The position numbers and the translations under genes were made by a program. From the IMG/VR virus record IMGVR_UViG_3300030430_005376, positions 7,857 through 71,856 of that record: DNA of 64,000 nucleotides. One strand, written 5' to 3'. This document shows positions 1 to 64,000 of this stretch, one piece after another; within the stretch, counting starts at the first letter, position 1; each line of letters starts with the position of its first letter. Below the pieces are notes generated by a model that had not been told where the DNA came from, did no database searches, and worked only from the letters and a program-made list of their open reading frames with translations. The stretch comes from a virus.

Positions 1-9
1 ATAAAAAAA

Positions 10-343
10 TGGTGGACCCGGCGGGAGTCGAACCCGCGTCCGCAGCAGTCTTAGTTTGAGTCATTCACAAGCTTGTTTAATTTACTGTCACAAATTAAAA
101 AAGATAGATGGCTTTGAGATATCGCTTACCATCCTGTTGCGATAAATGGTTTGATTTTTACAACTTGTCTGTTGTTTCGCTTAAATTGGATAGATGGCTT
201 TAAGCGGCCACCCGATTAAGCGGCTAAGCGCTGTTCGAAGTGTAAGTTGTTGTTTGCAACTATTGTTTTTGAACTTTTAAGGATGTATCTTTCCTGCTTG
301 CACTCTCCCCTTGATTCTACCCCGTCGAAACCATTGCAGGCCC
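10..343 (-). ncRNA. ssrA: Transfer-messenger RNA (tmRNA) with encoded proteolysis tag
   Basis: One-piece tmRNA of about 334 nt that rescues stalled ribosomes and tags the nascent protein. The 3' end shows a T-arm GGTTCGACTCC and an encoded CCA. The 5' end GGGCCUG pairs with CGGGUCC as the acceptor stem, counting G-U pairs, which fixes both ends. The GGTTTCGACGGGG block of the tRNA-like domain follows the 5' end. The resume codon GCA lies at 257-255 in the usual AGTTGCAAAC context. The frame encodes ANNNLHFEQRLAA and stops with TAA at 218-216. A run of T residues directly after CCA could end transcription. It lies downstream of a small virion-type gene and has its own candidate promoter. Confidence 0.95.
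216..257 (-). other. tmRNA tag reading frame
   Basis: Tag frame inside the tmRNA: GCA resume codon, then codons giving ANNNLHFEQRLAA and a TAA stop. The C-terminal LAA is the usual ClpXP recognition end of bacterial tmRNA tags (known for the family). The middle LHFEQR differs from the common proteobacterial tag ANDENYALAA, so the tag sequence may help trace the host or source. Confidence 0.9.
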
Positions 344-353
344 ATGTTCTTTA

Positions 354-382
354 AATATAACACTAATATTATCTTTTTACAT
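354..382 (-). promoter_or_regulatory. Candidate promoter of the tmRNA
   Basis: Minus-strand hexamers ATGTAA and TATATT are separated by exactly 17 nt. The -10 box ends about 10 nt before the mature tmRNA 5' end. The element matches the TGTAA-N17-TATAAT form seen before four other genes here. It overlaps the 3' end of the preceding coding sequence, and -10 and -35 are each imperfect. Confidence 0.4.
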
Positions 383-602
383 CATCTGTGTCATCATCTA
401 AGACTAAATCATCCGGGTCGAGATCTACAGGGTCGGGTGGTCCTTTACCGTGCACACGTGTTATCACACCTTGAATTTCATTTTCAAAAACGCCAGACGC
501 AAAAGCGTCTCTATCGTTTTGTCCTCGGAGTCTTGTCTGAACGTGAACTTTGCCGATAGTTTCTCTAATAATTTGCCTCAGCTGTGATCTTGTGATTTTC
601 AT
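369..602 (-). CDS. Small virion-type protein with N-terminal LRQIIRE motif
   Basis: 77-aa protein of unknown function. The ATG at 602 is chosen because AGGGG lies just upstream; a longer reading frame from 635 would overlap the preceding gene without a ribosome site. It begins MKITRSQLRQIIRET, an amphipathic basic helix resembling the N-termini of several other proteins in this window (12367-13251, 30058-30882), and ends in an Asp-rich tail. The shared N-terminus suggests a targeting or cleavable capsid signal, by inference from T4 internal proteins. It is the last protein gene before the tmRNA. Confidence 0.6.
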   Translation of the reverse strand: MKITRSQLRQIIRETIGKVHVQTRLRGQNDRDAFASGVFENEIQGVITRVHGKGPPDPVDLDPDDLVLDDDTDDVKR

Positions 603-609
603 AATGCCC

Positions 610-1335
610 CTAGTGTAAATTAACCCAGGCGCCATCAGCTCTGCCTTGAAATTTTCCGTCTGAAGTGTTGTATATTATTTGACCGTCAAAGACACTAGTC
701 AGTGCGTTTCTCTGGTCGTTAGTCAACCTGGGGACGGCAAAGAAAGAATCTGGTGCGCCGCCTCCAATGTCCGCAGATCCTGTCACTGCCAAAGCGACGT
801 GATTGCTTCCCGTGACATCTAGTGTGGCGCTTAATCCGTTTCTCGATCGCTTACCGATACCTATTGCACCATTTGAAGCGGTCATGGATAAGCCAGTACC
901 CCATTCCGCGTTACTGCTTCCAGTAATCACTTGGCCTTCAACACCTGACTTTGCCCAATCTAACTCGAACATTCCTGTTGATGACAAAAAGCCCCATCTA
1001 AAAGCAGCACCGCTAGTTGTTTCGTACTGCCACCTACCAAACGGGTTTTCTGGATGATCAGCATTAAACCAGCAGTTATTCGATATGTACTGATTACCCC
1101 CCACGTGAAAATGTAGTCCTTCTTGTCTGCCTTTTAGACTTAGCAGAGAACCGCTCACTTCGCTTACACCTGACTCTTCTGAACCTTGTAAAGACACAGC
1201 TCTATCAACGTGCAGAGTTAAAACATCTTTTTTGTTGTGATTATGTTCGATCTTAAACGCAGGTGCAGTGTCGCTAATACTACCCTTGTTTTGAAATAAA
1301 CCAGTATCAGGATTATAGACGACCTTTACAGACAT
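610..1335 (-). CDS. Fiber-like virion protein
   Basis: 241-aa protein rich in Gly, Ser, Thr and Asn, with short beta-type repeats, for example NGAIGIGKRSRNGLSATLDV and LDVTGSNHVALAVTGSADIG. The C-terminal segment RLTNDQRNALTSVFDGQIIY followed by NTSDGKFQGR is a typical terminal element of phage tail-fiber and tail-spike proteins, where a trimmed peptide reports on image or label content. No enzymatic motif is seen. A structural adhesin or fiber component is the best inference; the exact position in the virion is unknown. Confidence 0.55.
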   Translation of the reverse strand: MSVKVVYNPDTGLFQNKGSISDTAPAFKIEHNHNKKDVLTLHVDRAVSLQGSEESGVSEVSGSLLSLKGRQEGLHFHVGGNQYISNNCWFNADHPENPFGRWQYETTSGAAFRWGFLSSTGMFELDWAKSGVEGQVITGSSNAEWGTGLSMTASNGAIGIGKRSRNGLSATLDVTGSNHVALAVTGSADIGGGAPDSFFAVPRLTNDQRNALTSVFDGQIIYNTSDGKFQGRADGAWVNLH

Positions 1336-1347
1336 AGTATATATATT

Positions 1348-1698
1348 TCACTTAAAAACCATTTGAACAAATATAATTGCAAATGCTAACATTGTGCAAA
1401 TAATAGTTTTAGGAGTAAACATCGATTCGTTTAAATAATACCATGTCATTAAAGGAAAAGTAAAGTAAGACAAAGAAAAGGCTATAAATCTACTTGTCCA
1501 CAGCTCTTCTGTTTCAATCATAATGTATTTTGTTCCGTACCAAAAAATTAAACCGCAGGGTAATCCAAACAGTACATTTGATAAAATAGGTCTATTTTTC
1601 CAGAAGTCTGAAACAAATTGCAAGTTATGCGTGTACCACGCAAGTACATGACCTACAATGAAAAGAGCAGCGCCTATAACAATGTTGGTGTTAAACAT
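1348..1698 (-). CDS. Small multi-pass membrane protein (DMT-like)
   Basis: 116-aa hydrophobic protein with about four predicted transmembrane helices: residues 5-22, 38-56, 68-86 and 95-114. The order and spacing resemble half of a drug/metabolite transporter-type protein, a class of small membrane proteins often carried by large marine phages. No transport substrate can be inferred. It sits between a fiber-like gene and a 61-aa gene and has no obvious lysis partner, so a holin role is possible but less likely. Confidence 0.5.
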   Translation of the reverse strand: MFNTNIVIGAALFIVGHVLAWYTHNLQFVSDFWKNRPILSNVLFGLPCGLIFWYGTKYIMIETEELWTSRFIAFSLSYFTFPLMTWYYLNESMFTPKTIICTMLAFAIIFVQMVFK

Positions 1699-1709
1699 CT
1701 AAGTACCTT

Positions 1710-1895
1710 TCAAGAAAATTCTACATGCTCTTTTAAAATTTCATCTATCTGTGTGATTGTTTTATGAACAATGTAGGCATGATCTGATTCTTTCATTAAA
1801 GCATTTTTATTGCTCTTATAATCTCTGAGTGTATTAAAGTGATCAATAAGTTCTTGTCTTACACTTAGAATCTTTTGTAAATCTTTTTTATCCAT
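1710..1895 (-). CDS. Hypothetical 61-aa helical protein
   Basis: Short, charged, predicted helical protein (DLQKILSVRQELIDHF) with no recognised domain. Its ATG overlaps the end of the preceding gene by 8 bases, which argues for translational coupling and a real gene. Function is not known. Confidence 0.5.
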   Translation of the reverse strand: MDKKDLQKILSVRQELIDHFNTLRDYKSNKNALMKESDHAYIVHKTITQIDEILKEHVEFS

Positions 1896-2475
1896 TTTGA
1901 ACTCCTTCTAAAAACCAAGCAGGTGTTACAGATCTTGGTTCCCATTTTGCAAATCTTACTTTATCTTTGATGTAATAATTTTTGTAAGAAGCAACGACAT
2001 CAACTATACCTTGCTCTTTAAAAATTTTATACTCTTCTTTCATGCAGACAGGAAAATTTGACAGTGGTTCATCTGGAATATTAACCGGGTAATTCTTCTT
2101 GAGCCATTTTGCCTCTACTTCTGTCTTGTGTTGTTTTTGATACCTGCGTGTGTATTCATCCAAAAGAGACTCGCATAACCTAAGTTGCCATGAATAGTTT
2201 GAAATATTTTCCGAAGTCCACACAGTACAGGGATGGCGCATGTGTGACATTTTCCAAGGTGGTTGTAAACTTTTTGGTGTGTTTTCAAAAGCCCAAGTTT
2301 GAGCATCTCTAATTCGTTTAAAATCTGAAATTGTTTTCCCTTCACTTCTAAGGAGATGCGCCCAGTGTGCGGCACACAACATCTGTGCACTTTCTAGAAT
2401 CATTTTAACAACGTGTTTGTTGCAATGAAATTTTGCTGCCACTGATGGGTCATAGTCTAGTATAAAAGTATTCAT
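1888..2475 (-). CDS. Conserved phage protein with HCNKHVVKMILESAQML motif
   Basis: 195-aa protein. The N-terminal block LDYDPSVAAKFHCNKHVVKM and the later MRHPCTVWTSENISNYSW and TPAWFLEG blocks match, from memory, a family common in cyanophages and other marine myoviruses. Members are sometimes labelled pyrimidine dimer glycosylase-like, but that label is not supported here by T4 DenV catalytic residues. The conserved His, Cys and Trp residues point to an enzyme. It overlaps the next small gene by 8 bases. Function is not assigned. Confidence 0.6.
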   Translation of the reverse strand: MNTFILDYDPSVAAKFHCNKHVVKMILESAQMLCAAHWAHLLRSEGKTISDFKRIRDAQTWAFENTPKSLQPPWKMSHMRHPCTVWTSENISNYSWQLRLCESLLDEYTRRYQKQHKTEVEAKWLKKNYPVNIPDEPLSNFPVCMKEEYKIFKEQGIVDVVASYKNYYIKDKVRFAKWEPRSVTPAWFLEGVQNG

Positions 2476-3263
2476 GATGAATTTCCTCTAGTGATGATTG
2501 AATTAATAATTTCGATTGTATGTTTTGAGTCTTTGACTTCGTATCCCTGTGTGCCTTTTCCATCTTTTAAAAGTTCGTAAAGCTGATAGTCATTACCGGA
2601 TGGAGAACATTTGTCTCCAAAAAAATCAATATCACTATACGCTTCTAAGTGATTTAAAACATATGTTTTGTCCCATCCTTCTGGAAATATGTCAAAACTA
2701 GTTGAGCCGCCAAGTGCTACTGATAATTTTAAATTTCTTTTATTGACAACGTTGTTAATCTCTTTCAAAAAGTAAGATCTTATGTTTTCTTCAGAATCAG
2801 CTTTAATCCACTCTTCTCTTTGAGATTTGCTAGCTTTTCTGCCTATCGGACACCAATTTAACATAGAACCGCGGTAATCAAAAAATGTTCCTGTGTAAGG
2901 CAAAGGATGCTTTACAGAAATCATTAACTGAAACGAAAATAAGTTCTGTATTAGTGTTTGATAATTTTCAATTCCAATAGCCTCTATCATGTCAACATCA
3001 TGAATCTTTTTAAAGCTGGAACCACCCCACTTGTAATGTTTAGTGCCGTTACACGGAAACAGCTCTACACGGTCTGCAGGTACACCACCTACCTCAAACA
3101 TGCTTGTACATTGTTCAACAACATAATTGTAATCAGATCCAGTTACAATGCCAATCTTGCCTAAATTAGAAAGATCTTTTAGCGCACGTATCATTTCAAA
3201 ACTTATCTTTCTTCGAGGTGAAGTTAAAGTACCATCCATGTCAAACAAAAATATCTTATTCAT
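2472..3263 (-). CDS. Eukaryote-type phosphomannomutase (HAD superfamily)
   Basis: 263-aa protein interconverting mannose-6-P and mannose-1-P in the PMM1/PMM2 family. Motif I is FDMDGTLTSPRRKIS with the two catalytic Asp. Later blocks RGSMLNWCPIGRKASKSQRE, TSFDIFPEGWDKTYVLNHLE and FFGDKCSPSGND align along the whole length of human PMM2, including the cap domain. The ATG at 3263 is chosen because motif I begins at once; it overlaps the sulfotransferase stop by 8 bases. The product would feed GDP-mannose or related sugar nucleotides. This differs from the bacterial alpha-D-phosphohexomutase type. Confidence 0.85.
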   Translation of the reverse strand: MNKIFLFDMDGTLTSPRRKISFEMIRALKDLSNLGKIGIVTGSDYNYVVEQCTSMFEVGGVPADRVELFPCNGTKHYKWGGSSFKKIHDVDMIEAIGIENYQTLIQNLFSFQLMISVKHPLPYTGTFFDYRGSMLNWCPIGRKASKSQREEWIKADSEENIRSYFLKEINNVVNKRNLKLSVALGGSTSFDIFPEGWDKTYVLNHLEAYSDIDFFGDKCSPSGNDYQLYELLKDGKGTQGYEVKDSKHTIEIINSIITRGNSS

Positions 3264-3909
3264 TTTCAACTGTCTTTGTTGGGTTTTTTCTAATATTAGT
3301 AATAAGAAACGGGTCTTCAATTTCTAAAAACCTAAATATGCCTCTTAAACCTTCTTCTGAATTAAGATCTTCGATATTAAAAACTTTAACTACTTCAGGA
3401 AAATCACTTGCCAATCTATTTGATCTTTCGTAATACTCGTCATAGTATTTTTGAACCGCGTCTTCAAGAGTCCATGTATCGTATTTAGGAAAAGAAGCGT
3501 CCCATTCATTCTTCAGTCCGTTATGCCGCTGGAGCGGGTTGTTATTTTGAGTTTTAAATTTAGTTAGAAAACTCTTAACAGTTTGTGACTTATCTCTCTT
3601 TAGGACTAAAAATTTTAGACTGTAGTCGTGACTATCTCTTAAACTTCTTATCAAGACTTCAGCATAAGGGAGGTAATAACTTCCAGAATCTCCAACTATA
3701 TCGTAATTGTGACACTGATGTGTCAATTGATTAAATTTAAACTGAATTAAAGATTTAGCTGCATTAGATCTGGAGCGTTCCTCTTCCCATGGAAGAATAG
3801 GAAAGAGCTCGTGTGTAAAGACTGATGATTTCTGACTATTGAGTAGGAAAGCTGCAGACGATGTTCCGCAACGACCTGTACCCATACAAAATATTATTTT
3901 TTTCTTCAT
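3256..3909 (-). CDS. Sulfotransferase-like protein
   Basis: 217-aa protein with an N-terminal P-loop-like GTGRCGTSS (residues 10-18) matching the 5'-phosphosulfate-binding loop of PAPS-dependent sulfotransferases. LVLKRDKSQTVKSFL at about residue 105 fits the 3'-phosphate-binding element, where Arg and Ser are expected. It lies between a nucleotidyltransferase and a phosphomannomutase, so a role in decorating a sugar, lipid or virion glycan is inferred. The acceptor is unknown. Coverage of the fold is good, but sequence divergence prevents a subfamily call. Confidence 0.7.
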   Translation of the reverse strand: MKKKIIFCMGTGRCGTSSAAFLLNSQKSSVFTHELFPILPWEEERSRSNAAKSLIQFKFNQLTHQCHNYDIVGDSGSYYLPYAEVLIRSLRDSHDYSLKFLVLKRDKSQTVKSFLTKFKTQNNNPLQRHNGLKNEWDASFPKYDTWTLEDAVQKYYDEYYERSNRLASDFPEVVKVFNIEDLNSEEGLRGIFRFLEIEDPFLITNIRKNPTKTVENE

Positions 3910-3911
3910 GA

Positions 3912-4343
3912 CTACTCTCTTAGCAGCCAGGATGATGATTGAACTTTTTTACCAAGCTTGTCGATTAACTCAATGCCTAATTCTTCACAAACTTGACGTT
4001 CTGGAATTGTATCGTTGTTTTGATCTCCACCGTTTGCAAAAGCTAATGTTGTTTCTTCTCCAGGCATGTGCTGATAAAGAGAATGAATAAAACGCAAGGA
4101 GTCACAGACAGTGCGATCTTGATCGACTGATAGTATTGCACTGTCTACAACTCTTAAGCTCTCAACAATACACAGTCTTTCGTCTTGTTTCATGAATTCC
4201 TTAGAACCCTTCAGGGCGCGCTGGAGATCATTATTGACAATCACAAACAGCTTGTCACCCTGATCTTTTGCATTGTTGAAATACTCAATATGACCCTTGT
4301 GAAGAGGATTAAAATATCCTGACACAATTATTACTTTTTGCAT
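3912..4343 (-). CDS. Cytidylyltransferase-like nucleotidyltransferase
   Basis: 143-aa single-domain protein that would transfer a nucleotide to a phosphorylated sugar or alcohol. It has the GYFNPLHKGHIEYFNNAK signature with the HxGH active-site motif at about residues 17-20. Near the C-terminus SSSWLLR corresponds to the ISSTxIR nucleotide-binding element. Length and motifs match the glycerol-3-phosphate cytidylyltransferase/RfaE C-domain group. It heads a three-gene cluster with the sulfotransferase and phosphomannomutase, behind a candidate promoter. Substrate is not predictable. Confidence 0.8.
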   Translation of the reverse strand: MQKVIIVSGYFNPLHKGHIEYFNNAKDQGDKLFVIVNNDLQRALKGSKEFMKQDERLCIVESLRVVDSAILSVDQDRTVCDSLRFIHSLYQHMPGEETTLAFANGGDQNNDTIPERQVCEELGIELIDKLGKKVQSSSWLLRE

Positions 4344-4361
4344 ACAATTTCCTACAAGATG

Positions 4362-4390
4362 ATAATATCAAGCAGGCTAAGTATTTACAA
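4362..4390 (-). promoter_or_regulatory. Candidate promoter of the sugar/sulfotransferase cluster
   Basis: TTGTAA and TATTAT separated by 17 nt on the minus strand, with the -10 box about 19 nt before the ATG at 4343. It lies in a 55-base gap between genes and matches the promoter form seen before recA, ssb and dnaE. Confidence 0.5.
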
Positions 4391-4398
4391 GGGAGCTT

Positions 4399-4821
4399 TT
4401 AACCAATGCCTTCAAAAGATGGTGCTCCGTCAACAATAGACCCAGTGAGTATAGGAAACTCAGTTCTTTTAATTGTTGTTAATCCCGCAACTATTAGACA
4501 CGCGCAAGTTGTTGAACCATTGTCACTCATCAAAAATAAATCTTTACACCTGAAACTGTAGGTAACTGTTTGTCCTGAAGCTATAACAATAGCGTTAGAC
4601 GACCCTCCGTGGGCACCATTAGCAGAGAATCCAACTCTTAAACTAACAGCGCCACCGTTTGTTATTGTCAGATTTCTTGTGACAAATGGAAAGCTTACTT
4701 TTACGCAGTCACTAGGGTCTGAAGTTTTGAGAGGCGCAAGAGCTCTAGTAATGTGAGGTACACCTGACATTTGATATTGAGGTGTGTCGTTTGGACCAGA
4801 CTTAGGGTAGTTAAGTGACAT
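4399..4821 (-). CDS. Small virion-type protein, tandem paralog B
   Basis: 140-aa protein of beta-rich composition. It shares an N-terminal YPKSGPNDTPQYQMSGVPHI block, a central FPFVTRNLTI block and a C-terminal AGLTTI...EFPILTGS block with the adjacent gene at 4823-5257. The two are a tandem duplication separated by one base. Lack of enzyme motifs and the Ser/Gly/Thr-rich make-up suggest a capsid or tail decoration protein. It is followed by the promoter of the sugar cluster. Confidence 0.55.
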   Translation of the reverse strand: MSLNYPKSGPNDTPQYQMSGVPHITRALAPLKTSDPSDCVKVSFPFVTRNLTITNGGAVSLRVGFSANGAHGGSSNAIVIASGQTVTYSFRCKDLFLMSDNGSTTCACLIVAGLTTIKRTEFPILTGSIVDGAPSFEGIG

Positions 4822-4822
4822 A

Positions 4823-5257
4823 CTATCCTACCCCTTCAAACGCAGCTATTCCGTCAACAGAGCCTGTTAAAATAGGAAACTCACCCTGCTGGATAGTTGT
4901 GAGACCTGCCACTATTCTAGCTGCTCCAGTTCCTGCGACCGACCCTAGAAAAATTTCTTTGCATCGCAATTCAAAAACTTCTGATTTGCCACTGGCTGCA
5001 ATTTCAATAAAATTATTAGTAACAGAACCTTTTACTCCTAAATCTGAAAATCCTACTCTTAAAACTCTTGTAGAGGAAAGGTTTTCAACTTGAAAAAATT
5101 TTGTCACAAAAGGAAAACTGTGCTTTAACGTTGAAGGAGATCCGCCGCCGTCGCAACGAGGAACTTCTCCAGAAACTGATTGAGTGACATAGGGAACGCC
5201 AGACATTATGTAGGCAGGGACTGAATTTGGTCCTGCTTTAGGGTGGTTTAAAGCCAT
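4823..5257 (-). CDS. Small virion-type protein, tandem paralog A
   Basis: 144-aa beta-rich protein, paralogous to 4399-4821. It begins MALNHPKAGPNSVPAYIMSG and ends with AGLTTIQQGEFPILTGSVDG. The duplicated ends are much more conserved than the middle, as expected for structural proteins with a fixed scaffold and variable exposed loops. No signal peptide or membrane segment is seen. Role as a virion decoration or head protein is inferred only from composition and duplication. Confidence 0.55.
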   Translation of the reverse strand: MALNHPKAGPNSVPAYIMSGVPYVTQSVSGEVPRCDGGGSPSTLKHSFPFVTKFFQVENLSSTRVLRVGFSDLGVKGSVTNNFIEIAASGKSEVFELRCKEIFLGSVAGTGAARIVAGLTTIQQGEFPILTGSVDGIAAFEGVG

Positions 5258-5493
5258 TAATTTATCTCCTCTGTGTTCTGTGCATGCTGAACTCTCGTCA
5301 ATAATATTTTATGTATGGAGCCTGCTGCTTCTTCTATTTCTGAAAAAACTGCAGAAAATTCTTCAAGTGTCAAAGAGATTTGAATTCTGCCTATTCTCAT
5401 AATAATTTCTTCACCAATTTCATCGTAAATTATATTGTCTGTCAATACAATGACATCCGGATCGCTTGAATCGTAAAGATTTTTAGTATCCAT
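5257..5493 (-). CDS. Hypothetical 78-aa acidic protein
   Basis: Short acidic protein with the segment IIMRIGRIQISLTLEEFSAV, which suggests a small beta-alpha fold. Its ATG overlaps the stop region of the preceding reading frame (5483-5665) and its stop overlaps the next ATG. Position within a tight gene string supports a real gene. No function can be assigned. Confidence 0.5.
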   Translation of the reverse strand: MDTKNLYDSSDPDVIVLTDNIIYDEIGEEIIMRIGRIQISLTLEEFSAVFSEIEEAAGSIHKILLTRVQHAQNTEEIN

Positions 5494-5665
5494 CTATATT
5501 ACTTATGTACCACTCCTCCAAAGATCCTTCACACAGCACTAGAAAATAATCTTTATGATTTTTAGATTTACTAATTATCAGACCGCACTTTTGTGTTTTT
5601 GCGTGTTTTACTAGTACTTGTGCGTTTTCTTGTAGTTTTTCTTTTTGTGGTTTTCTTCGGTTCAT
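5483..5665 (-). CDS. Hypothetical 60-aa protein overlapping the upstream gene
   Basis: Reading frame whose first half lies inside the Lys/Arg/Thr-rich 3' end of the 5571-5867 gene in another frame. Only its last 30 residues (LIISKSKNHKDYFLVLCEGS onward) occupy unique DNA, and these look like a genuine beta-alpha segment. No ribosome-binding site precedes the ATG at 5665. Translation may depend on coupling, or the unique part may be reached by a +1 frameshift from the upstream gene. Start is uncertain. Confidence 0.35.
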   Translation of the reverse strand: MNRRKPQKEKLQENAQVLVKHAKTQKCGLIISKSKNHKDYFLVLCEGSLEEWYISNIDGY

Positions 5666-5867
5666 CAGAAGATTTTACTTCAGGTTTTTCTTTTTTTAAA
5701 TCTTCTGTTGTAAATAATTCATCAAATTCTAATTTCGAAAATGGCTCTACTTGACGTAGCTGACAATACTCTAGCAAGTCTTCGTATGATTTTATTTGTT
5801 CTCTCACACAAAAATTACTGAATGTTTGTCTGTTCCGCCACAAAAGATATTTTAATTTAATTGACAT
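5571..5867 (-). CDS. Small protein with a basic, Thr/Lys/Arg-rich tail
   Basis: 98-aa protein. The ATG at 5867 follows AAGGAG at good spacing, so it is preferred over the ATG at 5885. The first 60 residues are a mixed-charge helical domain. The last 35 are very basic and repetitive (KKTTKRKTTRKRTSTSKTRK), typical of a disordered nucleic-acid-binding or histone-like tail. It overlaps the preceding gene by about 10 bases. Function is not assigned; DNA or RNA binding is an inference from charge. Confidence 0.55.
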   Translation of the reverse strand: MSIKLKYLLWRNRQTFSNFCVREQIKSYEDLLEYCQLRQVEPFSKLEFDELFTTEDLKKEKPEVKSSDEPKKTTKRKTTRKRTSTSKTRKNTKVRSDN

Positions 5868-6114
5868 CATCACTCCTTGAAGCATTCAAGTTTAATGCAA
5901 ATGCTTGTATATTAAATATCTCTATTAATATTTTCTTTACTTCTAAGCCCCATGTCAACTCTACATTGTTTAAGAGCAAGTCAAGGTCTTTGGCTGGCGC
6001 TTTTTCTAAGTATTCTGATACATGTGAAGTCAATTGTTCAAGATTATCTTCGTCCCAATCAAGGGCTTCAAGAAGTGCTGTGTTGTAATGAAAACCAGTA
6101 ACGTCTAATGACAT
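5857..6114 (-). CDS. Hypothetical 85-aa protein
   Basis: Small, acidic, mostly helical protein without a recognised domain. It follows the helix-turn-helix gene at 6114-6407 with a one-base stop/start overlap and precedes a basic-tailed protein. This suggests a co-translated regulatory string downstream of the sigma factor, but nothing in the protein itself shows a function. Confidence 0.5.
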   Translation of the reverse strand: MSLDVTGFHYNTALLEALDWDEDNLEQLTSHVSEYLEKAPAKDLDLLLNNVELTWGLEVKKILIEIFNIQAFALNLNASRSDDVN

Positions 6115-6407
6115 TACTTTTTTCCTTCGTACTCTATCTCTCTCATAAAATTAACAATTGCATCTTGAAATCGTGGATCTTTTGATATTCTATTGATTGA
6201 CTTATCGTCTGTAGGCAAGTTGTAAAGTCCAACAACGTCTCTAGCAATTTTTTCTAGAGAGCTTACAAAAACGTTTCTTGCTGTTGAGTGATTCATCTTA
6301 TAGCCTTTTTCAGACATAATGTTTGATATTTCTTGGTAAGACTTCCCACCAAGTGACTTCTTAGTAGAATATCCGTTCTCTGACTTAAAACCTTTAGGCA
6401 TCGGCAT
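6114..6407 (-). CDS. Helix-turn-helix protein resembling sigma region 4.2
   Basis: 97-aa protein. The central segment SYQEISNIMSEKGYKMNHST followed by ARNVFVSSLEKIA has the layout of a sigma-70 region 4.2 helix-turn-helix: a scaffold helix, a turn and a recognition helix ending in a KIA/KLR-like tail. It starts three bases after the stop of the sigma gene, which itself lacks region 4.2. The AAAGGAG just before its ATG lies within the last sigma codons, so the pair are translationally coupled. It may supply promoter -35 contacts in trans, or act as an independent small regulator. Confidence 0.6.
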   Translation of the reverse strand: MPMPKGFKSENGYSTKKSLGGKSYQEISNIMSEKGYKMNHSTARNVFVSSLEKIARDVVGLYNLPTDDKSINRISKDPRFQDAIVNFMREIEYEGKK

Positions 6408-6410
6408 AGT

Positions 6411-7145
6411 TTACTCCTTTATTTCGTAGATGTTTGTGTCTTGTTCGTCAATATCGCTTATGCCAAATCTCATTCTGAGAACCAGCTCTTCGCGCTTTGT
6501 CAAAGAAGACAATGATTTAACAATTGCTTTTCTTATCTTTTCGTTATCTAAAATCGTATCTAGCGATACAGCATTCTCATCAGGAAGCGTGTCTCCGAAT
6601 GTTCTGTTACCTTCGTCGCCTACCTTTTCGTCGATAGACTTAGTATATTTGGCTTTGATTCCTTTAAGTGCTTCCCGAACATGCTTTGGCGTCAAGCCGA
6701 GTATTTCGCCAATCTCAGATTCTGAAGGATCGCATCCAAAATTTTCTCGATATTCTTTTTGAACTTTCCAAACTTTTCTTGCATTTGAAAGAGTGTGAGA
6801 AGGAATTTTAACTTGCGCACTGCTATTAGTTAAACTTCGGGTAACAGACTGCTTTATCCACCACGATGCATAAGTTGAAAATTTAAAACCTTTGCGCCAA
6901 TCAAACTTCTCGACAGCTTTAATTAAGCCAATGTTTGATTCTTGAATTAAATCTTCTAAGCTTCCGCCATATTTTGCATATTTTTTTGCAATAGATATTG
7001 CAAGCTTGAGATTTGACTCAATCATAATATTTCTAGCTACTGCGTCGCCTGCCTCAATTCTTTTTGCTAAGCTTACTTCTTGTTCGCGTGTTAGTATGCT
7101 GTGGCTTCCCGCAGATTTAAAATACATGTCTAGTGAAGATTTCAT
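6411..7145 (-). CDS. Sigma-70 family factor ending within region 4
   Basis: 244-aa RNA polymerase sigma factor. Region 1.2 lies at about residues 3-33, region 2 at 34-105 (SLEDLIQESNIGLIKAVEKF and KFSTYASWWIKQSVTR), region 3 at about 110-190. The chain reaches the region 4.1 signature KREELVLRMRFGI and stops about 14 residues later, before the helix-turn-helix of region 4.2. A group 2/3 sigma usually continues about 40 residues more. The next gene encodes a region 4.2-like motif. Its leader carries four 14-nt A/T repeats abutting the ribosome site. It likely directs phage gene expression with host core polymerase. Confidence 0.9.
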   Translation of the reverse strand: MKSSLDMYFKSAGSHSILTREQEVSLAKRIEAGDAVARNIMIESNLKLAISIAKKYAKYGGSLEDLIQESNIGLIKAVEKFDWRKGFKFSTYASWWIKQSVTRSLTNSSAQVKIPSHTLSNARKVWKVQKEYRENFGCDPSESEIGEILGLTPKHVREALKGIKAKYTKSIDEKVGDEGNRTFGDTLPDENAVSLDTILDNEKIRKAIVKSLSSLTKREELVLRMRFGISDIDEQDTNIYEIKE

Positions 7146-7153
7146 GTTGCTCC

Positions 7154-7209
7154 TTAATGTTTAATTTTTAATGTTTAATTTTTAATGTTTAATTTTTAAT
7201 GTTTTTTTA
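7154..7209 (-). repeat. 14-nt tandem repeats in the sigma gene leader
   Basis: Four near-perfect copies with a 14-base period (plus-strand TAATG starts at 7155, 7169, 7183 and 7197). On the mRNA strand the unit reads ACATTAAAAATTAA, and the last copy runs straight into the AAGGAG ribosome site of the sigma gene. The same period and ACATTAAA core occur before the ssDNA-binding protein gene. A translational operator is inferred. Confidence 0.75.
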
Positions 7210-7225
7210 TTTTAAAATGCAATTT

Positions 7226-7435
7226 TTACTGTTGCACTCTAAGAATTTGTCGCACCTCTAACTCTCTGTAAACATAGCAATAGTAAGTTTGCAGACTTAA
7301 AAGCTTTTCTTTGTTGCTTTTTGAGAGTTTTCCTGACGACTCAATATCTTTTATTTTTCTTCGCAAAGTAAGAAAAATTTGCTTTACTTCTTTTTGATCA
7401 ACTTGTTGTAGTTCGTCTTTGCTTAAGAATCTCAC
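7226..7435 (-). CDS. Hypothetical 69-aa protein, GTG start
   Basis: Small charged helical protein starting at a GTG preceded by GGGAG at good spacing. The sequence (LSKDELQQVDQKEVKQIFLT) suggests two helices of a coiled type. It is followed by an 80-base gap that holds the sigma leader repeats. No function is recognised. Confidence 0.5.
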   Translation of the reverse strand: MRFLSKDELQQVDQKEVKQIFLTLRRKIKDIESSGKLSKSNKEKLLSLQTYYCYVYRELEVRQILRVQQ

Positions 7436-7489
7436 TTTAATCTCCCTTTGAGTAATTTTATATTAAGCTATAATTCTTAAATTTACACA

Positions 7490-7852
7490 CTAAAACACAA
7501 TTTTTTGGCCGCGGAGCGTAACTTTCTTTTTGTTGTACTTTTCTGCGGTAACTGACTTGACACCTGGTAAATTCTTAATCATGCTAGCGAGCTTCTTTAT
7601 TGAAGAATAAATTTCAGAAGTTTTTGGCAAGAATTTTATAGACACAATAAGCATCGCATCGCCGTCTTGAAATCTTGCAACCTTGTCAGCTTGTGCAACA
7701 ACTGCAACTGTTGGTAATATTCTAATTCTTGTCATTAAGTCAGGAACGTGAGTTTCTGACTCTAACTTGAGCGTCAGCGTACAAGAAGAAACTTTTTTCT
7801 CAAGTTTGTACAGTGACTCTAACATCACCTCTATGTCGTCTAATTTTTGCAT
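7490..7852 (-). CDS. Hypothetical 120-aa protein, possible ferredoxin-like fold
   Basis: Protein of unknown role. Alternating strands and helices (SCTLTLKLESE, MTRIRILPTVAVVAQ, AMLIVSIKFLP, IYSSIKKLASMIKNLPGVKS) suggest a beta-alpha-beta-beta-alpha-beta fold such as the ACT type; this is inference only. It follows GroEL by 43 bases. It is about the size of a GroES protein but has no GroES mobile-loop or Gly-rich motif, so it is not called a co-chaperonin. Confidence 0.5.
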   Translation of the reverse strand: MQKLDDIEVMLESLYKLEKKVSSCTLTLKLESETHVPDLMTRIRILPTVAVVAQADKVARFQDGDAMLIVSIKFLPKTSEIYSSIKKLASMIKNLPGVKSVTAEKYNKKKVTLRGQKIVF

Positions 7853-7895
7853 TACAACCTCTTCTAATACATATCGTGTGAGGTTAGTGTTTTCA

Positions 7896-9494
7896 CTAAG
7901 ATGAAGTACTTTGTTCTATCATTGCTGAACCTACAGACAGAAGTGCAGAAGCTGCAGAAACTGAGTTTTCTAATGCACACCTTGTCACCTTAAAAGGATC
8001 AACAATACCGAGGTCAAACATGTCGCCAAACTTGTCATTTCTAAAATCAAAACCTACGTTCAAGTCTGAATTATGTATTTTATCTAAATATGAGGCCGGG
8101 TCTTTGCCACCGTTTATGATTATTTGTTTAAATGGCTGTAGACAAGCTTTGACTATAATTGCCATTCCTGCTCTCACAGAATCGTTTTTTACTTTCTGCT
8201 GAGCAATTTCAATATGCTTACTTACGCGAGCAAGGGCTACTCCACCGCCTGGCAATATACCTTCTTGAATTGCTGCTTTCGTCGCATTTAAAGCATCGTC
8301 TACCCTGTCGTACCTTTCAATTAGTTCGGCTTCAGTTGAAGCGCCAACTCTTAAAACTGAAATAGCACCTGAGAGTTGACGAAGTCTATACTGATAGAGC
8401 TCTCTTTCGTTCTCAGTGAGGCCAGGTTCTTCAAGCATCTCTTTGATAGAGGCAATTCTATGGAGCTGTTTTTCATTTCTTTTATCTTCGTCAACAATGA
8501 ATAGCGTTGAGTTCTTTTGTACAATTACTCTCTTGCATGTACCGAACATTGTATGATCAAAATTGCTCATATCAAAAGAAGAGTCTAAGACTTCACCACC
8601 GAGAATAGTTTGCATATCTCCTAAAAGTTCATGCCGTGTAGCACCAAATCCTGGAGATTTTATTGCAGCAACTCTCAAAGATCCTTTAACCTTGTTTAGC
8701 ACTAATCCTTGAAGGGCGTCGCCTTCGACGTCATTTGCTATTACAAGTATTGGCTTGTTCATATCTAAAGCAACCTCAAGAGGTTTCATAAGGTTGTGCA
8801 TAGATGTGTGTGCACTATCTGTCATTAGTATGACAGGGTCTTTAAACTCGCAGATGGACTTATCTTTGTCTGTTATAAAATACGGCGACAAAAATCCTCT
8901 TTCAACCTGGTAGCCATCAACAATTGTCAAAGAAGACTTAAAGCCTTTGGCTTCTTCCACAATAACTTCACCATCTACGCCTGATGCTTTTATGGCCTCG
9001 ACAATTAAGTTAGAAACTTCTTCTTCACCATTTGAAGAAATGGTTGCAACCTTCATTAAGTCAGAATCACTTTCAACGTTTCGTTTTTGTTTTGTAAGTT
9101 CCTCAAGTGCAATTTTTAAGCCTAGCTGCATTCCTTCTTTAATTTCTTCCACATCAAATCCGGCTGCCTTCATTCTATGTCCGTGAGCGTAAACTGCTTG
9201 TGCTAAAACAGTCGCTGTAGTCGTCCCGTCTCCAGCTTCGTCTGCTGTTCTTGATGCAGATTCTTTTATGACACGAGCACCTAAATTCTCGACTTCATCA
9301 GAAAGATTAATCGCGCTCGCAACTGTTACACCATCTTTTGTTACGATCGGGTGAAGCCCCGGGCGCTGAATTAGCACAAGCCTACCTTTTGGACCCATAG
9401 TTGACTTGACTGTGTCTGAAAGTTTATCAACGCCTCTTTTTATCGCAGAAGACAGATCATCTCCTGAAATTATCTCTCTTTTTATTTCTGACAT
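7896..9494 (-). CDS. groEL: GroEL-type chaperonin (Hsp60)
   Basis: 532-aa ATP-dependent folding chamber subunit. Equatorial nucleotide motifs TMGPKGR and AGDGTTTATVLAQ are intact, as are the apical KSPGFGATRHELLGDMQ and the intermediate-domain RVDDALNATKAAIQEG with the catalytic Asp (D398 in E. coli). LPGGGVAL follows. Length is close to the bacterial 548, but the C-terminal GGM repeats are missing and the end is SAMIEQSTSS. No GroES gene is visible in the window, so it may use host GroES or act without a lid, as known for some phage chaperonins. It lies in a string with exonuclease and sigma genes. Confidence 0.97.
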   Translation of the reverse strand: MSEIKREIISGDDLSSAIKRGVDKLSDTVKSTMGPKGRLVLIQRPGLHPIVTKDGVTVASAINLSDEVENLGARVIKESASRTADEAGDGTTTATVLAQAVYAHGHRMKAAGFDVEEIKEGMQLGLKIALEELTKQKRNVESDSDLMKVATISSNGEEEVSNLIVEAIKASGVDGEVIVEEAKGFKSSLTIVDGYQVERGFLSPYFITDKDKSICEFKDPVILMTDSAHTSMHNLMKPLEVALDMNKPILVIANDVEGDALQGLVLNKVKGSLRVAAIKSPGFGATRHELLGDMQTILGGEVLDSSFDMSNFDHTMFGTCKRVIVQKNSTLFIVDEDKRNEKQLHRIASIKEMLEEPGLTENERELYQYRLRQLSGAISVLRVGASTEAELIERYDRVDDALNATKAAIQEGILPGGGVALARVSKHIEIAQQKVKNDSVRAGMAIIVKACLQPFKQIIINGGKDPASYLDKIHNSDLNVGFDFRNDKFGDMFDLGIVDPFKVTRCALENSVSAASALLSVGSAMIEQSTSS

Positions 9495-9496
9495 TA

Positions 9497-9682
9497 TTAC
9501 CCTTTAAGCAGACGTGAGTTAGATTTGTTTTCTAAAAGCTGTCTGTCCACAGTAATAATTCTACGCTGATTGCTAATTACGTTAACAGCAATGTACAGGT
9601 CACCTTCGCAAAGTACAACTTCGTTTTCTGCAATCACGCCGGCAAGTCTAAGTTTTTTTTGTGTGTTTTCACTTAAGTACAC
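9497..9682 (-). CDS. Hypothetical 61-aa protein between exonuclease and groEL
   Basis: Small protein with a beta-rich segment ENEVVLCEGDLYIAVNVISN. The GTG start at 9682 directly follows the exonuclease stop and is preceded by GGAG at suitable spacing, so the gene is translationally coupled. It ends two bases before groEL. It is too short for GroES and lacks its signatures. Function unknown. Confidence 0.5.
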   Translation of the reverse strand: MYLSENTQKKLRLAGVIAENEVVLCEGDLYIAVNVISNQRRIITVDRQLLENKSNSRLLKG

Positions 9683-10480
9683 TTATAACTCCATAAAAGT
9701 TTTGCAATAATTGTTCCATGTTTTTTCTTTAAGCATGGAACTAAATTCCATTTGTTCAAATGCAGAACGAAGTGTGTCAAAATCTTGTGTACCTAGATGA
9801 GTTTCTAGCTCGTTCATGCTATTTGAAAAGTCCACTAATCTTATAAGGTTGACATTGCGTTCAAAAATACGTCTATTGTTTTCGTCTGACAAAAACTCTC
9901 GAAGCAGCTGATCATTTCTTACAAGCTTTTCAGCTGTCTTTGGCCCTACGCCTCTTATACCTGCAATATTGTCAGTTGCATCTCCGTTGAGTGCTTTCCA
10001 GGCAACATAATCATAATCAGGCTTTGAGACAAATGATTTTTTGACAGGATTGTATATTTGAATGTTTTCAAAAACATTTAATAATTGAGTAAAGTCTGAG
10101 TCTGAAGAGACAATAGTAATATTGTTTCCGTTTCTCGCGTGAATAGAGGCTAGTGTAGCAATTGTGTCGTCACACTCAAGCTCTGGGTGTCTAACAGTTT
10201 CAAAAGGCAAACAGTTCTTTACAAGTGAAATAATAGTTGCTTTCTGCTCATGGAAAAATCGATTTTGCTTAGGCCGATTACCTTTATAAGCACCTTCAGA
10301 TATTTCATTTCTAAATTTAGGGTTTCCTTCAAGTACAAAATAAACTTTTTGAGGATTAAACTTTTCTACAAGTGGCCTCACACCACGAAAAAAATTGTAA
10401 ACAACTGGGTTGTCACCCTTAGTAAAGCCTGACCTGGCCCTGTATATCAAATTGTACGCGTCAAGAAAAAGCACATTCAT
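9683..10480 (-). CDS. 5'-3' exonuclease / flap endonuclease (copy 1)
   Basis: 265-aa FEN/PIN-like nuclease. N-terminal LFLDAYNLIYRA gives the first metal Asp; ELECDDTIATLA and VSSDSDFTQLL supply the acidic cluster. NGDATDNIAGIRGVGPKTAE is the helix-3-turn/H2TH region that binds DNA. Size is in the range of T4 RNase H and the Pol I exonuclease domain (about 300). It probably removes RNA primers and flaps. A second member is at 52220-53188. It is separated from the main replication operon, next to groEL. Confidence 0.9.
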   Translation of the reverse strand: MNVLFLDAYNLIYRARSGFTKGDNPVVYNFFRGVRPLVEKFNPQKVYFVLEGNPKFRNEISEGAYKGNRPKQNRFFHEQKATIISLVKNCLPFETVRHPELECDDTIATLASIHARNGNNITIVSSDSDFTQLLNVFENIQIYNPVKKSFVSKPDYDYVAWKALNGDATDNIAGIRGVGPKTAEKLVRNDQLLREFLSDENNRRIFERNVNLIRLVDFSNSMNELETHLGTQDFDTLRSAFEQMEFSSMLKEKTWNNYCKTFMEL

Positions 10481-11001
10481 TATAGTCTCACTTTGTTTAG
10501 CTCAGATAGATTGACGTTTGCCATAACGCCGTTACCTATATCTACTTTTACTATATCACCTTCTCCTTCACTTTGCACACTACTTGTCTCAACTAACTCA
10601 TTGCTTTCATCTGCAGGCAGTGCAGTCGTTCCTTCAAAAAAGAGACTAGCATTACTAGAAACACTTTCTTGCTTTTCTTCAACAATCTCTTCTTCTGCTT
10701 GCACTTGTTCAACTTGGTAAACATGCTCAGCTATTTTGAGTGCAGAATCCAACATTTTTTCAATTGCAGCTGTAGCATTTGCAAGCATGTGTGACTTGAC
10801 ATCACGTATATTTTCAAAAACTTCACCCTTAAGCTTTGCTACGTCTATTTTAGTTTTATTTTCATCAGGTAGCTCAGCCATAAAAGACTTTTCAACTCCG
10901 TCAAGAGTCGTTCTTGTAATTTCTTCGATTATTCTAAAAGGTATTACTCTAGCAGTTTCACTTCCTACCAAATAGAAAATTTGCCCGACCTTGTATTTCA
11001 T
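10480..11001 (-). CDS. Hypothetical 173-aa protein with acidic linker
   Basis: The N-terminal 50 residues (KYKVGQIFYLVGSETARVIP) look like a small SH3-like beta barrel. This is followed by a helical segment and an acidic, low-complexity region, then a short conserved C-terminal module (GDIVKVDIGNGVMANVNLSE). The same architecture of barrel plus short C-terminal tail is seen in marine phage proteins of unknown role. Stop and next start overlap by one base (TAATG). Confidence 0.5.
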   Translation of the reverse strand: MKYKVGQIFYLVGSETARVIPFRIIEEITRTTLDGVEKSFMAELPDENKTKIDVAKLKGEVFENIRDVKSHMLANATAAIEKMLDSALKIAEHVYQVEQVQAEEEIVEEKQESVSSNASLFFEGTTALPADESNELVETSSVQSEGEGDIVKVDIGNGVMANVNLSELNKVRL

Positions 11002-11060
11002 ATATTCACCTCAGTGGATATAATAATACAAAGTGAGCAAATTTTTAATTCTTAGGAGGA

Positions 11061-11246
11061 TTATTTTTGTAAAGCTTTTTTAATGTCCCTTGACAAAACT
11101 AAAACGTCTTTACCTGTACTCTGCTGATTGTAAGCTGTTAAGTCAATCTTTGAAAGTTCGTTACCTAGACGCCACTCTTCTCTGTGGCCTCCGTGAACTT
11201 GAAAGATTCTTATAAGCTCTTTAATAGCAGATTCATGCAGTTTCAT
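11061..11246 (-). CDS. Hypothetical 61-aa protein
   Basis: Short protein beginning MKLHESAIKELIRIF, an amphipathic helix similar in pattern to the N-termini of neighbouring virion-type genes. Its ATG overlaps the preceding stop (ATGA). No domain is recognised. Confidence 0.45.
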   Translation of the reverse strand: MKLHESAIKELIRIFQVHGGHREEWRLGNELSKIDLTAYNQQSTGKDVLVLSRDIKKALQK

Positions 11247-11920
11247 TTAGAGTTCTTGAATCCTATGCCTGGAAAAGCTGTGTTAACTACGCCGCGGCGG
11301 CTGTTTGTAGGCTTCTTGTCTCCGTACACCCAGCCAGCTGTGAGGTTTAAGTCCTTCATGACGTTCTCAACTTCTTCTGCAACAATCTTTTTGAGCTGCT
11401 GCTCAGCAAGCTGCTCAGGAGTAGCCTGAGACTGTCTAGCAGCTTCAGCTAGCATTTCACGAGCTCTTCTGATTTCCTGAACGAGCATAGCTTCGTCGAC
11501 CTCAATCATCTCATCCATGTCTTCTTCCATTTCCGTGTGGCCCATACCCTCTTCCATGTCTTCTTCCATGTCTTCCATACGCATGTGACCGTGACCCATC
11601 ATACCTTCTTCAGCAGGAGGAGGCATCATTTCCATCTCTTCCATAGAGTGACCTGACATACCCATATGCATACCCTCACGAGGTTCTTCATGAGTGTCAC
11701 CCTCCATCGTTGGGTCCATCCCCTCGTTCTCAGCATCTTGTCCACGTTCGTCATCAGCGTCGCCATCGCCTTCAGCAAGTTGACCTGAGCCGTATCTGTA
11801 CTCTGCCTCGCCAGCGAGCGCAGGATCGTCGCGCATGCTGCTGTTAGAAGCTTCGTTAAGCGTTTGAGTAGTACTTTCAAGACCAGCAAGTTTGCAAAGT
11901 CTGTCTAAGTTAATTTCCAT
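11243..11920 (-). CDS. Met/Glu/His-rich putative scaffold or prohead core protein
   Basis: 225-aa strongly acidic protein. After an N-terminal MEINLDRLCKLAG helix comes a disordered segment with many Met, Glu, Gly and His residues (about residues 80-150, for example GMHMGMSGHSMEEMEMMPPP and GMMGHGHMRMEDMEEDMEEG). A coiled-coil follows (LVQEIRRAREMLAEAARQSQ), then a conserved-looking tail GWVYGDKKPTNSRRG. Acidic, coiled, low-complexity composition fits phage scaffold/core proteins. The Met/His run could also bind metal. It has an AGGAGG ribosome site. Confidence 0.55.
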   Translation of the reverse strand: MEINLDRLCKLAGLESTTQTLNEASNSSMRDDPALAGEAEYRYGSGQLAEGDGDADDERGQDAENEGMDPTMEGDTHEEPREGMHMGMSGHSMEEMEMMPPPAEEGMMGHGHMRMEDMEEDMEEGMGHTEMEEDMDEMIEVDEAMLVQEIRRAREMLAEAARQSQATPEQLAEQQLKKIVAEEVENVMKDLNLTAGWVYGDKKPTNSRRGVVNTAFPGIGFKNSK

Positions 11921-11947
11921 ACTATCCTCCTAAAGATTGTATATTAA

Positions 11948-12310
11948 CTATACTTGATTTGAGGTTTTTTCTTCAATATTTTTTCTAACATTGGACGTGA
12001 CACCTCGACCGGCGGCGATAGCCTCTTGAAGAGGTTGCAGTCCTAAACACTCTCTAACCTGATCGTATAGTTCGAGGCTTAATTTTTCTTTTAAGACTTT
12101 CATGTCCGCATATTGATGCAGGTCCATTTCAAGGATAGGCACAGGATCACCGTCTAATCCCGGCTCGTGTTCACCTGTTTCACGACTTTCAAATATGTAA
12201 ATAAGTGAAGGCATGACTTCTTCTTTAGGAACTAGAACAAAAGGGATCTTTGAGCTGACTCCGTCTTCGCTCTCTTCGTACATAATCTCTGGAAACCAAT
12301 TCTGTGACAT
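11948..12310 (-). CDS. Hypothetical 120-aa protein
   Basis: Soluble acidic protein with no recognised domain (SSKIPFVLVPKEEVMPSLIY near residue 20). It has a GGAG ribosome site and is preceded by a 13-base perfect inverted repeat. It sits among virion-type genes, which makes a structural or assembly role possible, but nothing in the sequence proves it. Confidence 0.5.
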   Translation of the reverse strand: MSQNWFPEIMYEESEDGVSSKIPFVLVPKEEVMPSLIYIFESRETGEHEPGLDGDPVPILEMDLHQYADMKVLKEKLSLELYDQVRECLGLQPLQEAIAAGRGVTSNVRKNIEEKTSNQV

Positions 12311-12321
12311 TTGCTACTCCG

Positions 12322-12362
12322 TTTAACAAACAATAATATAGTAACGTGAATTGTTTGTTAAA
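12322..12362. promoter_or_regulatory. Perfect 13-bp inverted repeat between genes
   Basis: TTTAACAAACAAT at 12322-12334 and its exact complement at 12350-12362 flank a 15-base spacer. It sits in the 56-base gap before the 11948-12310 gene, just upstream of its GGAG. On the plus strand a run of T follows, while all genes run on the minus strand, so it is more likely an operator or mRNA stem-loop than a terminator of the upstream gene. Confidence 0.65.
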
Positions 12363-12366
12363 TTTT

Positions 12367-13251
12367 TTAGATGGAAATAGGCTGATTAGCAATTAAATTT
12401 CTAATCTCTTCCTTGATTTTTTTAGCAATCTTGTAGTTGTCTTTGTCTTTTTTGATAATAATATTTTCAAAATAATTGTCAAGAGGACTTAATCTTAACT
12501 CTTGAGTCCGCCTATTACCTGTTCCACGATGAATTTTTTTTATAGCTAAATTTAATCTACTTACATCTTGACTGTCTTTGTTAAATATAGTATTGATTAG
12601 CTGGTCATTTTCTTGTCTAAAAATTTCTCTATACTCTGATCGATCTTTTCCTTGTGAAATAGCTAAAAATGTCGCAGGGAAGAGAATTTGATAACTAGGT
12701 ATAAAATCTCTGAGCCTCATTTCTCTTAACATCTTTTTAGAACTGGATTCAAGTGCAGCAACAATACTAGCGACTTTTTCTTCGTCTGATGATGTAATGG
12801 CACTGCCGGCTGCCGGAACAAAGCTTGATGCTTCATAGTAAGAATTTATAATGTTGCAGACAGCAGAAGCAGTAGGAAAGAACATGACGTCAAGTACGTT
12901 TTCAATTCTATCAATAAGCGTATTTTTGTAGTTGCCTGAAGATAAAATCTTTTTTATCGCCTGGTTGTATTGTTCGTTTTCGTCAGGTGTCAAGTTTCTT
13001 TGACCAGTCGATAAAAATAAGTCAAGCTGTTGCAGTAAAGACTTGTCTGACATACCTGTTGGGCTAAAAAACAGTAATCTAGATAAAAACACTAAGACAC
13101 CAGCAGCCCAAGTCTCGTCATCTGCATCTCTCAGTGCAGATAAATTACACCTATACCGGGGGTCGTCAGAATCAATTGTCGGACCTTCAGGTTGCCTAAA
13201 TCTAATCGCTTCACGAATAATCTTTCTAACACCTTTTTCTGAGATTATCAT
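12367..13251 (-). CDS. Virion-type protein with N-terminal VRKIIREA motif
   Basis: 294-aa mostly helical protein of unknown function. The first 17 residues, MIISEKGVRKIIREAIR, match the pattern of MKITRSQLRQIIRET at 369-602. The rest is rich in helices and has no enzyme motif. Clustering with acidic scaffold-like proteins on both sides suggests an internal head or assembly component whose N-terminus is a capsid-targeting or protease-cleaved signal (inference from T4 internal proteins). Confidence 0.5.
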   Translation of the reverse strand: MIISEKGVRKIIREAIRFRQPEGPTIDSDDPRYRCNLSALRDADDETWAAGVLVFLSRLLFFSPTGMSDKSLLQQLDLFLSTGQRNLTPDENEQYNQAIKKILSSGNYKNTLIDRIENVLDVMFFPTASAVCNIINSYYEASSFVPAAGSAITSSDEEKVASIVAALESSSKKMLREMRLRDFIPSYQILFPATFLAISQGKDRSEYREIFRQENDQLINTIFNKDSQDVSRLNLAIKKIHRGTGNRRTQELRLSPLDNYFENIIIKKDKDNYKIAKKIKEEIRNLIANQPISI

Positions 13252-13252
13252 T

Positions 13253-13978
13253 TTAACCTCTGAGCATCATTCTTCTAACTTTTTTTCTAAGCAAAGAGAT
13301 GTCTTGTGACTCGTTGACTCTAATTGGTGGTGTGGTGTCTTCTTCACTTTCTTCACCTTCTTCACCTTCTTCTGCGCTTGGAGCATCATCCGGTTCGGGC
13401 TCAGGCTCAGTCTGAACCTCTTCGGGGGGTGCTTCAGGTGCTTCATCTTCTTTTTCAGAATCGCCTGAAGTGAAGTTAATTGAAACAGGAGGGTCACTCG
13501 GGTCCTGTGCTTCTTTTCCTTGTATTTGACCAGAGATGATTTCTGACAAAGCTTCCAAGAACACAAAAAGTGCTTTTCTTTCTGAGTCTGATAGCTTATC
13601 GTAATAATCTGCAGCTTGTTTCTTAACGCCTGAATCTTTAAGTGACTTTCCTGACCTTAGATTGTTAATTGCTCGTGTTATTGAGTCAAAAGATACGCCT
13701 GCGTCAACAAAATCTTCTTCAGCTTCTTCAGCAGGCTCTTCTTCGGCAGTTTCTTCTTCAGCAGGTTCTTCTTCAGCAGTTTCTTCAGGAGAACTTTCCT
13801 CATCTTCTTCTTGTTCTGATAAAGACCCATACAAATCTTCGTCTCTTTCATACTGCTTAAGATATTCTTTTGTCGTAGGATCGGCACTTTCATTTAAACG
13901 CTTTGAAACGCTAACTGCTTCGCTAGATATAACTTTAAGTAAATTCAAAAGTTCGTTTTCGTCTTTTATTCTAATCAT
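13253..13978 (-). CDS. Acidic repetitive putative scaffold protein
   Basis: 241-aa protein with very high Glu content. N-terminal helix MIRIKDENELLNLLKVISSE is followed by an AEEEPAEEETAEEEP repeat (about residues 65-90), a folded helical middle (residues 92-150), and a second acidic tail. The C-terminal VNESQDISLLRKKVRRMMLR turns basic, as in phage scaffold proteins whose C-terminal helix-turn-helix binds coat protein. Scaffold or prohead core is the inferred role. Confidence 0.5.
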   Translation of the reverse strand: MIRIKDENELLNLLKVISSEAVSVSKRLNESADPTTKEYLKQYERDEDLYGSLSEQEEDEESSPEETAEEEPAEEETAEEEPAEEAEEDFVDAGVSFDSITRAINNLRSGKSLKDSGVKKQAADYYDKLSDSERKALFVFLEALSEIISGQIQGKEAQDPSDPPVSINFTSGDSEKEDEAPEAPPEEVQTEPEPEPDDAPSAEEGEEGEESEEDTTPPIRVNESQDISLLRKKVRRMMLRG

Positions 13979-14352
13979 GTTCGTTCCTCAGCTTGCTCAC
14001 CTATAACTATCTTTAATAAATAGCAATTTCTTCTGTTTTGTTTAATAAGCTCATAGTTGCTTTCTGCTTTGTAAATCTTAGTGACAGCACCGTCGTAGGC
14101 AGACACCTCAAATTCAACATTTGATTTAAGCATTTTTGATAAATGTAAATAAGATTGAGGTATTTCAATAACTAATTTCTGAAAATTTTTCTTTCTTTCT
14201 AAGCTTACAAATTCAAAGTCGTGTGAAAAATTTTCAAATTTAGCTTTTACGAAGACTGAAGAAACGCTTTCCAATGTTTTGTCTTCAGTATCTTTAATTA
14301 AATCTTCTTCGCTTATTCTGCCTTTGAGTGATTCGCTAACAAAAAAAGACAA
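13975..14352 (-). CDS. Hypothetical 125-aa protein, TTG start
   Basis: Beta-rich protein starting at TTG, supported by GAGGAG seven bases upstream that sits in the final codons of the preceding gene. Alternating strands (VSSVFVKAKFENFSHDFEFV, KNFQKLVIEIPQSYLHL, RNCYLLKIVIGE) suggest a small beta-sandwich. Overlaps the next gene by four bases. Function unknown. Confidence 0.5.
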   Translation of the reverse strand: MSFFVSESLKGRISEEDLIKDTEDKTLESVSSVFVKAKFENFSHDFEFVSLERKKNFQKLVIEIPQSYLHLSKMLKSNVEFEVSAYDGAVTKIYKAESNYELIKQNRRNCYLLKIVIGEQAEERT

Positions 14353-14766
14353 TTAAAACTCCTCGATAAACTTGACATCATCATATATTTCATCAATAAA
14401 TTTTGCTAATTTTAAATCAAGCTCTGAAACATCATTTATGTCGTGTGTGTACAGTATGACTTTTACGTTATCCTTACTTACTTCCAGATGTGGGTGATGC
14501 ATCAATTCGTCTGATTCTTTTAGAATTTCAGAAACAAAAAATCTAAGATGCTTGTGTTTTTCGAAGAAAAAGTTTCTAGAAAGATAAGTCTTTGAAAAAT
14601 CAGAAACTTCTTCCCAGTTAGATTCAGTCGCTTCAATTGGCATCTCCGGAATGTCTCTCACACCTTGAACGTTGCTGCTAAATAGGTTTTTCATTCCAGC
14701 TGTAAAATCAAAGTCTTCCTTTATGTCACAGGAGTTCTTTCGAATTTGCTCTATCAGAGATTTCAT
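14353..14766 (-). CDS. Pterin-4a-carbinolamine dehydratase-like protein
   Basis: 137-aa protein. The C-terminal 90 residues carry the PCD/DCoH signature: ELMHHPHLEVSKDNVKVILY, then THDIN and ELDLKLAKFIDEI. The paired His and the later His correspond to the three catalytic His residues of DCoH, which dehydrates 4a-hydroxytetrahydrobiopterin and recycles the cofactor of aromatic hydroxylases. About 45 extra residues precede the domain. No pterin-dependent hydroxylase is visible here, so a host-directed metabolic or moonlighting binding role is possible. It lies among virion-type genes. Confidence 0.75.
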   Translation of the reverse strand: MKSLIEQIRKNSCDIKEDFDFTAGMKNLFSSNVQGVRDIPEMPIEATESNWEEVSDFSKTYLSRNFFFEKHKHLRFFVSEILKESDELMHHPHLEVSKDNVKVILYTHDINDVSELDLKLAKFIDEIYDDVKFIEEF

Positions 14767-14771
14767 TTTAT

Positions 14772-17690
14772 TTATTCACCTTCTTCGGTGGCAGTGATTC
14801 CTACTGAGTCTAAATCTTCTAAATGAAGCTTAAGTGCTTTCTTAACAATGGTTTTCATTTTCTCGTCATCGCGATTTAATTCTTTCACCTTGGATTGTGT
14901 GAAATCTTCAACAGCTTCAATTTCAGACAGAATCTTGTTAATGTCTGTCACAACTCCTTCTTCATCTTTTTTAGCTTGAGAAACCGCTCTGCCTGTTATC
15001 TGATCTACAAATTTTTGCATTTCGTTGTATTGACGTTTTGCAACAAGGACCCTCTCTTCTGGCGAAGCATTGATTTGTTCTGCGAGGTAAGAAAACCAGC
15101 ACACGTAATTTTTTGCAGCGGCGTTTAGCTTATCAAAATCAGGGAGTTTTTTAACTCTACCAAAGAAAGGATAGATAGTCTTGACCTGCACGCCTGGCGC
15201 TTTGTTGTCTGTAAATTTAGCTTTTGATTCTTTGACACCTATCTCCTGTGCCGTTCTGTATGCTGCTTCTTGCGCTCGATCAAGAGGCTTGAGCATGTCT
15301 GCGAAGCGCTGCATAGCTTCTTTTGTCGCGTCTTCAGAAGTTGATTTAATTTTCTTCTCAAAAGAAAAGTCAATTCCTTCAATTGATTTGTTATTGCCTT
15401 TAAGCGTTGCGCCTATCATTTCAGATACAACATACCTCAGTATCGCTGGCCCTGAGTTTATACCATCAGAAAAGAATTCCAAGGCATCTACTTCTTCGTC
15501 CCCAATTGTAAAGATATTGCCTTCTAGATTCTGGATGAATTGCTCGCCGCCTCGAGTCTTGTCACTGTAAAGCAGTTCTCTAATCGCACGCACTTCAGCG
15601 ATAGCATTTGCCATAAACCTAAGATTCTCTTCTTGACCGGCTGCTCGAAGATCTCTTGTAATTGAAATTAAAGCTTTTTCAATTCCAGGAAGCACTTCAC
15701 CTAAAGTATCATTAAAAACTGTGACGTAGTTAGCATCGTCTTGAGTGTCAGGATCATCTAAGTCTTTTAATCCTTTCACAGCACCATCAAATTTTTTATT
15801 GAGTACAGAGGTAACGTAATTACGATAAGAAGCAACAGAACCTGTATTTCTCATAATTTCAGAGCCAACTTCATCAGTAAATCTTGCTCTCTTTTCTTCC
15901 TCCGATAAACTTTCGTCGTCCATGTAAGAAGCGATCTCCTCATCAGACATTTCTTCACCGCGGTCTCTCGACTCAGCGTACTCTTGAGCTTCAGCAAACT
16001 TAGCTGCGACATAAGCCTCAACTTCTGAAACTATTTCATTTTTCATCACACTTATTGTTGATTTTGCTTTCCCTCGTCCTGATGTGTAACTAAACGTATC
16101 ACTGTTAGACAGATCACTAATAATGCTTTGAATTGCCGCGTCTCTTTCTTCTTTTTCTAGTTCAGCATCGAGTTGTCTGCTCTCAGACTTAAATTCATCA
16201 GACTTGACAATTGTGTAAGCTACGACTGCATCGACAATTGCCTGCATGAGAGTTTTTTCTTCGTCAGCGTGCTTTACCATTTCACTTGGATCTAAGTTTC
16301 TAGATCTAAAAACTGTCTTATTAGGAATATTAAATGGTTCTTTTTTAGTTTGAGATGAGAAGCCTGTATCAATTAACTTAGACAGTAATTCGCTTTCACC
16401 TGCAGGAGCGTTTCTTGTAAGTGCGCCGTACGTCGGATGATACAGGATAGATTCGACAACCCTATTGGAGACTTGATCTAAGAATCTAGTTATGTCAAGA
16501 CCAGATCCCTCTTGATATTTGTCGTAAGCAACATTTACCAATCTAGAAAAATCCTCAGAAACTTGTGACAGCGTTCCGGCGGAACCAGTCCCAAACTTGT
16601 TAATAAATTTTATAACGCGTGGTTTCCAGAATTGTTCTGTCTTCTTTTTTGCAGGAAGCTTGTAAGTGACCTCGTCGTTTGTGTTTACTTCATTACTGAG
16701 AATACCTTTCCAAGAAGAAGCTTCACCTTGGGTCGACTGTGATTCCTCAGTACCGGCACCGGCGTAACCAAACTTGGCAGCGGTCTCTGTGCCAATTATT
16801 CTAGACACGGCGTCCATAGAATCAATTACACTTTGAGCAACTGCAAAAAGTCCTTCAATTTTTCCTGATTCAACCTCTGATGTTAATTTATTCCAATATT
16901 CTGCTCTTAGGACCTTTGGTCTAGAATCAACTTCTTCTTCTCTTTCAAGATCTTGGCCAACGCCGCGCATGAGTCGCTCAGCATCTTCATCAGAAACGTC
17001 TTCACCTGAATCGTCATCGTCTGCTTGAATTTGAACTTCAGGAGCAGAAGAAGAAGGAGATCGGTAACCTGTTGAAGGTGTCGTGGCTAACAACCCGGTG
17101 TCTCCTGTATCAGAAGATCCAATTTCTGATGCTGCGTCCATAATCTTATCTGCTATTTCAGTTGAACTAATTGAATACCCTAGATTTTCAAACCTCTGCT
17201 CAAGCTCATCGGCAACTTCGTATACATCAAGCATGCCGTCTGACTCGACATATTTTTTAGCTGCTGCTTCAATAGGGCCTCTAACTAGTGGGTCATCATC
17301 ATCAATGTATTCCTTTAAAATATTGATGATACCCTCGCCTGAATATACTTCATTAACCATTGCTGATTCAGCATTGTCTAAAGTAATGTCTAGGCTTTTG
17401 TGAAGCAACCTGTAAAAGTCTTCAATCTGTGAAGAAGGAACTTCTTGAGAAATCCTCTCTGCTGCTGCTCTTAATTCTCGCATAGTTGCAGGCACGTATT
17501 CTGGATCTTCGACAGGTGGTGCTGATACCGAAAGCTGAGTTGCCATTTGAGCGTCTGGTATGACTGGACCATCGTTGATATCAAAAGGATGAATAAAATT
17601 TCCACCTGGATTGTCACCGTATGTTCTGTTTTCTGAAAGTCTGCTTTTCAACAAATTAAACAAGACAGACTTTTTAATTTTTACTTCCAT
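14772..17690 (-). CDS. Large virion-type protein (972 aa)
   Basis: Acidic, helical, Glu/Asp/Ser-rich protein. The ATG at 17690 follows TTGGAG; an upstream in-frame TTG at 17702 is not used. It begins MEVKIKKSVLFNLLKSRLSE, a helix akin to other N-termini in this cluster. Residues about 200-250 form a low-complexity acidic linker. No lysozyme, protease or polymerase motif was found. Size and context suggest an internal head or injected protein, but this is inference. A portal or tape-measure role lacks support. Confidence 0.5.
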   Translation of the reverse strand: MEVKIKKSVLFNLLKSRLSENRTYGDNPGGNFIHPFDINDGPVIPDAQMATQLSVSAPPVEDPEYVPATMRELRAAAERISQEVPSSQIEDFYRLLHKSLDITLDNAESAMVNEVYSGEGIINILKEYIDDDDPLVRGPIEAAAKKYVESDGMLDVYEVADELEQRFENLGYSISSTEIADKIMDAASEIGSSDTGDTGLLATTPSTGYRSPSSSAPEVQIQADDDDSGEDVSDEDAERLMRGVGQDLEREEEVDSRPKVLRAEYWNKLTSEVESGKIEGLFAVAQSVIDSMDAVSRIIGTETAAKFGYAGAGTEESQSTQGEASSWKGILSNEVNTNDEVTYKLPAKKKTEQFWKPRVIKFINKFGTGSAGTLSQVSEDFSRLVNVAYDKYQEGSGLDITRFLDQVSNRVVESILYHPTYGALTRNAPAGESELLSKLIDTGFSSQTKKEPFNIPNKTVFRSRNLDPSEMVKHADEEKTLMQAIVDAVVAYTIVKSDEFKSESRQLDAELEKEERDAAIQSIISDLSNSDTFSYTSGRGKAKSTISVMKNEIVSEVEAYVAAKFAEAQEYAESRDRGEEMSDEEIASYMDDESLSEEEKRARFTDEVGSEIMRNTGSVASYRNYVTSVLNKKFDGAVKGLKDLDDPDTQDDANYVTVFNDTLGEVLPGIEKALISITRDLRAAGQEENLRFMANAIAEVRAIRELLYSDKTRGGEQFIQNLEGNIFTIGDEEVDALEFFSDGINSGPAILRYVVSEMIGATLKGNNKSIEGIDFSFEKKIKSTSEDATKEAMQRFADMLKPLDRAQEAAYRTAQEIGVKESKAKFTDNKAPGVQVKTIYPFFGRVKKLPDFDKLNAAAKNYVCWFSYLAEQINASPEERVLVAKRQYNEMQKFVDQITGRAVSQAKKDEEGVVTDINKILSEIEAVEDFTQSKVKELNRDDEKMKTIVKKALKLHLEDLDSVGITATEEGE

Positions 17691-17735
17691 AAAGATCTCC
17701 AATTTCTTTATTAAGTATCTTCTAAATATAGATTT

Positions 17736-18140
17736 TTATCTACCGGCTGTCTGATTTACTGAATATGTTATCGCAACAGTCGTGCCTACACCTAGAGCAA
17801 ATGCACCATAAGTTGCCCATCTCTGCCAAACATCTCTTTTTTTGTCTTTTTTAATTTGAGCATCCCTGGCTAAAATCATACTTTGATACATTTCTACTTC
17901 AGAATCGTACTTGATCTGAAGTAATTCATATTTTAATTCTTGATTAGCTTGGTACTTTTTAAAATCAAAATCAGCATCAATTTTACACTGATCAATTTCT
18001 CGCTGGTGTTGAGAAATTATTTCTGCAAGTGCTTCACTTGTCAGAATTTTTCCCGATATAGGCGCTGGTTGTCCTTCTTCCACATTAACAAAATCAGGAC
18101 TAGCAAAAACCAGTCCTGTCATTAAGAAGATCATCTTCAT
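17736..18140 (-). CDS. Small secreted/membrane protein, candidate spanin
   Basis: 134-aa protein with an N-terminal signal-like segment MKMIFLMTGLVFASP, a central coiled-coil (LAEIISQHQREIDQCKIDAD onward to about residue 95) and a C-terminal hydrophobic helix WATYGAFALGVGTTVAITYS. A coiled-coil between two membrane contacts is the layout of unimolecular spanins that fuse inner and outer membranes at lysis. It follows two other small membrane-protein genes. The lysis role is inferred from architecture; no endolysin is adjacent. Confidence 0.5.
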   Translation of the reverse strand: MKMIFLMTGLVFASPDFVNVEEGQPAPISGKILTSEALAEIISQHQREIDQCKIDADFDFKKYQANQELKYELLQIKYDSEVEMYQSMILARDAQIKKDKKRDVWQRWATYGAFALGVGTTVAITYSVNQTAGR

Positions 18141-18142
18141 TG

Positions 18143-18487
18143 TTATTCTCCTTCTAAACCGTATTTTTCCTCTAATATTTTATCAAGTTTATCAGGATCT
18201 TTTAACAATTCTTTTTTTGTGTCCTTGCGATTGAGATCAGCATCTTTTTCTTTTTGCTTTTTTTCTTTTTCTATCACTTCTAATTTTTCTTGATTTCTTT
18301 CTATTGCCTGCTTGGTTTTCTTTTGAGACCTTACTCTTGCTTTTTCTTTTGCTTTTACATCAGATTTCAGAACTTTCTCTCTGTTTCCGGACGTTCCTAT
18401 AACAATCCCGACAAGCAAAACTAAAAAGCCAACAAAGATTTCCCAGTATTCTGTGACAACAGCTTTTATTTTGTGAACAACGCTCAT
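18143..18487 (-). CDS. Single-pass coiled-coil protein, candidate Rz-like
   Basis: 114-aa protein with one N-terminal transmembrane helix (IFVGFLVLLVGIVIGTSG, residues 17-34) followed by a long Lys/Glu-rich coiled-coil to about residue 90. Inner-membrane helix plus coiled-coil resembles an i-spanin such as lambda Rz. The gene is squeezed between a two-helix membrane protein and a signal-bearing coiled-coil protein. Function remains an inference. Confidence 0.5.
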   Translation of the reverse strand: MSVVHKIKAVVTEYWEIFVGFLVLLVGIVIGTSGNREKVLKSDVKAKEKARVRSQKKTKQAIERNQEKLEVIEKEKKQKEKDADLNRKDTKKELLKDPDKLDKILEEKYGLEGE

Positions 18488-18814
18488 TTATTTACCGTGC
18501 CGCCAGACCTGAACTGCATCAATTGCAGATTGTCCTCCGATATAAAACATTGCAATCATTCCCCAGGTATCTGGATCTAAACCTGCGCCTATCAAAAGAC
18601 CGGTGGCGGTCAAAAAAACAAGCAGCTTTCTAGAAACAAGCTTTTCTTGGAAAGCATCGAGCGCACCTTTTGACCTGCTGTCTAAGTAGAGTGCTTTTTT
18701 AACCTTACTGCTTAATCCTTCTTTAGCTTTTTCTTTAATTTTTTCACCAGCTTCTTCTACAAATTCAGATGCAAGCTCTTTTAATTCTTCGGTTGTCTTG
18801 TTTTCTTCAGGCAT
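18488..18814 (-). CDS. Two-helix membrane protein, candidate holin
   Basis: 108-aa protein. The first 50 residues are charged and helical; then two hydrophobic segments follow (LLVFLTATGLLIGAGLD and GMIAMFYIGGQSAIDAV), ending in VWRHGK. A pair of C-terminal membrane helices in a protein of about 100 aa fits several phage holin classes, although the long N-terminal soluble part is unusual. It directly precedes the Rz-like gene. No peptidoglycan hydrolase gene is seen nearby. Confidence 0.5.
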   Translation of the reverse strand: MPEENKTTEELKELASEFVEEAGEKIKEKAKEGLSSKVKKALYLDSRSKGALDAFQEKLVSRKLLVFLTATGLLIGAGLDPDTWGMIAMFYIGGQSAIDAVQVWRHGK

Positions 18815-18823
18815 TTTTTCTCC

Positions 18824-19102
18824 TTATTTAAACGGATCTGCTTCTTCAAGCATGTCAAAGATAGACTTTACATCTTCCTTTGAAAATTTCTTTCCTGTTT
18901 TGTTCTTTTTATTCTCAGCTACTTGATCTAAAAGCCTAAGCATGTGCGGATCTTCTGCAAGTATTCTTTGAACAAATTCTTCAAACACTTCTTGCATTGA
19001 TAAGCTCCTTTCAAAGCAAGCAATTCTAAAAGCAGCGTGTGCATCTTTAGATATGTTGAAATGCACTGACTTTTTATTAAACTTTTCTGTTCTGAGTGCC
19101 AA
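18824..19102 (-). CDS. Ribbon-helix-helix-like small protein, TTG start
   Basis: 92-aa protein. KKSVHFNISKDAHAAFRIAC forms a short strand and first helix, followed by RSLSMQEVFEEFVQRILAED, the second helix, matching the Arc/CopG-type ribbon-helix-helix layout. The TTG start lies four bases after GGAGG, which itself encodes the Gly tail of the preceding gene, so translation is coupled. A DNA-binding regulator is likely. The target is unknown. Confidence 0.55.
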   Translation of the reverse strand: MALRTEKFNKKSVHFNISKDAHAAFRIACFERSLSMQEVFEEFVQRILAEDPHMLRLLDQVAENKKNKTGKKFSKEDVKSIFDMLEEADPFK

Positions 19103-19816
19103 TCAGCCTCCTCCAGAAGGCAGACTACCTGTGCCTCCTGCAAATGCACCGACTGCATAAGTATCTTCTCCAACCTCCGGAACATTATCAAATTCAACCG
19201 ATTCAATTCCATAGTTTTGCATGAGAGTATCATTAAACGCCTGAACAAAAGCGTCTCCATAGTTTTCATCAAGGAAAGTTTTTGCCCTGTTTAAAACTGC
19301 TTCTTCGACATTTAGTAAGCTTTGGTAATTGTTTAAAAGCCTAACAACTCTAGACGCAAATCTATCAATGTCTAAATCAGGAATTTCTTGCTTTTCAGCG
19401 GGTGTTGTGACTGATATCTTTTCGCTACCTTCAGGTTCTGGTGCATCTTCAGCAGAGTCATCATCAGCGGGAGCATCATCGACAGGAGCTTCGTCTTCGA
19501 CAGGCGGTTCGTCTATCGGCTCTTCTTCTTCCTGCTCAAGTAAAAATTTAAGGTTTAAGCTTTTTAATGACTCGTTCAAGCTAGGCTCTGCCCTTATTGA
19601 AGAAGTTTCATATCTTAAGAGTAGCGCGTCAATCTGGTCGTCTACAGAGTCTTTAGCAGGTGAATCTCTCAATTTTGGTTGTCTTATCGAAACAGGATCT
19701 TCGGGAGTGTCTGCTCCTTGAATTTTTGGCGCCTCCTGTTCTTTAATCAATCTAGGTTGATTCTTTATCCAATCAACCATAGCTTGCTCTACACTGTCTG
19801 GTTTATATTTTGGCAT
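19103..19816 (-). CDS. Hypothetical 237-aa protein with acidic linker
   Basis: N-terminal region is Pro/Lys-rich, residues 90-135 are an Asp/Glu/Pro/Ala linker, and residues 145-215 form a predicted helical domain (FASRVVRLLNNYQSLLNVEE, AKTFLDENYGDAFVQAFNDT). It ends in a Gly-rich tail. Similar to other acidic virion-type proteins in this window but lacking their N-terminal motif. It overlaps the SOD-like gene by one base. Confidence 0.45.
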   Translation of the reverse strand: MPKYKPDSVEQAMVDWIKNQPRLIKEQEAPKIQGADTPEDPVSIRQPKLRDSPAKDSVDDQIDALLLRYETSSIRAEPSLNESLKSLNLKFLLEQEEEEPIDEPPVEDEAPVDDAPADDDSAEDAPEPEGSEKISVTTPAEKQEIPDLDIDRFASRVVRLLNNYQSLLNVEEAVLNRAKTFLDENYGDAFVQAFNDTLMQNYGIESVEFDNVPEVGEDTYAVGAFAGGTGSLPSGGG

Positions 19817-20520
19817 TACTTACCTCTTATAACGTTAAGAATTCTATCAGCTTTTTCAAACCTTGCTTCGATAACTGTCCACCTAAGCTGTTTCATCATA
19901 GCATTCATGTATGATTTTGCATCTTTTAAATAATCTCTGTAGTAAGCGTGCTGCCAGAGATCCATGACAATTACTGGATACATACCAGCAGGTACGTTCT
20001 GAGCGTGTAAGTCAATAACGCAGTTCATATAAGTCTGTGTGTACGTATTGAGATATGTCACGGCCCATCCGCATCGAGAAGACATTCCGCATGCTATAAA
20101 ATCGCGCTGCCAGTCATCGAATGTGCCAAAGTCTCTATTGAGCCTCATGTAAGCCAAAGAATCCATGGAGATTCTTGAATTAGCATCAGCAACATTGGCA
20201 AAATAAAGTTCATGAAGATACGCGCCGTTCATGTTGTAAGTTTCATCAATTTTTAATGATCTAAAAATCGAATGATTTGAATGAACTTCAGAAGTGTCAG
20301 CAGCGTCTAGGGCACTACTAATTTCGTTAAAATCACGAACATATGCCTCGTAAAGCTCAATGTGGTTTTGAGCGTTTGCAGGAGACAAGAAGTCTGTTTT
20401 TAGATTAAATTGCTTTGTTGGTGCTACAAGTGCTTCGTCAAGCCTTTTGTCTTTTTCAACATTTAAAGTTTTCTTTATAGCTTTTTTTGCTTCTTCTGTG
20501 AAGAGATCGTCAAATTTCAT
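19816..20520 (-). CDS. Iron/manganese superoxide dismutase-like protein
   Basis: 234-aa protein with the Fe/Mn-SOD fold pattern. MDLWQHAYYRDYL near residue 187 matches the DVWEHAYYLDY signature, giving the third and fourth metal ligands (Asp, His). LHELYF near residue 103 gives the second His. The first ligand region HIELYEAYVRDFNE keeps the neighbouring Tyr but the His is shifted by one residue. The signature Glu is Gln here. It may detoxify superoxide or be a structural relative that lost activity. An N-terminal extension of about 40 residues is present. Confidence 0.75.
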   Translation of the reverse strand: MKFDDLFTEEAKKAIKKTLNVEKDKRLDEALVAPTKQFNLKTDFLSPANAQNHIELYEAYVRDFNEISSALDAADTSEVHSNHSIFRSLKIDETYNMNGAYLHELYFANVADANSRISMDSLAYMRLNRDFGTFDDWQRDFIACGMSSRCGWAVTYLNTYTQTYMNCVIDLHAQNVPAGMYPVIVMDLWQHAYYRDYLKDAKSYMNAMMKQLRWTVIEARFEKADRILNVIRGK

Positions 20521-20769
20521 TTATACCGCCTCGTATTTATCAAAGTCATCTTCAGACAAGCTTATGTAAACCTTTTTTTCGCCAGAAGGACCATAGTATC
20601 TATAACATTTAACTGTTGGCTTTTCATCGTCAAATCTTATTTCTTCGACAGTATACTCATGTTTTGTGTTTTTATCTCTAATTAAAAGACCTGATGACAA
20701 CATATCAACAGTTTTGCCTTTTAATTTCCCTCCTTTTCTTTTTAAGGATTCTAACATTTCAGTATACAA
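20521..20769 (-). CDS. Hypothetical 82-aa protein, TTG start
   Basis: Small basic-then-acidic protein; KGKTVDMLSSGLLIRDKNTK followed by HEYTVEEIRF suggests an SH3-like barrel. TTG start at 20769 is supported by AGGAG seven bases upstream, inside the end of the dCMP deaminase gene. Located between deaminase and SOD-like genes. No function recognised. Confidence 0.5.
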   Translation of the reverse strand: MYTEMLESLKRKGGKLKGKTVDMLSSGLLIRDKNTKHEYTVEEIRFDDEKPTVKCYRYYGPSGEKKVYISLSEDDFDKYEAV

Positions 20770-20772
20770 CAG

Positions 20773-21183
20773 TCACTCCTGCTCAAGGCTTCTCACTTTA
20801 ATGCCTGCATCTATAAGTATATCTATGCCGTTCGACTGTTCGTATCTTTCTAAATAAATTACTTCGTCAATGCCTGCATTGACAATTTTCATAGCACACC
20901 CTTCGCAAGGTGACAGAGTAACATACATCTTTTTTCTTTTTGGATTGTTGTAATCAAGTTTAATTAGCGCATTTTCTTCTGCATGTATGAAACCACTCTT
21001 GCCCGTTACCATAGATCTTCTTTTGTTTGAACCGCCTTTTTGATCTCCATTGTATCCTATAGAGAGCACTTGAGTGTTTTCATCATTTACTACGACAGCG
21101 CCTACTTTATATTTTGGATCTACGCTTCTTCTAGAAATTTGTTTTGCAAAGTTTGCCCATATTTCATCCCATTCCGGTCTCAT
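20773..21183 (-). CDS. Deoxycytidylate (dCMP) deaminase
   Basis: 136-aa zinc deaminase converting dCMP to dUMP for thymidylate synthesis. FIHAEENALIK gives the HAE zinc/proton-shuttle motif and SPCEGCAMKIVNAGI gives PCxxC. GYNGDQKGGSNKRR matches the dCMP deaminase substrate region. The ATG at 21183 is preferred to 21246 because AGAAGGA lies eight bases upstream and the family begins there. It overlaps the DHH phosphoesterase gene by about 20 bases. Works with the ThyX-like protein and thymidine kinase encoded nearby. Confidence 0.9.
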   Translation of the reverse strand: MRPEWDEIWANFAKQISRRSVDPKYKVGAVVVNDENTQVLSIGYNGDQKGGSNKRRSMVTGKSGFIHAEENALIKLDYNNPKRKKMYVTLSPCEGCAMKIVNAGIDEVIYLERYEQSNGIDILIDAGIKVRSLEQE

Positions 21184-22060
21184 TTTTACTTTCCTTCTTT
21201 GAACTCTTTCTTCTAGTAGGCTTTTTTGGTTTATCAAAAATTTCATCGATTATGAAGTCGCCTGGCAGTCGAAACCCTGCTGCTTTCTTGTGACCTCCGC
21301 CGCCAAATTTTTTAGAAATTTCTGAAACATCAACTGTGTCGTGGAAAGCTCTTAAGCTTACTTTGATGTCTCTGTCGTTATGGTCGTAATACCAGATCAT
21401 TGCAAAATCACAATCAGGTGCGAGCCTTGAACCGATTTCTGACATCCAGTGAGACGCATTAACGACTAACACATCTTTCCCGTCAAGTTTTCTACTAGCA
21501 GCTTTTTCGCAAACTTTTTTAATAACTGTTTTGCTGTAGGCTAAAATGTATGATCCGCGTTTGACTGCATCATCAAAAACAGAGTCATCTTCAAACTTTT
21601 CAAATTCCTCAAACTCAAAAGGTACCATATCAAAAGCTGCACTAAACTCTTTACTATACTCTAATTCCCACTTCCACAAGTCTCTGTCTTGAATATATTT
21701 AATAAATTTAGGTGGTTCTTTGCCTGGGTGAAACCATTCCCACGCTAACATCGCGCCGCTCTTAGTCATGTCAAAGTAAGTGTTCGATATGTCATGCAGC
21801 TCCACCATAGCAGACTTATGATGATCTATTACGAGAAGATTATTGGCATCTTCAATCATCTTTTTTGTTGTAGCATTGTTAAAAGAAAAGTCTAATATAA
21901 CTACATTTTTTCCTTTGACATCAGGTGGTATAGTTCCGTGCTTACACGCGTGATACTCTGCTCTATTACCGAGGCACTTCCATGCTGAATAAGCTGCGCC
22001 GAAGCCATCGGTGCAGTTAGCGTGAAAAATCACAACATTTACGCTTGTAGGCTCTAACAT
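21164..22060 (-). CDS. DHH/DHHA1 family phosphoesterase
   Basis: 298-aa protein related to NrnA/RecJ-type phosphoesterases. Motifs run in order: FHANCTDGFGAAYSAW (first Asp), VVILDFS (second Asp), LLVIDHHKS (DHH) and, in the C-terminal DHHA1 domain, FGGGGHKKAAGFRLPG. Such enzymes hydrolyse short oligonucleotides or cyclic dinucleotides. The C-terminal 30 residues are Lys/Arg-rich. A role in recycling nanoRNA or removing host signalling nucleotides is inferred; exact substrate cannot be read from sequence. Confidence 0.85.
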   Translation of the reverse strand: MLEPTSVNVVIFHANCTDGFGAAYSAWKCLGNRAEYHACKHGTIPPDVKGKNVVILDFSFNNATTKKMIEDANNLLVIDHHKSAMVELHDISNTYFDMTKSGAMLAWEWFHPGKEPPKFIKYIQDRDLWKWELEYSKEFSAAFDMVPFEFEEFEKFEDDSVFDDAVKRGSYILAYSKTVIKKVCEKAASRKLDGKDVLVVNASHWMSEIGSRLAPDCDFAMIWYYDHNDRDIKVSLRAFHDTVDVSEISKKFGGGGHKKAAGFRLPGDFIIDEIFDKPKKPTRRKSSKKESKNETGMG

Positions 22061-22068
22061 TTTTTCTC

Positions 22069-22629
22069 CTAAATATCTATGTTAGAATGGTGCTTAAGAC
22101 ACCTTGCTTCATACATATCATCTCCTCCGACTTGAATCAGGTTTGAATCACAAAATTCTTCTTTTCTAATCGTGTAAGATGCATCTTCTCCGCAGACAGT
22201 ACATACTGCCTTGCATTTTTTTACTTTAGTAGCGTGCCCAAGTAGAGTGCAAACTTCTTCAAACGGAGAAAGAGAAGACGATAAATCTAGTGTTGACACA
22301 AGAACATCTATTCTTTTATCATAGAAAAAATTCAAACAAGCATTTGCAATTTCATCAATCATAAAAGCTTCATCTACTGCTATTGCATCAGGAAGGTTTT
22401 TGTCGTTAAAGTAATTGATAATTTCTTTTCCGCTGTTTACAAGTACGCAGGGGACTTGAATACCACTGTGTGTAACTATGAACCCTTCGTCTGTGTACCT
22501 GTTATCCATCTTTGGTTTAAAACAAACTACACTCTTCTTGGCAAACTTGTATCTCTCAACTTGTTGAAGCAAGCTTGTTGATTTACCACTAAACATAGGA
22601 CCCACATATAATTTTAAGTTGGGAACCAT
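22069..22629 (-). CDS. tdk: Thymidine kinase (TK1 type)
   Basis: 186-aa cytosolic TK1-family kinase phosphorylating thymidine and deoxyuridine. P-loop GPMFSGKSTSL at residues 9-19, catalytic Glu in AVDEAFMIDE, zinc-binding CTVCGEDASY near residue 145, and a C-terminal YEARCLKHH are in the expected order and spacing. Full length for the family (about 190). It follows a sugar cupin gene with overlapping ends and belongs to the nucleotide salvage group. Confidence 0.92.
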   Translation of the reverse strand: MVPNLKLYVGPMFSGKSTSLLQQVERYKFAKKSVVCFKPKMDNRYTDEGFIVTHSGIQVPCVLVNSGKEIINYFNDKNLPDAIAVDEAFMIDEIANACLNFFYDKRIDVLVSTLDLSSSLSPFEEVCTLLGHATKVKKCKAVCTVCGEDASYTIRKEEFCDSNLIQVGGDDMYEARCLKHHSNIDI

Positions 22630-23066
22630 TTTTTTACAACCCCCGTCACATACTTTGATATGAATTCAGTTTCTCGACCATAATCATCGTGAAGCCTAAC
22701 AACGTCATCAGTTCTAGACGTGGTAGAAATCTCTAAAATAGTTGAATCTTCTAAAGCTTCTAGCCTGTAAGGACATGATGCCTGGACTGAGAGTGCCATT
22801 CCGGGAGAGAGTTCTTGTGATGTAATATTACCTATGCCTTTTGTCACAAATGATTCATCAGCAAAGTAAGCTCTAAGTTTACCAGATGCGCAAATAAGGA
22901 GCTCGTCTTTGAGCCTATTGTATTTAAAGCTGTTTCTTTTTCCCTTGGACAAATTAAAAGTTTTCACACGGACAGAGTTAGGACTCTGCCATGATGTTTC
23001 CTCTCCCCAGGGTTTTTCTATAGAAGAAGATTTTACAACCCAAGCTGTTCTGCTTTCTGAAGCCAT
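22614..23066 (-). CDS. Cupin resembling the mannose-6-P isomerase type II domain
   Basis: 150-aa single-domain cupin. EKPWGEETSW and the later ILEISTTSRTDDVVRLHDDY with YGRE match cupins linked to sugar-nucleotide pathways. The usual metal-binding HxH is absent: the equivalent segment reads KGKRNSFKYNRLKDELLICA, with Phe and Tyr where His is expected. It may be a non-metal sugar isomerase or a binding protein. ATG at 23066 follows GGGAGA; overlaps the epimerase stop by TAATG. Confidence 0.7.
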   Translation of the reverse strand: MASESRTAWVVKSSSIEKPWGEETSWQSPNSVRVKTFNLSKGKRNSFKYNRLKDELLICASGKLRAYFADESFVTKGIGNITSQELSPGMALSVQASCPYRLEALEDSTILEISTTSRTDDVVRLHDDYGRETEFISKYVTGVVKKWFPT

Positions 23067-24103
23067 TAAATCTCCCACCAGTCAATAGTTTGCTCAAGCC
23101 CTTCCCAAAAAGTTATGAGAGGTTTGTAACCTAATTCTTTTTTCGACCGACTAAGGTCAGCAAGTGTGTGCTTAACGTCACCGGGTCTCTCAGGCGCGTG
23201 AGTAACTTCAATGTTAAAGTTTTGTTTAAAAAAGTTTAAAATGTCATTATTTGAAACGCTAGTTCCACAAGCAACGTTATAGCATCTTCCGTTAAATTGA
23301 CTATCAGAGTTTGCTGCTAAAATGTTTGCGTAAACAACATTGTCAATATAGCACATGTCTCTTGTTTGTTCGCCGTCGCCGTCAGATCTAAGTGGCAGAC
23401 CATTTTTAGTTGCATGACACCAGGCTGCTACTGCTGTTGAGTAAGGTGAATCTCCGTATTGACCCGGGCCGAAAACATTAAAATATCTTAGGCAGACAAC
23501 ATCTAGGCTGTAAAGTTCAGAACACATTTTCGCGTAGTCTTCAACCGCAAATTTTTGCCATGCATAGGGAGACTTCGGCAAAATTCTACCTCGCTCACTT
23601 TCATTTGTAGGCATAGTCTCGGCGCCACCGTAAACAGAAGAAGAGGAGGCCCAGACAACTCTTTGAACGTTGCCTGCACAAGCTTCAAACAATCGAACAG
23701 TTTTTAGAATATTTTCTGATGTTGTTTCTGTTGGATTTTCAACTGAGTATGACACTCTTGGGACAGCTGCTTGATGAAAAACAACATCGTAATTTTTCTG
23801 GACTATGTGCTCAATCATCCCATCTGATGATAAATCATCTTGTATGACAAGTATAGTATCTCTTCCTCTATCTAACTTTTGCGAAGGTGCAGTATTTGCT
23901 TGGCCACCAGAGCCAAGCTGTCTGTAAAAATGGCTGATAAAACTGCTGTTGGGTAAAACCCTTATTTTTGAGTCATTAAGCGACTCTAAATTTCCGTTGG
24001 ACATATTGTCGACTACGTCCACTAACCAACCTTCGCTAACAAGCTTTTTAGCAAGGTGTGATCCGATGAAACCGCACCCACCCGTCACTAGGGCTCTTCT
24101 CAT
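23066..24103 (-). CDS. NAD-dependent sugar epimerase/dehydratase (WbpP/GalE type)
   Basis: 345-aa extended short-chain dehydrogenase acting on a nucleotide sugar. TGGCGFIGSHLAKKL is the NAD-binding GxxGxxG. SSSSVYGG supplies the catalytic Ser and SPYAWQKFAVEDYA the YxxxK. RYFNVFGPGQYGD and DMCYIDNVV are substrate-side motifs of UDP-hexose/HexNAc 4-epimerases. ATG at 24103 follows GGAG; a GTG six bases upstream is not preferred. With the cupin it may form a small glycan pathway for virion or host-surface modification. Confidence 0.88.
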   Translation of the reverse strand: MRRALVTGGCGFIGSHLAKKLVSEGWLVDVVDNMSNGNLESLNDSKIRVLPNSSFISHFYRQLGSGGQANTAPSQKLDRGRDTILVIQDDLSSDGMIEHIVQKNYDVVFHQAAVPRVSYSVENPTETTSENILKTVRLFEACAGNVQRVVWASSSSVYGGAETMPTNESERGRILPKSPYAWQKFAVEDYAKMCSELYSLDVVCLRYFNVFGPGQYGDSPYSTAVAAWCHATKNGLPLRSDGDGEQTRDMCYIDNVVYANILAANSDSQFNGRCYNVACGTSVSNNDILNFFKQNFNIEVTHAPERPGDVKHTLADLSRSKKELGYKPLITFWEGLEQTIDWWEI

Positions 24104-24171
24104 AAACACTCCTATAATTGTTATTTAAATACTACATTGAAAGAAGAGAGTTTATAACTATTTAATCAACA

Positions 24172-25092
24172 TCAAGATTCGTTAATTATGTGACCAGATC
24201 CTATTTTCAACTCAATCTTACACATCTTAATTTCACTCAACTCAGATAATCTTGAAAAAACATCTCTTGTTAGAGACTTAATAAAATTCATGTCGTATTT
24301 AAGTGTCTCTCTTGTCTCTGAAGACCTTAGATAGAACTCACCATATAGAAACTCATTTCTAAGCATAAAGTGGCACAGAGATAAACAGGAGTCATCTGTG
24401 TATATAAACCTTCGTGACTCATGTGTTTCTTCACGTCCGTATTCATTAGCACCTGCTAGTTCGTCATCAATCTTCTTTAAGAGTTTTCTTCTGATCTTAT
24501 CGTAATATACTTTTTCTTTTTCATAAGACAACATTTCTTCTGAAACATCTTCAAAAGTTCCATTATCATAATGGGTTATAGACATTCCAATCCTTTCTAA
24601 AGATTCTTCAGATGCAGCGGAACCCATAAACATGCGAGCGAAACTATGAAAAGATCTTCCTTCAAAATGTGATCGAAGGTTATGTACTATGTAATTAACC
24701 ATGTTTTCATCAATTTCTTTTCTTAGAGTTATAACATTAGGATAGTTCTCAAACTCATCAGCTGCTTCTGAGAATAGATCATAAACTTTTTTAAGTGAAA
24801 CTAGATTTTGAATCTCATCTCCGCGCTTTTGAAACCTGTCAGCGATCACACTCCATTCTGGCAGTAGCAAAATCATCACGTTGTTAAAGTTTGACAAATC
24901 TCTTTTTAAAGCTTCTACATGAAAATAATCATTCCTACCGTAAAGCCGAGCGTAAACAATCATCGAAAGAGATGATCTATCCTGAATGTTCCAACAGTAA
25001 TTAGATGCCTCATGAATCTTCTGGTACAAGGTGGTCTTGCCACTCAAATCAGGACCTTCAAGAGTAATTTGATTTATTGGTGTTTTTCTCAT
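24172..25092 (-). CDS. P-loop nucleotide kinase, thymidylate kinase-like
   Basis: 306-aa protein with Walker [10 protein letters not shown] at residues 13-21 and a DRFQKRGDE segment near residue 105, in the position of the DRY/DRF and lid Arg of thymidylate and deoxynucleoside kinases. The kinase core (about 180 residues) is followed by about 125 residues of unrecognised helical sequence, so it is longer than dTMP kinase (about 210). A nucleoside or nucleotide substrate is inferred from the family and from its overlap with the GMP reductase gene. Confidence 0.65.
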
Positions 25093-26180
25093 TTAACAAA
25101 GACTCCGTTGAATTGCTGTGATACCCTGACAAAGGTAGTACACTTGCTAAGCTGCTTAAGGGACGGCGCGCCCACATATGTGCATGTAGATCTTAAACCT
25201 CCCAATAAGTCTTTTACAGTGTCGTCAACACTTCCCTTGAAGGGCACTTCAACAGTTCTTCCTTCAGAAGCACGATATTCAGCAACACCACCGGAGTGTT
25301 TATTCATGGCTGTGTCTGAAGACATGCCGTAAAAAGTAACATATTTTCTCTCATCAAAAATCGGCCCGCCTGTTTCACCATCATCGTAAACTTCACGCTC
25401 AGACGTCTTAAATCTTTTTATGGTGATTTCTCCTCCTCCTTCAATGTGCCCCGCAAACATGCCTCCCATCATTACAAAGTCTGCGCCAGCTGCAAAAGCC
25501 TTAGCAACATCTCCAGGACAGGTACACCCTCCGTCGGCGATAATATGACCTCCTAAACCGTGAGCTGCATCAGCACATTCTATGATGGCTGACAGTTGGG
25601 GATAACCCACGCCTGTCTTTATACGTGTAGTGCACACACTCCCAGGTCCAATACCTACTTTCACAATGTCAGCGCCTGCAAGAATTAACTCTTGCGTCAT
25701 ATCAGCGGTTACAACGTTTCCTGCGATAAGAGTAATGTCTGGATTTTTTTCTTTAAAACGCCTCACGAAGTCAACAAAATATTCTGAGTAGCCATTTGCT
25801 ACATCAATGCAAACAAACTCTATGTTTGCCTGAAAGTTGTCAATAATGTTTTGAGTTTTTTCTAGATCTGAGAGAGAAATTCCGGTGGACATTATTGTAG
25901 TCGATGTTTGCCAGTCTGCTTGGTTTGCTTTATAATCGTCATGATTATATGACTTTACTAAGCAAGTCATAAGACCGTGTTCGTTTAAAGCTCTTGACAT
26001 CTCAAATGTACCTACGCCGTCCATGTTGGCAGCAATAACCGGAATACCTGTCCAGCTTCTACCGTTTCTAAAAGTATACTGCCTTTTGAGAACTACATCT
26101 TTTCTGCTTCTTGCTTCTGATCGCTTAGGGCGTATCAGTACATCTTTAAAATCTAGCTTTAAGTCTTCTTCAATCCTCAT
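25089..26180 (-). CDS. guaC: GMP reductase
   Basis: 363-aa enzyme reducing GMP to IMP with NADPH. It starts [20 protein letters not shown], almost identical to E. coli GuaC. The catalytic loop [20 protein letters not shown] contains the active Cys with the Thr-Thr-Arg of GMP reductases; [20 protein letters not shown] and [20 protein letters not shown] follow. CBS domains of IMP dehydrogenase are missing, as expected. Compared with E. coli it has an extra 15-residue loop near [15 protein letters not shown]. Likely redirects guanine nucleotides toward adenine. Confidence 0.95.
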
Positions 26181-26535
26181 ATTTCCTCACTATGAAATTT
26201 TTTTCTATGTATTCGTGTGTCATTTCGCTTAAACCGTGCCCTGTCAAAATAGTGTAAGATCGGTTCCACTTCTTTTTTCCACCTTTTTTATCGATAACAA
26301 CACCGCAAAAGTTTACCTTGTCTCCAACATACATCTCTTTTAAGTTGATCAGAACAAAAGTTAAGACGTTTCCTGGTTCAAATAAGGTGTGATCAGCATC
26401 GCTGCGAAAACTAGCTTTAATCCTGGCAAGTCTTTTTTCTGATTTTTTGATTCTCTTTTTCCTCTTTTTATTTGACAAGTGGGCGTACTTTCGCAGCGCT
26501 CGTTGAAGCTCCCCAGTTGGGGTCGTTTGATGCAT
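26170..26535 (-). CDS. Hypothetical basic protein following dnaE
   Basis: Up to 121 aa; the start is unsure because the ATG at 26535 lacks a ribosome site and lies inside dnaE, and the real start may be near 26476. The N-terminal part is strongly basic ([20 protein letters not shown]). The C-terminal part ([20 protein letters not shown] and onward) forms a beta-rich domain. The basic N-terminus suggests nucleic-acid or ribosome contact. No family recognised. Confidence 0.5.
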
Positions 26536-29500
26536 TAGTTAACCATATTGTGTAGGGTTGCATAGAGTTAGGAATCTGACCCCAGACACGAAGCCAACCT
26601 GTATTGCTTTCCTCATCTGTTATCTTAACACGATAGAAAGTCTTTTTATTCTTTGTGGTCTTTTTAATTGTCTCAACAACACAGAACCAAGCAATACCTT
26701 TTTCACCTGGATCCATCTGCAGAACTGACTTGACATTAGCACTTCGAATCTTTGTCATAAGTTCGTCAGGAAATGCTAAGTCGTCACGAGTTGCAGAGCA
26801 CATGTCCTGATACATTTGAAGCTTTTCAATACGTGTCCAGTCTTCAACATCTTGCGTTTCTTCAATAAGTTTCGGAAGGATAGGTTCTGCATCTTTCTTC
26901 TTTGCTTGTCGAAGTGTCATGCCAAACTTACTCTTTTTAAGCGTGTTGTAGTTCTCGATGATAATCTCGTGAAGCTGCCTGTGATTGTTAATCTCACCTT
27001 TCCACACTTCTTCGAGAACGTCGAGTGCTTCCACAGAACATAGCGCAGCGAAACCAGTCTTATTGAGTTTAGAGTGGTACCACTTTCCTTCTTCATCGTA
27101 AAGCATTTGATTTAGCGATGTGTAGGGGCGATTCTCAAAGATTTCTTTAACAGCATTTTTGCCAAGACCCTTGATAGATGTCAAAGGAGGAATGAAAGAG
27201 TTTTTATTTTCAGACCATGCCCAGTTGATACCTGACTCATTGACGTCAGGAGTACTGACTGAATAACCCATCGCTTTAATCTCAGAGATTGCTTTTGACA
27301 AGTTCTTAGGGTTACCATTTTCAGATTCAAGAATCGTACCAAGCCAATCAGTCTCGTAGTATGTGTGAAGCCAGGCAGCATAGTAGGAACCGATTGCATA
27401 AGCAACAGCATGCGACTTGTTGAAGCCGTAAACTGAGAAGAACTCAATTCTTTCCCAAAGCTCTTGAGAAACATGTTCAGGCACGCCATTTAGATCTTTA
27501 GCACCTTTGACAAACTTAAGACGAGCAGCCTCACGCTCATCACCTTTCTTGCCCATCGTGTCAAGAGACTTCTTGACCAGCGTCTTGCGAAGCTTATCAG
27601 ATTCCGCCGGTGTGAAACCGCCTAGTTTCTGTGCCAAAAGCATGAACTGCTCTTGGAAAGTAACGTGACCGAATGTTGGCCCAAGAATCTCTTTGATAAT
27701 TGGGTGAGCATACTCGATCTGTTCGGCCCGGGCTTTATCCTTGACATATTTCTTGTGAACGTTAGCTCGAAGAGGACCGGGTCGATAGATTGCCGTCAGT
27801 GCAGCGAGTTCGATGATAGATGTCGGCTTAGCATCTTCGCAGAAACGTCGAGCGCCTTCAGCTGTGAACTGAAAGACACCTACTTTACGGCGCTGATGAT
27901 AAACGTGCTCCCAGACCTTTGGATCATCTTGTTCCACGAATCGGCAGTTGAGATGCTCGTCAAACCAGTCACGAATCTCAATGAAGGTGGGTTCTTTACC
28001 TGTTTCTCTAGTGATAATTCGACGAATGCAGTTTTCAACATCCTTAAGAAGCGTAAGACCCAAGAAGTCAAACTTAATGAAACCATTATCTTCCAAGTTT
28101 CGGAAGTTCATGCCTTCTGTCCAAGGAGTCTGTAGTTCGCCTCGAACACCGATAATAGGCATTGTTTTCGCCAAGTCTTCAGCCGGGCCTATGATAACGC
28201 CACCGGCGTGACGACCAATTGATCTATTTTGCATGAAGAGCGCTTCAATGTGATCTTTGACCTTTGGATACTTTTCCATAAAGTCGCGATACTTTTTGGA
28301 GTATTCCATACAGTCTTCATGCTTGAGAACAAACACAGACTTCTCAGTGTTTTCGTCCCTCGCTTGTGCCATAACTTCATCTTGCAGCGGACCAGTCATC
28401 TTATTGACCTCAGCAAAGTCAATCTGGTAGAACTTAGCAATGTCCTTGACAAGAGACTTAAGCTTTAGCGTGTTAAAGTTGGAAACAGGAATAACTGATT
28501 CAAAACCATAAAGTTCTCTTGCGGCATTAATAAGGGCGTCGCGATCACCTGCATCAGAGTCAATGTCAGGCCAGGATGTTCTGTGACGCCCAAGGAATCG
28601 CTCCCAAAGGAGATCGTACTTGAGCGGATCGACCTGGGTTATTCCAAGAAGGTAGTTGACTAGAGAACCACCGCCCGAACCTCGAGCAGCTCCAAAGAGA
28701 GTATGATCTGCAGCTTTGTGGAAGACTTCGTTCATGACCAAGAAGTAGTTTTCAAATCCTAAGAACTTGATATCAGCAAGTTCCATCTTGGCACGTTCAA
28801 CGTACTCTTCTTTTTCATGCATTCCTTCTTTGACTAGTGCTTGCTTAACTTTCTGCGCAAGCTGTTGAAAAGCAGTCTGGTCTGGTTTATTAAAATCAGG
28901 CAACTTAACACTGGTATCAATCCAACAATCAGTACATTTATCCCAAGCGATATCATGAGTTCTCTCAATCGAATCCTTAACGGCAATTTCGTATCCCTCA
29001 TAAGTGTCTTTATATTCATCGTAGTGCCTCGTAAATTCATCCCACATCTGTTGCGCATTCTTAGGGTAGAGCTCGCACTTTAGATCTTCAAACTCTGGCA
29101 AGGGAGAAGGATCATTACCCATCCAACCTAGCTTTTTGTAAAGCTCGCGTGCTTCCCATTTGTTAGGATTGTAGTAGTGTGAGTCAGGAGTAGCGACAAG
29201 ATTGAGACCTGTCATTTCTGCGTGCCGCAGTAAGTGATGGTTTACAAGATGTTGTTGTTTAAGCCTGTTAAATTGAATCTCAAGATAAAAGTTTTCTTCA
29301 CCAACAGCATCAACAAACTTATCAGATAGCTGCATAAGCTCTGCTTGAATCTCACTGTCTGACTTCTTAAGCGCATTTCCGCGCATGATTCTATTAGAGT
29401 AAATACCACCTAAACAAGCGGTAGAGACATTAAGGCCTTTGCCATGTTGTTTGAGAAGATCAAAGTCAATGCGGGGATAACGATAGAATCCCTCTGTGTA

Positions 29501-29983
29501 CGCACGTTTGATCAGAGTGAACAAATTGCCTAAACCTTCACGGTCCTGTGCAGTGATCACCAGATGATAACGTCGTTTCCATTCATCCTTGTTGACATCT
29601 ACTGTCTTAGTCTCGTCTTCGTTCTCGATAACATGCCCAGCATCAGCATCTTCCTTAAGCGCCTTTTGCTTTGCAAGTGCTCGATCAATCTTTGATTGCT
29701 CATAATCTTCTTTCCAGCCTGCAAGCGAGGGAACAAAATAGAACTCGCAACCATAAATCTGTCGATACTTTCGGCCGCTCTTCTGAATCTTGGTTGCATG
29801 CTTGTGAGCGTGTGCCAAACCGCTACCGTTTCCGTGATCAGTCAGACCCCAAGCGTCCATGCCATTTTCAAGAACAAAGTCAATGTGATCCTTAGGGTAA
29901 CCTAGTCCGTCGAAGACCGAGAAACCTGTGTGACCGTGTAATCCTACAAAGCGAGTTGGCGCTTTCATGTCAAAAATGTTCAT
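26468..29983 (-). CDS. dnaE: DNA polymerase III alpha subunit (DnaE type)
   Basis: 1171-aa replicative polymerase of family C. N-terminal PHP domain (GLHGHTGFSVFDGLGYPKDH, LTDHGNGSGLAHAHKHA). The palm carries GAARGSGGGSLVNYLLGITQ and PDIDSDAGDRDALI with the PDxDxD catalytic Asp pair. RSIGRHAGGVII and FGFNKSHA-like VYGFNKSHAVAYAIGSYYAA are fingers motifs. A helix-hairpin-helix and OB-fold domain lie at the C-terminus. ATG at 29983 follows TAGGAG; upstream in-frame codons are not used. Length matches bacterial DnaE. It is the likely genome replicase. No clamp or epsilon subunit was seen here. Confidence 0.96.
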   Translation of the reverse strand: MNIFDMKAPTRFVGLHGHTGFSVFDGLGYPKDHIDFVLENGMDAWGLTDHGNGSGLAHAHKHATKIQKSGRKYRQIYGCEFYFVPSLAGWKEDYEQSKIDRALAKQKALKEDADAGHVIENEDETKTVDVNKDEWKRRYHLVITAQDREGLGNLFTLIKRAYTEGFYRYPRIDFDLLKQHGKGLNVSTACLGGIYSNRIMRGNALKKSDSEIQAELMQLSDKFVDAVGEENFYLEIQFNRLKQQHLVNHHLLRHAEMTGLNLVATPDSHYYNPNKWEARELYKKLGWMGNDPSPLPEFEDLKCELYPKNAQQMWDEFTRHYDEYKDTYEGYEIAVKDSIERTHDIAWDKCTDCWIDTSVKLPDFNKPDQTAFQQLAQKVKQALVKEGMHEKEEYVERAKMELADIKFLGFENYFLVMNEVFHKAADHTLFGAARGSGGGSLVNYLLGITQVDPLKYDLLWERFLGRHRTSWPDIDSDAGDRDALINAARELYGFESVIPVSNFNTLKLKSLVKDIAKFYQIDFAEVNKMTGPLQDEVMAQARDENTEKSVFVLKHEDCMEYSKKYRDFMEKYPKVKDHIEALFMQNRSIGRHAGGVIIGPAEDLAKTMPIIGVRGELQTPWTEGMNFRNLEDNGFIKFDFLGLTLLKDVENCIRRIITRETGKEPTFIEIRDWFDEHLNCRFVEQDDPKVWEHVYHQRRKVGVFQFTAEGARRFCEDAKPTSIIELAALTAIYRPGPLRANVHKKYVKDKARAEQIEYAHPIIKEILGPTFGHVTFQEQFMLLAQKLGGFTPAESDKLRKTLVKKSLDTMGKKGDEREAARLKFVKGAKDLNGVPEHVSQELWERIEFFSVYGFNKSHAVAYAIGSYYAAWLHTYYETDWLGTILESENGNPKNLSKAISEIKAMGYSVSTPDVNESGINWAWSENKNSFIPPLTSIKGLGKNAVKEIFENRPYTSLNQMLYDEEGKWYHSKLNKTGFAALCSVEALDVLEEVWKGEINNHRQLHEIIIENYNTLKKSKFGMTLRQAKKKDAEPILPKLIEETQDVEDWTRIEKLQMYQDMCSATRDDLAFPDELMTKIRSANVKSVLQMDPGEKGIAWFCVVETIKKTTKNKKTFYRVKITDEESNTGWLRVWGQIPNSMQPYTIWLTNASNDPNWGASTSAAKVRPLVK

Positions 29984-29990
29984 TATACTC

Positions 29991-30027
29991 CTAAAAATAA
30001 ACCTCACACTTATTATAAAATGTGAGG
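29991..30027 (-). terminator. Rho-independent terminator upstream of dnaE
   Basis: On the minus strand CCTCACA pairs with TGTGAGG around a 12-nt A/T loop and is followed by a U-rich TTTATTTTT tract. It ends the transcription unit of the 30058-30882 gene. The loop contains the TATAAT of the candidate dnaE promoter. Confidence 0.75.
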
Positions 30028-30040
30028 CTTAGGTTTACAC
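30012..30040 (-). promoter_or_regulatory. Candidate dnaE promoter inside the terminator loop
   Basis: GTGTAA and TATAAT separated by 17 nt on the minus strand, with the -10 box 29 bases before the dnaE ATG. The consensus -10 lies in the loop of the terminator at 29991-30027, giving a stop-and-restart junction. Confidence 0.45.
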
Positions 30041-30057
30041 TCTTTTAAATTTATTAC

Positions 30058-30882
30058 TTAAGCTTGGGAAGATAATGCATCTTTTAGTTTTTTTGCTTCT
30101 TCTTCACTCAAAGCACCTTTTTTGACGTTTGCAATCAGCTGATTCTTCATCTTTTCGGCAGCTTCTGTTTTTATAGTCTTTCTTCTCTTCAGTATCGCAG
30201 TTGTAAAATCCTTGTCAATTAACGGCCCTTTACGTTTTTTGCCGTTTAAGTCTGTGTACTCTTCAGAAATAAGTTCAAGATACAACCTTTTCCCTTCTTT
30301 AGTATCCATCACGGCAGCAAGATAGTCTACCATTTCATAGCGTGACCATGATTTTACTACAAGAGTTTTTCCAGGATTTCTTGCTATGTCAGTTAGCTTC
30401 AACGGAGTATCTTTACCGCCGGTTCGGCGGAGTGACCTCAGCTTCTTTAACACACCCTCAACAGTATCTAACTGCTCAATGCTTTTTTGCAACATATTTG
30501 GGAGAAAGTTAAAAGCCCCCCACACAGCAGCTACAAGCAGTAGCGGCCCAGCAAAGCTCGCGGCGGTTTTCGCCGCCTTGAAAGCACTTTCGCTTCCCTT
30601 CTGCAACAATGTCTTTTTCAATAGTGTTGACGCTGTGCCTTCTACGCCGCCTATTTCAGCTTGTACCCCTCTGCCGTAAGTGCCTCCAGAAGATGCTCCA
30701 GCCGCCGCGCCGCCGGACCCACCCATAGCAATTGCAAGTAATTTAGATCCCTGAAAAGATCCCAGAAGAGCTAATAATTTAGCTGTCTCTGTGGCCCCGG
30801 AAACTGTTCCAGCTCTCTTTACTTCGGCTTCACCAAGCATTTCAACGACTAAGTGCTTTAGTTCTCTTCTCGTAATTTTCAT
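30058..30882 (-). CDS. Virion-type protein with N-terminal motif and hydrophobic centre
   Basis: 274-aa protein starting MKITRRELKHLVVEMLGEAE, the same layout as other N-terminal LRxIIRE proteins here. A Gly/Ala/Ser-rich stretch (residues 45-75) precedes a hydrophobic segment FAGPLLLVAAVWGAFNFLPN (about 112-131). The C-terminal half is soluble and Lys-rich. The combination suggests an internal head protein that is proteolytically processed and perhaps injected through a membrane. This is inference; no catalytic motif is present. It is followed by a terminator. Confidence 0.5.
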   Translation of the reverse strand: MKITRRELKHLVVEMLGEAEVKRAGTVSGATETAKLLALLGSFQGSKLLAIAMGGSGGAAAGASSGGTYGRGVQAEIGGVEGTASTLLKKTLLQKGSESAFKAAKTAASFAGPLLLVAAVWGAFNFLPNMLQKSIEQLDTVEGVLKKLRSLRRTGGKDTPLKLTDIARNPGKTLVVKSWSRYEMVDYLAAVMDTKEGKRLYLELISEEYTDLNGKKRKGPLIDKDFTTAILKRRKTIKTEAAEKMKNQLIANVKKGALSEEEAKKLKDALSSQA

Positions 30883-30903
30883 ATAGATAAGTATTGACTA
30901 TTC

Positions 30904-31899
30904 TTAGTAAAAGTCAGTCAAGTTTACACCTTTCTCTTTTGCCTCGTCAAGGTGAACAAGCGGATCATATCCTTCGCTTTCACGAATCTCTCTAATCGTT
31001 CTACGTATACCTTCTTCAAGTGAAATCTTGGGCTGCCAGCCTGACATTGCTCTAAACTTTCTTGAAGACAATCGGTGGTTTCCTAAATAGTCAGTTTCAG
31101 GATGCCAGGTCAAAACATCTGAAGTCTTGCCTGTTTCTTCAAGAAGTATACTTGAGAGCAATTCCATGATCTCGCCTGTGTTCATAGGCGTCTCTGCAGC
31201 CACGTTCCAGTCGTCATTCCACAGACCTTGCTTAATGGCTGTTAAAACTGCATCGCAGTAATCATCAACATGCATGTAGTCTTTGATCTTCTCTTTATCT
31301 AAGAACATGTCAATTTCTCCACGATTGTTCAAACTTCCATATACAGTCTTAGCTATAAGAGAGTTCATGTCACCATCACCGCCGTAAGCAAAGAGAGGTC
31401 GAACAATCATCCATCTGTTACCTGTTTGACTTTTGACAATGTCTTCGGCACATAGTTTCTGACAGCCGTAAAGAGTTGAAGGTCCTTTTGTTGAAACCTC
31501 TGTTATGTCTATTTCTTGATATTTAGCAACATCATAAATAACTGTGGTTCCCATGTAACAAACAGGTATTCCTAAACCTTTTGCTGCTCTGCAAATGTTA
31601 TAAGTGCCGGCGACATTAGTCAATGTTGCTTCACTTGCGTTTAGTGCAACAACATCAGTTCCGACAACGGCTGCATTGTGAATCACAACATTGACTTTGT
31701 TTCGATAGAAAAACTCTTTCCAAGCCATAATATCATTCTGATGAACACAAAGCTCTCCTGGCTTATGGAAAATTAATTCAACATCGTTTGGTGTGTCGAA
31801 TTTTGAATCTGAAGAAACGTGTTTAAAGCCAAACTCTTGAAGCTTTCTTACAAGATTTCTACCGATGAAGCCTTTTTCACCTGTTACAAATACATTCAT
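30904..31899 (-). CDS. NAD-dependent epimerase/dehydratase (GDP-fucose synthase-like)
   Basis: 331-aa extended SDR enzyme. VTGEKGFIGRNLVRKL is the NAD(P)-binding motif. MGTTVIYD and TLYGCQKLCAED give the active-site Thr/Ser and the YxxxK pair. NVAAETPMNTGEIMELLSSI and SSRKFRAMSGWQPKISLEEG are typical C-terminal substrate-domain elements. Related to GDP-L-fucose synthase and dTDP-sugar epimerases. Substrate is not certain. With the phosphomannomutase and the epimerase at 23066-24103 it may contribute to a phage glycan. Confidence 0.82.
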   Translation of the reverse strand: MNVFVTGEKGFIGRNLVRKLQEFGFKHVSSDSKFDTPNDVELIFHKPGELCVHQNDIMAWKEFFYRNKVNVVIHNAAVVGTDVVALNASEATLTNVAGTYNICRAAKGLGIPVCYMGTTVIYDVAKYQEIDITEVSTKGPSTLYGCQKLCAEDIVKSQTGNRWMIVRPLFAYGGDGDMNSLIAKTVYGSLNNRGEIDMFLDKEKIKDYMHVDDYCDAVLTAIKQGLWNDDWNVAAETPMNTGEIMELLSSILLEETGKTSDVLTWHPETDYLGNHRLSSRKFRAMSGWQPKISLEEGIRRTIREIRESEGYDPLVHLDEAKEKGVNLTDFY

Positions 31900-31901
31900 T
31901 T

Positions 31902-32354
31902 TTATTCAATCTTTCCCTGATAGCGTCTGGGCAAAACTGTGTTACCTTCGTCAATACAGTACTGAAGATATTCTTCAAGATCACTCAGCGAAGTACATAC
32001 AGCTTCACCGCTAGCAGCTAGCATTAGATTGAACTGCGCGCCTTCTGGTAAGCCTGCACAAAAATAAATAATAGGCTTTTCTAGCTTATGAAAGTATCCT
32101 GCTTCAAAGATACTGCCCATGTCTTTGTTTCTAGTATTGCAAAGCATCCAGTCGCATTCTTCCATTCCACGAATGTTGCCATTGAAAACCTGATCTTGGA
32201 AGTTTACTGTTGAGTCTGGTGTGCAGAGATTTTCATCTTTTGGTGAAAAATAATCTAACCCTAAGTCGTCTAAAGTTGCTTTGATATTCTCTAGTTCTTC
32301 AAGCCACTCAGGTGAAAACCACCCACTTGCAATATAACATTTGTTCATGCTCAT
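31902..32354 (-). CDS. Nucleoside 2-deoxyribosyltransferase-like protein
   Basis: 150-aa protein of the NDT/DUF1937 fold. N-terminal YIASGWFSPEWLEELENIK, then DWMLCNTRNKDMGSIFEAGY with the conserved Asp, Gly and nucleophile-type Glu, and SGEAVCTSLSDLEEYLQYC. These enzymes exchange bases between deoxynucleosides or hydrolyse modified deoxynucleotides. It overlaps the ThyX-like gene (TAATG) and lies in the nucleotide-metabolism operon. Transfer versus hydrolysis cannot be decided. Confidence 0.8.
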   Translation of the reverse strand: MSMNKCYIASGWFSPEWLEELENIKATLDDLGLDYFSPKDENLCTPDSTVNFQDQVFNGNIRGMEECDWMLCNTRNKDMGSIFEAGYFHKLEKPIIYFCAGLPEGAQFNLMLAASGEAVCTSLSDLEEYLQYCIDEGNTVLPRRYQGKIE

Positions 32355-33337
32355 TATCTTCTCTCCATAAATGTTTCGTAGTTATCTTTCATTTCATTAA
32401 TTTCTTTCATTGTACTTTCCCAAATATCTTCAAAGACTGTTAACGTGCCTGGATTGTTTGTACCATTAATCTCTTCCCGGCGAGCTTGGTAAATTGTGTC
32501 ATCAGGGTGAAACTCAAAGATATCGTTCTTAGGTTCAGGCCAATACAAGTTTGTACCTCTTGAAGTAAATCCGTCACCTACCTTTACTCTAAAGGTCTTG
32601 ACATAGTGCATATCAGGCTTATCGAAGTTGATAGCAGTTGAAGCTTCTGGAAGAACTCGAATAAGCTCTCTTGCCATGTAAGCTGCAAGAATATTATCAG
32701 CGGCTGGCTGAATCTGTCGGTCTTGTCGTTGACGAATAAAACCCAGCAGGTCTTTAAGATTCATGCGCATAAGATAAAAAGAAGTCATGCACTTAGGCAG
32801 AATCATACGAGCATCCATCATAGATACGTCTTTAGAATCAGTCATGTCTGCGTAAAGTTGCTTTGAGTCCCTTACAATATCCATGTATCGACGTAAAAAT
32901 TCTGGAGAGTTTTCTACTGCTTCAGGAATAACTGCGTCGTCATCACGAAGATCCCGGTCGCCTGTACATTGCGCTGCGAAAGAACCTGCTCTGTGTCGAA
33001 TAATGTGAGTAACTTCTTGGAAAGAAAGGCCACTCAACTTAAAAGTAAAACCTAAACATTCCATTGGTGTTGGAAGGGCTCTAAAGTTTAAGACATCTTC
33101 AAGATTCTGAGAAAGATCTTGCATAGAAGTAGTTGAAGGATTAGTTTCATCGTGATGATCTGCCCAAGTTGCTTTAACGTACTGCCACGCAACATTTAGA
33201 GCTTGTGATCTAGTTGGGTGATCAACAAGTTCGACGCCTAAAGCACGAAGATTGTTAGAAAAAGTTGTCGATGGAGCTTGATCAAACTTTAGTTCCATCG
33301 GCAAAGTGACAGGTGTGAGTGACTTGTTAAGTGGCAT
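32354..33337 (-). CDS. ThyX-like flavin-dependent thymidylate synthase, diverged
   Basis: 327-aa protein of the ThyX fold. FKLSGLSFQEVTHIIRHRAG gives the RHR core of the ThyX motif. The rest of the usual RHRx7S motif is altered: the segment after RHR is AGSFAAQCTGDRD, with Cys-Thr near the expected Ser. The second site reads FIRQRQDRQIQPAADN where canonical ThyX has RxDxxAQxEI. It is also longer than ThyX (about 220-250). It may methylate dUMP, or hydroxymethylate or otherwise modify a pyrimidine nucleotide. Confidence 0.75.
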   Translation of the reverse strand: MPLNKSLTPVTLPMELKFDQAPSTTFSNNLRALGVELVDHPTRSQALNVAWQYVKATWADHHDETNPSTTSMQDLSQNLEDVLNFRALPTPMECLGFTFKLSGLSFQEVTHIIRHRAGSFAAQCTGDRDLRDDDAVIPEAVENSPEFLRRYMDIVRDSKQLYADMTDSKDVSMMDARMILPKCMTSFYLMRMNLKDLLGFIRQRQDRQIQPAADNILAAYMARELIRVLPEASTAINFDKPDMHYVKTFRVKVGDGFTSRGTNLYWPEPKNDIFEFHPDDTIYQARREEINGTNNPGTLTVFEDIWESTMKEINEMKDNYETFMERR

Positions 33338-33574
33338 TTATGCTTCCTTCCTTTTGTTTATGTTCTTATTATTTTCTTTTTTATTTGTTTTTACAGGCGT
33401 ACCTGTAATTACTTTAAATTTAATTCCTGCCGGGCCGCATCGTCTAATCTTTACGTGATCGAAGCCATCTTCTAGCAAACTAACTCTAAAACTGTCGGCG
33501 CTAGTGTAGTCTAAAAATGTTCTCACTTCTTTCCACGTGAATTTTCTTATGCTTGTTTTTGTTTCCTTACTCAA
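33338..33574 (-). CDS. Hypothetical 78-aa basic protein, TTG start
   Basis: Short protein with a predicted alpha-beta N-terminal part (FTWKEVRTFLDYTSADSFRV) and a Lys/Asn-rich basic tail. TTG at 33574 is supported by GGAG six bases upstream. Encoded between the HAD-type fusion and the ThyX-like protein. Function unknown. Confidence 0.45.
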   Translation of the reverse strand: MSKETKTSIRKFTWKEVRTFLDYTSADSFRVSLLEDGFDHVKIRRCGPAGIKFKVITGTPVKTNKKENNKNINKRKEA

Positions 33575-33575
33575 T

Positions 33576-34478
33576 TTATACTCCTATTATTTCTTTTAAT
33601 TCACTATAAAAATCAATGTTTTTGTTTTCAGAAATATGCTTGTTGTAACTTTTGATAGGTACTTTGACTTGTATTCCGTGATCAGCATACTCGATGGCAT
33701 GCTTCGGTGAGTCATCAACTGCAAACTTAATTGCATTTGTGTCATAATACTCTGAGTTCATGCACCACCTAAGTTTTTCGGGTGAAAAGTCAACCCTATC
33801 AAAAGGTAATCCAGTTGTTGTTAACCAGCTGTATGTATCATAAAATATCTTAAGATTATTTTTAGGGCGTGCTGTCAAAAGCTGAATCCAATATCCTCTT
33901 GACCTAAGATCTTCTAGAAATGTACGAGCGTCTTCTACGATAGGCAGACACCTAAAATGCCTCTCTTGAACAAAAGATTCAAAAACTTTTTCAGGGTTAA
34001 TATTTCCTGATGCTTTCAATATATCTTCGACAAAGAAGTACTGTTCACTTTCAACGTCAGCTTCAATGTCATAAACTCTGCTTAAAAACTCTGCGAAAGG
34101 AGTTCTAAATTCTGCAAGAACGTCGTCAATGTCAACTATTGCTACTGGCTGTCCTGACCACTTTCTTGTATTGATCTTATGATCAAGCTCTAAATAAGTG
34201 TCCTTTAAACTAAATGCTAACGACACATCTTCAGGCGCTATTTCCCACAAGTTTAGCATTGACATAACATAGCGAAGAACGTCAATTGATGAATAGACTA
34301 AGTCATCCTCATCAGGCACGCCACTATCAACACGCATTTTTTCAATCATCTTATTAATTGAATTATAAGCGTTCAAAGCTAAATCTTTACTAACTTCTCT
34401 TTTTTGACTAGTTTCAAGCTTTCCAAACTTTGCCTCGTTGTAGTTAGCTTGAAACCTCATCATTTCTATGAAATTCAC
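33576..34478 (-). CDS. Fusion of MazG-like helical domain and HAD 5'(3')-nucleotidase
   Basis: 300-aa protein with GTG start after GGAAGG. Residues about 20-105 are all-alpha; SIDVLRYVMSMLNLWEIAPE followed by a Lys/Asp helix parallels the neighbour at 34478-34855 and the dimeric dUTPase/MazG group, but the metal-binding Glu residues are weak. Residues 110-300 are a HAD phosphatase: AIVDIDDVLAEF (motif I), LLTARPKNN (motif II) and FAVDDSPKH (motif IV), as in 5'(3')-deoxyribonucleotidases. A dNTP-to-nucleoside sanitation enzyme is inferred. Confidence 0.7.
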   Translation of the reverse strand: MNFIEMMRFQANYNEAKFGKLETSQKREVSKDLALNAYNSINKMIEKMRVDSGVPDEDDLVYSSIDVLRYVMSMLNLWEIAPEDVSLAFSLKDTYLELDHKINTRKWSGQPVAIVDIDDVLAEFRTPFAEFLSRVYDIEADVESEQYFFVEDILKASGNINPEKVFESFVQERHFRCLPIVEDARTFLEDLRSRGYWIQLLTARPKNNLKIFYDTYSWLTTTGLPFDRVDFSPEKLRWCMNSEYYDTNAIKFAVDDSPKHAIEYADHGIQVKVPIKSYNKHISENKNIDFYSELKEIIGV

Positions 34479-34855
34479 TAATAACCTTCCTTCAACCTAT
34501 TCATTATGATCTCATGCTTCCTAACATAAGATTCATAAAGATCGTCCTCATTAAAACCTGATGCGATGAGAAGAGAGAAAAAATAATTTAATGCATCAAC
34601 TATTTCTTCTAAGAACTCTTCTCTATCAGGCCCTTCGTTAAACTCAGTCATTCTGTGTGGCTTCCAATTTTTCAAGTGCTGAAGCGCTTCAAACATTTCT
34701 TCAACACCTCTCAAGGCCAAATCTCTACAGAATTGTTGAGAATTTTTCTTACTTAGATTAAGTGGCAAATCTGGATAAGATCCAGGTCGAGCTTCTCTCA
34801 TTTCAGAGATAAACTCATTTCTAAGTTTAAACATTTTTTGCAGGTTGCAATTCAT
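34478..34855 (-). CDS. All-alpha NTP pyrophosphatase (MazG/dimeric dUTPase-like)
   Basis: 125-aa helical protein. RGVEEMFEALQHL supplies ExxE and EFLEEIVDALNYFFSLLIAS supplies ExxD, the four acidic metal ligands of the MazG/dUTPase fold. It would split dNTPs to dNMP and PPi; which base is not predictable. Its stop overlaps the GTG of the following fusion gene, whose N-terminal domain is a likely paralog. Confidence 0.75.
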   Translation of the reverse strand: MNCNLQKMFKLRNEFISEMREARPGSYPDLPLNLSKKNSQQFCRDLALRGVEEMFEALQHLKNWKPHRMTEFNEGPDREEFLEEIVDALNYFFSLLIASGFNEDDLYESYVRKHEIIMNRLKEGY

Positions 34856-34860
34856 GTGTT

Positions 34861-35079
34861 CTAGCTCTCTGCAGACTCACTCTGCATTCTTACAGCTTCT
34901 TGAATCATTCGTTGAATGTTATCGTCACTCTGAGACTCGTAATCTGGATCTAAGAATAGCTGACCTTCGGTTTCTACCAAAGTCATCATTCTCATGTGGT
35001 CAACCACATCTGTTCCTGTTAACATTGCAAGCTGCACTAACTGTGCGATGTGAGCAATAGTTGCGTCGCTAAGTTTCAT
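34861..35079 (-). CDS. Conserved hypothetical 72-aa protein
   Basis: Small helical protein beginning MKLSDATIAHIAQLVQLAML. TGTDVVDHMRMMTLVETEGQ and LFLDPDYES follow. A similar short protein is, from memory, widespread in marine myoviruses. No enzymatic residues stand out. It lies five bases after the NTP pyrophosphatase gene in map order and nine bases from the Fpg/Nei gene. Confidence 0.55.
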   Translation of the reverse strand: MKLSDATIAHIAQLVQLAMLTGTDVVDHMRMMTLVETEGQLFLDPDYESQSDDNIQRMIQEAVRMQSESAES

Positions 35080-35088
35080 TGTTTTCTC

Positions 35089-35919
35089 CTATTTTTGAAT
35101 TTCTGGTACCCAATGTGTTGTTCTGCCATCAGGAGTTTTAGTTTTAACTACATTATTATTATAAGGGTCAAGCTTTTGATTGTACACTAAAAACTTGCTT
35201 GAATACGTACCTTTTGACCCATCAGCTCCGTAGAAGCTTTTGATGGTAGCTCCTCCGTTTTGAAAAGAAGTTCTAATGACTGATTGAATATTATCTCTCA
35301 GTGAAATTACTTCTTCGTCTGTGAGACTGTTAACAGTTCTGAGGGGTGAAACTTTTGAAAGCCAGAGGACTTCAGCCTTGATATAATTACCTACCCCTGC
35401 GACAGTCTTTTGATTCATTAATGCCTCGCAAATGGTCTTTTCACCTCTTTTGTTTTTCTTAAAAAGTCGATTCTTAAATACATCTATGTGTATATCATGT
35501 GTAAGGGGATCAGGACCTAACTGCAGTAGCTTTTCTTGCGTTTCTTCAAAAGTCATGGCAAACTTTAGAGTACCAAAGTTTCTAGTATCTGTGTACCAAA
35601 TTGAAGAGCCGTCTTCAAAATCAAACCTTACACGAGAATGTTTTTTCTCACTGTAAGACCAGTATCCTGACATTCCTAATGTGTTCCACACAAAACACTG
35701 TATTTCAGATCCACCTGGACCGAAACCGCCATAAATAAATTTACCTTTTGATCCCCAGCCAGCGCAGTTTATGGGAAGCATAGATTTAAAGCAGTCTAAT
35801 CCTTGAGGCGGCTTTTTAGTGTATCTTCCTGACAAAACCTCAACATTAGTTAAAATTTTATCGCTCATAAAACTGTTAATTGACTGTGCAGTAGCTGCGC
35901 ACTCAGGTCCTTCTGGCAT
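35089..35919 (-). CDS. Fpg/Nei family DNA glycosylase/AP lyase
   Basis: 276-aa base-excision repair enzyme. The ATG at 35919 is certain because the catalytic N-terminal Pro must follow Met (MPEGPE) and GGAG lies seven bases upstream. MNQKTVAGVGNYIKAEVLWL is the helix-two-turn-helix DNA-binding motif with the conserved Lys partner and Asn. A C-terminal beta-hairpin TYSSKFLVYNQKLDPYNNNV replaces the usual four-Cys zinc finger, as in zincless Nei-like proteins. It overlaps the MBD4-like glycosylase gene upstream. Confidence 0.88.
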   Translation of the reverse strand: MPEGPECAATAQSINSFMSDKILTNVEVLSGRYTKKPPQGLDCFKSMLPINCAGWGSKGKFIYGGFGPGGSEIQCFVWNTLGMSGYWSYSEKKHSRVRFDFEDGSSIWYTDTRNFGTLKFAMTFEETQEKLLQLGPDPLTHDIHIDVFKNRLFKKNKRGEKTICEALMNQKTVAGVGNYIKAEVLWLSKVSPLRTVNSLTDEEVISLRDNIQSVIRTSFQNGGATIKSFYGADGSKGTYSSKFLVYNQKLDPYNNNVVKTKTPDGRTTHWVPEIQK

Positions 35920-36322
35920 CTTCAAACTCCTTTAACCAGTTGTGATAGTTTACTAAAGCTCCGTCTTTTGGTTCTACTTTTTTCCATTCCGGAGTACAAA
36001 AAATCTTGTAAGCATCTGATCCGTACTTCCCAATTCCGTAGAGCTTTGTTGGATCATCTTGCCACTCTTTTGATAGGTAATCTTTTGACATTCTGACAAG
36101 TGCTTTTGCTCGGCGCTTAGACAGGCCGAGAGGTTGTATGACTGCAGCTACTTCAGATTCGCTAGCACATGCTAAGTCTACTGGTTGGGGCCACAAGTTT
36201 AAAACTTGTCTAAAATAAGGTTCCGCTGACACTCTTTTTGTCAAGTTGCAGAATATACAGCAAACAAAAATCTTCCATGGGTCATAGTTTATTTCTTCTT
36301 GCAAAAGCCCGTAAGGAGACAT
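35903..36322 (-). CDS. HhH-GPD DNA glycosylase, MBD4-like
   Basis: 139-aa single-domain protein closely resembling the glycosylase domain of MBD4, which removes T or U from G mismatches. DPWKIFVCCIFCNLTKRVSA, then LGLSKRRAKALVRMSKDYLS, LYGIGKYGSDAYKIFC (helix-hairpin-helix) and EWKKVEPKDGALVNYHNWL align over the whole domain. The Asp in EPKDGAL is the expected catalytic residue. No methyl-CpG-binding domain is present. It is paired with an Fpg/Nei glycosylase and suggests base-damage or deamination repair of phage DNA. Confidence 0.85.
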   Translation of the reverse strand: MSPYGLLQEEINYDPWKIFVCCIFCNLTKRVSAEPYFRQVLNLWPQPVDLACASESEVAAVIQPLGLSKRRAKALVRMSKDYLSKEWQDDPTKLYGIGKYGSDAYKIFCTPEWKKVEPKDGALVNYHNWLKEFEDARRT

Positions 36323-36339
36323 AGCTAACCTCGTTAAGG

Positions 36340-37074
36340 TTATTTTACTCTTTTCCTTATGTGATTTACAGGTCTTGTGCCTAATTTTCTCTTAATTCTT
36401 TTTACTCTTTCAAATGTTTCTTTTATATCTTCGTCTTTAAAAACATAACCCAGAGAAGTCAAGTAATTCTTTAGCACAACATGTTTACTTTCTTCCGGTA
36501 CAGTCTGCCATTGATATGCAATGCTATTTTTTCTACTACTAAGCATTTCATTCATTTTTTTATTTTTTGGCTTGATTAGCTCAGAAACTTTATTTTCAGG
36601 AAGCTCAATATCTAGTTCAAAGCCCACAAAAAGTAAATTTTCATAAGAGCCTTCAGTAAAACTATCTACGGCTAGATTGTAGTATTTATTGAATTTTTTA
36701 ACGAGCAGGGGTACGTTAAAATTTTGAGTCTTGTCTGGGTGTGTGGAAAACACTATCTTTCTATAGAGATGCTTTGCCCAAGCCTCAGGTTTTAAATTTT
36801 TTTCTGAAGTGCTTACTGTGTCTTGTTGCTCGTCAAAGTTAGTAACAGGACTATCATCACTCATCTTTTTTTCTATGTCTTTGTCACCAAAAAATTGTTC
36901 GTTGAAGTTTTCTCGCTGACCATCAACTTCTTCAGATAAGTGCTCTCTAAAATTTGTGACGTGCGCAAGTAAATCTGCTTGACCTTTTTGGAATAAACTT
37001 TCGACAATTTCAAGCTCTTCAAAATAAAGCTTATACTGAAGTATTTCAATCTTTTCTTCAGGCTTGATTGCCAT
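36340..37074 (-). CDS. J-domain (DnaJ-like) protein
   Basis: 244-aa protein. KHLYRKIVFSTHPDKTQNFN near residue 105-124 contains the HPD tripeptide at the end of helix II of a J domain, followed by FNKYYNLAVDSFTEGSYENL as helix III. It has about 95 residues of acidic helix before and about 110 after the domain, and no Gly/Phe or zinc regions. It should stimulate the ATPase of host DnaK. Substrate may be virion assembly proteins made by the neighbouring genes. Confidence 0.75.
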   Translation of the reverse strand: MAIKPEEKIEILQYKLYFEELEIVESLFQKGQADLLAHVTNFREHLSEEVDGQRENFNEQFFGDKDIEKKMSDDSPVTNFDEQQDTVSTSEKNLKPEAWAKHLYRKIVFSTHPDKTQNFNVPLLVKKFNKYYNLAVDSFTEGSYENLLFVGFELDIELPENKVSELIKPKNKKMNEMLSSRKNSIAYQWQTVPEESKHVVLKNYLTSLGYVFKDEDIKETFERVKRIKRKLGTRPVNHIRKRVK

Positions 37075-37079
37075 TTTTC

Positions 37080-37304
37080 CTACTTAAAAATTTCGATAGG
37101 CCAAAGTATGTATCGAAGAGGATTTTTACGCTTCTTGCACTTTGTTAACAATTCTCTCTGATTTTTTACATGCTTAGAAGACTCAATCACTTCAACTGCT
37201 ATTTTTTTTAATGAACTTTCAACGTACCACACGATTACACCAAGTGATAAGTAAGAAAATCCTGCAACTATTAATAAATTAATTAAGACTTGCTCTGGTA
37301 TCAT
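37080..37304 (-). CDS. Small single-pass membrane protein
   Basis: 74-aa protein with an N-terminal hydrophobic helix LINLLIVAGFSYLSLGVIVW (residues 7-26) and a basic cytoplasm-type tail. It overlaps the preceding gene by four bases. The layout resembles minor phage membrane proteins. Function unknown. Confidence 0.5.
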   Translation of the reverse strand: MIPEQVLINLLIVAGFSYLSLGVIVWYVESSLKKIAVEVIESSKHVKNQRELLTKCKKRKNPLRYILWPIEIFK

Positions 37305-37798
37305 CTTGACTTCAATGCCTCTATCAATGTCAATATATCTTTGTCAGTTAACTTTGTTTTACCGTTGTCTTTCTTTTCTACAATCTTTTTGTCAGGCCTC
37401 ACCTTTTCAGGCGCAGCGTTGCTACTATTACGTTTTCTTACTTTTACATTTGATAAACTTACTTGAGGTTTTAAGAGCGGTTTCTTCTTTTCTACTTTTT
37501 CAGCAACTATTGAAATGCTCTTTTCAAAATTGCCTACCATCTCAAGAGGTTTAAAAAATTTATCATCTACAATGACTTCTAAGTTCATATTGTATTCACC
37601 CTCTTTTATAACATGCCCTAAAGGTGGCAATACAACGCTAACTTCTTCACCATCGTATGGTTCTGAGTCAAAAGCTAGTGACATTCCTCTGTTTTCAAGT
37701 ATAAGTCTGCACTTTGCTGTAGCTGGTCTGGTTCCTTCTATCTTTAAAGCAAAAGTTAGCTCATTTTCTTCGTCTAATAAGAGATCAATGTTTGACAT
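37301..37798 (-). CDS. Virion- or prohead-type protein
   Basis: 165-aa protein. N-terminal 95 residues are beta-rich (IDLLLDEENELTFALKIEGT; SLAFDSEPYDGEEVSVVLPP) and match from memory a family frequent in marine myovirus structural regions. The rest is a Lys-rich linker and a short C-terminal helix DKDILTLIEALKSR. A capsid accessory role is inferred from family context only. Overlaps neighbours on both sides. Confidence 0.5.
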   Translation of the reverse strand: MSNIDLLLDEENELTFALKIEGTRPATAKCRLILENRGMSLAFDSEPYDGEEVSVVLPPLGHVIKEGEYNMNLEVIVDDKFFKPLEMVGNFEKSISIVAEKVEKKKPLLKPQVSLSNVKVRKRNSSNAAPEKVRPDKKIVEKKDNGKTKLTDKDILTLIEALKSR

Positions 37799-38147
37799 TT
37801 TTCTTGTTCCTTACCTTAATGTTTTCGACAACAACTCTCACATCTTTAGGTTTTCTGTGTTCTACAGATTTTGGTGTGATTTCTTTAATAACTATCTCGT
37901 TCTTGACGAAAGTTTTTCTTATATTTCTTGCAATTGGCTTCAAAAGGTCTTTGTTGTTGTGAGATATTAACATGGCACTTATCTTAAAGTTTTCAACTAA
38001 ATCTTTTGCCGCTCTAGAAGCAGCACTTCGACCACCTCTAAAAATTCTTATGGCTTCTACAGCAGCTGCAGGAATAAACCCTCTAGCAATTAAGTGAGTC
38101 GGTGTTGCTCCCGGGCCGAGACCTCTTGTAACTGTAAAACCAGGCAT
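37785..38147 (-). CDS. Hypothetical 120-aa basic protein
   Basis: Basic protein with an N-terminal PGFTVTRGLGPGATPTHLIA segment and an Ala/Arg-rich helix (FRGGRSAASRAAKDLVENFK). It overlaps the previous stop (ATG within TGA context) and the next gene. It belongs to a string of five overlapping small genes, probably virion accessory proteins. No motif is recognised. Confidence 0.5.
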   Translation of the reverse strand: MPGFTVTRGLGPGATPTHLIARGFIPAAAVEAIRIFRGGRSAASRAAKDLVENFKISAMLISHNNKDLLKPIARNIRKTFVKNEIVIKEITPKSVEHRKPKDVRVVVENIKVRNKKNVKH

Positions 38148-38578
38148 CAGACGCTACCAGTGCCGACTAGGCGCCTCTCAAAAAGTTCTGTTATAGACGA
38201 ATTTCCATTTCTATCAAAAAGATCGTATCTAGCAATTTCTGTTGCGTTATCATCTTGGAAAAATATCATTTGATTTGTATTTTCATCTACTTGCCAACGG
38301 CCTGTATGTATGTATCTCGCCATTTTTTGATCAATTTTGACTTCTTCAGTTGCAAACACGTTGTTATTTCCGTCAACAGACCACACGATTGAACCGCTAA
38401 ACTGTGTTGATAAATCAAGCTGGACGCCATACAGACCTGTACTGCTTCCAAGCTCATAAATTCCTGTGTTCGAGGCAGTAGTCACAGAAGCGCCTAAAGT
38501 ATCGTATAGACGATACCTAATGCTTCCTGATATTCCTCCCAGGCTCCTTCCCAAGTTTGCTGTTTGAAGGACTTTCAC
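38147..38578 (-). CDS. Virion-type beta-rich protein, GTG start
   Basis: 143-aa protein with GTG start at 38578 preceded by GAAGG. SIRYRLYDTLGASVTTASNT, GIYELGSSTGLYGVQLDLST and SGSIVWSVDGNN suggest a beta-sandwich like those of phage tail completion or Ig-like proteins. Later RYDLFDRNGNSSITELFERR resembles gpFII-type tail protein endings. Structural role inferred. Confidence 0.5.
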   Translation of the reverse strand: MKVLQTANLGRSLGGISGSIRYRLYDTLGASVTTASNTGIYELGSSTGLYGVQLDLSTQFSGSIVWSVDGNNNVFATEEVKIDQKMARYIHTGRWQVDENTNQMIFFQDDNATEIARYDLFDRNGNSSITELFERRLVGTGSV

Positions 38579-39048
38579 TCTTCACCTTCTGCATTAATTT
38601 CTTCTTCAACAAACACTGCAGCTTCTTCTCTTTTTTCTTTTACAGTTTTTGGTCTTTCACCAATTTTTCTAATGTCTCTCTTTTCTCTCTCGACTGCGCC
38701 ATCTTTTTCTGCGTTTATTTTTTCTTCTGCGACCTCTCTTTCTCTATTGTTTTTAGAGATCATTGCCTCAAGAAGTTCTACTCTAGATTCTGCTTTTATC
38801 TTTTCTGTTTTGTAAGTTTCTTTAGTTGAGCTTACGGCTGTAAGAATTCTTTCTGAGAAACTTTCAAGGTATTTTGACAAAGCTTCATTTTGCATCCTGT
38901 AAGCTATTATTTCAGATAAACAAATTTCTCTTACGTTTGCTAAGATAGTGTTTACTAAAATATCGTCATTTAAAAGTCTACTTTTTTGACTCTCAAGTAT
39001 TTCATCTAGATCTTCTTTTAGCCTTCTGTGGTATTCTAAATCTTCCAT
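38575..39048 (-). CDS. Coiled-coil protein of the virion-type gene string
   Basis: 157-aa helical protein, rich in Glu, Lys and Arg, with heptad-type repeats from about residue 5 to 140 (EDLEYHRRLKEDLDEILESQ; VELLEAMISKNNREREVAEE). No catalytic motif. It is the first gene after a terminator and a candidate promoter, and its stop overlaps the next start. A scaffold or tail-assembly role is possible. Confidence 0.5.
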   Translation of the reverse strand: MEDLEYHRRLKEDLDEILESQKSRLLNDDILVNTILANVREICLSEIIAYRMQNEALSKYLESFSERILTAVSSTKETYKTEKIKAESRVELLEAMISKNNREREVAEEKINAEKDGAVEREKRDIRKIGERPKTVKEKREEAAVFVEEEINAEGEE

Positions 39049-39067
39049 TAAATCTCCATTTTAAATA

Positions 39068-39098
39068 ATTATAAGCTAAAAAAAGATTATGTTTACAA
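39068..39098 (-). promoter_or_regulatory. Candidate promoter after the fiber-gene terminator
   Basis: TTGTAA and a consensus TATAAT on the minus strand, 20 bases before the ATG at 39048. The spacing is 19 nt, longer than the 17 nt of the other candidates. The -35 box overlaps the U-tract of the terminator at 39092-39129. Confidence 0.4.
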
Positions 39099-39129
39099 AC
39101 AAAACAGGGAGCCACTAAGTGGCTCCCTG
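39092..39129 (-). terminator. Rho-independent terminator of the fiber operon
   Basis: A GC-rich 11-bp stem (CAGGGAGCCAC with its complement at 39119-39129) and a 3-nt loop, followed by TTTTGTTTGT on the minus strand. It lies 41 bases after the stop of the 827-aa fiber-type gene. Confidence 0.85.
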
Positions 39130-39169
39130 CAGAATCAAAGCTTAAGCTTTTATTCTATGATAGCTAGGA

Positions 39170-41653
39170 TTAGCTACCTCTAAGGATTACTGTGACAACG
39201 TCATCAACTTCAAGATCAAACTCAAACTTGAGATCACCTGCTCCAGTGCCTGGGTAGAAGTCCATGTTTGCGCTTGCATCAGCACCCCTTGCAAGAAGCT
39301 GACCGTTGACGAAGACTTCAAGTCGACTTTCTGCTGCAGTTTTTACACCAGAGACGCCTGTGGCGAAGTCAGAGTTGGCAGCTACTGCAGCTGAGACGAC
39401 TGTGACGTTCTTCGTAGCAGCCTGAGCGCTTGCGATGTAGGTCTTGAGGTCGCTCGCTGGAATCTTCTTGGTTGTTCCACCGTCGTCGACGATGAAACCG
39501 TCGCCGTCAGCAAGAGTGATTGAAGAACCAACAGCGACGCCGCCGTCAAGCAAGCTGAGCTCTGTAGCAGTTGCGCTAACAACAGTACCACCGAGGAAAA
39601 GACCGTTTGTACCATCGTGTGCAACAATGTCAACGTTTCTGCTTGAATCCAGTGCCATTGATATCGTAGTACCATGAGTTGCTCCGACACCAAACTCAAG
39701 TGTGTCAGACCCGTCATCGAGACCGATACGATAATCTTGAGCGTTGCCATCAAAGACCAGCAAGGTGTCTTCAGCATCAGCGTCACCGATAACCAGCTTT
39801 GGAGTTGTTCCACCAAGAACCATACCGGCTGCTGGAAGAGCGAAACGAAGTTGATCTGTGCCATCTTCGTCGTACTCGATTGAAGCATCACCTGCTGCAC
39901 CAAACTCAAGCTTAGTATCATCGCTGAATCTTAAACTTGCGCCGGCGTAGAGAAGTGTATCTGAGCTTGCTTCATCATACTTGAACGTGGCATCGTTATT
40001 GGTACCAAATGTCAAACCGATGTCGTCAACTATCTTCACACCGGCTGAGGCCATGCTCACGATATCAGAACCACCTACTTCAAACGAAATAACATCATCA
40101 GAGGGTGAGCGAATTGATGTGTCGGCGTCTTCATCGAGATCGATACGACCCTGACCGTTGAGATCAACGTCATCGACAAAGATCTTGCTGAAGGCTAGCC
40201 CATCTTCACCGAGGCTAACAGTGCTGTCGGCGTTAGGCTTAACAGATCCGCCGCCAGGACGAAGTTCGAGGTCTGCGTTTGCTCTAACGATAAGGTCAGT
40301 ATCAACAGCGATTCTATCGTTTGAGTTGCTACCAACTTCAAGTCTTCCGAGACGAAGTCTTGAGTAAGCTTCAACTGCAGCAAATGAACCAGAAGTCGGG
40401 CCGGTTAATGTTTCTGCAAGGTTGAAACGTGTACCATCGAAGAACAGTGCGCTTGTTGCTGAACCAGCAGCGCCGCGCGGGAAGAGAATACCTCTATCAC
40501 CTGTGGCACTGTAAGCACCAGAACCTGACACACCGAGAGCGATGATTGAGTCCTGGACTGTTAAGTTAACAGTGTCAATTGTTGTTGTCGAACCATTAAC
40601 GTCGAGGTTACCAGCAACAGTAAGGTTTCTACCGACTGTGACATCTAAAAGGCCGTCAACTACAAGTGCATCGTTACCAGAGTTGTTCTGAACAATGAAT
40701 TGAGTGTCAGCTGTGTCAGCGCCAAGTGTTATCTCAACACCGTCACCGCTGTCGGTTCCCTGTGCGTCGATTGTTACTTTGTTAGCTGCTACAATGTCGA
40801 GGTTGTTGCTTGAGTTTACAGCAAGATCTGTGCCATCACCGCTGATGTTTTCACCTGCGTCACCGAACTGAAGTGCACGCGCGCTGTTCAAAAGAAGACC
40901 AGCATCGTGAACGTGAGTCAGAGTAACATCATCATCAGCACCAAACTGAAGCACAACGCCGTCGTCTTCAAGATCAACAATTGGTGAGTCTAACTGGATC
41001 GATGTAGCTGCCTCAACCTCAATTACAGCGTGATCTGCAAGCTTGAGACCGGCACCTGGGTTTGAGATTTTTGAGTTAGCGTCAGCAAACTGAATTTCTC
41101 TCGTTGAGTTAAGCAAAAGACCTGTGTCATGAACGTGTGTCAGTGAAACTTCACCGTCGCCACCGAAAGAAAGAACTGCAGCATCACTGCCAAGTTTTAC
41201 ATCGTCTCCGACTTCAAGATCGTTAACAACTAATACGTTTTGACTTGAATCAACTTCAATAGCTGGTGTTGTGCCAACTGCAGAACCGAGACCAATCATA
41301 AGCTTGTCTGTTCCGTCGTCAAGAGCTACGTAGTAGTCTTGTGCGTTTCCGTCAAAAACAAGTGATGTGTCTTCAGCGCCGCCGTCACCGATGGTGAGTC
41401 TAGGGGTTGAACCAGCAATGACGAGATCTTGATCGAACTGTCCTGCTACGTTTGAAGCGAAGGTGCTTGCACCTGTTATACGCTTGACTGATGATGCGAT
41501 TTCAGAAAGAACACCGACCAATGAGCCTGAATTTACTTGAATTCCGGCCAGAGTTGCAGCTCCGGTTGGACGAGTATCAACAATCTTACCTTCAGCTTGT
41601 CCGAAGGACCCGGTAATCTGACCGAGTCTCAATTGTGTTTTAAATGTAGCCAT
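39170..41653 (-). CDS. Repetitive tail-fiber-type protein (827 aa)
   Basis: Large beta-rich protein of Asp/Gly/Ser/Thr repeats. LVFDGNAQDYYVALDDGTDK near residue 105 recurs as LVFDGNAQDYRIGLDDGSDT near residue 630, each followed by a GTT..A..DSS.NV block; ALQFGDAG and LTHVHDAGLLLNSAR units also recur. Such repeats build trimeric fibers. The N-terminal MATFKTQLRLGQITGSFGQA may be the virion anchor. The C-terminal FVNGQLLARGADASANMDFY and DVVTVILRGS fold as a small cap. GC content appears above that of neighbours. Host contact is the inferred role. Confidence 0.75.
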   Translation of the reverse strand: MATFKTQLRLGQITGSFGQAEGKIVDTRPTGAATLAGIQVNSGSLVGVLSEIASSVKRITGASTFASNVAGQFDQDLVIAGSTPRLTIGDGGAEDTSLVFDGNAQDYYVALDDGTDKLMIGLGSAVGTTPAIEVDSSQNVLVVNDLEVGDDVKLGSDAAVLSFGGDGEVSLTHVHDTGLLLNSTREIQFADANSKISNPGAGLKLADHAVIEVEAATSIQLDSPIVDLEDDGVVLQFGADDDVTLTHVHDAGLLLNSARALQFGDAGENISGDGTDLAVNSSNNLDIVAANKVTIDAQGTDSGDGVEITLGADTADTQFIVQNNSGNDALVVDGLLDVTVGRNLTVAGNLDVNGSTTTIDTVNLTVQDSIIALGVSGSGAYSATGDRGILFPRGAAGSATSALFFDGTRFNLAETLTGPTSGSFAAVEAYSRLRLGRLEVGSNSNDRIAVDTDLIVRANADLELRPGGGSVKPNADSTVSLGEDGLAFSKIFVDDVDLNGQGRIDLDEDADTSIRSPSDDVISFEVGGSDIVSMASAGVKIVDDIGLTFGTNNDATFKYDEASSDTLLYAGASLRFSDDTKLEFGAAGDASIEYDEDGTDQLRFALPAAGMVLGGTTPKLVIGDADAEDTLLVFDGNAQDYRIGLDDGSDTLEFGVGATHGTTISMALDSSRNVDIVAHDGTNGLFLGGTVVSATATELSLLDGGVAVGSSITLADGDGFIVDDGGTTKKIPASDLKTYIASAQAATKNVTVVSAAVAANSDFATGVSGVKTAAESRLEVFVNGQLLARGADASANMDFYPGTGAGDLKFEFDLEVDDVVTVILRGS

Positions 41654-41760
41654 TTTATCTACTCCTAAAGTTATTGTTTTATAGCTTTACGTAACTTTAA
41701 CTAGTGGACTTTACTATGGACTTAAACTGTAACGCTTCTAAATATCTTGCTAAACTTGAT

Positions 41761-42015
41761 TTAACTCTTATAAATAATATTTTTTAGATTTTTTATGTGA
41801 GCATCAAATTTTGCGGACTCGCTATTCACGTACTCAATTGACATTTGAAAAGCTTTTCCGTCCGGATCTTCAAATTTAAACATAAATCGGCCACCTTTCT
41901 GAACTGATGCGTCAGAAAGCTTAAGACCCCGCATCATTAAATATGCGGCAATAGCCAAGTCAGATGTTTGGAAGTAGTTCACATTATAATTATTTTGTCG
42001 CTTTCGATAGTTCAT
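41761..42015 (-). CDS. Small DUF5659-like protein
   Basis: 84-aa protein. YFQTSDLAIAAYLMMRGLKL followed by GGRFMFKFEDPDGKAFQMSI matches, from memory, a short phage family labelled DUF5659, which has no known function. It sits between two fiber-type genes and is followed by a 107-base gap before the 827-aa fiber gene. Confidence 0.5.
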   Translation of the reverse strand: MNYRKRQNNYNVNYFQTSDLAIAAYLMMRGLKLSDASVQKGGRFMFKFEDPDGKAFQMSIEYVNSESAKFDAHIKNLKNIIYKS

Positions 42016-42016
42016 G

Positions 42017-43291
42017 TTATAAGGTCTCGTTTGTTAAATAATTTGCCATAATTACGCTCCCAACTTCAGGTTTTGAAGCAGTTGTAAAAAACACGTTTGA
42101 TCCAGTAATGCTGTAATCTTGAAAGGGGGCTGAAGTTATGCTTGTTGCTGGCATTTGCAACAAGCCATTTACAAAAATTGAAACTTTTCCAGCTTCAACC
42201 GGAGCGTGATTGAGTGTGAAAAGAGTGCCAGCACTTGTTCCTAATCCTAAATACTCATTAAAGACATGATTCGGTGCACTGATAGTTATCTGCCCGGAAG
42301 ATGCTGATGTCACAGTGATCGAGCCTGCATGCTTTATAAAACTAGTGCCGTCTAAGAGCTTAGTGTGAGATCCTGTTAATTCATTAACACCTAGTGAACC
42401 GGTGACACCAACACGCCCACTAAACTCTGAGCCTGATAGAGTAGCAACAATTGAGTTGTCAACTGAGATTGTAAAGTTTCCATTCGCGCCTCCATCTTGT
42501 GTTTTGATACCAGTACCTGAAGTTAGCACTCTTTCAGCGCTTAGTGAACCAGTAGCTGTCTGAACAATATAAGTTGCACCAGAATCTCCTGACCCACCTG
42601 ACCCACCTGCACTAATAACTTCATCGGCCATTTTTCCGACGTAAGCAAAAGCTTTTGCGTGTGCTGGTATTTTAGATGCATTGTAATCTTGAAGGAATAA
42701 AATACCATTGTAGAAATCAACATTCCAATCAATATTGTCTAAGAGGGGTATTTCATCCCCAATACCTCCGGCGCCATCGTCTTTGTATATTTTGACAATA
42801 TAAGGATTAGGTGCGTTTTGAGAAAAGAAAGGAGGTATTAACTGTACCTTTCCCAGCGTTTCGTGCACTATTTTGTTGTTGTCAAATAAGCCTGCGCCTT
42901 TATTAGGATTTGAAGAATTGGCTTGGTAGTCTGAAGGGAATACAAATTTGTATGTGTGCGGACCAGCAGTTTGACTACTCTCTCCTGCATCTTGACCTGA
43001 ACCGCCGTCAGGATTTGTGCTGTTAGCATCGTAAGTTGTGCCTGTCAACGCTGTCAGTATAAAAGGAATGTACTCAACAGTTCCAGGTGCTCCGTTAGAT
43101 GCACTTTGAATCGTATATAGGTCTAGGCTAGGGTTTGCAGGTATTTCTTCGCCAAAAATTAGCGAAGTTGCTGCTTGAATGTTAGACCCTATTAACTCTT
43201 CGCCATCAGTTTTAAGATTTGAAGTGTGAGCTTTACCAAGAAGCTTCTTCTGGGCGAAAAATGTAGCAGATGTATTGGTTTTTCCTGCCAT
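42017..43291 (-). CDS. Fiber-type virion protein (424 aa)
   Basis: Beta-rich Ser/Thr/Gly protein. ATG at 43291 lies in a TAATG overlap with the preceding gene and has GGAG upstream; an in-frame TTG at 43303 is not used. SNIQAATSLIFGEEIPANPS and later DNIDWNVDFYNGILFLQDYN match conserved blocks of marine phage fiber or baseplate-distal proteins. The C-terminal VSIFVNGLLQMPATSITSAP resembles the cap of the 827-aa fiber (FVNGQLL). Part of a three-gene fiber operon. Confidence 0.6.
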   Translation of the reverse strand: MAGKTNTSATFFAQKKLLGKAHTSNLKTDGEELIGSNIQAATSLIFGEEIPANPSLDLYTIQSASNGAPGTVEYIPFILTALTGTTYDANSTNPDGGSGQDAGESSQTAGPHTYKFVFPSDYQANSSNPNKGAGLFDNNKIVHETLGKVQLIPPFFSQNAPNPYIVKIYKDDGAGGIGDEIPLLDNIDWNVDFYNGILFLQDYNASKIPAHAKAFAYVGKMADEVISAGGSGGSGDSGATYIVQTATGSLSAERVLTSGTGIKTQDGGANGNFTISVDNSIVATLSGSEFSGRVGVTGSLGVNELTGSHTKLLDGTSFIKHAGSITVTSASSGQITISAPNHVFNEYLGLGTSAGTLFTLNHAPVEAGKVSIFVNGLLQMPATSITSAPFQDYSITGSNVFFTTASKPEVGSVIMANYLTNETL

Positions 43292-46200
43292 TAACCGCTC
43301 CAAGCCACTTGAATTCTATCTAAATAACCAGTCCAATTTTCGCTAGCAGATATTTTTATTACAAAATATTCAGCACCTGAAGTTGTACCGTTGACAGTTT
43401 GGCCGTTGAAAGTACACACATTGGTCTCTCCAGAACCATCGATATTTGAATTTAGATCTCCAAACAAACACCCATCACCTGCAGAGATATTTCCTGCGCC
43501 TGCTGAAGGTTTTCCTAAATCTAAGAACTCGGTTTTGCCAGGTATTTTTAATTCAACAAAAATGTTCTTGTTGCTACCTAATGCTGCGGCATTAGGACCA
43601 GTCTTTCCTACTAGCGCTGCGTCGCCATACAGCGTAATCGTTACTCTTGCCAGATCATTTGTGGTATTATTTAAAAATCCTCTAAAGAAATCTCTAGTTG
43701 AGTTTGTTAAAGTTGAGTAGTTTACATTACCTGCAGGAGATTCTATCCCACCCCCTTCGTCGTGGTTTCTAAAGTCACCTGAAGATCCTGCTGCTTTTGG
43801 TGATATTAAATAAGTATCGTATACAAGGAGGCCAGTTGCGTGTTCTGCATAAGATACCTGATCGTTCATTGACTGCTGTGAGTTCCAATTGTTAGATCCT
43901 CCTGATATGTCTGCTTGTGCACTGTAACTTCCGCTGACCAGCCTATTCGCTTCAGCAGTAAACTGCTCATCTGTGTTTGCATTTGAAGTGTCAGAAGGTG
44001 TCCAAACTAAAAGATTTGTGGTAGTTTGTGTAGGCGTTGTTAGATTAGATTTTAGAGGGTGGACAAAAGTCATCGCGCCGGCGCAATCATGTGCTGTGGT
44101 TAAAGAAGAACCCGGTAGAGACTTAGACTGAGAAAAGTTGATGGTTCCAGTTGCGTGAAGAATTGTATCTTGGGAGTCAGTAGATGTGCTCAAAGTTTGC
44201 AGTGAATCATTAGCAGCACTAGTTGATTTTGTTGAAGTTAATCCTGATCCGCTCTGAATTACTTTTGCGCCTGTCGCGTTTGTTAAATTTGAAAAAGATA
44301 TTGCACTATTACTGTCTGAGTATACATTCTTGTATAAGTTAGATATTCTTGTGCTGATACTGCCTGACGGTGAGTTGAAGTATTTTACACCGCTTATGAA
44401 ACTAAAAGAATCATCTCCAAAAATTGACAAACTGTTTCCTGCAGATGAAAGTGCATCTGCATTATTGTCGTTTACCCATTCAACATAATTTGTAGTCCTT
44501 GTACCCCAAGTACCTATATGCTTAACACGAGCGTAATTCCAGCCGTTTCTCTGATTTGCCGTGTGTACTCTGTACTTTCCTGTTCTTTGTATTTCTAAGA
44601 AATGTGGCACTTCGTTGTCAAACTCTGCAGGCTTCCACGTACTTAAATCAAAAAATCCGCTATTTCCTGTAAATGATGTGCCGGTTCCAGAACCAGGCGA
44701 ACCAGCGCCGACAAGATTAAAAGATCCTGTCAGTTCAACTGTGTGTATGTCAGATCCATTAACTTCTAAAACTAAAGATCCACTATTAGCATCTGAAAAA
44801 GCATTTGCTACAAAGTCAGGAGAATTTGCAGAAACATCTTCGTTTAAGTCACCTTCAATAATAGTGTCTAAGGCAAAAACACCTCTTCTCAAATTATTGG
44901 AATTTGAAGTAATCTCGTACAATCCATTAAGATCAACTGCTGACTCGATACCTGCAGAGTCACCGACGCTTGTGTATCCCGTAATAGACTTCGAAGATCC
45001 AAAAGAAAGATTTGCGTCAGCTCCTGAATCATTACAATCAATGTCATCTAAGTCAGGTATTGGAGTTATTGTCCCTGTCCCTGCACCAAAAGTTACCTCT
45101 ATTTGGTTTATAAATCCTGTCCAGCTTGCATCTGCTTCTATTCTTATTCCGATGTATTCATTGTTTGATACACCAACTGTTCCTAATGTAACAATGTTAG
45201 TTGCGTTTAGTGAATTATCAAAACTTAAGCTTCCATTTGCTGTATGTGCGCCGTCATTATCTGTGTATGAGTCTAAAACAAACTCTGTTGCAAGATCTAG
45301 CCAGCCTGTTTCTCTTGTTCCATTGTTTGGAAACTTGACAAACACACGAATTCTACTGCTGTTTAATGAAGTTGAGGCAGGTACAATTGTTGTGCCAGAA
45401 CCATTAATTTCAATAGAAAAATCTTGTTTTGTAGAGCCCGTTGTATTTCTAAACCACCTATAAAAAGTGCGTTGACCTGATACTCCTGAATAATTAGGAT
45501 TCTCCGCCGGGCTGTTGTCTAGCTTGCCGCCATCTGAAGTTGAACGAAAATCTCCAGATCTTAGTGTGTTTATAGGAGAGAATAATTTTGTATTGTAAAA
45601 TTGCAAACCGTTTGTGTGTGCGCCATTAGAAGCGGTCATGTGAATTGTGCTGTCCCAGACGTTTCCAGCATCAACAAGTGACGCTTGTGTGTCATACGCA
45701 CCTGAAATTATTCTAAAGTTTTCTCTTCTAAATGTTTCTAAAGTATTTGTTGAGGTATTTGACAAATTGTACATCAAAATACCTGTAACTGTTGATTGAC
45801 CTCCGTTAGAAAGATTAGATTTCAAAGGATGTGTAACATTGATTCCTGCTGTCAAAGCACCACTTATAAAATAATTTGACGTAACGTTTCCAGAACCAGT
45901 TACATGTAAAATTTTATTATGGTCCTCAGAGCCGCCTATTGTTGGTTTCGCCTGACTTGATATAGAAAAAGAAGGACTGCTTGATTCTTCAGCACTATTG
46001 CTTGTTGTGAAAGTTATATTGTTGTTATCATGAACATACTTGTATGCATTTGTCGCTCTAACTTTATATTGTGCGCTGCCGCTTTGAAAATATTCGACCC
46101 CTGATAAATGAACGCTACCGCTTCCTTCAAAAGATAAACTGTTTCCACTCGCGGCTAAAGCATCATTATTGTTATCATTTACCCATTCTATAAAATTTGT

Positions 46201-47082
46201 AGTTGTAGTCGAGCCAGACCTAACGTGTTGGACTCTAGCATAATTCCAACCGTTTCTTTGATTGTCGGTACTTACTACAAATTGACCTGTCCTGTGCTTG
46301 AAAGAATTAAACGGGTTGCCATTTGAAAAAGTACCAGACGTAGGGGAAGAAAAAAAGTTAAATCCTGAGCCGTCTGAATTTAAGTGAGATCCTGTCCCCA
46401 GGCCTGACGTTCCACTTCCAATCATCACAGTAGTTAAGTCTATTTCTTTAATTGTGGAACCGTTCACGTTCAATCTAAGGACACCTGTATCTCCATCGCC
46501 GAAAGAAAATGCAGGAAAATTCTGAACTCCTGAGCCTTGACTGTTTGCAGCTATATCAGAATTTAAAACACCGCTAATGTGTGTTGCACCTGAAAAAACA
46601 CCTAGTCTAATATTGTTGCTACTGGTTGTGACTGTGTATGAGCCATTTACATCAACGCTTGAACCTAAACCTGCACTTGAACCTACAGTAGCATAAGCAG
46701 GCACAGCAGAAGATTGATCATTTGAAGAACCAAAAGAAAGAAGTGCAGTGGTTCCTGTCTGAAGTGAATTTAAATTATCGAGTCCAGGCCCTGGCGCAGG
46801 AGCTAACGCTTTTAAGACTTCATTAAACCTGTCAATAGAAACTCCAATCAGTGTTTCTGTCGTAAAATCAGTAAAAAGCCCATCCGTATAATCACCATCC
46901 TCAGCTGAGCCTATGGTTGAACCGCCTGTAGTTGATGCAGCAATTGTAAACGAACCTGAATCTTCAGTAATGGTAACGTTTGAGCCTGCGACTAAAGAAC
47001 CAGACAAAAAGCTTCCGTCACCAGCTGATACTTGGATAGTTCCTAACGAGCCTGTCGACTCTGTAACTCTTATTGCTGTCAT
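43291..47082 (-). CDS. Very large fiber-type protein with internal duplication (1263 aa)
   Basis: Ser/Asn/Thr/Gly-rich structural protein made of two homologous halves of about 570 residues. Residues 264-281 (RTGQFVVSTDNQRNGWNY) and 833-850 (RTGKYRVHTANQRNGWNY) are equivalents, as are the following EWVNDNN, GNSLS, VEYF/VKYF and VTHPLKSNL/FVHPLKSNL segments. A short N-terminal region (about 110 aa) with SGSLVAGSNVTITEDSGSFT precedes the first half. No enzymatic motif. A long tail fiber or head fiber is inferred. Confidence 0.65.
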   Translation of the reverse strand: MTAIRVTESTGSLGTIQVSAGDGSFLSGSLVAGSNVTITEDSGSFTIAASTTGGSTIGSAEDGDYTDGLFTDFTTETLIGVSIDRFNEVLKALAPAPGPGLDNLNSLQTGTTALLSFGSSNDQSSAVPAYATVGSSAGLGSSVDVNGSYTVTTSSNNIRLGVFSGATHISGVLNSDIAANSQGSGVQNFPAFSFGDGDTGVLRLNVNGSTIKEIDLTTVMIGSGTSGLGTGSHLNSDGSGFNFFSSPTSGTFSNGNPFNSFKHRTGQFVVSTDNQRNGWNYARVQHVRSGSTTTTNFIEWVNDNNNDALAASGNSLSFEGSGSVHLSGVEYFQSGSAQYKVRATNAYKYVHDNNNITFTTSNSAEESSSPSFSISSQAKPTIGGSEDHNKILHVTGSGNVTSNYFISGALTAGINVTHPLKSNLSNGGQSTVTGILMYNLSNTSTNTLETFRRENFRIISGAYDTQASLVDAGNVWDSTIHMTASNGAHTNGLQFYNTKLFSPINTLRSGDFRSTSDGGKLDNSPAENPNYSGVSGQRTFYRWFRNTTGSTKQDFSIEINGSGTTIVPASTSLNSSRIRVFVKFPNNGTRETGWLDLATEFVLDSYTDNDGAHTANGSLSFDNSLNATNIVTLGTVGVSNNEYIGIRIEADASWTGFINQIEVTFGAGTGTITPIPDLDDIDCNDSGADANLSFGSSKSITGYTSVGDSAGIESAVDLNGLYEITSNSNNLRRGVFALDTIIEGDLNEDVSANSPDFVANAFSDANSGSLVLEVNGSDIHTVELTGSFNLVGAGSPGSGTGTSFTGNSGFFDLSTWKPAEFDNEVPHFLEIQRTGKYRVHTANQRNGWNYARVKHIGTWGTRTTNYVEWVNDNNADALSSAGNSLSIFGDDSFSFISGVKYFNSPSGSISTRISNLYKNVYSDSNSAISFSNLTNATGAKVIQSGSGLTSTKSTSAANDSLQTLSTSTDSQDTILHATGTINFSQSKSLPGSSLTTAHDCAGAMTFVHPLKSNLTTPTQTTTNLLVWTPSDTSNANTDEQFTAEANRLVSGSYSAQADISGGSNNWNSQQSMNDQVSYAEHATGLLVYDTYLISPKAAGSSGDFRNHDEGGGIESPAGNVNYSTLTNSTRDFFRGFLNNTTNDLARVTITLYGDAALVGKTGPNAAALGSNKNIFVELKIPGKTEFLDLGKPSAGAGNISAGDGCLFGDLNSNIDGSGETNVCTFNGQTVNGTTSGAEYFVIKISASENWTGYLDRIQVAWSG

Positions 47083-47150
47083 TTTAAAAACTCAACTTAG
47101 ACAAACTTAACTTTGAAATCTTACTAGGTATTTGACTCCTATTAAAAAAA

Positions 47151-47606
47151 TCAATATTTTAATTTTTGATTGACCATATATGCATAGGACTCGTACTGAC
47201 TGCATGTTGCAGACAGAAAGTCGCCCATCCCCAAAGATAAAACCCCTTCCTTTTCTAGTGTTACTTTTAAAGATTCAATGGCCTTAATGTGATCTACAAT
47301 TAACACTAAAGCGTACATTGAAATTTCTCTATCTGATAAATTAGCAGGTGTCTGATAATTTCTCAGTATTGTAGCTGCCATAGAAGAAATAATTAGAGGG
47401 CAAGCGCATTCCTCGTCGTTTGTTTGATACAAAAATTTTTCAACAATTACGTCAAAATCTTTACTTGCTGATTCATATATTCTTCCATACAAAAGCTCGT
47501 GATTTGCTATAAAAGCCGGACCTTTTGTAAGATGGTGTGCTGCGTGCATCCACATCTCAACAGCTTTAAATGAACCGATAGTTGATAAAGCTATTTCTTT
47601 GAACAT
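47151..47606 (-). CDS. Dps/ferritin-like protein
   Basis: 151-aa four-helix protein. AAHHLTKGPAFIANHELLYG followed by RIYESASKDFDVIVEKFLY matches the Dps signature (HHWNxxGxxFxxxHxxxD...D...E). Both His ligands and the late Asp and Glu are kept. The Asp after the second His is Tyr, so ferroxidase activity may be changed. Dps proteins oxidise iron and protect DNA. The gene stands alone after a terminator, just before the fiber genes' end of the map, and has a TAGGAG ribosome site. Confidence 0.7.
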   Translation of the reverse strand: MFKEIALSTIGSFKAVEMWMHAAHHLTKGPAFIANHELLYGRIYESASKDFDVIVEKFLYQTNDEECACPLIISSMAATILRNYQTPANLSDREISMYALVLIVDHIKAIESLKVTLEKEGVLSLGMGDFLSATCSQYESYAYMVNQKLKY

Positions 47607-47637
47607 TTCTACTCCTAAGATAAATATCTCTAAAATT

Positions 47638-47669
47638 AAAAAAAGACACCTTTATTTCAAAGGTGCCTT
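47638..47669 (-). terminator. Rho-independent terminator of the replication operon
   Basis: On the minus strand a stem of GGCACCTTT with AAAGGTGTC (one G-U pair) around a 5-nt loop is followed by seven T residues. It lies 24 bases after the stop of the ClpP-like gene. Confidence 0.88.
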
Positions 47670-47692
47670 CTTGTTAAAATCATCTATTCTGT

Positions 47693-48295
47693 CTATTGAA
47701 AATCGATATTTACATCTATTTTTACTTCTAGTTTTGGAAGCCTAGCATGATTTACTAAACCAATGTTTTTGCACTCATCAACTTCTAAAAACCAGTCAGC
47801 ATGTCCTCTCTTGTGTATTTCTTCAAGAAAGTAATCATCGGGTTTACCACAATTTCTTGCCATTATTCTAAATATCTTTTTGTTAAGTCTATCTGTTTCT
47901 GCAGCTGATGCTTGTATTTCTTCGTTTTTTCCATGTTGGCCTGATGCCACATCGTGAATCATGACAGTTGCGTCTTGATCCATAAAACGCATTCCTTCAT
48001 CGCCACAAGTTAAAAGAACAGCACCACAAGACATTGCTTTTCCTTCAACTATTGTTGCAACAGGTAAAGGGCAAGATCTAATAGTTGAAATCATTGACAT
48101 CAAAGAATAGACTTGACCACCATACGAATCAATAACGACAGGTACAACTTTTTGACCGGTATTTTGTGCCATAGAAAATTTATTTCTAAAGTCTTCTGCT
48201 GCTTGTTCGTCAAACTTGTTGACTGTGACTATAACTGGGTTGTTAGATAATTCAAATTCTTTTAAAAGATTTGACGCTTCAAATTTCCATAACAT
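47693..48295 (-). CDS. ClpP-like serine protease
   Basis: 200-aa S14-family peptidase. Catalytic Ser in GKAMSCGAVLL, His in ATVMIHDVASG and Asp in ADWFLEVDE are all present with ClpP spacing. PVVIDSYGGQVYSLMSMIST is the substrate-groove Gly-rich segment. Length matches ClpP (about 195). It ends the replication operon, which is unusual for a prohead protease. It may modify host ClpXP proteolysis, act as head maturation protease, or degrade host proteins. No Clp ATPase gene is seen in the window. Confidence 0.88.
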   Translation of the reverse strand: MLWKFEASNLLKEFELSNNPVIVTVNKFDEQAAEDFRNKFSMAQNTGQKVVPVVIDSYGGQVYSLMSMISTIRSCPLPVATIVEGKAMSCGAVLLTCGDEGMRFMDQDATVMIHDVASGQHGKNEEIQASAAETDRLNKKIFRIMARNCGKPDDYFLEEIHKRGHADWFLEVDECKNIGLVNHARLPKLEVKIDVNIDFQ

Positions 48296-48312
48296 GTTCT
48301 ATTCTCCTTATG

Positions 48313-50838
48313 TTAAGAACATTTACTAAAGCCGCAAGACTTGCATGTGACGCAGCCTTCTTGATACACTAAGCTTCCTTCTGCACCGCACTCAGAACAA
48401 GTCTTGTCTCCGCCAACGGTTCCGTCAGGTATGTAGTTTTTAAGACACCTAGCAATTACCTTGCTAAAGCTGAATAAATCTGCTTCTTTATCTTTTTGAA
48501 GTTGCTCAACTACATACTGGATAGGTGCGCCATGACGCAAAGCCAAAGAAATAGTTCTAGTGTAACCGGCGTGATTGGGATTGTCAAAAACTGCTACGAC
48601 ATCTTTTATTGCAAACTCGTCTTCTCCAGTACCGCAGAATAAGTCATACTTAGAAAGCATTGTCTTTCTTTGGCGACGCCTGAGTTCTCCGTAGCGATGT
48701 TTTCTAGGTATCTCTATATACTCGCTCAATCCACCTATTACCTCGTAGGGTCTTCCTTCCATTAGACCAATAAGAATAGTCCACTTCTCGCCCTTGATAG
48801 TTGCGTGATGTATTTCGCACTTTAAGCTTTCTGGGCGCTTAGGTGCATTATTGTCGGTAAATTTCATATCAGCTCTATCTTTAGCTTCTGGTTCTTCTGT
48901 GCTTACAAGAACTCCTGACCTGCTTCCGTCACGATAAACAGTAATTCCTTTGCATCCACTCTGCCACCCACGCATGTAAACTTGTTTTACGGTATCAATG
49001 TCGATGTCAGCAGGTAAATTTGTAGTGTTTGAGATTGCGTGACAGACCCACTTCTGCGCGGCGGCTTGCAGATCTACTTTCGCCACCCAGTCAATTTCAT
49101 TTGCAGTAGCGCCAGAATAAGGACTCATTTGTATCAATTCATCGGCGTCTTTATCCATGTGCTCTGGCGTTAAAGCATTTGTCATCCAGCTCTTGAAGTT
49201 GTGATGGTAAACTGTAAATTCAGTCCACCGATCGCCTAAGTCATCAACAAAATCTACTCTTGCATCTTTATCGTTAGGATTGATCTTTTTACGACGTGTG
49301 TAGTGAAGCATAAATGCTGGTTCAATTCCACTTGTTGTCTGTGTAAGGACTGATACAGAACCTGCTGGAGCTGTTGTTGTATTAGCAATATTTCTGCGCC
49401 CAAATTTAGCGTTATGTTCTCTTGCAGTAATGTTGTTGATTCCTCCATTTTCGTCAATTGCATCAAATATTCTATCCAAGAAAGGATGATCTTCTTCTCT
49501 GCTTGGATCGTGAACTGTAAAGGAACCTCTCTCTTGTGCCATAATCATAGAAGAAAAGTATGAATTAACAGCAAGCGCTTTGTAGATAGACTCAGTCATT
49601 CTAATACTAGCCCTGCTACCGTATGTAATGCCTAACATCGCAAGCGCGTCGCCAATACCTGTGATACCTAATCCTGTTCTACGACCGTTAACAGCTTGCT
49701 CTTTTACTTTATTCCAAAGATTAATTTCAGGTTGCTTAGCGTCTGGTGACTCTGGATCTGTTTCGATCTTAGCAAGGATCTTATCAATTTTTTCTATTTC
49801 TAGATCGATCATATCATCCATTAATCGCTGTGCCTTTTGTGAAACTTCTCCAAAGTGAGCAAAGTCAAACTCAGCATCATCTGCCCAGGCATTCTTAACA
49901 AAAGAAGTAAGATTAACCAGCATTAGACGACAGCTATCGTAAGGTGAAAGAATGATTTCACCGCAGGGGTTGGTAGAGGTTGAGCCAAAGCCTTCTGCTT
50001 CGTAGATATCAGACGGAGTCATTCTCTTCGCTGTATCCCAAAACAGAAGACCAGGCTCGGCTGACGCGTGTGCAGATTCAACAATCTCATGCCAAAGATC
50101 TTGGGCACTAACCCACTCTTCTACAATGGGCTCTTTGGCATCTACAGGGAAACGCAGTTGTATTGGATCACCCCCTCGGACTGCGCGCATAAATTCCTCG
50201 CTTAAGCGAACTGAGATGTTTGCGCCTGTTACACGTGTCAGATCTCTTTTAATTCTAATAAAATCTCTAATTTGTGGATGGTGGACGGATAGTGATATCA
50301 TCAGTGCACCTCGCCGGCCTCCTTGTGCGACCTCGCGGCAAGAATTTGAAAAACGATCTAAGAAAACTTCTAAACCAGATGTTGTCTTAGCAGCGTTCGA
50401 AGTAGCAAGATTCTTGGGGCGAATGTTTGAAACGTCAAAACCAACGCCACCACGGCGCTTCATAATTTGAACTTGCTCTTGGTCAGTCTTGAGAATTCCG
50501 CCATAGCTATCTTCGGGTGATGCTATAACAAAACAGTTTGACAAAGACTGAATTTGAAAGTTGTTACCTACTCCACTCATTGGTGAGCCTTGAGGTACTA
50601 CATACTTAAAATCTTCAAACAGCGAGTAAATTTCATCTTCAGACATAGCGTTAGGATATTTTTGCTCAACTCTTGCAAACTCTTTTGCTAGCCTTCTGTG
50701 CATATCGCTTGGATCTGTCTCTAAGTAATTTCCTTCTCTATCTTGAAGCGCATATTTTCCAGCAAACACACTTGCTGCAAGCTCGTCGCCTTGGAAATAT
50801 TCTGTTGATAATTTTAAAACTTGTTCGTATGAGTACAT
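48313..50838 (-). CDS. nrdJ: Class II (cobalamin-dependent) ribonucleotide reductase
   Basis: 841-aa enzyme reducing ribonucleotides to deoxyribonucleotides. SLSNCFVIASPEDSYGGI holds the first redox Cys, STNPCGEI the radical Cys and Glu, and TTTAPAGSVSVLTQTTSGIE the phosphate-binding loop. The C-terminus carries a CxxC-CxxC zinc-ribbon-like redox tail (CSECGAEGSL and CVTCKSCGFSKCS). The single-gene form with no small subunit indicates adenosylcobalamin use. ATG at 50838 follows AGAGGGG; a start at 50874 would overlap dnaB. Oxygen-independent supply of dNTPs. Confidence 0.92.
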   Translation of the reverse strand: MYSYEQVLKLSTEYFQGDELAASVFAGKYALQDREGNYLETDPSDMHRRLAKEFARVEQKYPNAMSEDEIYSLFEDFKYVVPQGSPMSGVGNNFQIQSLSNCFVIASPEDSYGGILKTDQEQVQIMKRRGGVGFDVSNIRPKNLATSNAAKTTSGLEVFLDRFSNSCREVAQGGRRGALMISLSVHHPQIRDFIRIKRDLTRVTGANISVRLSEEFMRAVRGGDPIQLRFPVDAKEPIVEEWVSAQDLWHEIVESAHASAEPGLLFWDTAKRMTPSDIYEAEGFGSTSTNPCGEIILSPYDSCRLMLVNLTSFVKNAWADDAEFDFAHFGEVSQKAQRLMDDMIDLEIEKIDKILAKIETDPESPDAKQPEINLWNKVKEQAVNGRRTGLGITGIGDALAMLGITYGSRASIRMTESIYKALAVNSYFSSMIMAQERGSFTVHDPSREEDHPFLDRIFDAIDENGGINNITAREHNAKFGRRNIANTTTAPAGSVSVLTQTTSGIEPAFMLHYTRRKKINPNDKDARVDFVDDLGDRWTEFTVYHHNFKSWMTNALTPEHMDKDADELIQMSPYSGATANEIDWVAKVDLQAAAQKWVCHAISNTTNLPADIDIDTVKQVYMRGWQSGCKGITVYRDGSRSGVLVSTEEPEAKDRADMKFTDNNAPKRPESLKCEIHHATIKGEKWTILIGLMEGRPYEVIGGLSEYIEIPRKHRYGELRRRQRKTMLSKYDLFCGTGEDEFAIKDVVAVFDNPNHAGYTRTISLALRHGAPIQYVVEQLQKDKEADLFSFSKVIARCLKNYIPDGTVGGDKTCSECGAEGSLVYQEGCVTCKSCGFSKCS

Positions 50839-50846
50839 TAGCCCCT

Positions 50847-52223
50847 CTATTTGCTTGCTGTTATTTCTTTCCATTTAGATTTTAACATGTCTTTTGTGCC
50901 TGTATTATGAGAATCATAAATATCTACTAATGACATTTGACTAGGGTCGTCTATTATTTCTATCTTAGATCTTGCTGTGTCAATTTTAACAGGAAAAAGA
51001 ATTCCATCTTTTCCAGCACGATTTTTTGCTACAAACAGACGACCAGAACCAGTAGCTTTTTCTGTTGCCTTTCTCGATAAAGAAACAACAATGTCGGCGA
51101 CCATGGCCTTGCCATAAGCTTCTGACATGTTTTCGAGACCAACTACTTCGGAGTTAGAAGCTTCCCGGTTTGCTTGTGATGCTGTCCAAACAGGAATGTT
51201 CATCTCCATTGCAAGGTTTCTCAACTCTTCATAAACAAGCTTAAGCTCATGTCGCAAAGAATCGAATTGTCTAGTTGATCTCATAATATCAGCATAGTCA
51301 ATTACGACGAGTGACGGAATAAAATCTTTCATTGATAGTTTTTCAATGTGATTTCTAATCGTCACTATGCTGGCAGAACCTGTTGGGTACTGCTTTATAA
51401 TTAGGCGACCGTAGTCGTTTTCCTTATAATGACTTAAAACATTTTCTTTGTTGTCAACAACATCTGAGGACGGTATTCCTGTTAAATTACTATCGTATCT
51501 AATGCCTACAGCTGTTTCAGAAAGCTCAAAAGTGTAATGAACAACATTCTTGCCACGCTTAAGCGCCTCAGCACCCATTGCTACTAGCCAATGAGATTTA
51601 CCAACACCTGTAGGCGCAACGATGACTCCAATTTCCCCTCTAGAAAGCCCACCGTTAAATACGTCCTTTGCATCTAAGTGATGCATTCCTGTTGGACAAC
51701 AAACTCTATTTATTTTAGCAAATCTAGCTTCATGATCTTTGAAAAAGTCATGACCAACTGAAGAACCTGACCCTTTAGAAACAGCATCTTTCATGATATT
51801 TAGCACAGCTTCATAGTTTTCACCTTGAATTGCCTTTACACTGTCTTCGAGAGCTTGCTGAAGTACTTGCTTTTTGCAAAAATCTAAACTTTTTTCTTTT
51901 ACGTATTCTAAGTCTCCTAAGTCAGGTGAGGACTTAACTCTTGAGAGATACTCAATAACCTGTCCTTTGAGAATTATGTCATCACCTTCAGTAAGCTCAT
52001 CTTTGATAATTGATACCAACATGCTCAAGGTTGGAAAACTTTTGTATTTTAAGTAAAATCCAAAAAATCTGTCACATAAGTACTGAAGATATTTAAGTTC
52101 AAAATACTCATGTGTCATTACTTCAACCATTTGAGTTGCCCACTGATGGTCTCTCAAAAGAGATTGAAATATTTTTTCTTGAAAGTCTTTTCCGTACTTA
52201 GAAAAGTGATTTTCATAACTCAT
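50847..52223 (-). CDS. Replicative DNA helicase (DnaB/gp41 type)
   Basis: 458-aa RecA-fold hexameric helicase. Walker A APTGVGKSHWLVAMGAEALK near residue 205, Walker B LVVIDYADIMR near residue 300, and WTASQANREA (sensor Gln/motif 3) are present. The N-terminal 150 residues form the helical collar. KNRAGKDGILFPVKI near the end is helicase motif 4-like. Length fits DnaB and T4 gp41. It lies in an operon with recA, exonuclease and RNR, and overlaps the exonuclease gene by ATGA. Confidence 0.93.
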   Translation of the reverse strand: MSYENHFSKYGKDFQEKIFQSLLRDHQWATQMVEVMTHEYFELKYLQYLCDRFFGFYLKYKSFPTLSMLVSIIKDELTEGDDIILKGQVIEYLSRVKSSPDLGDLEYVKEKSLDFCKKQVLQQALEDSVKAIQGENYEAVLNIMKDAVSKGSGSSVGHDFFKDHEARFAKINRVCCPTGMHHLDAKDVFNGGLSRGEIGVIVAPTGVGKSHWLVAMGAEALKRGKNVVHYTFELSETAVGIRYDSNLTGIPSSDVVDNKENVLSHYKENDYGRLIIKQYPTGSASIVTIRNHIEKLSMKDFIPSLVVIDYADIMRSTRQFDSLRHELKLVYEELRNLAMEMNIPVWTASQANREASNSEVVGLENMSEAYGKAMVADIVVSLSRKATEKATGSGRLFVAKNRAGKDGILFPVKIDTARSKIEIIDDPSQMSLVDIYDSHNTGTKDMLKSKWKEITASK

Positions 52224-53188
52224 TTAATAGTGCCTTTTTTTAAGTTTTTTAGAAGATAGTTCCACCTTAAAAGATCAATCTTATCGATTGATGATTCTTT
52301 AAGGATTTTGTGTATAGTCATATTATCATACGCAGGAAGAAAATTTTCAACATCACTTTCAATCTTTTCTATATGTGATAATGATAAGTTGTTTGTGTCA
52401 AGAAGAACTAACCGATTGTTTCTTTTAATCAAATCTTCGCTGCTAACAATTCTTTCAAATATTTTTGGACCTTTTGGTTTTTGCAATTGCTTTGCATCGG
52501 CAACTAAGTCATAGAGCATATATTCGTGGGACTCTGTTAACTTCTGGAAGCGTTTAGCAAGGCTTTTGTATGAAACACCTTTTACGCCCGGTATGTTGTC
52601 AGAACTGTCTCCTGCAATACTCTTTGCAAGGCAAAAGTTGTTGGGATGAATACCGAATCTGTCAATAATTTTATTTTTATCAACAAAAGATTTTAGCGTA
52701 GGTGACCATATAATTGTTTTGTCATTGACAAGCTGATAAAAATCGTGGTCTGAAGAGACTATCACAATGTTCTTGTCTTTGAGCAGGTACTTGCAAAGAT
52801 AACCTATTGCGTCATCTGCTTCTGCGCCAGCCACATAAGTTTGACACACAGGCAAACAGGCAAGTATTGATATCAAAGTCTTTAATTGAAAGTTTCTGTT
52901 TTGATATGTAGAAGGAATATCACTATCTTCATAGTATCTATTTAATTTTTGAGGTTTGGAGTTTCGTTTATACTCTTTATACAGACCTCTTTTTTTCTTA
53001 GAACCTTCTCCTTCCCAGATTACTACAACACCTTCAGGTTTGCATTTTTCAACTAATCGCATCATTGCATTAAAAAATCCTACAACGCCTCCAACGTGCT
53101 CTCCGTTTTCAGACATTGCAGGATTTGCTATGAAGTGCCTCGTAAACAAATTGAGGCCGTCAATAAGAATTATGCGATTCTTATACAT
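52220..53188 (-). CDS. 5'-3' exonuclease / flap endonuclease (copy 2)
   Basis: 322-aa FEN-type nuclease. ILIDGLNLFTRHF, VAGAEADDAIGYL and VSSDHDFYQLV give the metal-binding acids, and SIAGDSSDNIPGVKGVSYKS is the H3TH DNA-binding segment. Larger than copy 1 (9683-10480). It overlaps dnaB downstream and recA upstream and so is probably the replication-linked primer-removal enzyme. The two copies share the fold but little outside motifs. Confidence 0.92.
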   Translation of the reverse strand: MYKNRIILIDGLNLFTRHFIANPAMSENGEHVGGVVGFFNAMMRLVEKCKPEGVVVIWEGEGSKKKRGLYKEYKRNSKPQKLNRYYEDSDIPSTYQNRNFQLKTLISILACLPVCQTYVAGAEADDAIGYLCKYLLKDKNIVIVSSDHDFYQLVNDKTIIWSPTLKSFVDKNKIIDRFGIHPNNFCLAKSIAGDSSDNIPGVKGVSYKSLAKRFQKLTESHEYMLYDLVADAKQLQKPKGPKIFERIVSSEDLIKRNNRLVLLDTNNLSLSHIEKIESDVENFLPAYDNMTIHKILKESSIDKIDLLRWNYLLKNLKKGTIK

Positions 53189-54359
53189 CTACATCAAAGT
53201 CCATATCCAATTCGCTAGCAAGTGATTGAACTTCTTCATACGAGTCAGCGTCGATGTCGACACCTTCAATAGAACCAAGCTTTTTAAACATCGCAGACTC
53301 AGTCAAAATATCTACAGCTTCTTTCCAGTCATGACTTTCGACAATCTCATTAAAGTTAGCTTTGTAAAATTTCTTTTCTGCAACTACTTCGCCTGTGTTT
53401 GTATCTGTCATGCTAATTGTTTTCCAAGCTCCTCCACCCTCGATCTTGTACATGATGTTATCCTTTATGACATCATTGTCCTTGCAGTGTTTTCTGAGAA
53501 GATCAAACAACTCTTCGTGCTCTACGATGCCTTTTCCAAAGTGAATTTGAAAGTGAACTTTTCTAAATGGTGGGGCAACTTTATTTTTGACAGTCTTTGC
53601 CCAAACGTTGATGCCGATCACATCATCTCCGTCTTTAATTGGTTGTCCAGCGCCTAGCTTAATCCTAATGGAAGAGTGAAAAGGAATGGCTTTGCCGCCA
53701 GGAGTTGTATCTGGATCTCCGTACATTACTCCAATCTTGGTTCTGATCTGATTAAGAATCACAAACAAGCTGTTAGTCTGTCCAATAATACCTGTGATTT
53801 TTCGCATGCCTTTTGAAATTGCCCTTGCTTGCAGTCCTATACTTTCTTTGTCGTAGTCACCCATAAGTTCTGCTTTAGGAGAAGAAGCAGCTACCGAATC
53901 CCAAATAACTGTGACTGGTACGTCTTTATCAAGCGCTTTTGCTTTCAATATTGTCTTTTCAGCAATTGAAAGAACTTCTTCAGTACAGTGTGTATCGACG
54001 TACACAAATCTTTTTGAAACATCAACGCCAAGCAATTGCAAGTTTTCAACTGAAGTTGCATTTTCTGTATCTATATAAACAACAATACCGCCCATAGTCT
54101 GGGTGCTTCTAGCTATCTGTGTAGCTATGTGAGATTTTCCAATACTAGGTGGGCCGAATATTTCGACAATTCGACCTTCTGGTAAACCTCCGTTAGGTTT
54201 ATTTGCGCAAATCCAATCTAATTGTTTAGATCCGTTACTTATCCACCTCTTTACATGAGTCGGACTTTCATCGACAGCTAAATTGTAAGCAACTCTAGAT
54301 CCTTGTTCTTTATTTAGCGACTTAATTAAGTCTTTGGTAAAATCATCGTTTTTAGACAT
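53181..54359 (-). CDS. recA: RecA/UvsX-type recombinase
   Basis: 392-aa strand-exchange ATPase. Walker A GPPSIGKSH near residue 69; VTVIWDSVAA is Walker B; NQIRTKIGVMYGDPDTTPGG followed by KAIPFHSSIRIKL is the L2/DNA-binding region, very similar to bacterial RecA (NQIRMKIGVMFG). The C-terminus is acidic. It leads an operon with exonuclease, dnaB, RNR and ClpP-like genes and has its own promoter. Supports recombination-dependent replication and repair. Confidence 0.95.
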   Translation of the reverse strand: MSKNDDFTKDLIKSLNKEQGSRVAYNLAVDESPTHVKRWISNGSKQLDWICANKPNGGLPEGRIVEIFGPPSIGKSHIATQIARSTQTMGGIVVYIDTENATSVENLQLLGVDVSKRFVYVDTHCTEEVLSIAEKTILKAKALDKDVPVTVIWDSVAASSPKAELMGDYDKESIGLQARAISKGMRKITGIIGQTNSLFVILNQIRTKIGVMYGDPDTTPGGKAIPFHSSIRIKLGAGQPIKDGDDVIGINVWAKTVKNKVAPPFRKVHFQIHFGKGIVEHEELFDLLRKHCKDNDVIKDNIMYKIEGGGAWKTISMTDTNTGEVVAEKKFYKANFNEIVESHDWKEAVDILTESAMFKKLGSIEGVDIDADSYEEVQSLASELDMDFDVDV

Positions 54360-54380
54360 TCAGTTCTCCTAATTTATACG

Positions 54381-54409
54381 ATTATACAGAAAATTAGCAA
54401 ATCTTACAA
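54381..54409 (-). promoter_or_regulatory. Promoter of the recA replication operon
   Basis: TTGTAA and a consensus TATAAT separated by 17 nt on the minus strand, 21 bases before the recA ATG and following the ssb terminator. A TTGACA ten bases further upstream is at the wrong spacing (27 nt). Confidence 0.65.
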
Positions 54410-54427
54410 GCGTTGTCAAACTTAATT

Positions 54428-54460
54428 TAAAAAAAAGAAAGACACCTTTCGGTGTCTTTC
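54428..54460 (-). terminator. Rho-independent terminator after ssb
   Basis: A perfect 10-bp stem, GAAAGACACC and GGTGTCTTTC, capped by a GAAA tetraloop and followed by eight or more T residues on the minus strand. It lies 20 bases after the ssb stop and isolates ssb from the recA operon. Confidence 0.95.
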
Positions 54461-54480
54461 AGCATAAGTTTTTCTAATTT

Positions 54481-55272
54481 TCAGTCCATCAAGTCTGCAA
54501 AAGCATCATCTAAGCTTGAAAACTTTTCGCTCTTGTTAGACTCAGCGGAAGTATCATCGCTTGTTGATTCATTTGTGCTTGTTGGGTGTTCAGTTCCCTC
54601 ACTCGACATAGTGTCATCATCACCATTGATCCACTTCTCAAGAATTCCTGAGATCTCGTCGTAAGACTTGAGCGTGTACAAGTCTTCCACTTTAGGAATA
54701 TTTTCAAGCCACTCAGATGCTTGCTTTGACTTTGTAGAAAGCTTTGTCACTTTACCTCTAGGCATAACATCAGTCATGGCATACTTTTTACCAGGAGGTT
54801 TGGTGCAAACAACCTTAATGTCGCGGCCTTCGAGGGGATCAGTAATATCACCGTAATCTTCATCAAGCATGATCGATAGAAGCTTTTGATACACAGTCTT
54901 GCCAAAACCCCAAATCTTTACACCTTCATCTTCTTGTCCGCGGACAACAACTGCAGCATAAGTGCGCATGTTCGGGTAAAGCTTCTTAGCCATCTCGTAA
55001 GACTCAGGTGAGCCTTCTTCTCTAAGTTTTCCAATCAACTCTTGAACTGGATCTTTCTTTCCAAACTGGTACGGGGCCACTAAGCCTCGTGCACCTGGAA
55101 TATTGTAGTACCACTGTACTTCCTTAAAAGGCTGACCATCGTTGTCAGGAAAAGAAATAAGCCTCACAGTGTGTTCTTCACCTTCAACAGGCTTCCAGGT
55201 TGAATTACGGTTCTTGTTTGCGCCGCTAAGACGCTCAAGTTTGCGTTTAATCGCGTCAAAATCTATTGCCAT
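54481..55272 (-). CDS. gp32-like single-stranded DNA-binding protein
   Basis: 263-aa protein. FKEVQWYYNIPGARGLVAPY near residue 48 and VVVRGQEDEGVKIWGFGKTV near residue 107 with LDEDYGDITDPLEGRDIKVV match the OB-fold of T4 gp32-like proteins of marine phages. The Cys-rich zinc finger of T4 gp32 is missing. A Ser/Thr/Glu linker leads to an acidic C-terminal tail SLDDAFADLMD, typical for partner binding. It forms its own transcription unit with promoter, repeat-rich leader and terminator, which implies high and autoregulated expression. Confidence 0.85.
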   Translation of the reverse strand: MAIDFDAIKRKLERLSGANKNRNSTWKPVEGEEHTVRLISFPDNDGQPFKEVQWYYNIPGARGLVAPYQFGKKDPVQELIGKLREEGSPESYEMAKKLYPNMRTYAAVVVRGQEDEGVKIWGFGKTVYQKLLSIMLDEDYGDITDPLEGRDIKVVCTKPPGKKYAMTDVMPRGKVTKLSTKSKQASEWLENIPKVEDLYTLKSYDEISGILEKWINGDDDTMSSEGTEHPTSTNESTSDDTSAESNKSEKFSSLDDAFADLMD

Positions 55273-55284
55273 TGTTTTCTCCTT

Positions 55285-55324
55285 TAATGTTTAATGTGCA
55301 ATGTTTAATGTGCAATGTTTAATT
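55285..55324 (-). repeat. 14-nt tandem repeats in the ssb leader
   Basis: Plus-strand TAATG/TAATT starts at 55292, 55306 and 55320 give a 14-base period, with an extra half-copy at 55285. On the mRNA the unit is ACATTAAACATTGC, and the last copy runs directly into AAAGGAG, the ssb ribosome site. The same arrangement precedes the sigma gene. Confidence 0.75.
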
Positions 55325-55332
55325 GCTTAAGC

Positions 55333-55361
55333 ATTATACTAAAGGAGTGATGTTTGTACAA
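55333..55361 (-). promoter_or_regulatory. Promoter of ssb
   Basis: TTGTAC and a consensus TATAAT separated by 17 nt on the minus strand, in the gap between the beta-propeller gene and ssb. Transcription would start near 55326, so the 14-nt repeats lie within the mRNA leader. Confidence 0.65.
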
Positions 55362-55368
55362 AATTTAA

Positions 55369-56475
55369 TTATAAGGGCAAGTGTCTGCTGGCTGCAACAG
55401 TTTGTAGGTCGCGACCTGTACCCCGGATATTGTCAACGGTTTGTGTAAAAGTAGCACCGCTATCAGTGCTTTCATATATGTCGCCTCCTTTCGTCACAAT
55501 CATCCAAGTGTGGCCATCTGTCGTTATGTCACGTATATCAGCTCCATTGTATGCTGGTTTTGCTAGATTGCTTATCGATGTACCACTAACATCAATCCTA
55601 GCAATCTGGTCTCTTCCATTGGCAACTATTACAGCCCGGCCATTCGCTGCTGCTATGCTCGTTCGCGCGAGAGGTACATTAATGTCCCCTCCGTTGTCCT
55701 CGGGCTTATCGATCGTGAGATTAAATTCAGCGCTCCAAGTGGTCAAGTCCGAATCTGCTGCCGTCCTTGCGCGTAGGTTGGATGCATCGGGCCGACCGTA
55801 CACCACAATCCAAGTTGAATTTGTGTATGCGACTCCGCTAATCGAATGGAATTGAAAGGGCTGTGATGAAGAGAATGAAGCCCCATCGTCCGTGCTAACA
55901 AGTAAATGACCGTCACCACCGCCACCAACGGCATTCGCCTGACCGGTTACAAATTTACCGCTTCCATTTCCAGCAATCGAAAGAATTGATTTACCGCTGT
56001 CATTTGGCACAGTGATTTCGGTAAAAGTCGAAGCGCCATCGGTACTTCGGTAAACATGACCATTTCTTCGACCAACCATCCACACACCTGATGTAGAGTT
56101 TGTTGAATCATTGGACCATGTGACAGCATCACAAAATCGCGCACCGCCGTCAACTAGATTAAGACCTGTCCACTGAACACCATCAGTAATATCGTTAGAG
56201 CTAATAGCAAGTTCGCCTGGGGTGGTGCTTGAGGATTGGGAGAATACATAGATACCGTTTCCACTGCCGTCCTTTCCATACGCTCCATCAAGTGACGAAG
56301 AATTGTTGGGGCTTTTATCGTAAAAAGTCCATGATGTTCTATCAGTGTTGGCGGCGTAACCGATGTCACCCGTACCGGAAGCTTCTCCAACAACCCAATA
56401 AGTTGCTGGAGGATTGCCATTTTTAACAGATAAAGAACCTCTTAAATTTAACTGCCCTTTTAGAATTACACTCAT
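55369..56475 (-). CDS. Beta-propeller virion protein with Asp-box repeats, paralog B
   Basis: 368-aa protein paralogous to 56497-57585. Repeated Asp-box-like turns SxDxGxxF occur: YRSTDGASTF, LVSTDDGASF and YESTDSGATF, spaced about 50-100 residues, as in sialidase/BNR and Ycf48-type propellers. Starts MSVILKGQLNLRGSLSVKNG and ends AASRHLPL. Sialidase catalytic Arg triad was not evident. A receptor- or glycan-binding fiber or tail-tip component is inferred. Base composition is richer in GC than the surrounding replication genes. Confidence 0.65.
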   Translation of the reverse strand: MSVILKGQLNLRGSLSVKNGNPPATYWVVGEASGTGDIGYAANTDRTSWTFYDKSPNNSSSLDGAYGKDGSGNGIYVFSQSSSTTPGELAISSNDITDGVQWTGLNLVDGGARFCDAVTWSNDSTNSTSGVWMVGRRNGHVYRSTDGASTFTEITVPNDSGKSILSIAGNGSGKFVTGQANAVGGGGDGHLLVSTDDGASFSSSQPFQFHSISGVAYTNSTWIVVYGRPDASNLRARTAADSDLTTWSAEFNLTIDKPEDNGGDINVPLARTSIAAANGRAVIVANGRDQIARIDVSGTSISNLAKPAYNGADIRDITTDGHTWMIVTKGGDIYESTDSGATFTQTVDNIRGTGRDLQTVAASRHLPL

Positions 56476-56496
56476 TTTTTATTTTCTCCAAATGTT

Positions 56497-57585
56497 TTAT
56501 AGGGGCAAATGCTTCGATGCTGCAACCCCAAAAATAGATGTTCCGGAACTGGCTGTGCCAGTGAGCATATCATCTACTGTCTGCGTGAATGTTGCTCCAG
56601 AATCTGTACTCTCATGAACATCGCCGCCGTTAGTTACTATCATCCAAGTAGACCCATCTGTTGTAATATCGCGAATGAGAGCTCCGCTGTATGTTGGATT
56701 TGCTAAGTTGCTTATCGTTGTTCCGCTCACATCAATCCTTGCGATGGCAGCGACCTTATTAGATGTAATTACTGCTCGACCACTTGCGGCTGCAATGTTA
56801 GCCCGGGGTCCCGGATCGTGATCACCATCAGCCGCGGCAGGCTTGGCAATGCCAAGATCAACTTCCGAACTCCATGTCGTTAGATCAGAATCAGCAGCAG
56901 TTCTAGCAAAAAGATTACTTTGCCCACTCTTAGTATATGCCACAACCCAAGTTGAGTTAGTATAAGCAACACCAGCAAGAGTTTCAAAGGTAAAAGGCTG
57001 AGATGCCGAGAATGAAGCACCATCGTCAGTGCTTATAAGCATTCTATCGGACTGACCAGTTACAAACTTGCCGCTGCCATTACCTGCTATTGAGTAAAGG
57101 GCAGTATTGTCATGCGAAGGCACTGTTATTTGACTCCATGTCGATGCGCCATTAGTGCTGCGGTATAGTCTACCGACTGTGCTACCTGCTAACCAAACAC
57201 CTGATGTAGAATTCGTCGAGTCATTAGCCCAAGCAACCGCCTGCATTTTATTAACAGTAAGATTGCTGGGAAGATCTATCTTTGTCCACAGGTTACCATC
57301 TGTAATGTCAGTGGAACTGACTGTAAGTTCTCCGCTGCTGGAACCGTTACCGAAAACGTATATGCCGTTGCCGCTTCCGTCTTTACCATAAGCACCATCG
57401 AGCGAATTACCGTTACCAGATACTCGATTGTAAATTGTCCAAGATGTCCTGTCGGCATTGGCTGCATAGCCGACATCGCCAGGACCGGCTGCAAATCCAA
57501 CAACCCAGTAAGATGCAGGCTGATTGCCGTTACTTACGACTAGACTCCCTCTCAAATTCAACTGCCCCTTGAGAACAAGACTCAT
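56497..57585 (-). CDS. Beta-propeller virion protein with Asp-box repeats, paralog A
   Basis: 362-aa protein sharing the N-terminal LKGQLNLRGSLVVSNGNQPA, TDITDGNLWTKIDL-type and C-terminal VAASKHLPL blocks with its downstream neighbour. Asp-box turns YRSTNGASTW, LISTDDGASF and HESTDSGATF indicate a BNR-type propeller. The pair lie 21 bases apart and arose by tandem duplication; conserved ends frame more variable middle loops. No signal peptide. Role as a host-recognition module is inferred. Confidence 0.65.
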   Translation of the reverse strand: MSLVLKGQLNLRGSLVVSNGNQPASYWVVGFAAGPGDVGYAANADRTSWTIYNRVSGNGNSLDGAYGKDGSGNGIYVFGNGSSSGELTVSSTDITDGNLWTKIDLPSNLTVNKMQAVAWANDSTNSTSGVWLAGSTVGRLYRSTNGASTWSQITVPSHDNTALYSIAGNGSGKFVTGQSDRMLISTDDGASFSASQPFTFETLAGVAYTNSTWVVAYTKSGQSNLFARTAADSDLTTWSSEVDLGIAKPAAADGDHDPGPRANIAAASGRAVITSNKVAAIARIDVSGTTISNLANPTYSGALIRDITTDGSTWMIVTNGGDVHESTDSGATFTQTVDDMLTGTASSGTSIFGVAASKHLPL

Positions 57586-57587
57586 TT

Positions 57588-59081
57588 TTACTTACCTCCA
57601 AAAGTTTTCCTCGCGTACTGCTTAAACGCATCTCTGTTTTTCTTGCTGTAAGGAAACGCCTTACCTCCAGATGTAGCACTCCTCTCACCCTTAGGTCCTT
57701 TTGTTGACATACCAAGCGGAAGAGTACCGATTGCTACAGCACCGCCTGCGCCAGAAAACTCTGTTATGTCTTCTTCTTCTGACTCTTCTTCTTTGCTATC
57801 TTCTTTTTCTTCTATTAAGTACTGCAAAGATTTGTCTCTTAGGCTTTCTTCAAAAAGACTTGTGTCACCAGGATCGGTAAAAAATAACTTTCTAATAAAA
57901 TCACTTGAACCTGAATCCACTGAAGCAGAAGGTGAATCATCAGGCCCTTCTAAAGAATCTGAGTATTCTTCAGGTGAATCTGCACCTATTTCTTCTCTTG
58001 AGTCTTCTAATTCTTCTCTTCTAGATTCTATTTCTTCTTCTACTCTTTCTTCAAAAGAGAGCTCATTTCTTGGAGACTCATAGTCGTAGCTGTCGGCGCT
58101 GTCACCTGGCTGTAAAATCCTGTATCTATACACAAAATCTTCTTCTGGAATGCCGACGCCAATAGCTACTTCTTTCTGAATGTGGTAGTCTTCCATTAGA
58201 TCACCCAGCAACATAATTCTTGAGATGGTTCCCATGATTAATGACTTATTTTCTTCAACTTTTTCAGGAACAAAGTCAGAGTTAAACAACTTCATTGCCA
58301 TCTTGACAACAGGGGCGACCACACCATAAAAAGAAACTCTTCTAACAGACTTGGCTGTAAACTTTCTTCCGGCTGCAGCGATAGAGTCTACTTTTGAAAA
58401 AGTAAAGTAAGTCTTTAAGAAAGTAACTACTTTTTTATAACCGTTAACAATACTAATAAGCACGCTGGTTGCTTCGGCTGCTGGAGTAGGTTCAGGTATT
58501 AATTCTATTATTCGTTGAAAAAGATCGATAATATCTGTCATGAGTGCATCAAATATATCAGACATTTTTTCTGCTGCTTGATCGTTTGGCCTGCTTAAAA
58601 ATTGACGTACAATTTCATCAGCTCTTTGTCGACCTTTTTTTATTTCATAAAGATTCTTAGCGATAAACAGCAAGCTGGTACCTGTTCCAACCGTTCTTGT
58701 AGGGTCCAGACCAGAAATTGTAGATGCTGTGAAGTCTCCAATAAGATCTATGCCTACATCACCTATGGTCGACAGCGCATCTCCTACGTCCTCATTCATT
58801 TTCATTGTATCTTGTAATGAGTATCTAGAATTCTCTACTACTACGTCCTCATCTATTGGTTCTTCTTCAATGTCGTCTTCTAAAAGATCGTAATAATCAC
58901 TTGGTACCAATGCCTGCATCCTCCTAGAAAAATTAGAATCTGCGCCTCGAGTGCCTAAGCTGCCTCTAGAGTGGGTCCCCAAGTCTTTGCCGTGGTAAAA
59001 ATTACTACCTGGGCCAGGACCGCCGGCAAAAGTTCGGCGTTGACTTCCGTAAGATTCTACTTTAGCTTTTTTATCTGCCAT
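57588..59081 (-). CDS. Hypothetical virion-type protein (497 aa)
   Basis: Protein with a Gly-rich N-terminal 60 residues, a helical domain (about 80-320: ADEIVRQFLSRPNDQAAEKM; LFQRIIELIPEPTPAAEATS), then long Glu/Ser/Asp low-complexity stretches (about 335-450) and a basic tail KKNRDAFKQYARKTFGGK. It lies between the polymerase-like and beta-propeller genes. No enzymatic motif was recognised. Virion or assembly role is inferred from size and low-complexity make-up. Confidence 0.45.
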   Translation of the reverse strand: MADKKAKVESYGSQRRTFAGGPGPGSNFYHGKDLGTHSRGSLGTRGADSNFSRRMQALVPSDYYDLLEDDIEEEPIDEDVVVENSRYSLQDTMKMNEDVGDALSTIGDVGIDLIGDFTASTISGLDPTRTVGTGTSLLFIAKNLYEIKKGRQRADEIVRQFLSRPNDQAAEKMSDIFDALMTDIIDLFQRIIELIPEPTPAAEATSVLISIVNGYKKVVTFLKTYFTFSKVDSIAAAGRKFTAKSVRRVSFYGVVAPVVKMAMKLFNSDFVPEKVEENKSLIMGTISRIMLLGDLMEDYHIQKEVAIGVGIPEEDFVYRYRILQPGDSADSYDYESPRNELSFEERVEEEIESRREELEDSREEIGADSPEEYSDSLEGPDDSPSASVDSGSSDFIRKLFFTDPGDTSLFEESLRDKSLQYLIEEKEDSKEEESEEEDITEFSGAGGAVAIGTLPLGMSTKGPKGERSATSGGKAFPYSKKNRDAFKQYARKTFGGK

Positions 59082-59089
59082 AACATTAC

Positions 59090-60169
59090 TTAGGCACTTA
59101 GCTTTGTAACTTCTATAGGTAAAGTTAACTTTGATATGGGTTCGTAAAGTTCTTTTACATCTTTAATTTTTTCATACATTTCTTGATCGACATCAACGAC
59201 CATGTCGTCATGAACTAAGTAACAGACATCTAAATTAAACTCCTCCACAAAATTTAAAAATGCCAAACTACAAAAATCCACCGCTGATGACTGAATCCAT
59301 TTGTTAAGTATACTTTTGTCTGAGTGTATTGGTCTCCCGTAAAGATTGTATATTGTGTCGCTTTTACTAAACTCTTCTTTCAACTCTGCTTCTATTTCTT
59401 CTATCTTAAAAAATTCTTTTATCTTGTCTAAAGTCTTTTTATTACTCCCTAAAATTCTGCTTGAAGTGCTGTCTGATGCTCCGTAAAGTACTGATAAAAT
59501 ACCTCGTTTAAGTGTGCTTCTATCTTTTACATCTAAGTCAAGCTCAGAAGAAAGATACTCATAAATGTCTGGGTTTGATACTTCTCTTCCAATAGATCTT
59601 AAAAACAAGTTTGGTTCACAAGCTTTAAAATCTATGCTTACTAGAATATTACCATCTGTTTTTGATTTACAACTTTTACGAAACTCTTTTTTAGAAGTCA
59701 AGTAATTAAAACCTTTTTTAATTGTTGTTCTTCCAGTAACTCCTGCATGTGAGTACACGGGGACTTCTAAGTCTGTACCTTTAGAATCTTTAATTTGAGT
59801 AAGGTTTTGGTATAAAACAGATCTTTTTGGCAATATTTCTGTATGATACGTTGTTACTTTATCTATAGAAAATCTTAAATCTTTGAGTAAGCTCTTGTCG
59901 AAATTATCACACTTTTTCTTACCTACCAACAGATCCCATCTAACTTGCCTCTCAGTTATATTTAACTCTTCACAAAATCTATCAAAATAGAGTCTATAAT
60001 CTTTTATTTTATCTAGATTTGATATAGTTCTAAAAGTGTTTATTTTACACATATCTAAATCTACACCATCATTTGAAAGTGCAACAATTTTTTGATTACC
60101 TTTTCTATTATATTCAGAAGGCAATATTAGATTCTTTGTCTTGATTTTATCAAAGTTTCTTTTAAGCAT
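59090..60169 (-). CDS. Compact family A DNA polymerase-like protein
   Basis: About 359 aa; start uncertain (ATG 60169 or GTG 60187, neither with a clear ribosome site). Palm/fingers motifs appear in order. Motif A is VSIDFKACEPNLFLRS (Asp and Glu kept). Motif B is RSTLKRGILSVLYGASD, aligned to T7 RDNAKTFIYGFLYGAGD with Arg, Lys and the second Tyr kept but the first Tyr replaced by Leu. Motif C is YLVHDDMVVDV (HDE becomes HDD). Also YNLYGRPIH and WIQSSAVDFCSLAF. No 3'-5' exonuclease and a short thumb. It coexists with DnaE and is embedded among virion genes. A repair or specialised polymerase is inferred. Confidence 0.8.
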   Translation of the reverse strand: MLKRNFDKIKTKNLILPSEYNRKGNQKIVALSNDGVDLDMCKINTFRTISNLDKIKDYRLYFDRFCEELNITERQVRWDLLVGKKKCDNFDKSLLKDLRFSIDKVTTYHTEILPKRSVLYQNLTQIKDSKGTDLEVPVYSHAGVTGRTTIKKGFNYLTSKKEFRKSCKSKTDGNILVSIDFKACEPNLFLRSIGREVSNPDIYEYLSSELDLDVKDRSTLKRGILSVLYGASDSTSSRILGSNKKTLDKIKEFFKIEEIEAELKEEFSKSDTIYNLYGRPIHSDKSILNKWIQSSAVDFCSLAFLNFVEEFNLDVCYLVHDDMVVDVDQEMYEKIKDVKELYEPISKLTLPIEVTKLSA

Positions 60170-60223
60170 AATCAAATATAGTGACACTAAAAATGCTTTT
60201 ACAATCTAGTATTTCAATGAATT

Positions 60224-63200
60224 TTAAGATTGACTTTCTTCTTCAAGTGCCTTAATTTTAGAGAGAACTTTGTTTCGAGTAGACGCAACAATATTTTGGT
60301 TTGGTGCCAAAAGATTCACAGTTGTTGTAAAATCACCAGGAGTAATTGAATGTGTAACAGTGTTTGCTTGATATAAGTTATCTAAAGAAGTTCCTGTCTT
60401 TAGATCCAAAAATAGAGTGGTCCCTCTCAGCATCATCGGGCAACCCATCATACTTACGTTAACAGCAGTAGGAAAAAATTGAACTTCGTCAAACTGTGCC
60501 TCGTTCTCATCTACCACCTGTCTTGCAATTGTTCTTTCATATCCTTCAACTATTTGAACATTTGCTATAATCGGAGGTACATTTGAGTCAACATTAACGC
60601 TCTTGATGACGCTGCTTGAATTGCCGTGAATTATTGTTGGATACTTAGAAGCAATCACACTCTTCCAAAAATTTCTACTATTCTTAAATTTGTCAGATAA
60701 AGTTATGTTTTGTTGCGTGGCTGGCTCCAAATCAGGTGGTTTGATAACTTTGCCGTCTTCTCTAGACCCTAGCCCTAAAACTACTTCATCCGAGTGTGGA
60801 ATGGCGCCGGCGTCGTGCACGTGTATTCTTAAAATAGTCTTATCGACAAATATTCCATCTTGATCTTCAGTAGGGATGTCATCTTTTTTTGAGTCTTTAA
60901 AGGTTTTTACTACTTCAGCAAAGGGCCCTAAAATAGAACCAAGCCCTTTTTCTTCCGCAGTTTTTTCATCAATTGCAGGCGCGACTTCAAAAAATACATC
61001 TAACCTAATAGGTTGAAAAACACCAGATCTAGCACATAATTTAACACCATCATTTTCATATATGTGGTTTAAGTTTGCTTCAATTTGCTGAAGTGCTGCT
61101 TTTGTAATACCCTCTAGAAAGTCTTGGATAGCTTTATCTTCTTTCTCTTTTTTAACTTCTGGTGTGGCACCTGCAGTTGTTGCAGGATCAAATTTAAATT
61201 TAAACGATACACTGTCAAATGAACCAACATTATCAGAAGGAGATGAAGGAAGAGCAGTCAAAAAAGCTATTTTTTCTTCATGTGTCATTTTTTGAAAATT
61301 AGACTTTGTTTCTTTTATAGAACCTGCTGAAATTTTCTTGCTGTCTTCTTGTAAGTCATAAGCGCTGATTGATCTATCACTTAGATAGCGTTTAAGATGA
61401 TTGACAAAACCTATGGCAGACAATTTTCTACTATTTACTTTTTCTTGATCATTTTCGCCCTGTAAAGACTTGTCCAGCATGTTTTTAAAAGCTTCTGCAT
61501 TTATAGGCACACTCGCTGTCGTGTGTCGTCTGGCGCCGCCAGCTTGATGGTTAACCGGATAGAAAAAGACTTGGACATCATCAAAGACACCTGCTGTTGC
61601 CATCGGCAAGGCAACAAACTTAGTAAAAAGCTTGCCTAGCGTCACATGATAGTCACCTTCTACGGTCTCTCCAGGCTCTATTCCGGCCTTGATTTGTGAA
61701 TCTCTTAAATAAAAATTTAATAACTGACCAGCACCCTGATCAAATTTTTTGTCACCGCGCCAAACATTTTCAGTAGTGACAGTGTCCTCAAATCTAGTTG
61801 CAAGCTGAAATGGATCAGGGGTAGTTCTTAAAGTTTCCCACTTTTCTTGAAAAGCTTCGCCTTCTGTCTTAAAATAAGATAATCCTGCAGCTCCATCTTC
61901 ACCGGATGTTCCGTCGATAGGTTTTCCGTTAGCGTCTATGTACCCTGTCATCGCCTTTCTAAGTGCTTCAAAGAATTTTTTTCTATCTGCGTTGCTTTCT
62001 ATACTAAAATCTTTTGCTTTAATAAGCTCGTTCACAGCTTGCAGCTTGTCAAAAGTTACTAACCTAGAAGGAGATGAAAGCTTATCATTTAATACTGTAG
62101 ACTTTGGACGAGTCTCAGAAGCTTTTTTAACACCTTCGCCTTGCGCAGAGTTGACCGCCAAATCAATTACTCCTGCAAAAGCACTTAGACTCTGAAATAC
62201 TCCAGCTCCAGAAGAAACTCTAGGAGTGACTGAACTGCTTCCTTTCGTGATGATATCAATGGTTATGTCAACAGTGTTGTCTGCCCCAAATCCGTAAGAT
62301 ACATTCTTTATATTATAAGCGCTTACATTTCTTAGATTGTTTATATACTTTCCTACTGTATTTGTTGAAGTAAGCTTGCTGTCTGGATGTGTCCATCCGT
62401 ATTCGATAACAAAGTGTGAGTTTGCAAACTCATCAACTGCCAACATTGGGCTTACTTGTTTAAGCCTAGACTTGTCGTGAAGCTTAAGCTTAAGAACACC
62501 GTTTCTTGTTGACAGAAGACCTCCCACACCAGCGTCTTGCTCTGTTATGTCTAGCGATATTAAAGAAAGAAAAGGCTGAAATGGATCAAGCACAGCGCGA
62601 TCTGCTCGAGCTCGATCTCCGTCTTCAGTGGCAAAATCAAATCCAAAACTGCTTTCTAGAATTGAGCTAAATGTGTTGTTTTCTGAATTGTAGTTTGCGT
62701 TCACCATCGTTTGTGGTGAGGTAAATAAATTCATGTAAGAGTAACTCTCAAATGCAGTCTCGTTTTCATCTAAACCAGACGAGTTATTTATAGGCAATGG
62801 GTTTGTAAACGTATCATTTTTGTCCTCACCGAAAAATCTCGTGTAAGACATTTTAGGATTACCCACTTGATTTGGAAAAAATCGAGCTGGATAAACAAAT
62901 TTTATTTCTAAGAAAGGCTGACATCTTGACATTTCAACATCAGTTATCGCACTAAAAAATATCGGCAAGTGTTGAGACTGTCGAGAACTTGGAGAATATG
63001 CTCCTTTTCTTATCACGTGTGCTGACAAGGAAGGCGCTGAAAATTTATCTGCTTCTCCAGCTGTTGTAGCACTGTTAAGCCCTATGCTTTCTAGAGTAGT
63101 ATTCTGATTTGGGTCTGGATTTGTATCAACAAAATCTAATATGCTGATCAACTTCTCATCTGATGAATTTACATCAGAAGTGTCTGAGATTGTTATGTCG

Positions 63201-63520
63201 TCAACTGACTTACCGTTATAGCAGGAGAGAATCAGGTCGCTTCTATGTGTTACTTCCTTAAGAGCAGCAAAATCATTTAAAAGTTTGCTCATCCCTAAAG
63301 TTGTGTGAGCACCGACTGTGCGATCAAGTATTTTAGCTGTTAGGTTATCAGTAGCTATTTTTTCTGGATCCTCTTCCGTTTTTTCACTTTCTTTTCTTAC
63401 TTCAAGTGTGTACTGATTGTACATTTCTTTATCAAGCCCTGTAATAAATTTCTTGTACTCTTCAACAGCTGACAAGAAAACTTCAAAAGCAAGGTTGTAA
63501 TTTCTGATATCTCCACTCAT
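60224..63520 (-). CDS. Baseplate hub-like structural protein (1098 aa)
   Basis: Large protein. Residues about 185-230 (SPSSRQSQHLPIFFSAITDV; CQPFLEIKFVYPAR) and the C-terminal GTSLDNLYQANTVTHSITPG, then DFTTTVNLLAPNQNI, match the pattern of phage hub/late-control-type proteins that finish with a beta-domain. LKLHDKSRLKQVSPMLAVDE near residue 350 and FVIEYGWTHPDS support a gpD/gp44-like fold. Precise homology is not proven. It overlaps the LysM/gp53-like gene by four bases, consistent with a baseplate cluster continuing beyond the window. Confidence 0.6.
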   Translation of the reverse strand: MSGDIRNYNLAFEVFLSAVEEYKKFITGLDKEMYNQYTLEVRKESEKTEEDPEKIATDNLTAKILDRTVGAHTTLGMSKLLNDFAALKEVTHRSDLILSCYNGKSVDDITISDTSDVNSSDEKLISILDFVDTNPDPNQNTTLESIGLNSATTAGEADKFSAPSLSAHVIRKGAYSPSSRQSQHLPIFFSAITDVEMSRCQPFLEIKFVYPARFFPNQVGNPKMSYTRFFGEDKNDTFTNPLPINNSSGLDENETAFESYSYMNLFTSPQTMVNANYNSENNTFSSILESSFGFDFATEDGDRARADRAVLDPFQPFLSLISLDITEQDAGVGGLLSTRNGVLKLKLHDKSRLKQVSPMLAVDEFANSHFVIEYGWTHPDSKLTSTNTVGKYINNLRNVSAYNIKNVSYGFGADNTVDITIDIITKGSSSVTPRVSSGAGVFQSLSAFAGVIDLAVNSAQGEGVKKASETRPKSTVLNDKLSSPSRLVTFDKLQAVNELIKAKDFSIESNADRKKFFEALRKAMTGYIDANGKPIDGTSGEDGAAGLSYFKTEGEAFQEKWETLRTTPDPFQLATRFEDTVTTENVWRGDKKFDQGAGQLLNFYLRDSQIKAGIEPGETVEGDYHVTLGKLFTKFVALPMATAGVFDDVQVFFYPVNHQAGGARRHTTASVPINAEAFKNMLDKSLQGENDQEKVNSRKLSAIGFVNHLKRYLSDRSISAYDLQEDSKKISAGSIKETKSNFQKMTHEEKIAFLTALPSSPSDNVGSFDSVSFKFKFDPATTAGATPEVKKEKEDKAIQDFLEGITKAALQQIEANLNHIYENDGVKLCARSGVFQPIRLDVFFEVAPAIDEKTAEEKGLGSILGPFAEVVKTFKDSKKDDIPTEDQDGIFVDKTILRIHVHDAGAIPHSDEVVLGLGSREDGKVIKPPDLEPATQQNITLSDKFKNSRNFWKSVIASKYPTIIHGNSSSVIKSVNVDSNVPPIIANVQIVEGYERTIARQVVDENEAQFDEVQFFPTAVNVSMMGCPMMLRGTTLFLDLKTGTSLDNLYQANTVTHSITPGDFTTTVNLLAPNQNIVASTRNKVLSKIKALEEESQS

Positions 63521-63807
63521 ATTATCACGCCTATGGCAGCTTCAAGACTTACAGGAATTCTAACAAGAGTTCCAGCTGGAACCTGCAAGCCCCAACCGAT
63601 GCCGCTTGCAGCAGCAATCACCCACCAGTAAGCACCGTCGCCGTAATTTTCACCAGCTAACTGATCAAGTCTTCGGCCTTCTTCTAGAACAATATTCTTT
63701 GTTTTAATTGTGCCGTTCGAAGCCGCTCTAAATATTAAAAAATTTGCATTGCTAATAGACACACCTTCAGGTATTCTTCGAGCAAAATTATATCTTGAAA
63801 TTGCCAT
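63517..63807 (-). CDS. gp53-like baseplate protein with LysM-type end
   Basis: 96-aa protein. RRLDQLAGENYGDGAYWWVI, then AAASGIGWGLQVPAGTLVRI matches the C-terminal LysM-like region of T4 gp53 baseplate wedge proteins and small LysM tail proteins that span the cell wall gap. N-terminal ISRYNFARRIPEGVSISN may bind the partner wedge. The ATG overlaps the preceding stop (TAATG). Baseplate or tail assembly role is well supported by family and neighbour. Confidence 0.7.
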   Translation of the reverse strand: MAISRYNFARRIPEGVSISNANFLIFRAASNGTIKTKNIVLEEGRRLDQLAGENYGDGAYWWVIAAASGIGWGLQVPAGTLVRIPVSLEAAIGVII

Positions 63808-64000
63808 TATTTCTTACCTTTTTTATCGCCTAAGACGCGATGCTGATTTCCTGATTTATAAATACCAGTCTTTCCGGCTTTTCTAAAGTTAATTTCAGAT
63901 TCTGATATTGCCTCCTCGTACGGATCACCAGCAACACTTCTCATTATCTCGCCAACGTTGTAAAGCGGTGCTCTGTTGTATCCTGTGTGATCGATACCTG
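63807..64000 (-). CDS. C-terminal part of an unidentified gene
   Basis: Incomplete: the gene enters from beyond the window and stops with TAA at 63809-63807. The visible 63 codons include YNRAPLYNVGEIMRSVAGDP, then INFRKAGKTGIYKSGNQHRV and a Lys-rich tail. The frame is open to the window edge and coupled to the gp53-like gene. Probably a baseplate-cluster protein; no family is recognised. Confidence 0.6.
   Translation of the reverse strand, partial: GIDHTGYNRAPLYNVGEIMRSVAGDPYEEAISESEINFRKAGKTGIYKSGNQHRVLGDKKGKK

Follow-up and report, generated by a model that had tools for sequence, protein, structure and literature searches.

Why does a phage gene for a gp32-like single-strand DNA-binding protein (SSB) begin behind a run of short repeats that leads straight into its ribosome site, and could that run be where the protein represses its own mRNA? 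The gene in question (ssb; 54481–55272, minus strand, ATG at 55272; 263 aa) lies in a 64,000-nucleotide stretch, referred to here as the window, of a 137,660-base virus contig (IMG/VR record IMGVR_UViG_3300030430_005376). The initial annotation described the gene as gp32-like and the phage as having a DnaE-type replisome, and both descriptions agree with what is encoded. The ssb product matches Pfam gp32 (PF08804; E 8.7e-11) and PHROG 1192 (E 2e-19), and the six best Foldseek PDB matches to its predicted structure (mean pLDDT 67) are all T4/RB69 gp32 (2a1k, 1gpc, and 8gme among them). The record encodes a DnaE-type polymerase (PF07733; E 1.2e-55). BLASTP of the SSB against T4 gp32 gave no significant match, and a PDB sequence-profile search with the ssb alignment did not find gp32, which was found only by fold comparison. 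A scan places a terminator-like hairpin with a T tail 3' of ssb (54437–54460, minus strand), thus ssb appears to be a single-gene unit. The two adjacent genes just upstream (55369–56475 and 56497–57585, minus strand; MSVILKGQLNLRGSL... and MSLVLKGQLNLRGSL...) are paralogs, the first with weak BNR/sortilin-like matches. The phage also has a tmRNA gene (window positions 10–343, minus strand; tag ANNNLHFEQRLAA) and a groEL gene (window positions 7896–9494).

On the minus strand, the region from 55361 to 55272 consists, in 5' to 3' order, of a promoter, GCTTAA, the leader, and the ATG. The promoter is sigma70-type (TTGTAC-17-TATAAT; 55333–55361, −10 box at 55338–55333), with a −10 that is kept in relatives. 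A promoter scan reported the same TATAAT, paired with an overlapping −35 hexamer. The leader (55326–55273, minus strand) reads GCAATTAAACATTGCACATTAAACATTGCACATTAAACATTAAAGGAGAAAACA and is followed by the ATG. It includes six in-register heptads (in order ATTAAAC, ATTGCAC, ATTAAAC, ATTGCAC, ATTAAAC, and ATTAAAG; 55282–55323, minus strand), the last of which is fused to the Shine-Dalgarno GGAG (55279–55282, minus strand) as AAAGGAG. It had been proposed that the repeats have a period of 14 nt. Their run into AAAGGAG is evident from the sequence, and their phasing from Tandem Repeats Finder and autocorrelation, but the true unit is a 7-nt heptad (ATTAAAC/ATTGCAC), and 14 is two heptads, a period that arises because ATTAAAC and ATTGCAC alternate. 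Tandem Repeats Finder reports both (period 14, 2.7 copies, 100% match; period 7, 5.9 copies). RNA folding predicts a mostly unpaired leader whose UUAA(A) repeats extend over the ribosome site.

Shuffles and control leaders rule out a chance origin of the ssb repeats. Compared with dinucleotide shuffles, the autocorrelation of this leader alone has z values of 4.8 (lag 7) and 5.1 (lag 14). When 39 leaders from the window are ranked by lag 7, the leader of a sigma-factor gene (see below) comes first and the ssb leader second, and the 37 others have no 7-base periodicity (z −1.8 at lag 7). What is rare is a phased tandem array ahead of a start codon, not the word ACATTAAA, cores of which occur in the leader at 55283, 55290, and 55304; the count of this word was rejected as evidence (8 in the window vs. 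5.7 expected).

The repeats are also kept in related phages. Across the ssb leaders of IMG/VR relatives (22 after removal of redundancy), z is 7.3, 4.6, and 5.2 at lags 7, 14, and 21 and is raised at lag 8 too (3.9), values that overstate independence because the leaders are related by descent. The heptad letters vary among relatives (ATTGCAC, ATTTGGA, ATTACAA), and the phase is kept, including in a phage of 50% GC. A repeat in which letters change while phase stays is unlike one freshly made by slippage. This bears on whether the arrays need a binding protein at all. A/U-rich open leaders help initiation, and the arrays could be unstructured translation enhancers of that kind, or neutral heptad microsatellites generated by slippage, a reading favored by the perfect ATTAAAC arrays of unrelated contigs. 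However, an enhancer does not need a 7-nt phase, the phase outlasts changes in letters and base composition, and there are two array-bearing genes per record. We thus consider enhancers or microsatellites improbable.

Perfect arrays do occur well beyond this phage. The notion that the pattern is unique across all viruses was rejected, given that ssb and sigma leaders of the phage's family account for five of the 21 perfect-array contigs. In six viral contigs (L275, L276, L278, L281, L283, and L284), perfect ATTAAAC arrays directly precede the start codon of a 135-aa gene of unknown identity, and no Shine-Dalgarno is evident. Several further viral contigs carry long ATTAAAC/ATTAAAG arrays. As such arrays are found in unrelated viral contigs, the word alone is not diagnostic.

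The ssb leader has a second component, a 5'-terminal hairpin (GCAAT-TAAAC-ATTGC; 55312–55326, minus strand), recognized from stem conservation and RNA folding, for which ATTGC at 55302–55298 is an alternative 3' arm. In relatives, the hairpin is separated from the −10 box by a few bases and so lies at the predicted mRNA 5' end. Its pairing is kept while its sequence turns over among clades, with arms GCAAT/ATTGC, GTTCA/TGGAC, GTTCC/GGAAC, GTTAC/GTAAC, GTCAC/GTGAC, and TGTCGGC/GTCGACA; the kept pairs include G-U pairs. The mean best-stem score of 30 ssb leaders is 15.2. The score is 8.2 ± 0.8 (maximum 10.7 over 1000 rounds) for chimeras, in which the 5' part of one leader is joined to the remainder of a leader from another class, and 7.0 for shuffled 5' parts. 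For this test, about nine of the leaders had their −10 boxes picked by eye, and the most distant groups (L081 and L083) were omitted. The initial annotation had pointed to a possible upstream pseudoknot. RNA structure is indeed present there, in the form of a hairpin. No Rfam family reached its gathering score in 20 related loci, and preQ1-II and freshwater-2 were rejected as identities for the leader (weak matches, far below gathering scores). RNA folding also indicates that the second AUUGC of the leader (55298–55302) can pair with GGCAAU in the ORF start (55262–55270, minus strand). This pairing is probably incidental, because clades in which the ORF starts with ATGGCTATT or ATGGCACTT cannot form it.

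The G-U pairs in the kept stem are relevant to RNA, and they weigh against the possibility that a transcription factor recognizing direct repeats uses the array as a DNA operator. The position of the repeats, just downstream of promoters, would suit such a factor. However, sites at 7-bp spacing turn round the DNA helix, and the arrays adjoin the Shine-Dalgarno in both the ssb and the sigma gene. A DNA operator is, in our view, very unlikely. An autogenous translational operator of the gp32-like SSB, as originally proposed, is a likely identity for the ssb leader, judging from its arrangement and conservation.

What the proposal did not include is the second array. Although its comparative predictions were borne out, its restriction to ssb was not, and a description that assigns the operator to the gp32-like gene alone is probably too narrow, given that an array also precedes the sigma gene. 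New here are seven heptads (ATTAAAA/ATTAAAC; 7152–7200, minus strand) ahead of a phage sigma-factor gene, identified by Tandem Repeats Finder and by the ssb-trained model and running into the GGAG (7153–7150) of that gene. The product is an RpoD-like phage sigma factor (6411–7145, minus strand; 244 aa) with regions 1.2, 2, 3, and the start of region 4, and the gene is a probable second target. We think the case for its control by the same SSB protein slightly better than even, based on the shared array.

Across whole phage records, the array is specific to these two genes. Matches to the heptad pattern in 24 records are ssb and sigma leaders, plus one site within a coding stretch. In addition, motif models, built solely from ssb leaders and excluding those similar to the target's own, were used to scan records on both strands (G008, G002, G019, and G024 were covered except for their final few kilobases or less). 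The ssb and sigma leaders take ranks 1 and 2 in three of the five whole records that carry both arrays (sigma first in G000, the record of this phage, and in G019, ssb first in G007); they rank second (ssb) and third (sigma) in G008, and first (ssb) and fourth (sigma) in G012. In G002 and G024, where the sigma genes are without an array, the ssb leader ranked first. None of the seven competing matches inspected, from four records, is a gene leader: three fall within coding frames, a fourth runs antisense to such a frame, and the remaining three lie outside long frames and are not followed by an ORF.

The ssb array is kept broadly, in all ssb clades, whereas the sigma array is limited to one clade (G000, G020, G014, G012, G008, G021, G016, G007, G018, G019, and, weakly, G015). 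This distribution helps to decide whether the arrays are instead RNA operators of another RNA-binding regulator, of phage or host, that controls both ssb and sigma. An array common to two different genes would be equally well explained by a dedicated regulator. However, its presence in every ssb clade and in a single sigma clade points to SSB as the original partner. One such regulator, RegA (PF01818), was rejected because it is absent from the record; the search, which found no RegA in G000, does find it in the T4 control. We consider another regulator unlikely overall, and the best explanation, with fairly good probability on comparative grounds, to be an autogenous gp32-like SSB operator that was extended in one clade to the sigma factor.

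In members with a visible sigma promoter, the predicted transcript starts almost directly in the array, and there is no well-supported hairpin comparable to that of ssb. Upstream word counts, explored for a promoter motif of the sigma factor, gave only Shine-Dalgarno and A/T words clearly. The sigma factor breaks off just as region 4 begins and so lacks the helix-turn-helix of region 4.2. Directly after its gene, in 20 of 20 relatives examined, is a conserved protein of ∼95 aa (6114–6407, minus strand; ...GYREIAE.MTE.G.KMNHSTARN...) with a predicted helix-turn-helix-like pair. A split sigma factor (cf. T4 gp55/gp33) would be one possibility, but neither profile comparison nor fold search supported this protein as a split-off region 4.2.

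How might the protein act on such leaders? Autoregulation of an SSB via cooperative RNA binding is established in T4 and RB69, where gp32 first binds a pseudoknot at the 5' end of its mRNA and then coats unstructured, UUAAA-containing RNA across the ribosome site, which represses the message (PMC535899). Repression is relieved by demand for SSB because gp32 prefers ssDNA (PMC535899). The site occluded by T4 gp32, which binds cooperatively, is reported as 7 nt (PMC5892887), thus a leader of seven-base units after a 5' hairpin would fit the gp32 mechanism. The ssb transcript would start near 55326 with the small hairpin, followed by the largely open heptad array up to the Shine-Dalgarno. SSB in excess over ssDNA could then load cooperatively, perhaps with about one monomer on each heptad and with the hairpin as the probable nucleation site, and would cover the ribosome site and stop its own translation. 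During replication, ssDNA would draw SSB off the leader and translation would resume. In the one clade in which the array was apparently recruited in front of the sigma factor, the same ssDNA signal would derepress sigma, and later transcription would be coupled to replication. The full scheme, in which SSB represses itself and sigma via phased heptad arrays so that the amount of replication ssDNA times the sigma factor and the genes read by it, is tentative, and we put it at somewhat below an even chance.

If SSB binds both leaders, gene switching would be tied to DNA replication. A sigma gene with a heptad array would be a new, simple means to time transcription by replication, and the coupling, if true, would take a route different from T4's sliding clamp. 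The T4/RB69 papers cited here still describe as unclear how the protein discriminates between its own mRNA and other nucleic acids. Dozens of related phages with phase-locked heptads amount to a mutational series provided by nature, and they suggest a rule open to test, that of one monomer per seven bases.

Comparison among gp32 clades sets bounds on this rule. Tevenvirinae-like gp32 leaders favor lag 10 (z 4.9), marine T4-like leaders favor lag 9 (z 4.2) and have ATACAA words, and leaders of more distant cultured relatives have no heptads. In L205–L260 and L177 (Pelagibacter phage HTVC008M), ATACAA words at ∼9-nt spacing run into the Shine-Dalgarno. Given these periods of 9 and 10, the period is not simply the site size, and 7 nt is no universal gp32 rule. 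The results suggest that operators, in both motif and period, are clade-specific among gp32 leaders. Sequence kinship with the T4 operator was rejected on account of the differing periods in T4-like leaders, and the deep conservation that had been suggested as one possibility is not supported at the level of sequence.

Among known systems, the TAACTGA repeats of Beggiatoaceae (PMC4679880) are similar in that they too are heptamers in direct repeat that stop a few bases short of start codons and have been proposed to be post-transcriptional sites. The leaders described here do not belong to that type, as the heptad is different and two leaders in the whole record carry it, vs. 169 sets in one genome there. 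M13 gp5, which represses gene 2, is a precedent for a phage SSB controlling another gene (PMC535899), and the sigma array may represent a comparable case of translational repression. However, M13 is an unrelated kind of phage, and its target is a replication endonuclease, whereas the target here would be a sigma factor. Closest is the gene 32 operator of T4/RB69 (PMC535899, PMC3014915), with which the locus has in common a gp32-fold SSB, 5' RNA structure, and an open, UUAAA-containing leader covering the ribosome site. It differs in having, so far as the comparison of leaders goes, a hairpin where T4/RB69 have a pseudoknot, a strict 7-nt phase, and an array that is also found before a sigma gene. 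By analogy, then, the layout of the ssb leader is that of the T4 gp32 autogenous operator.
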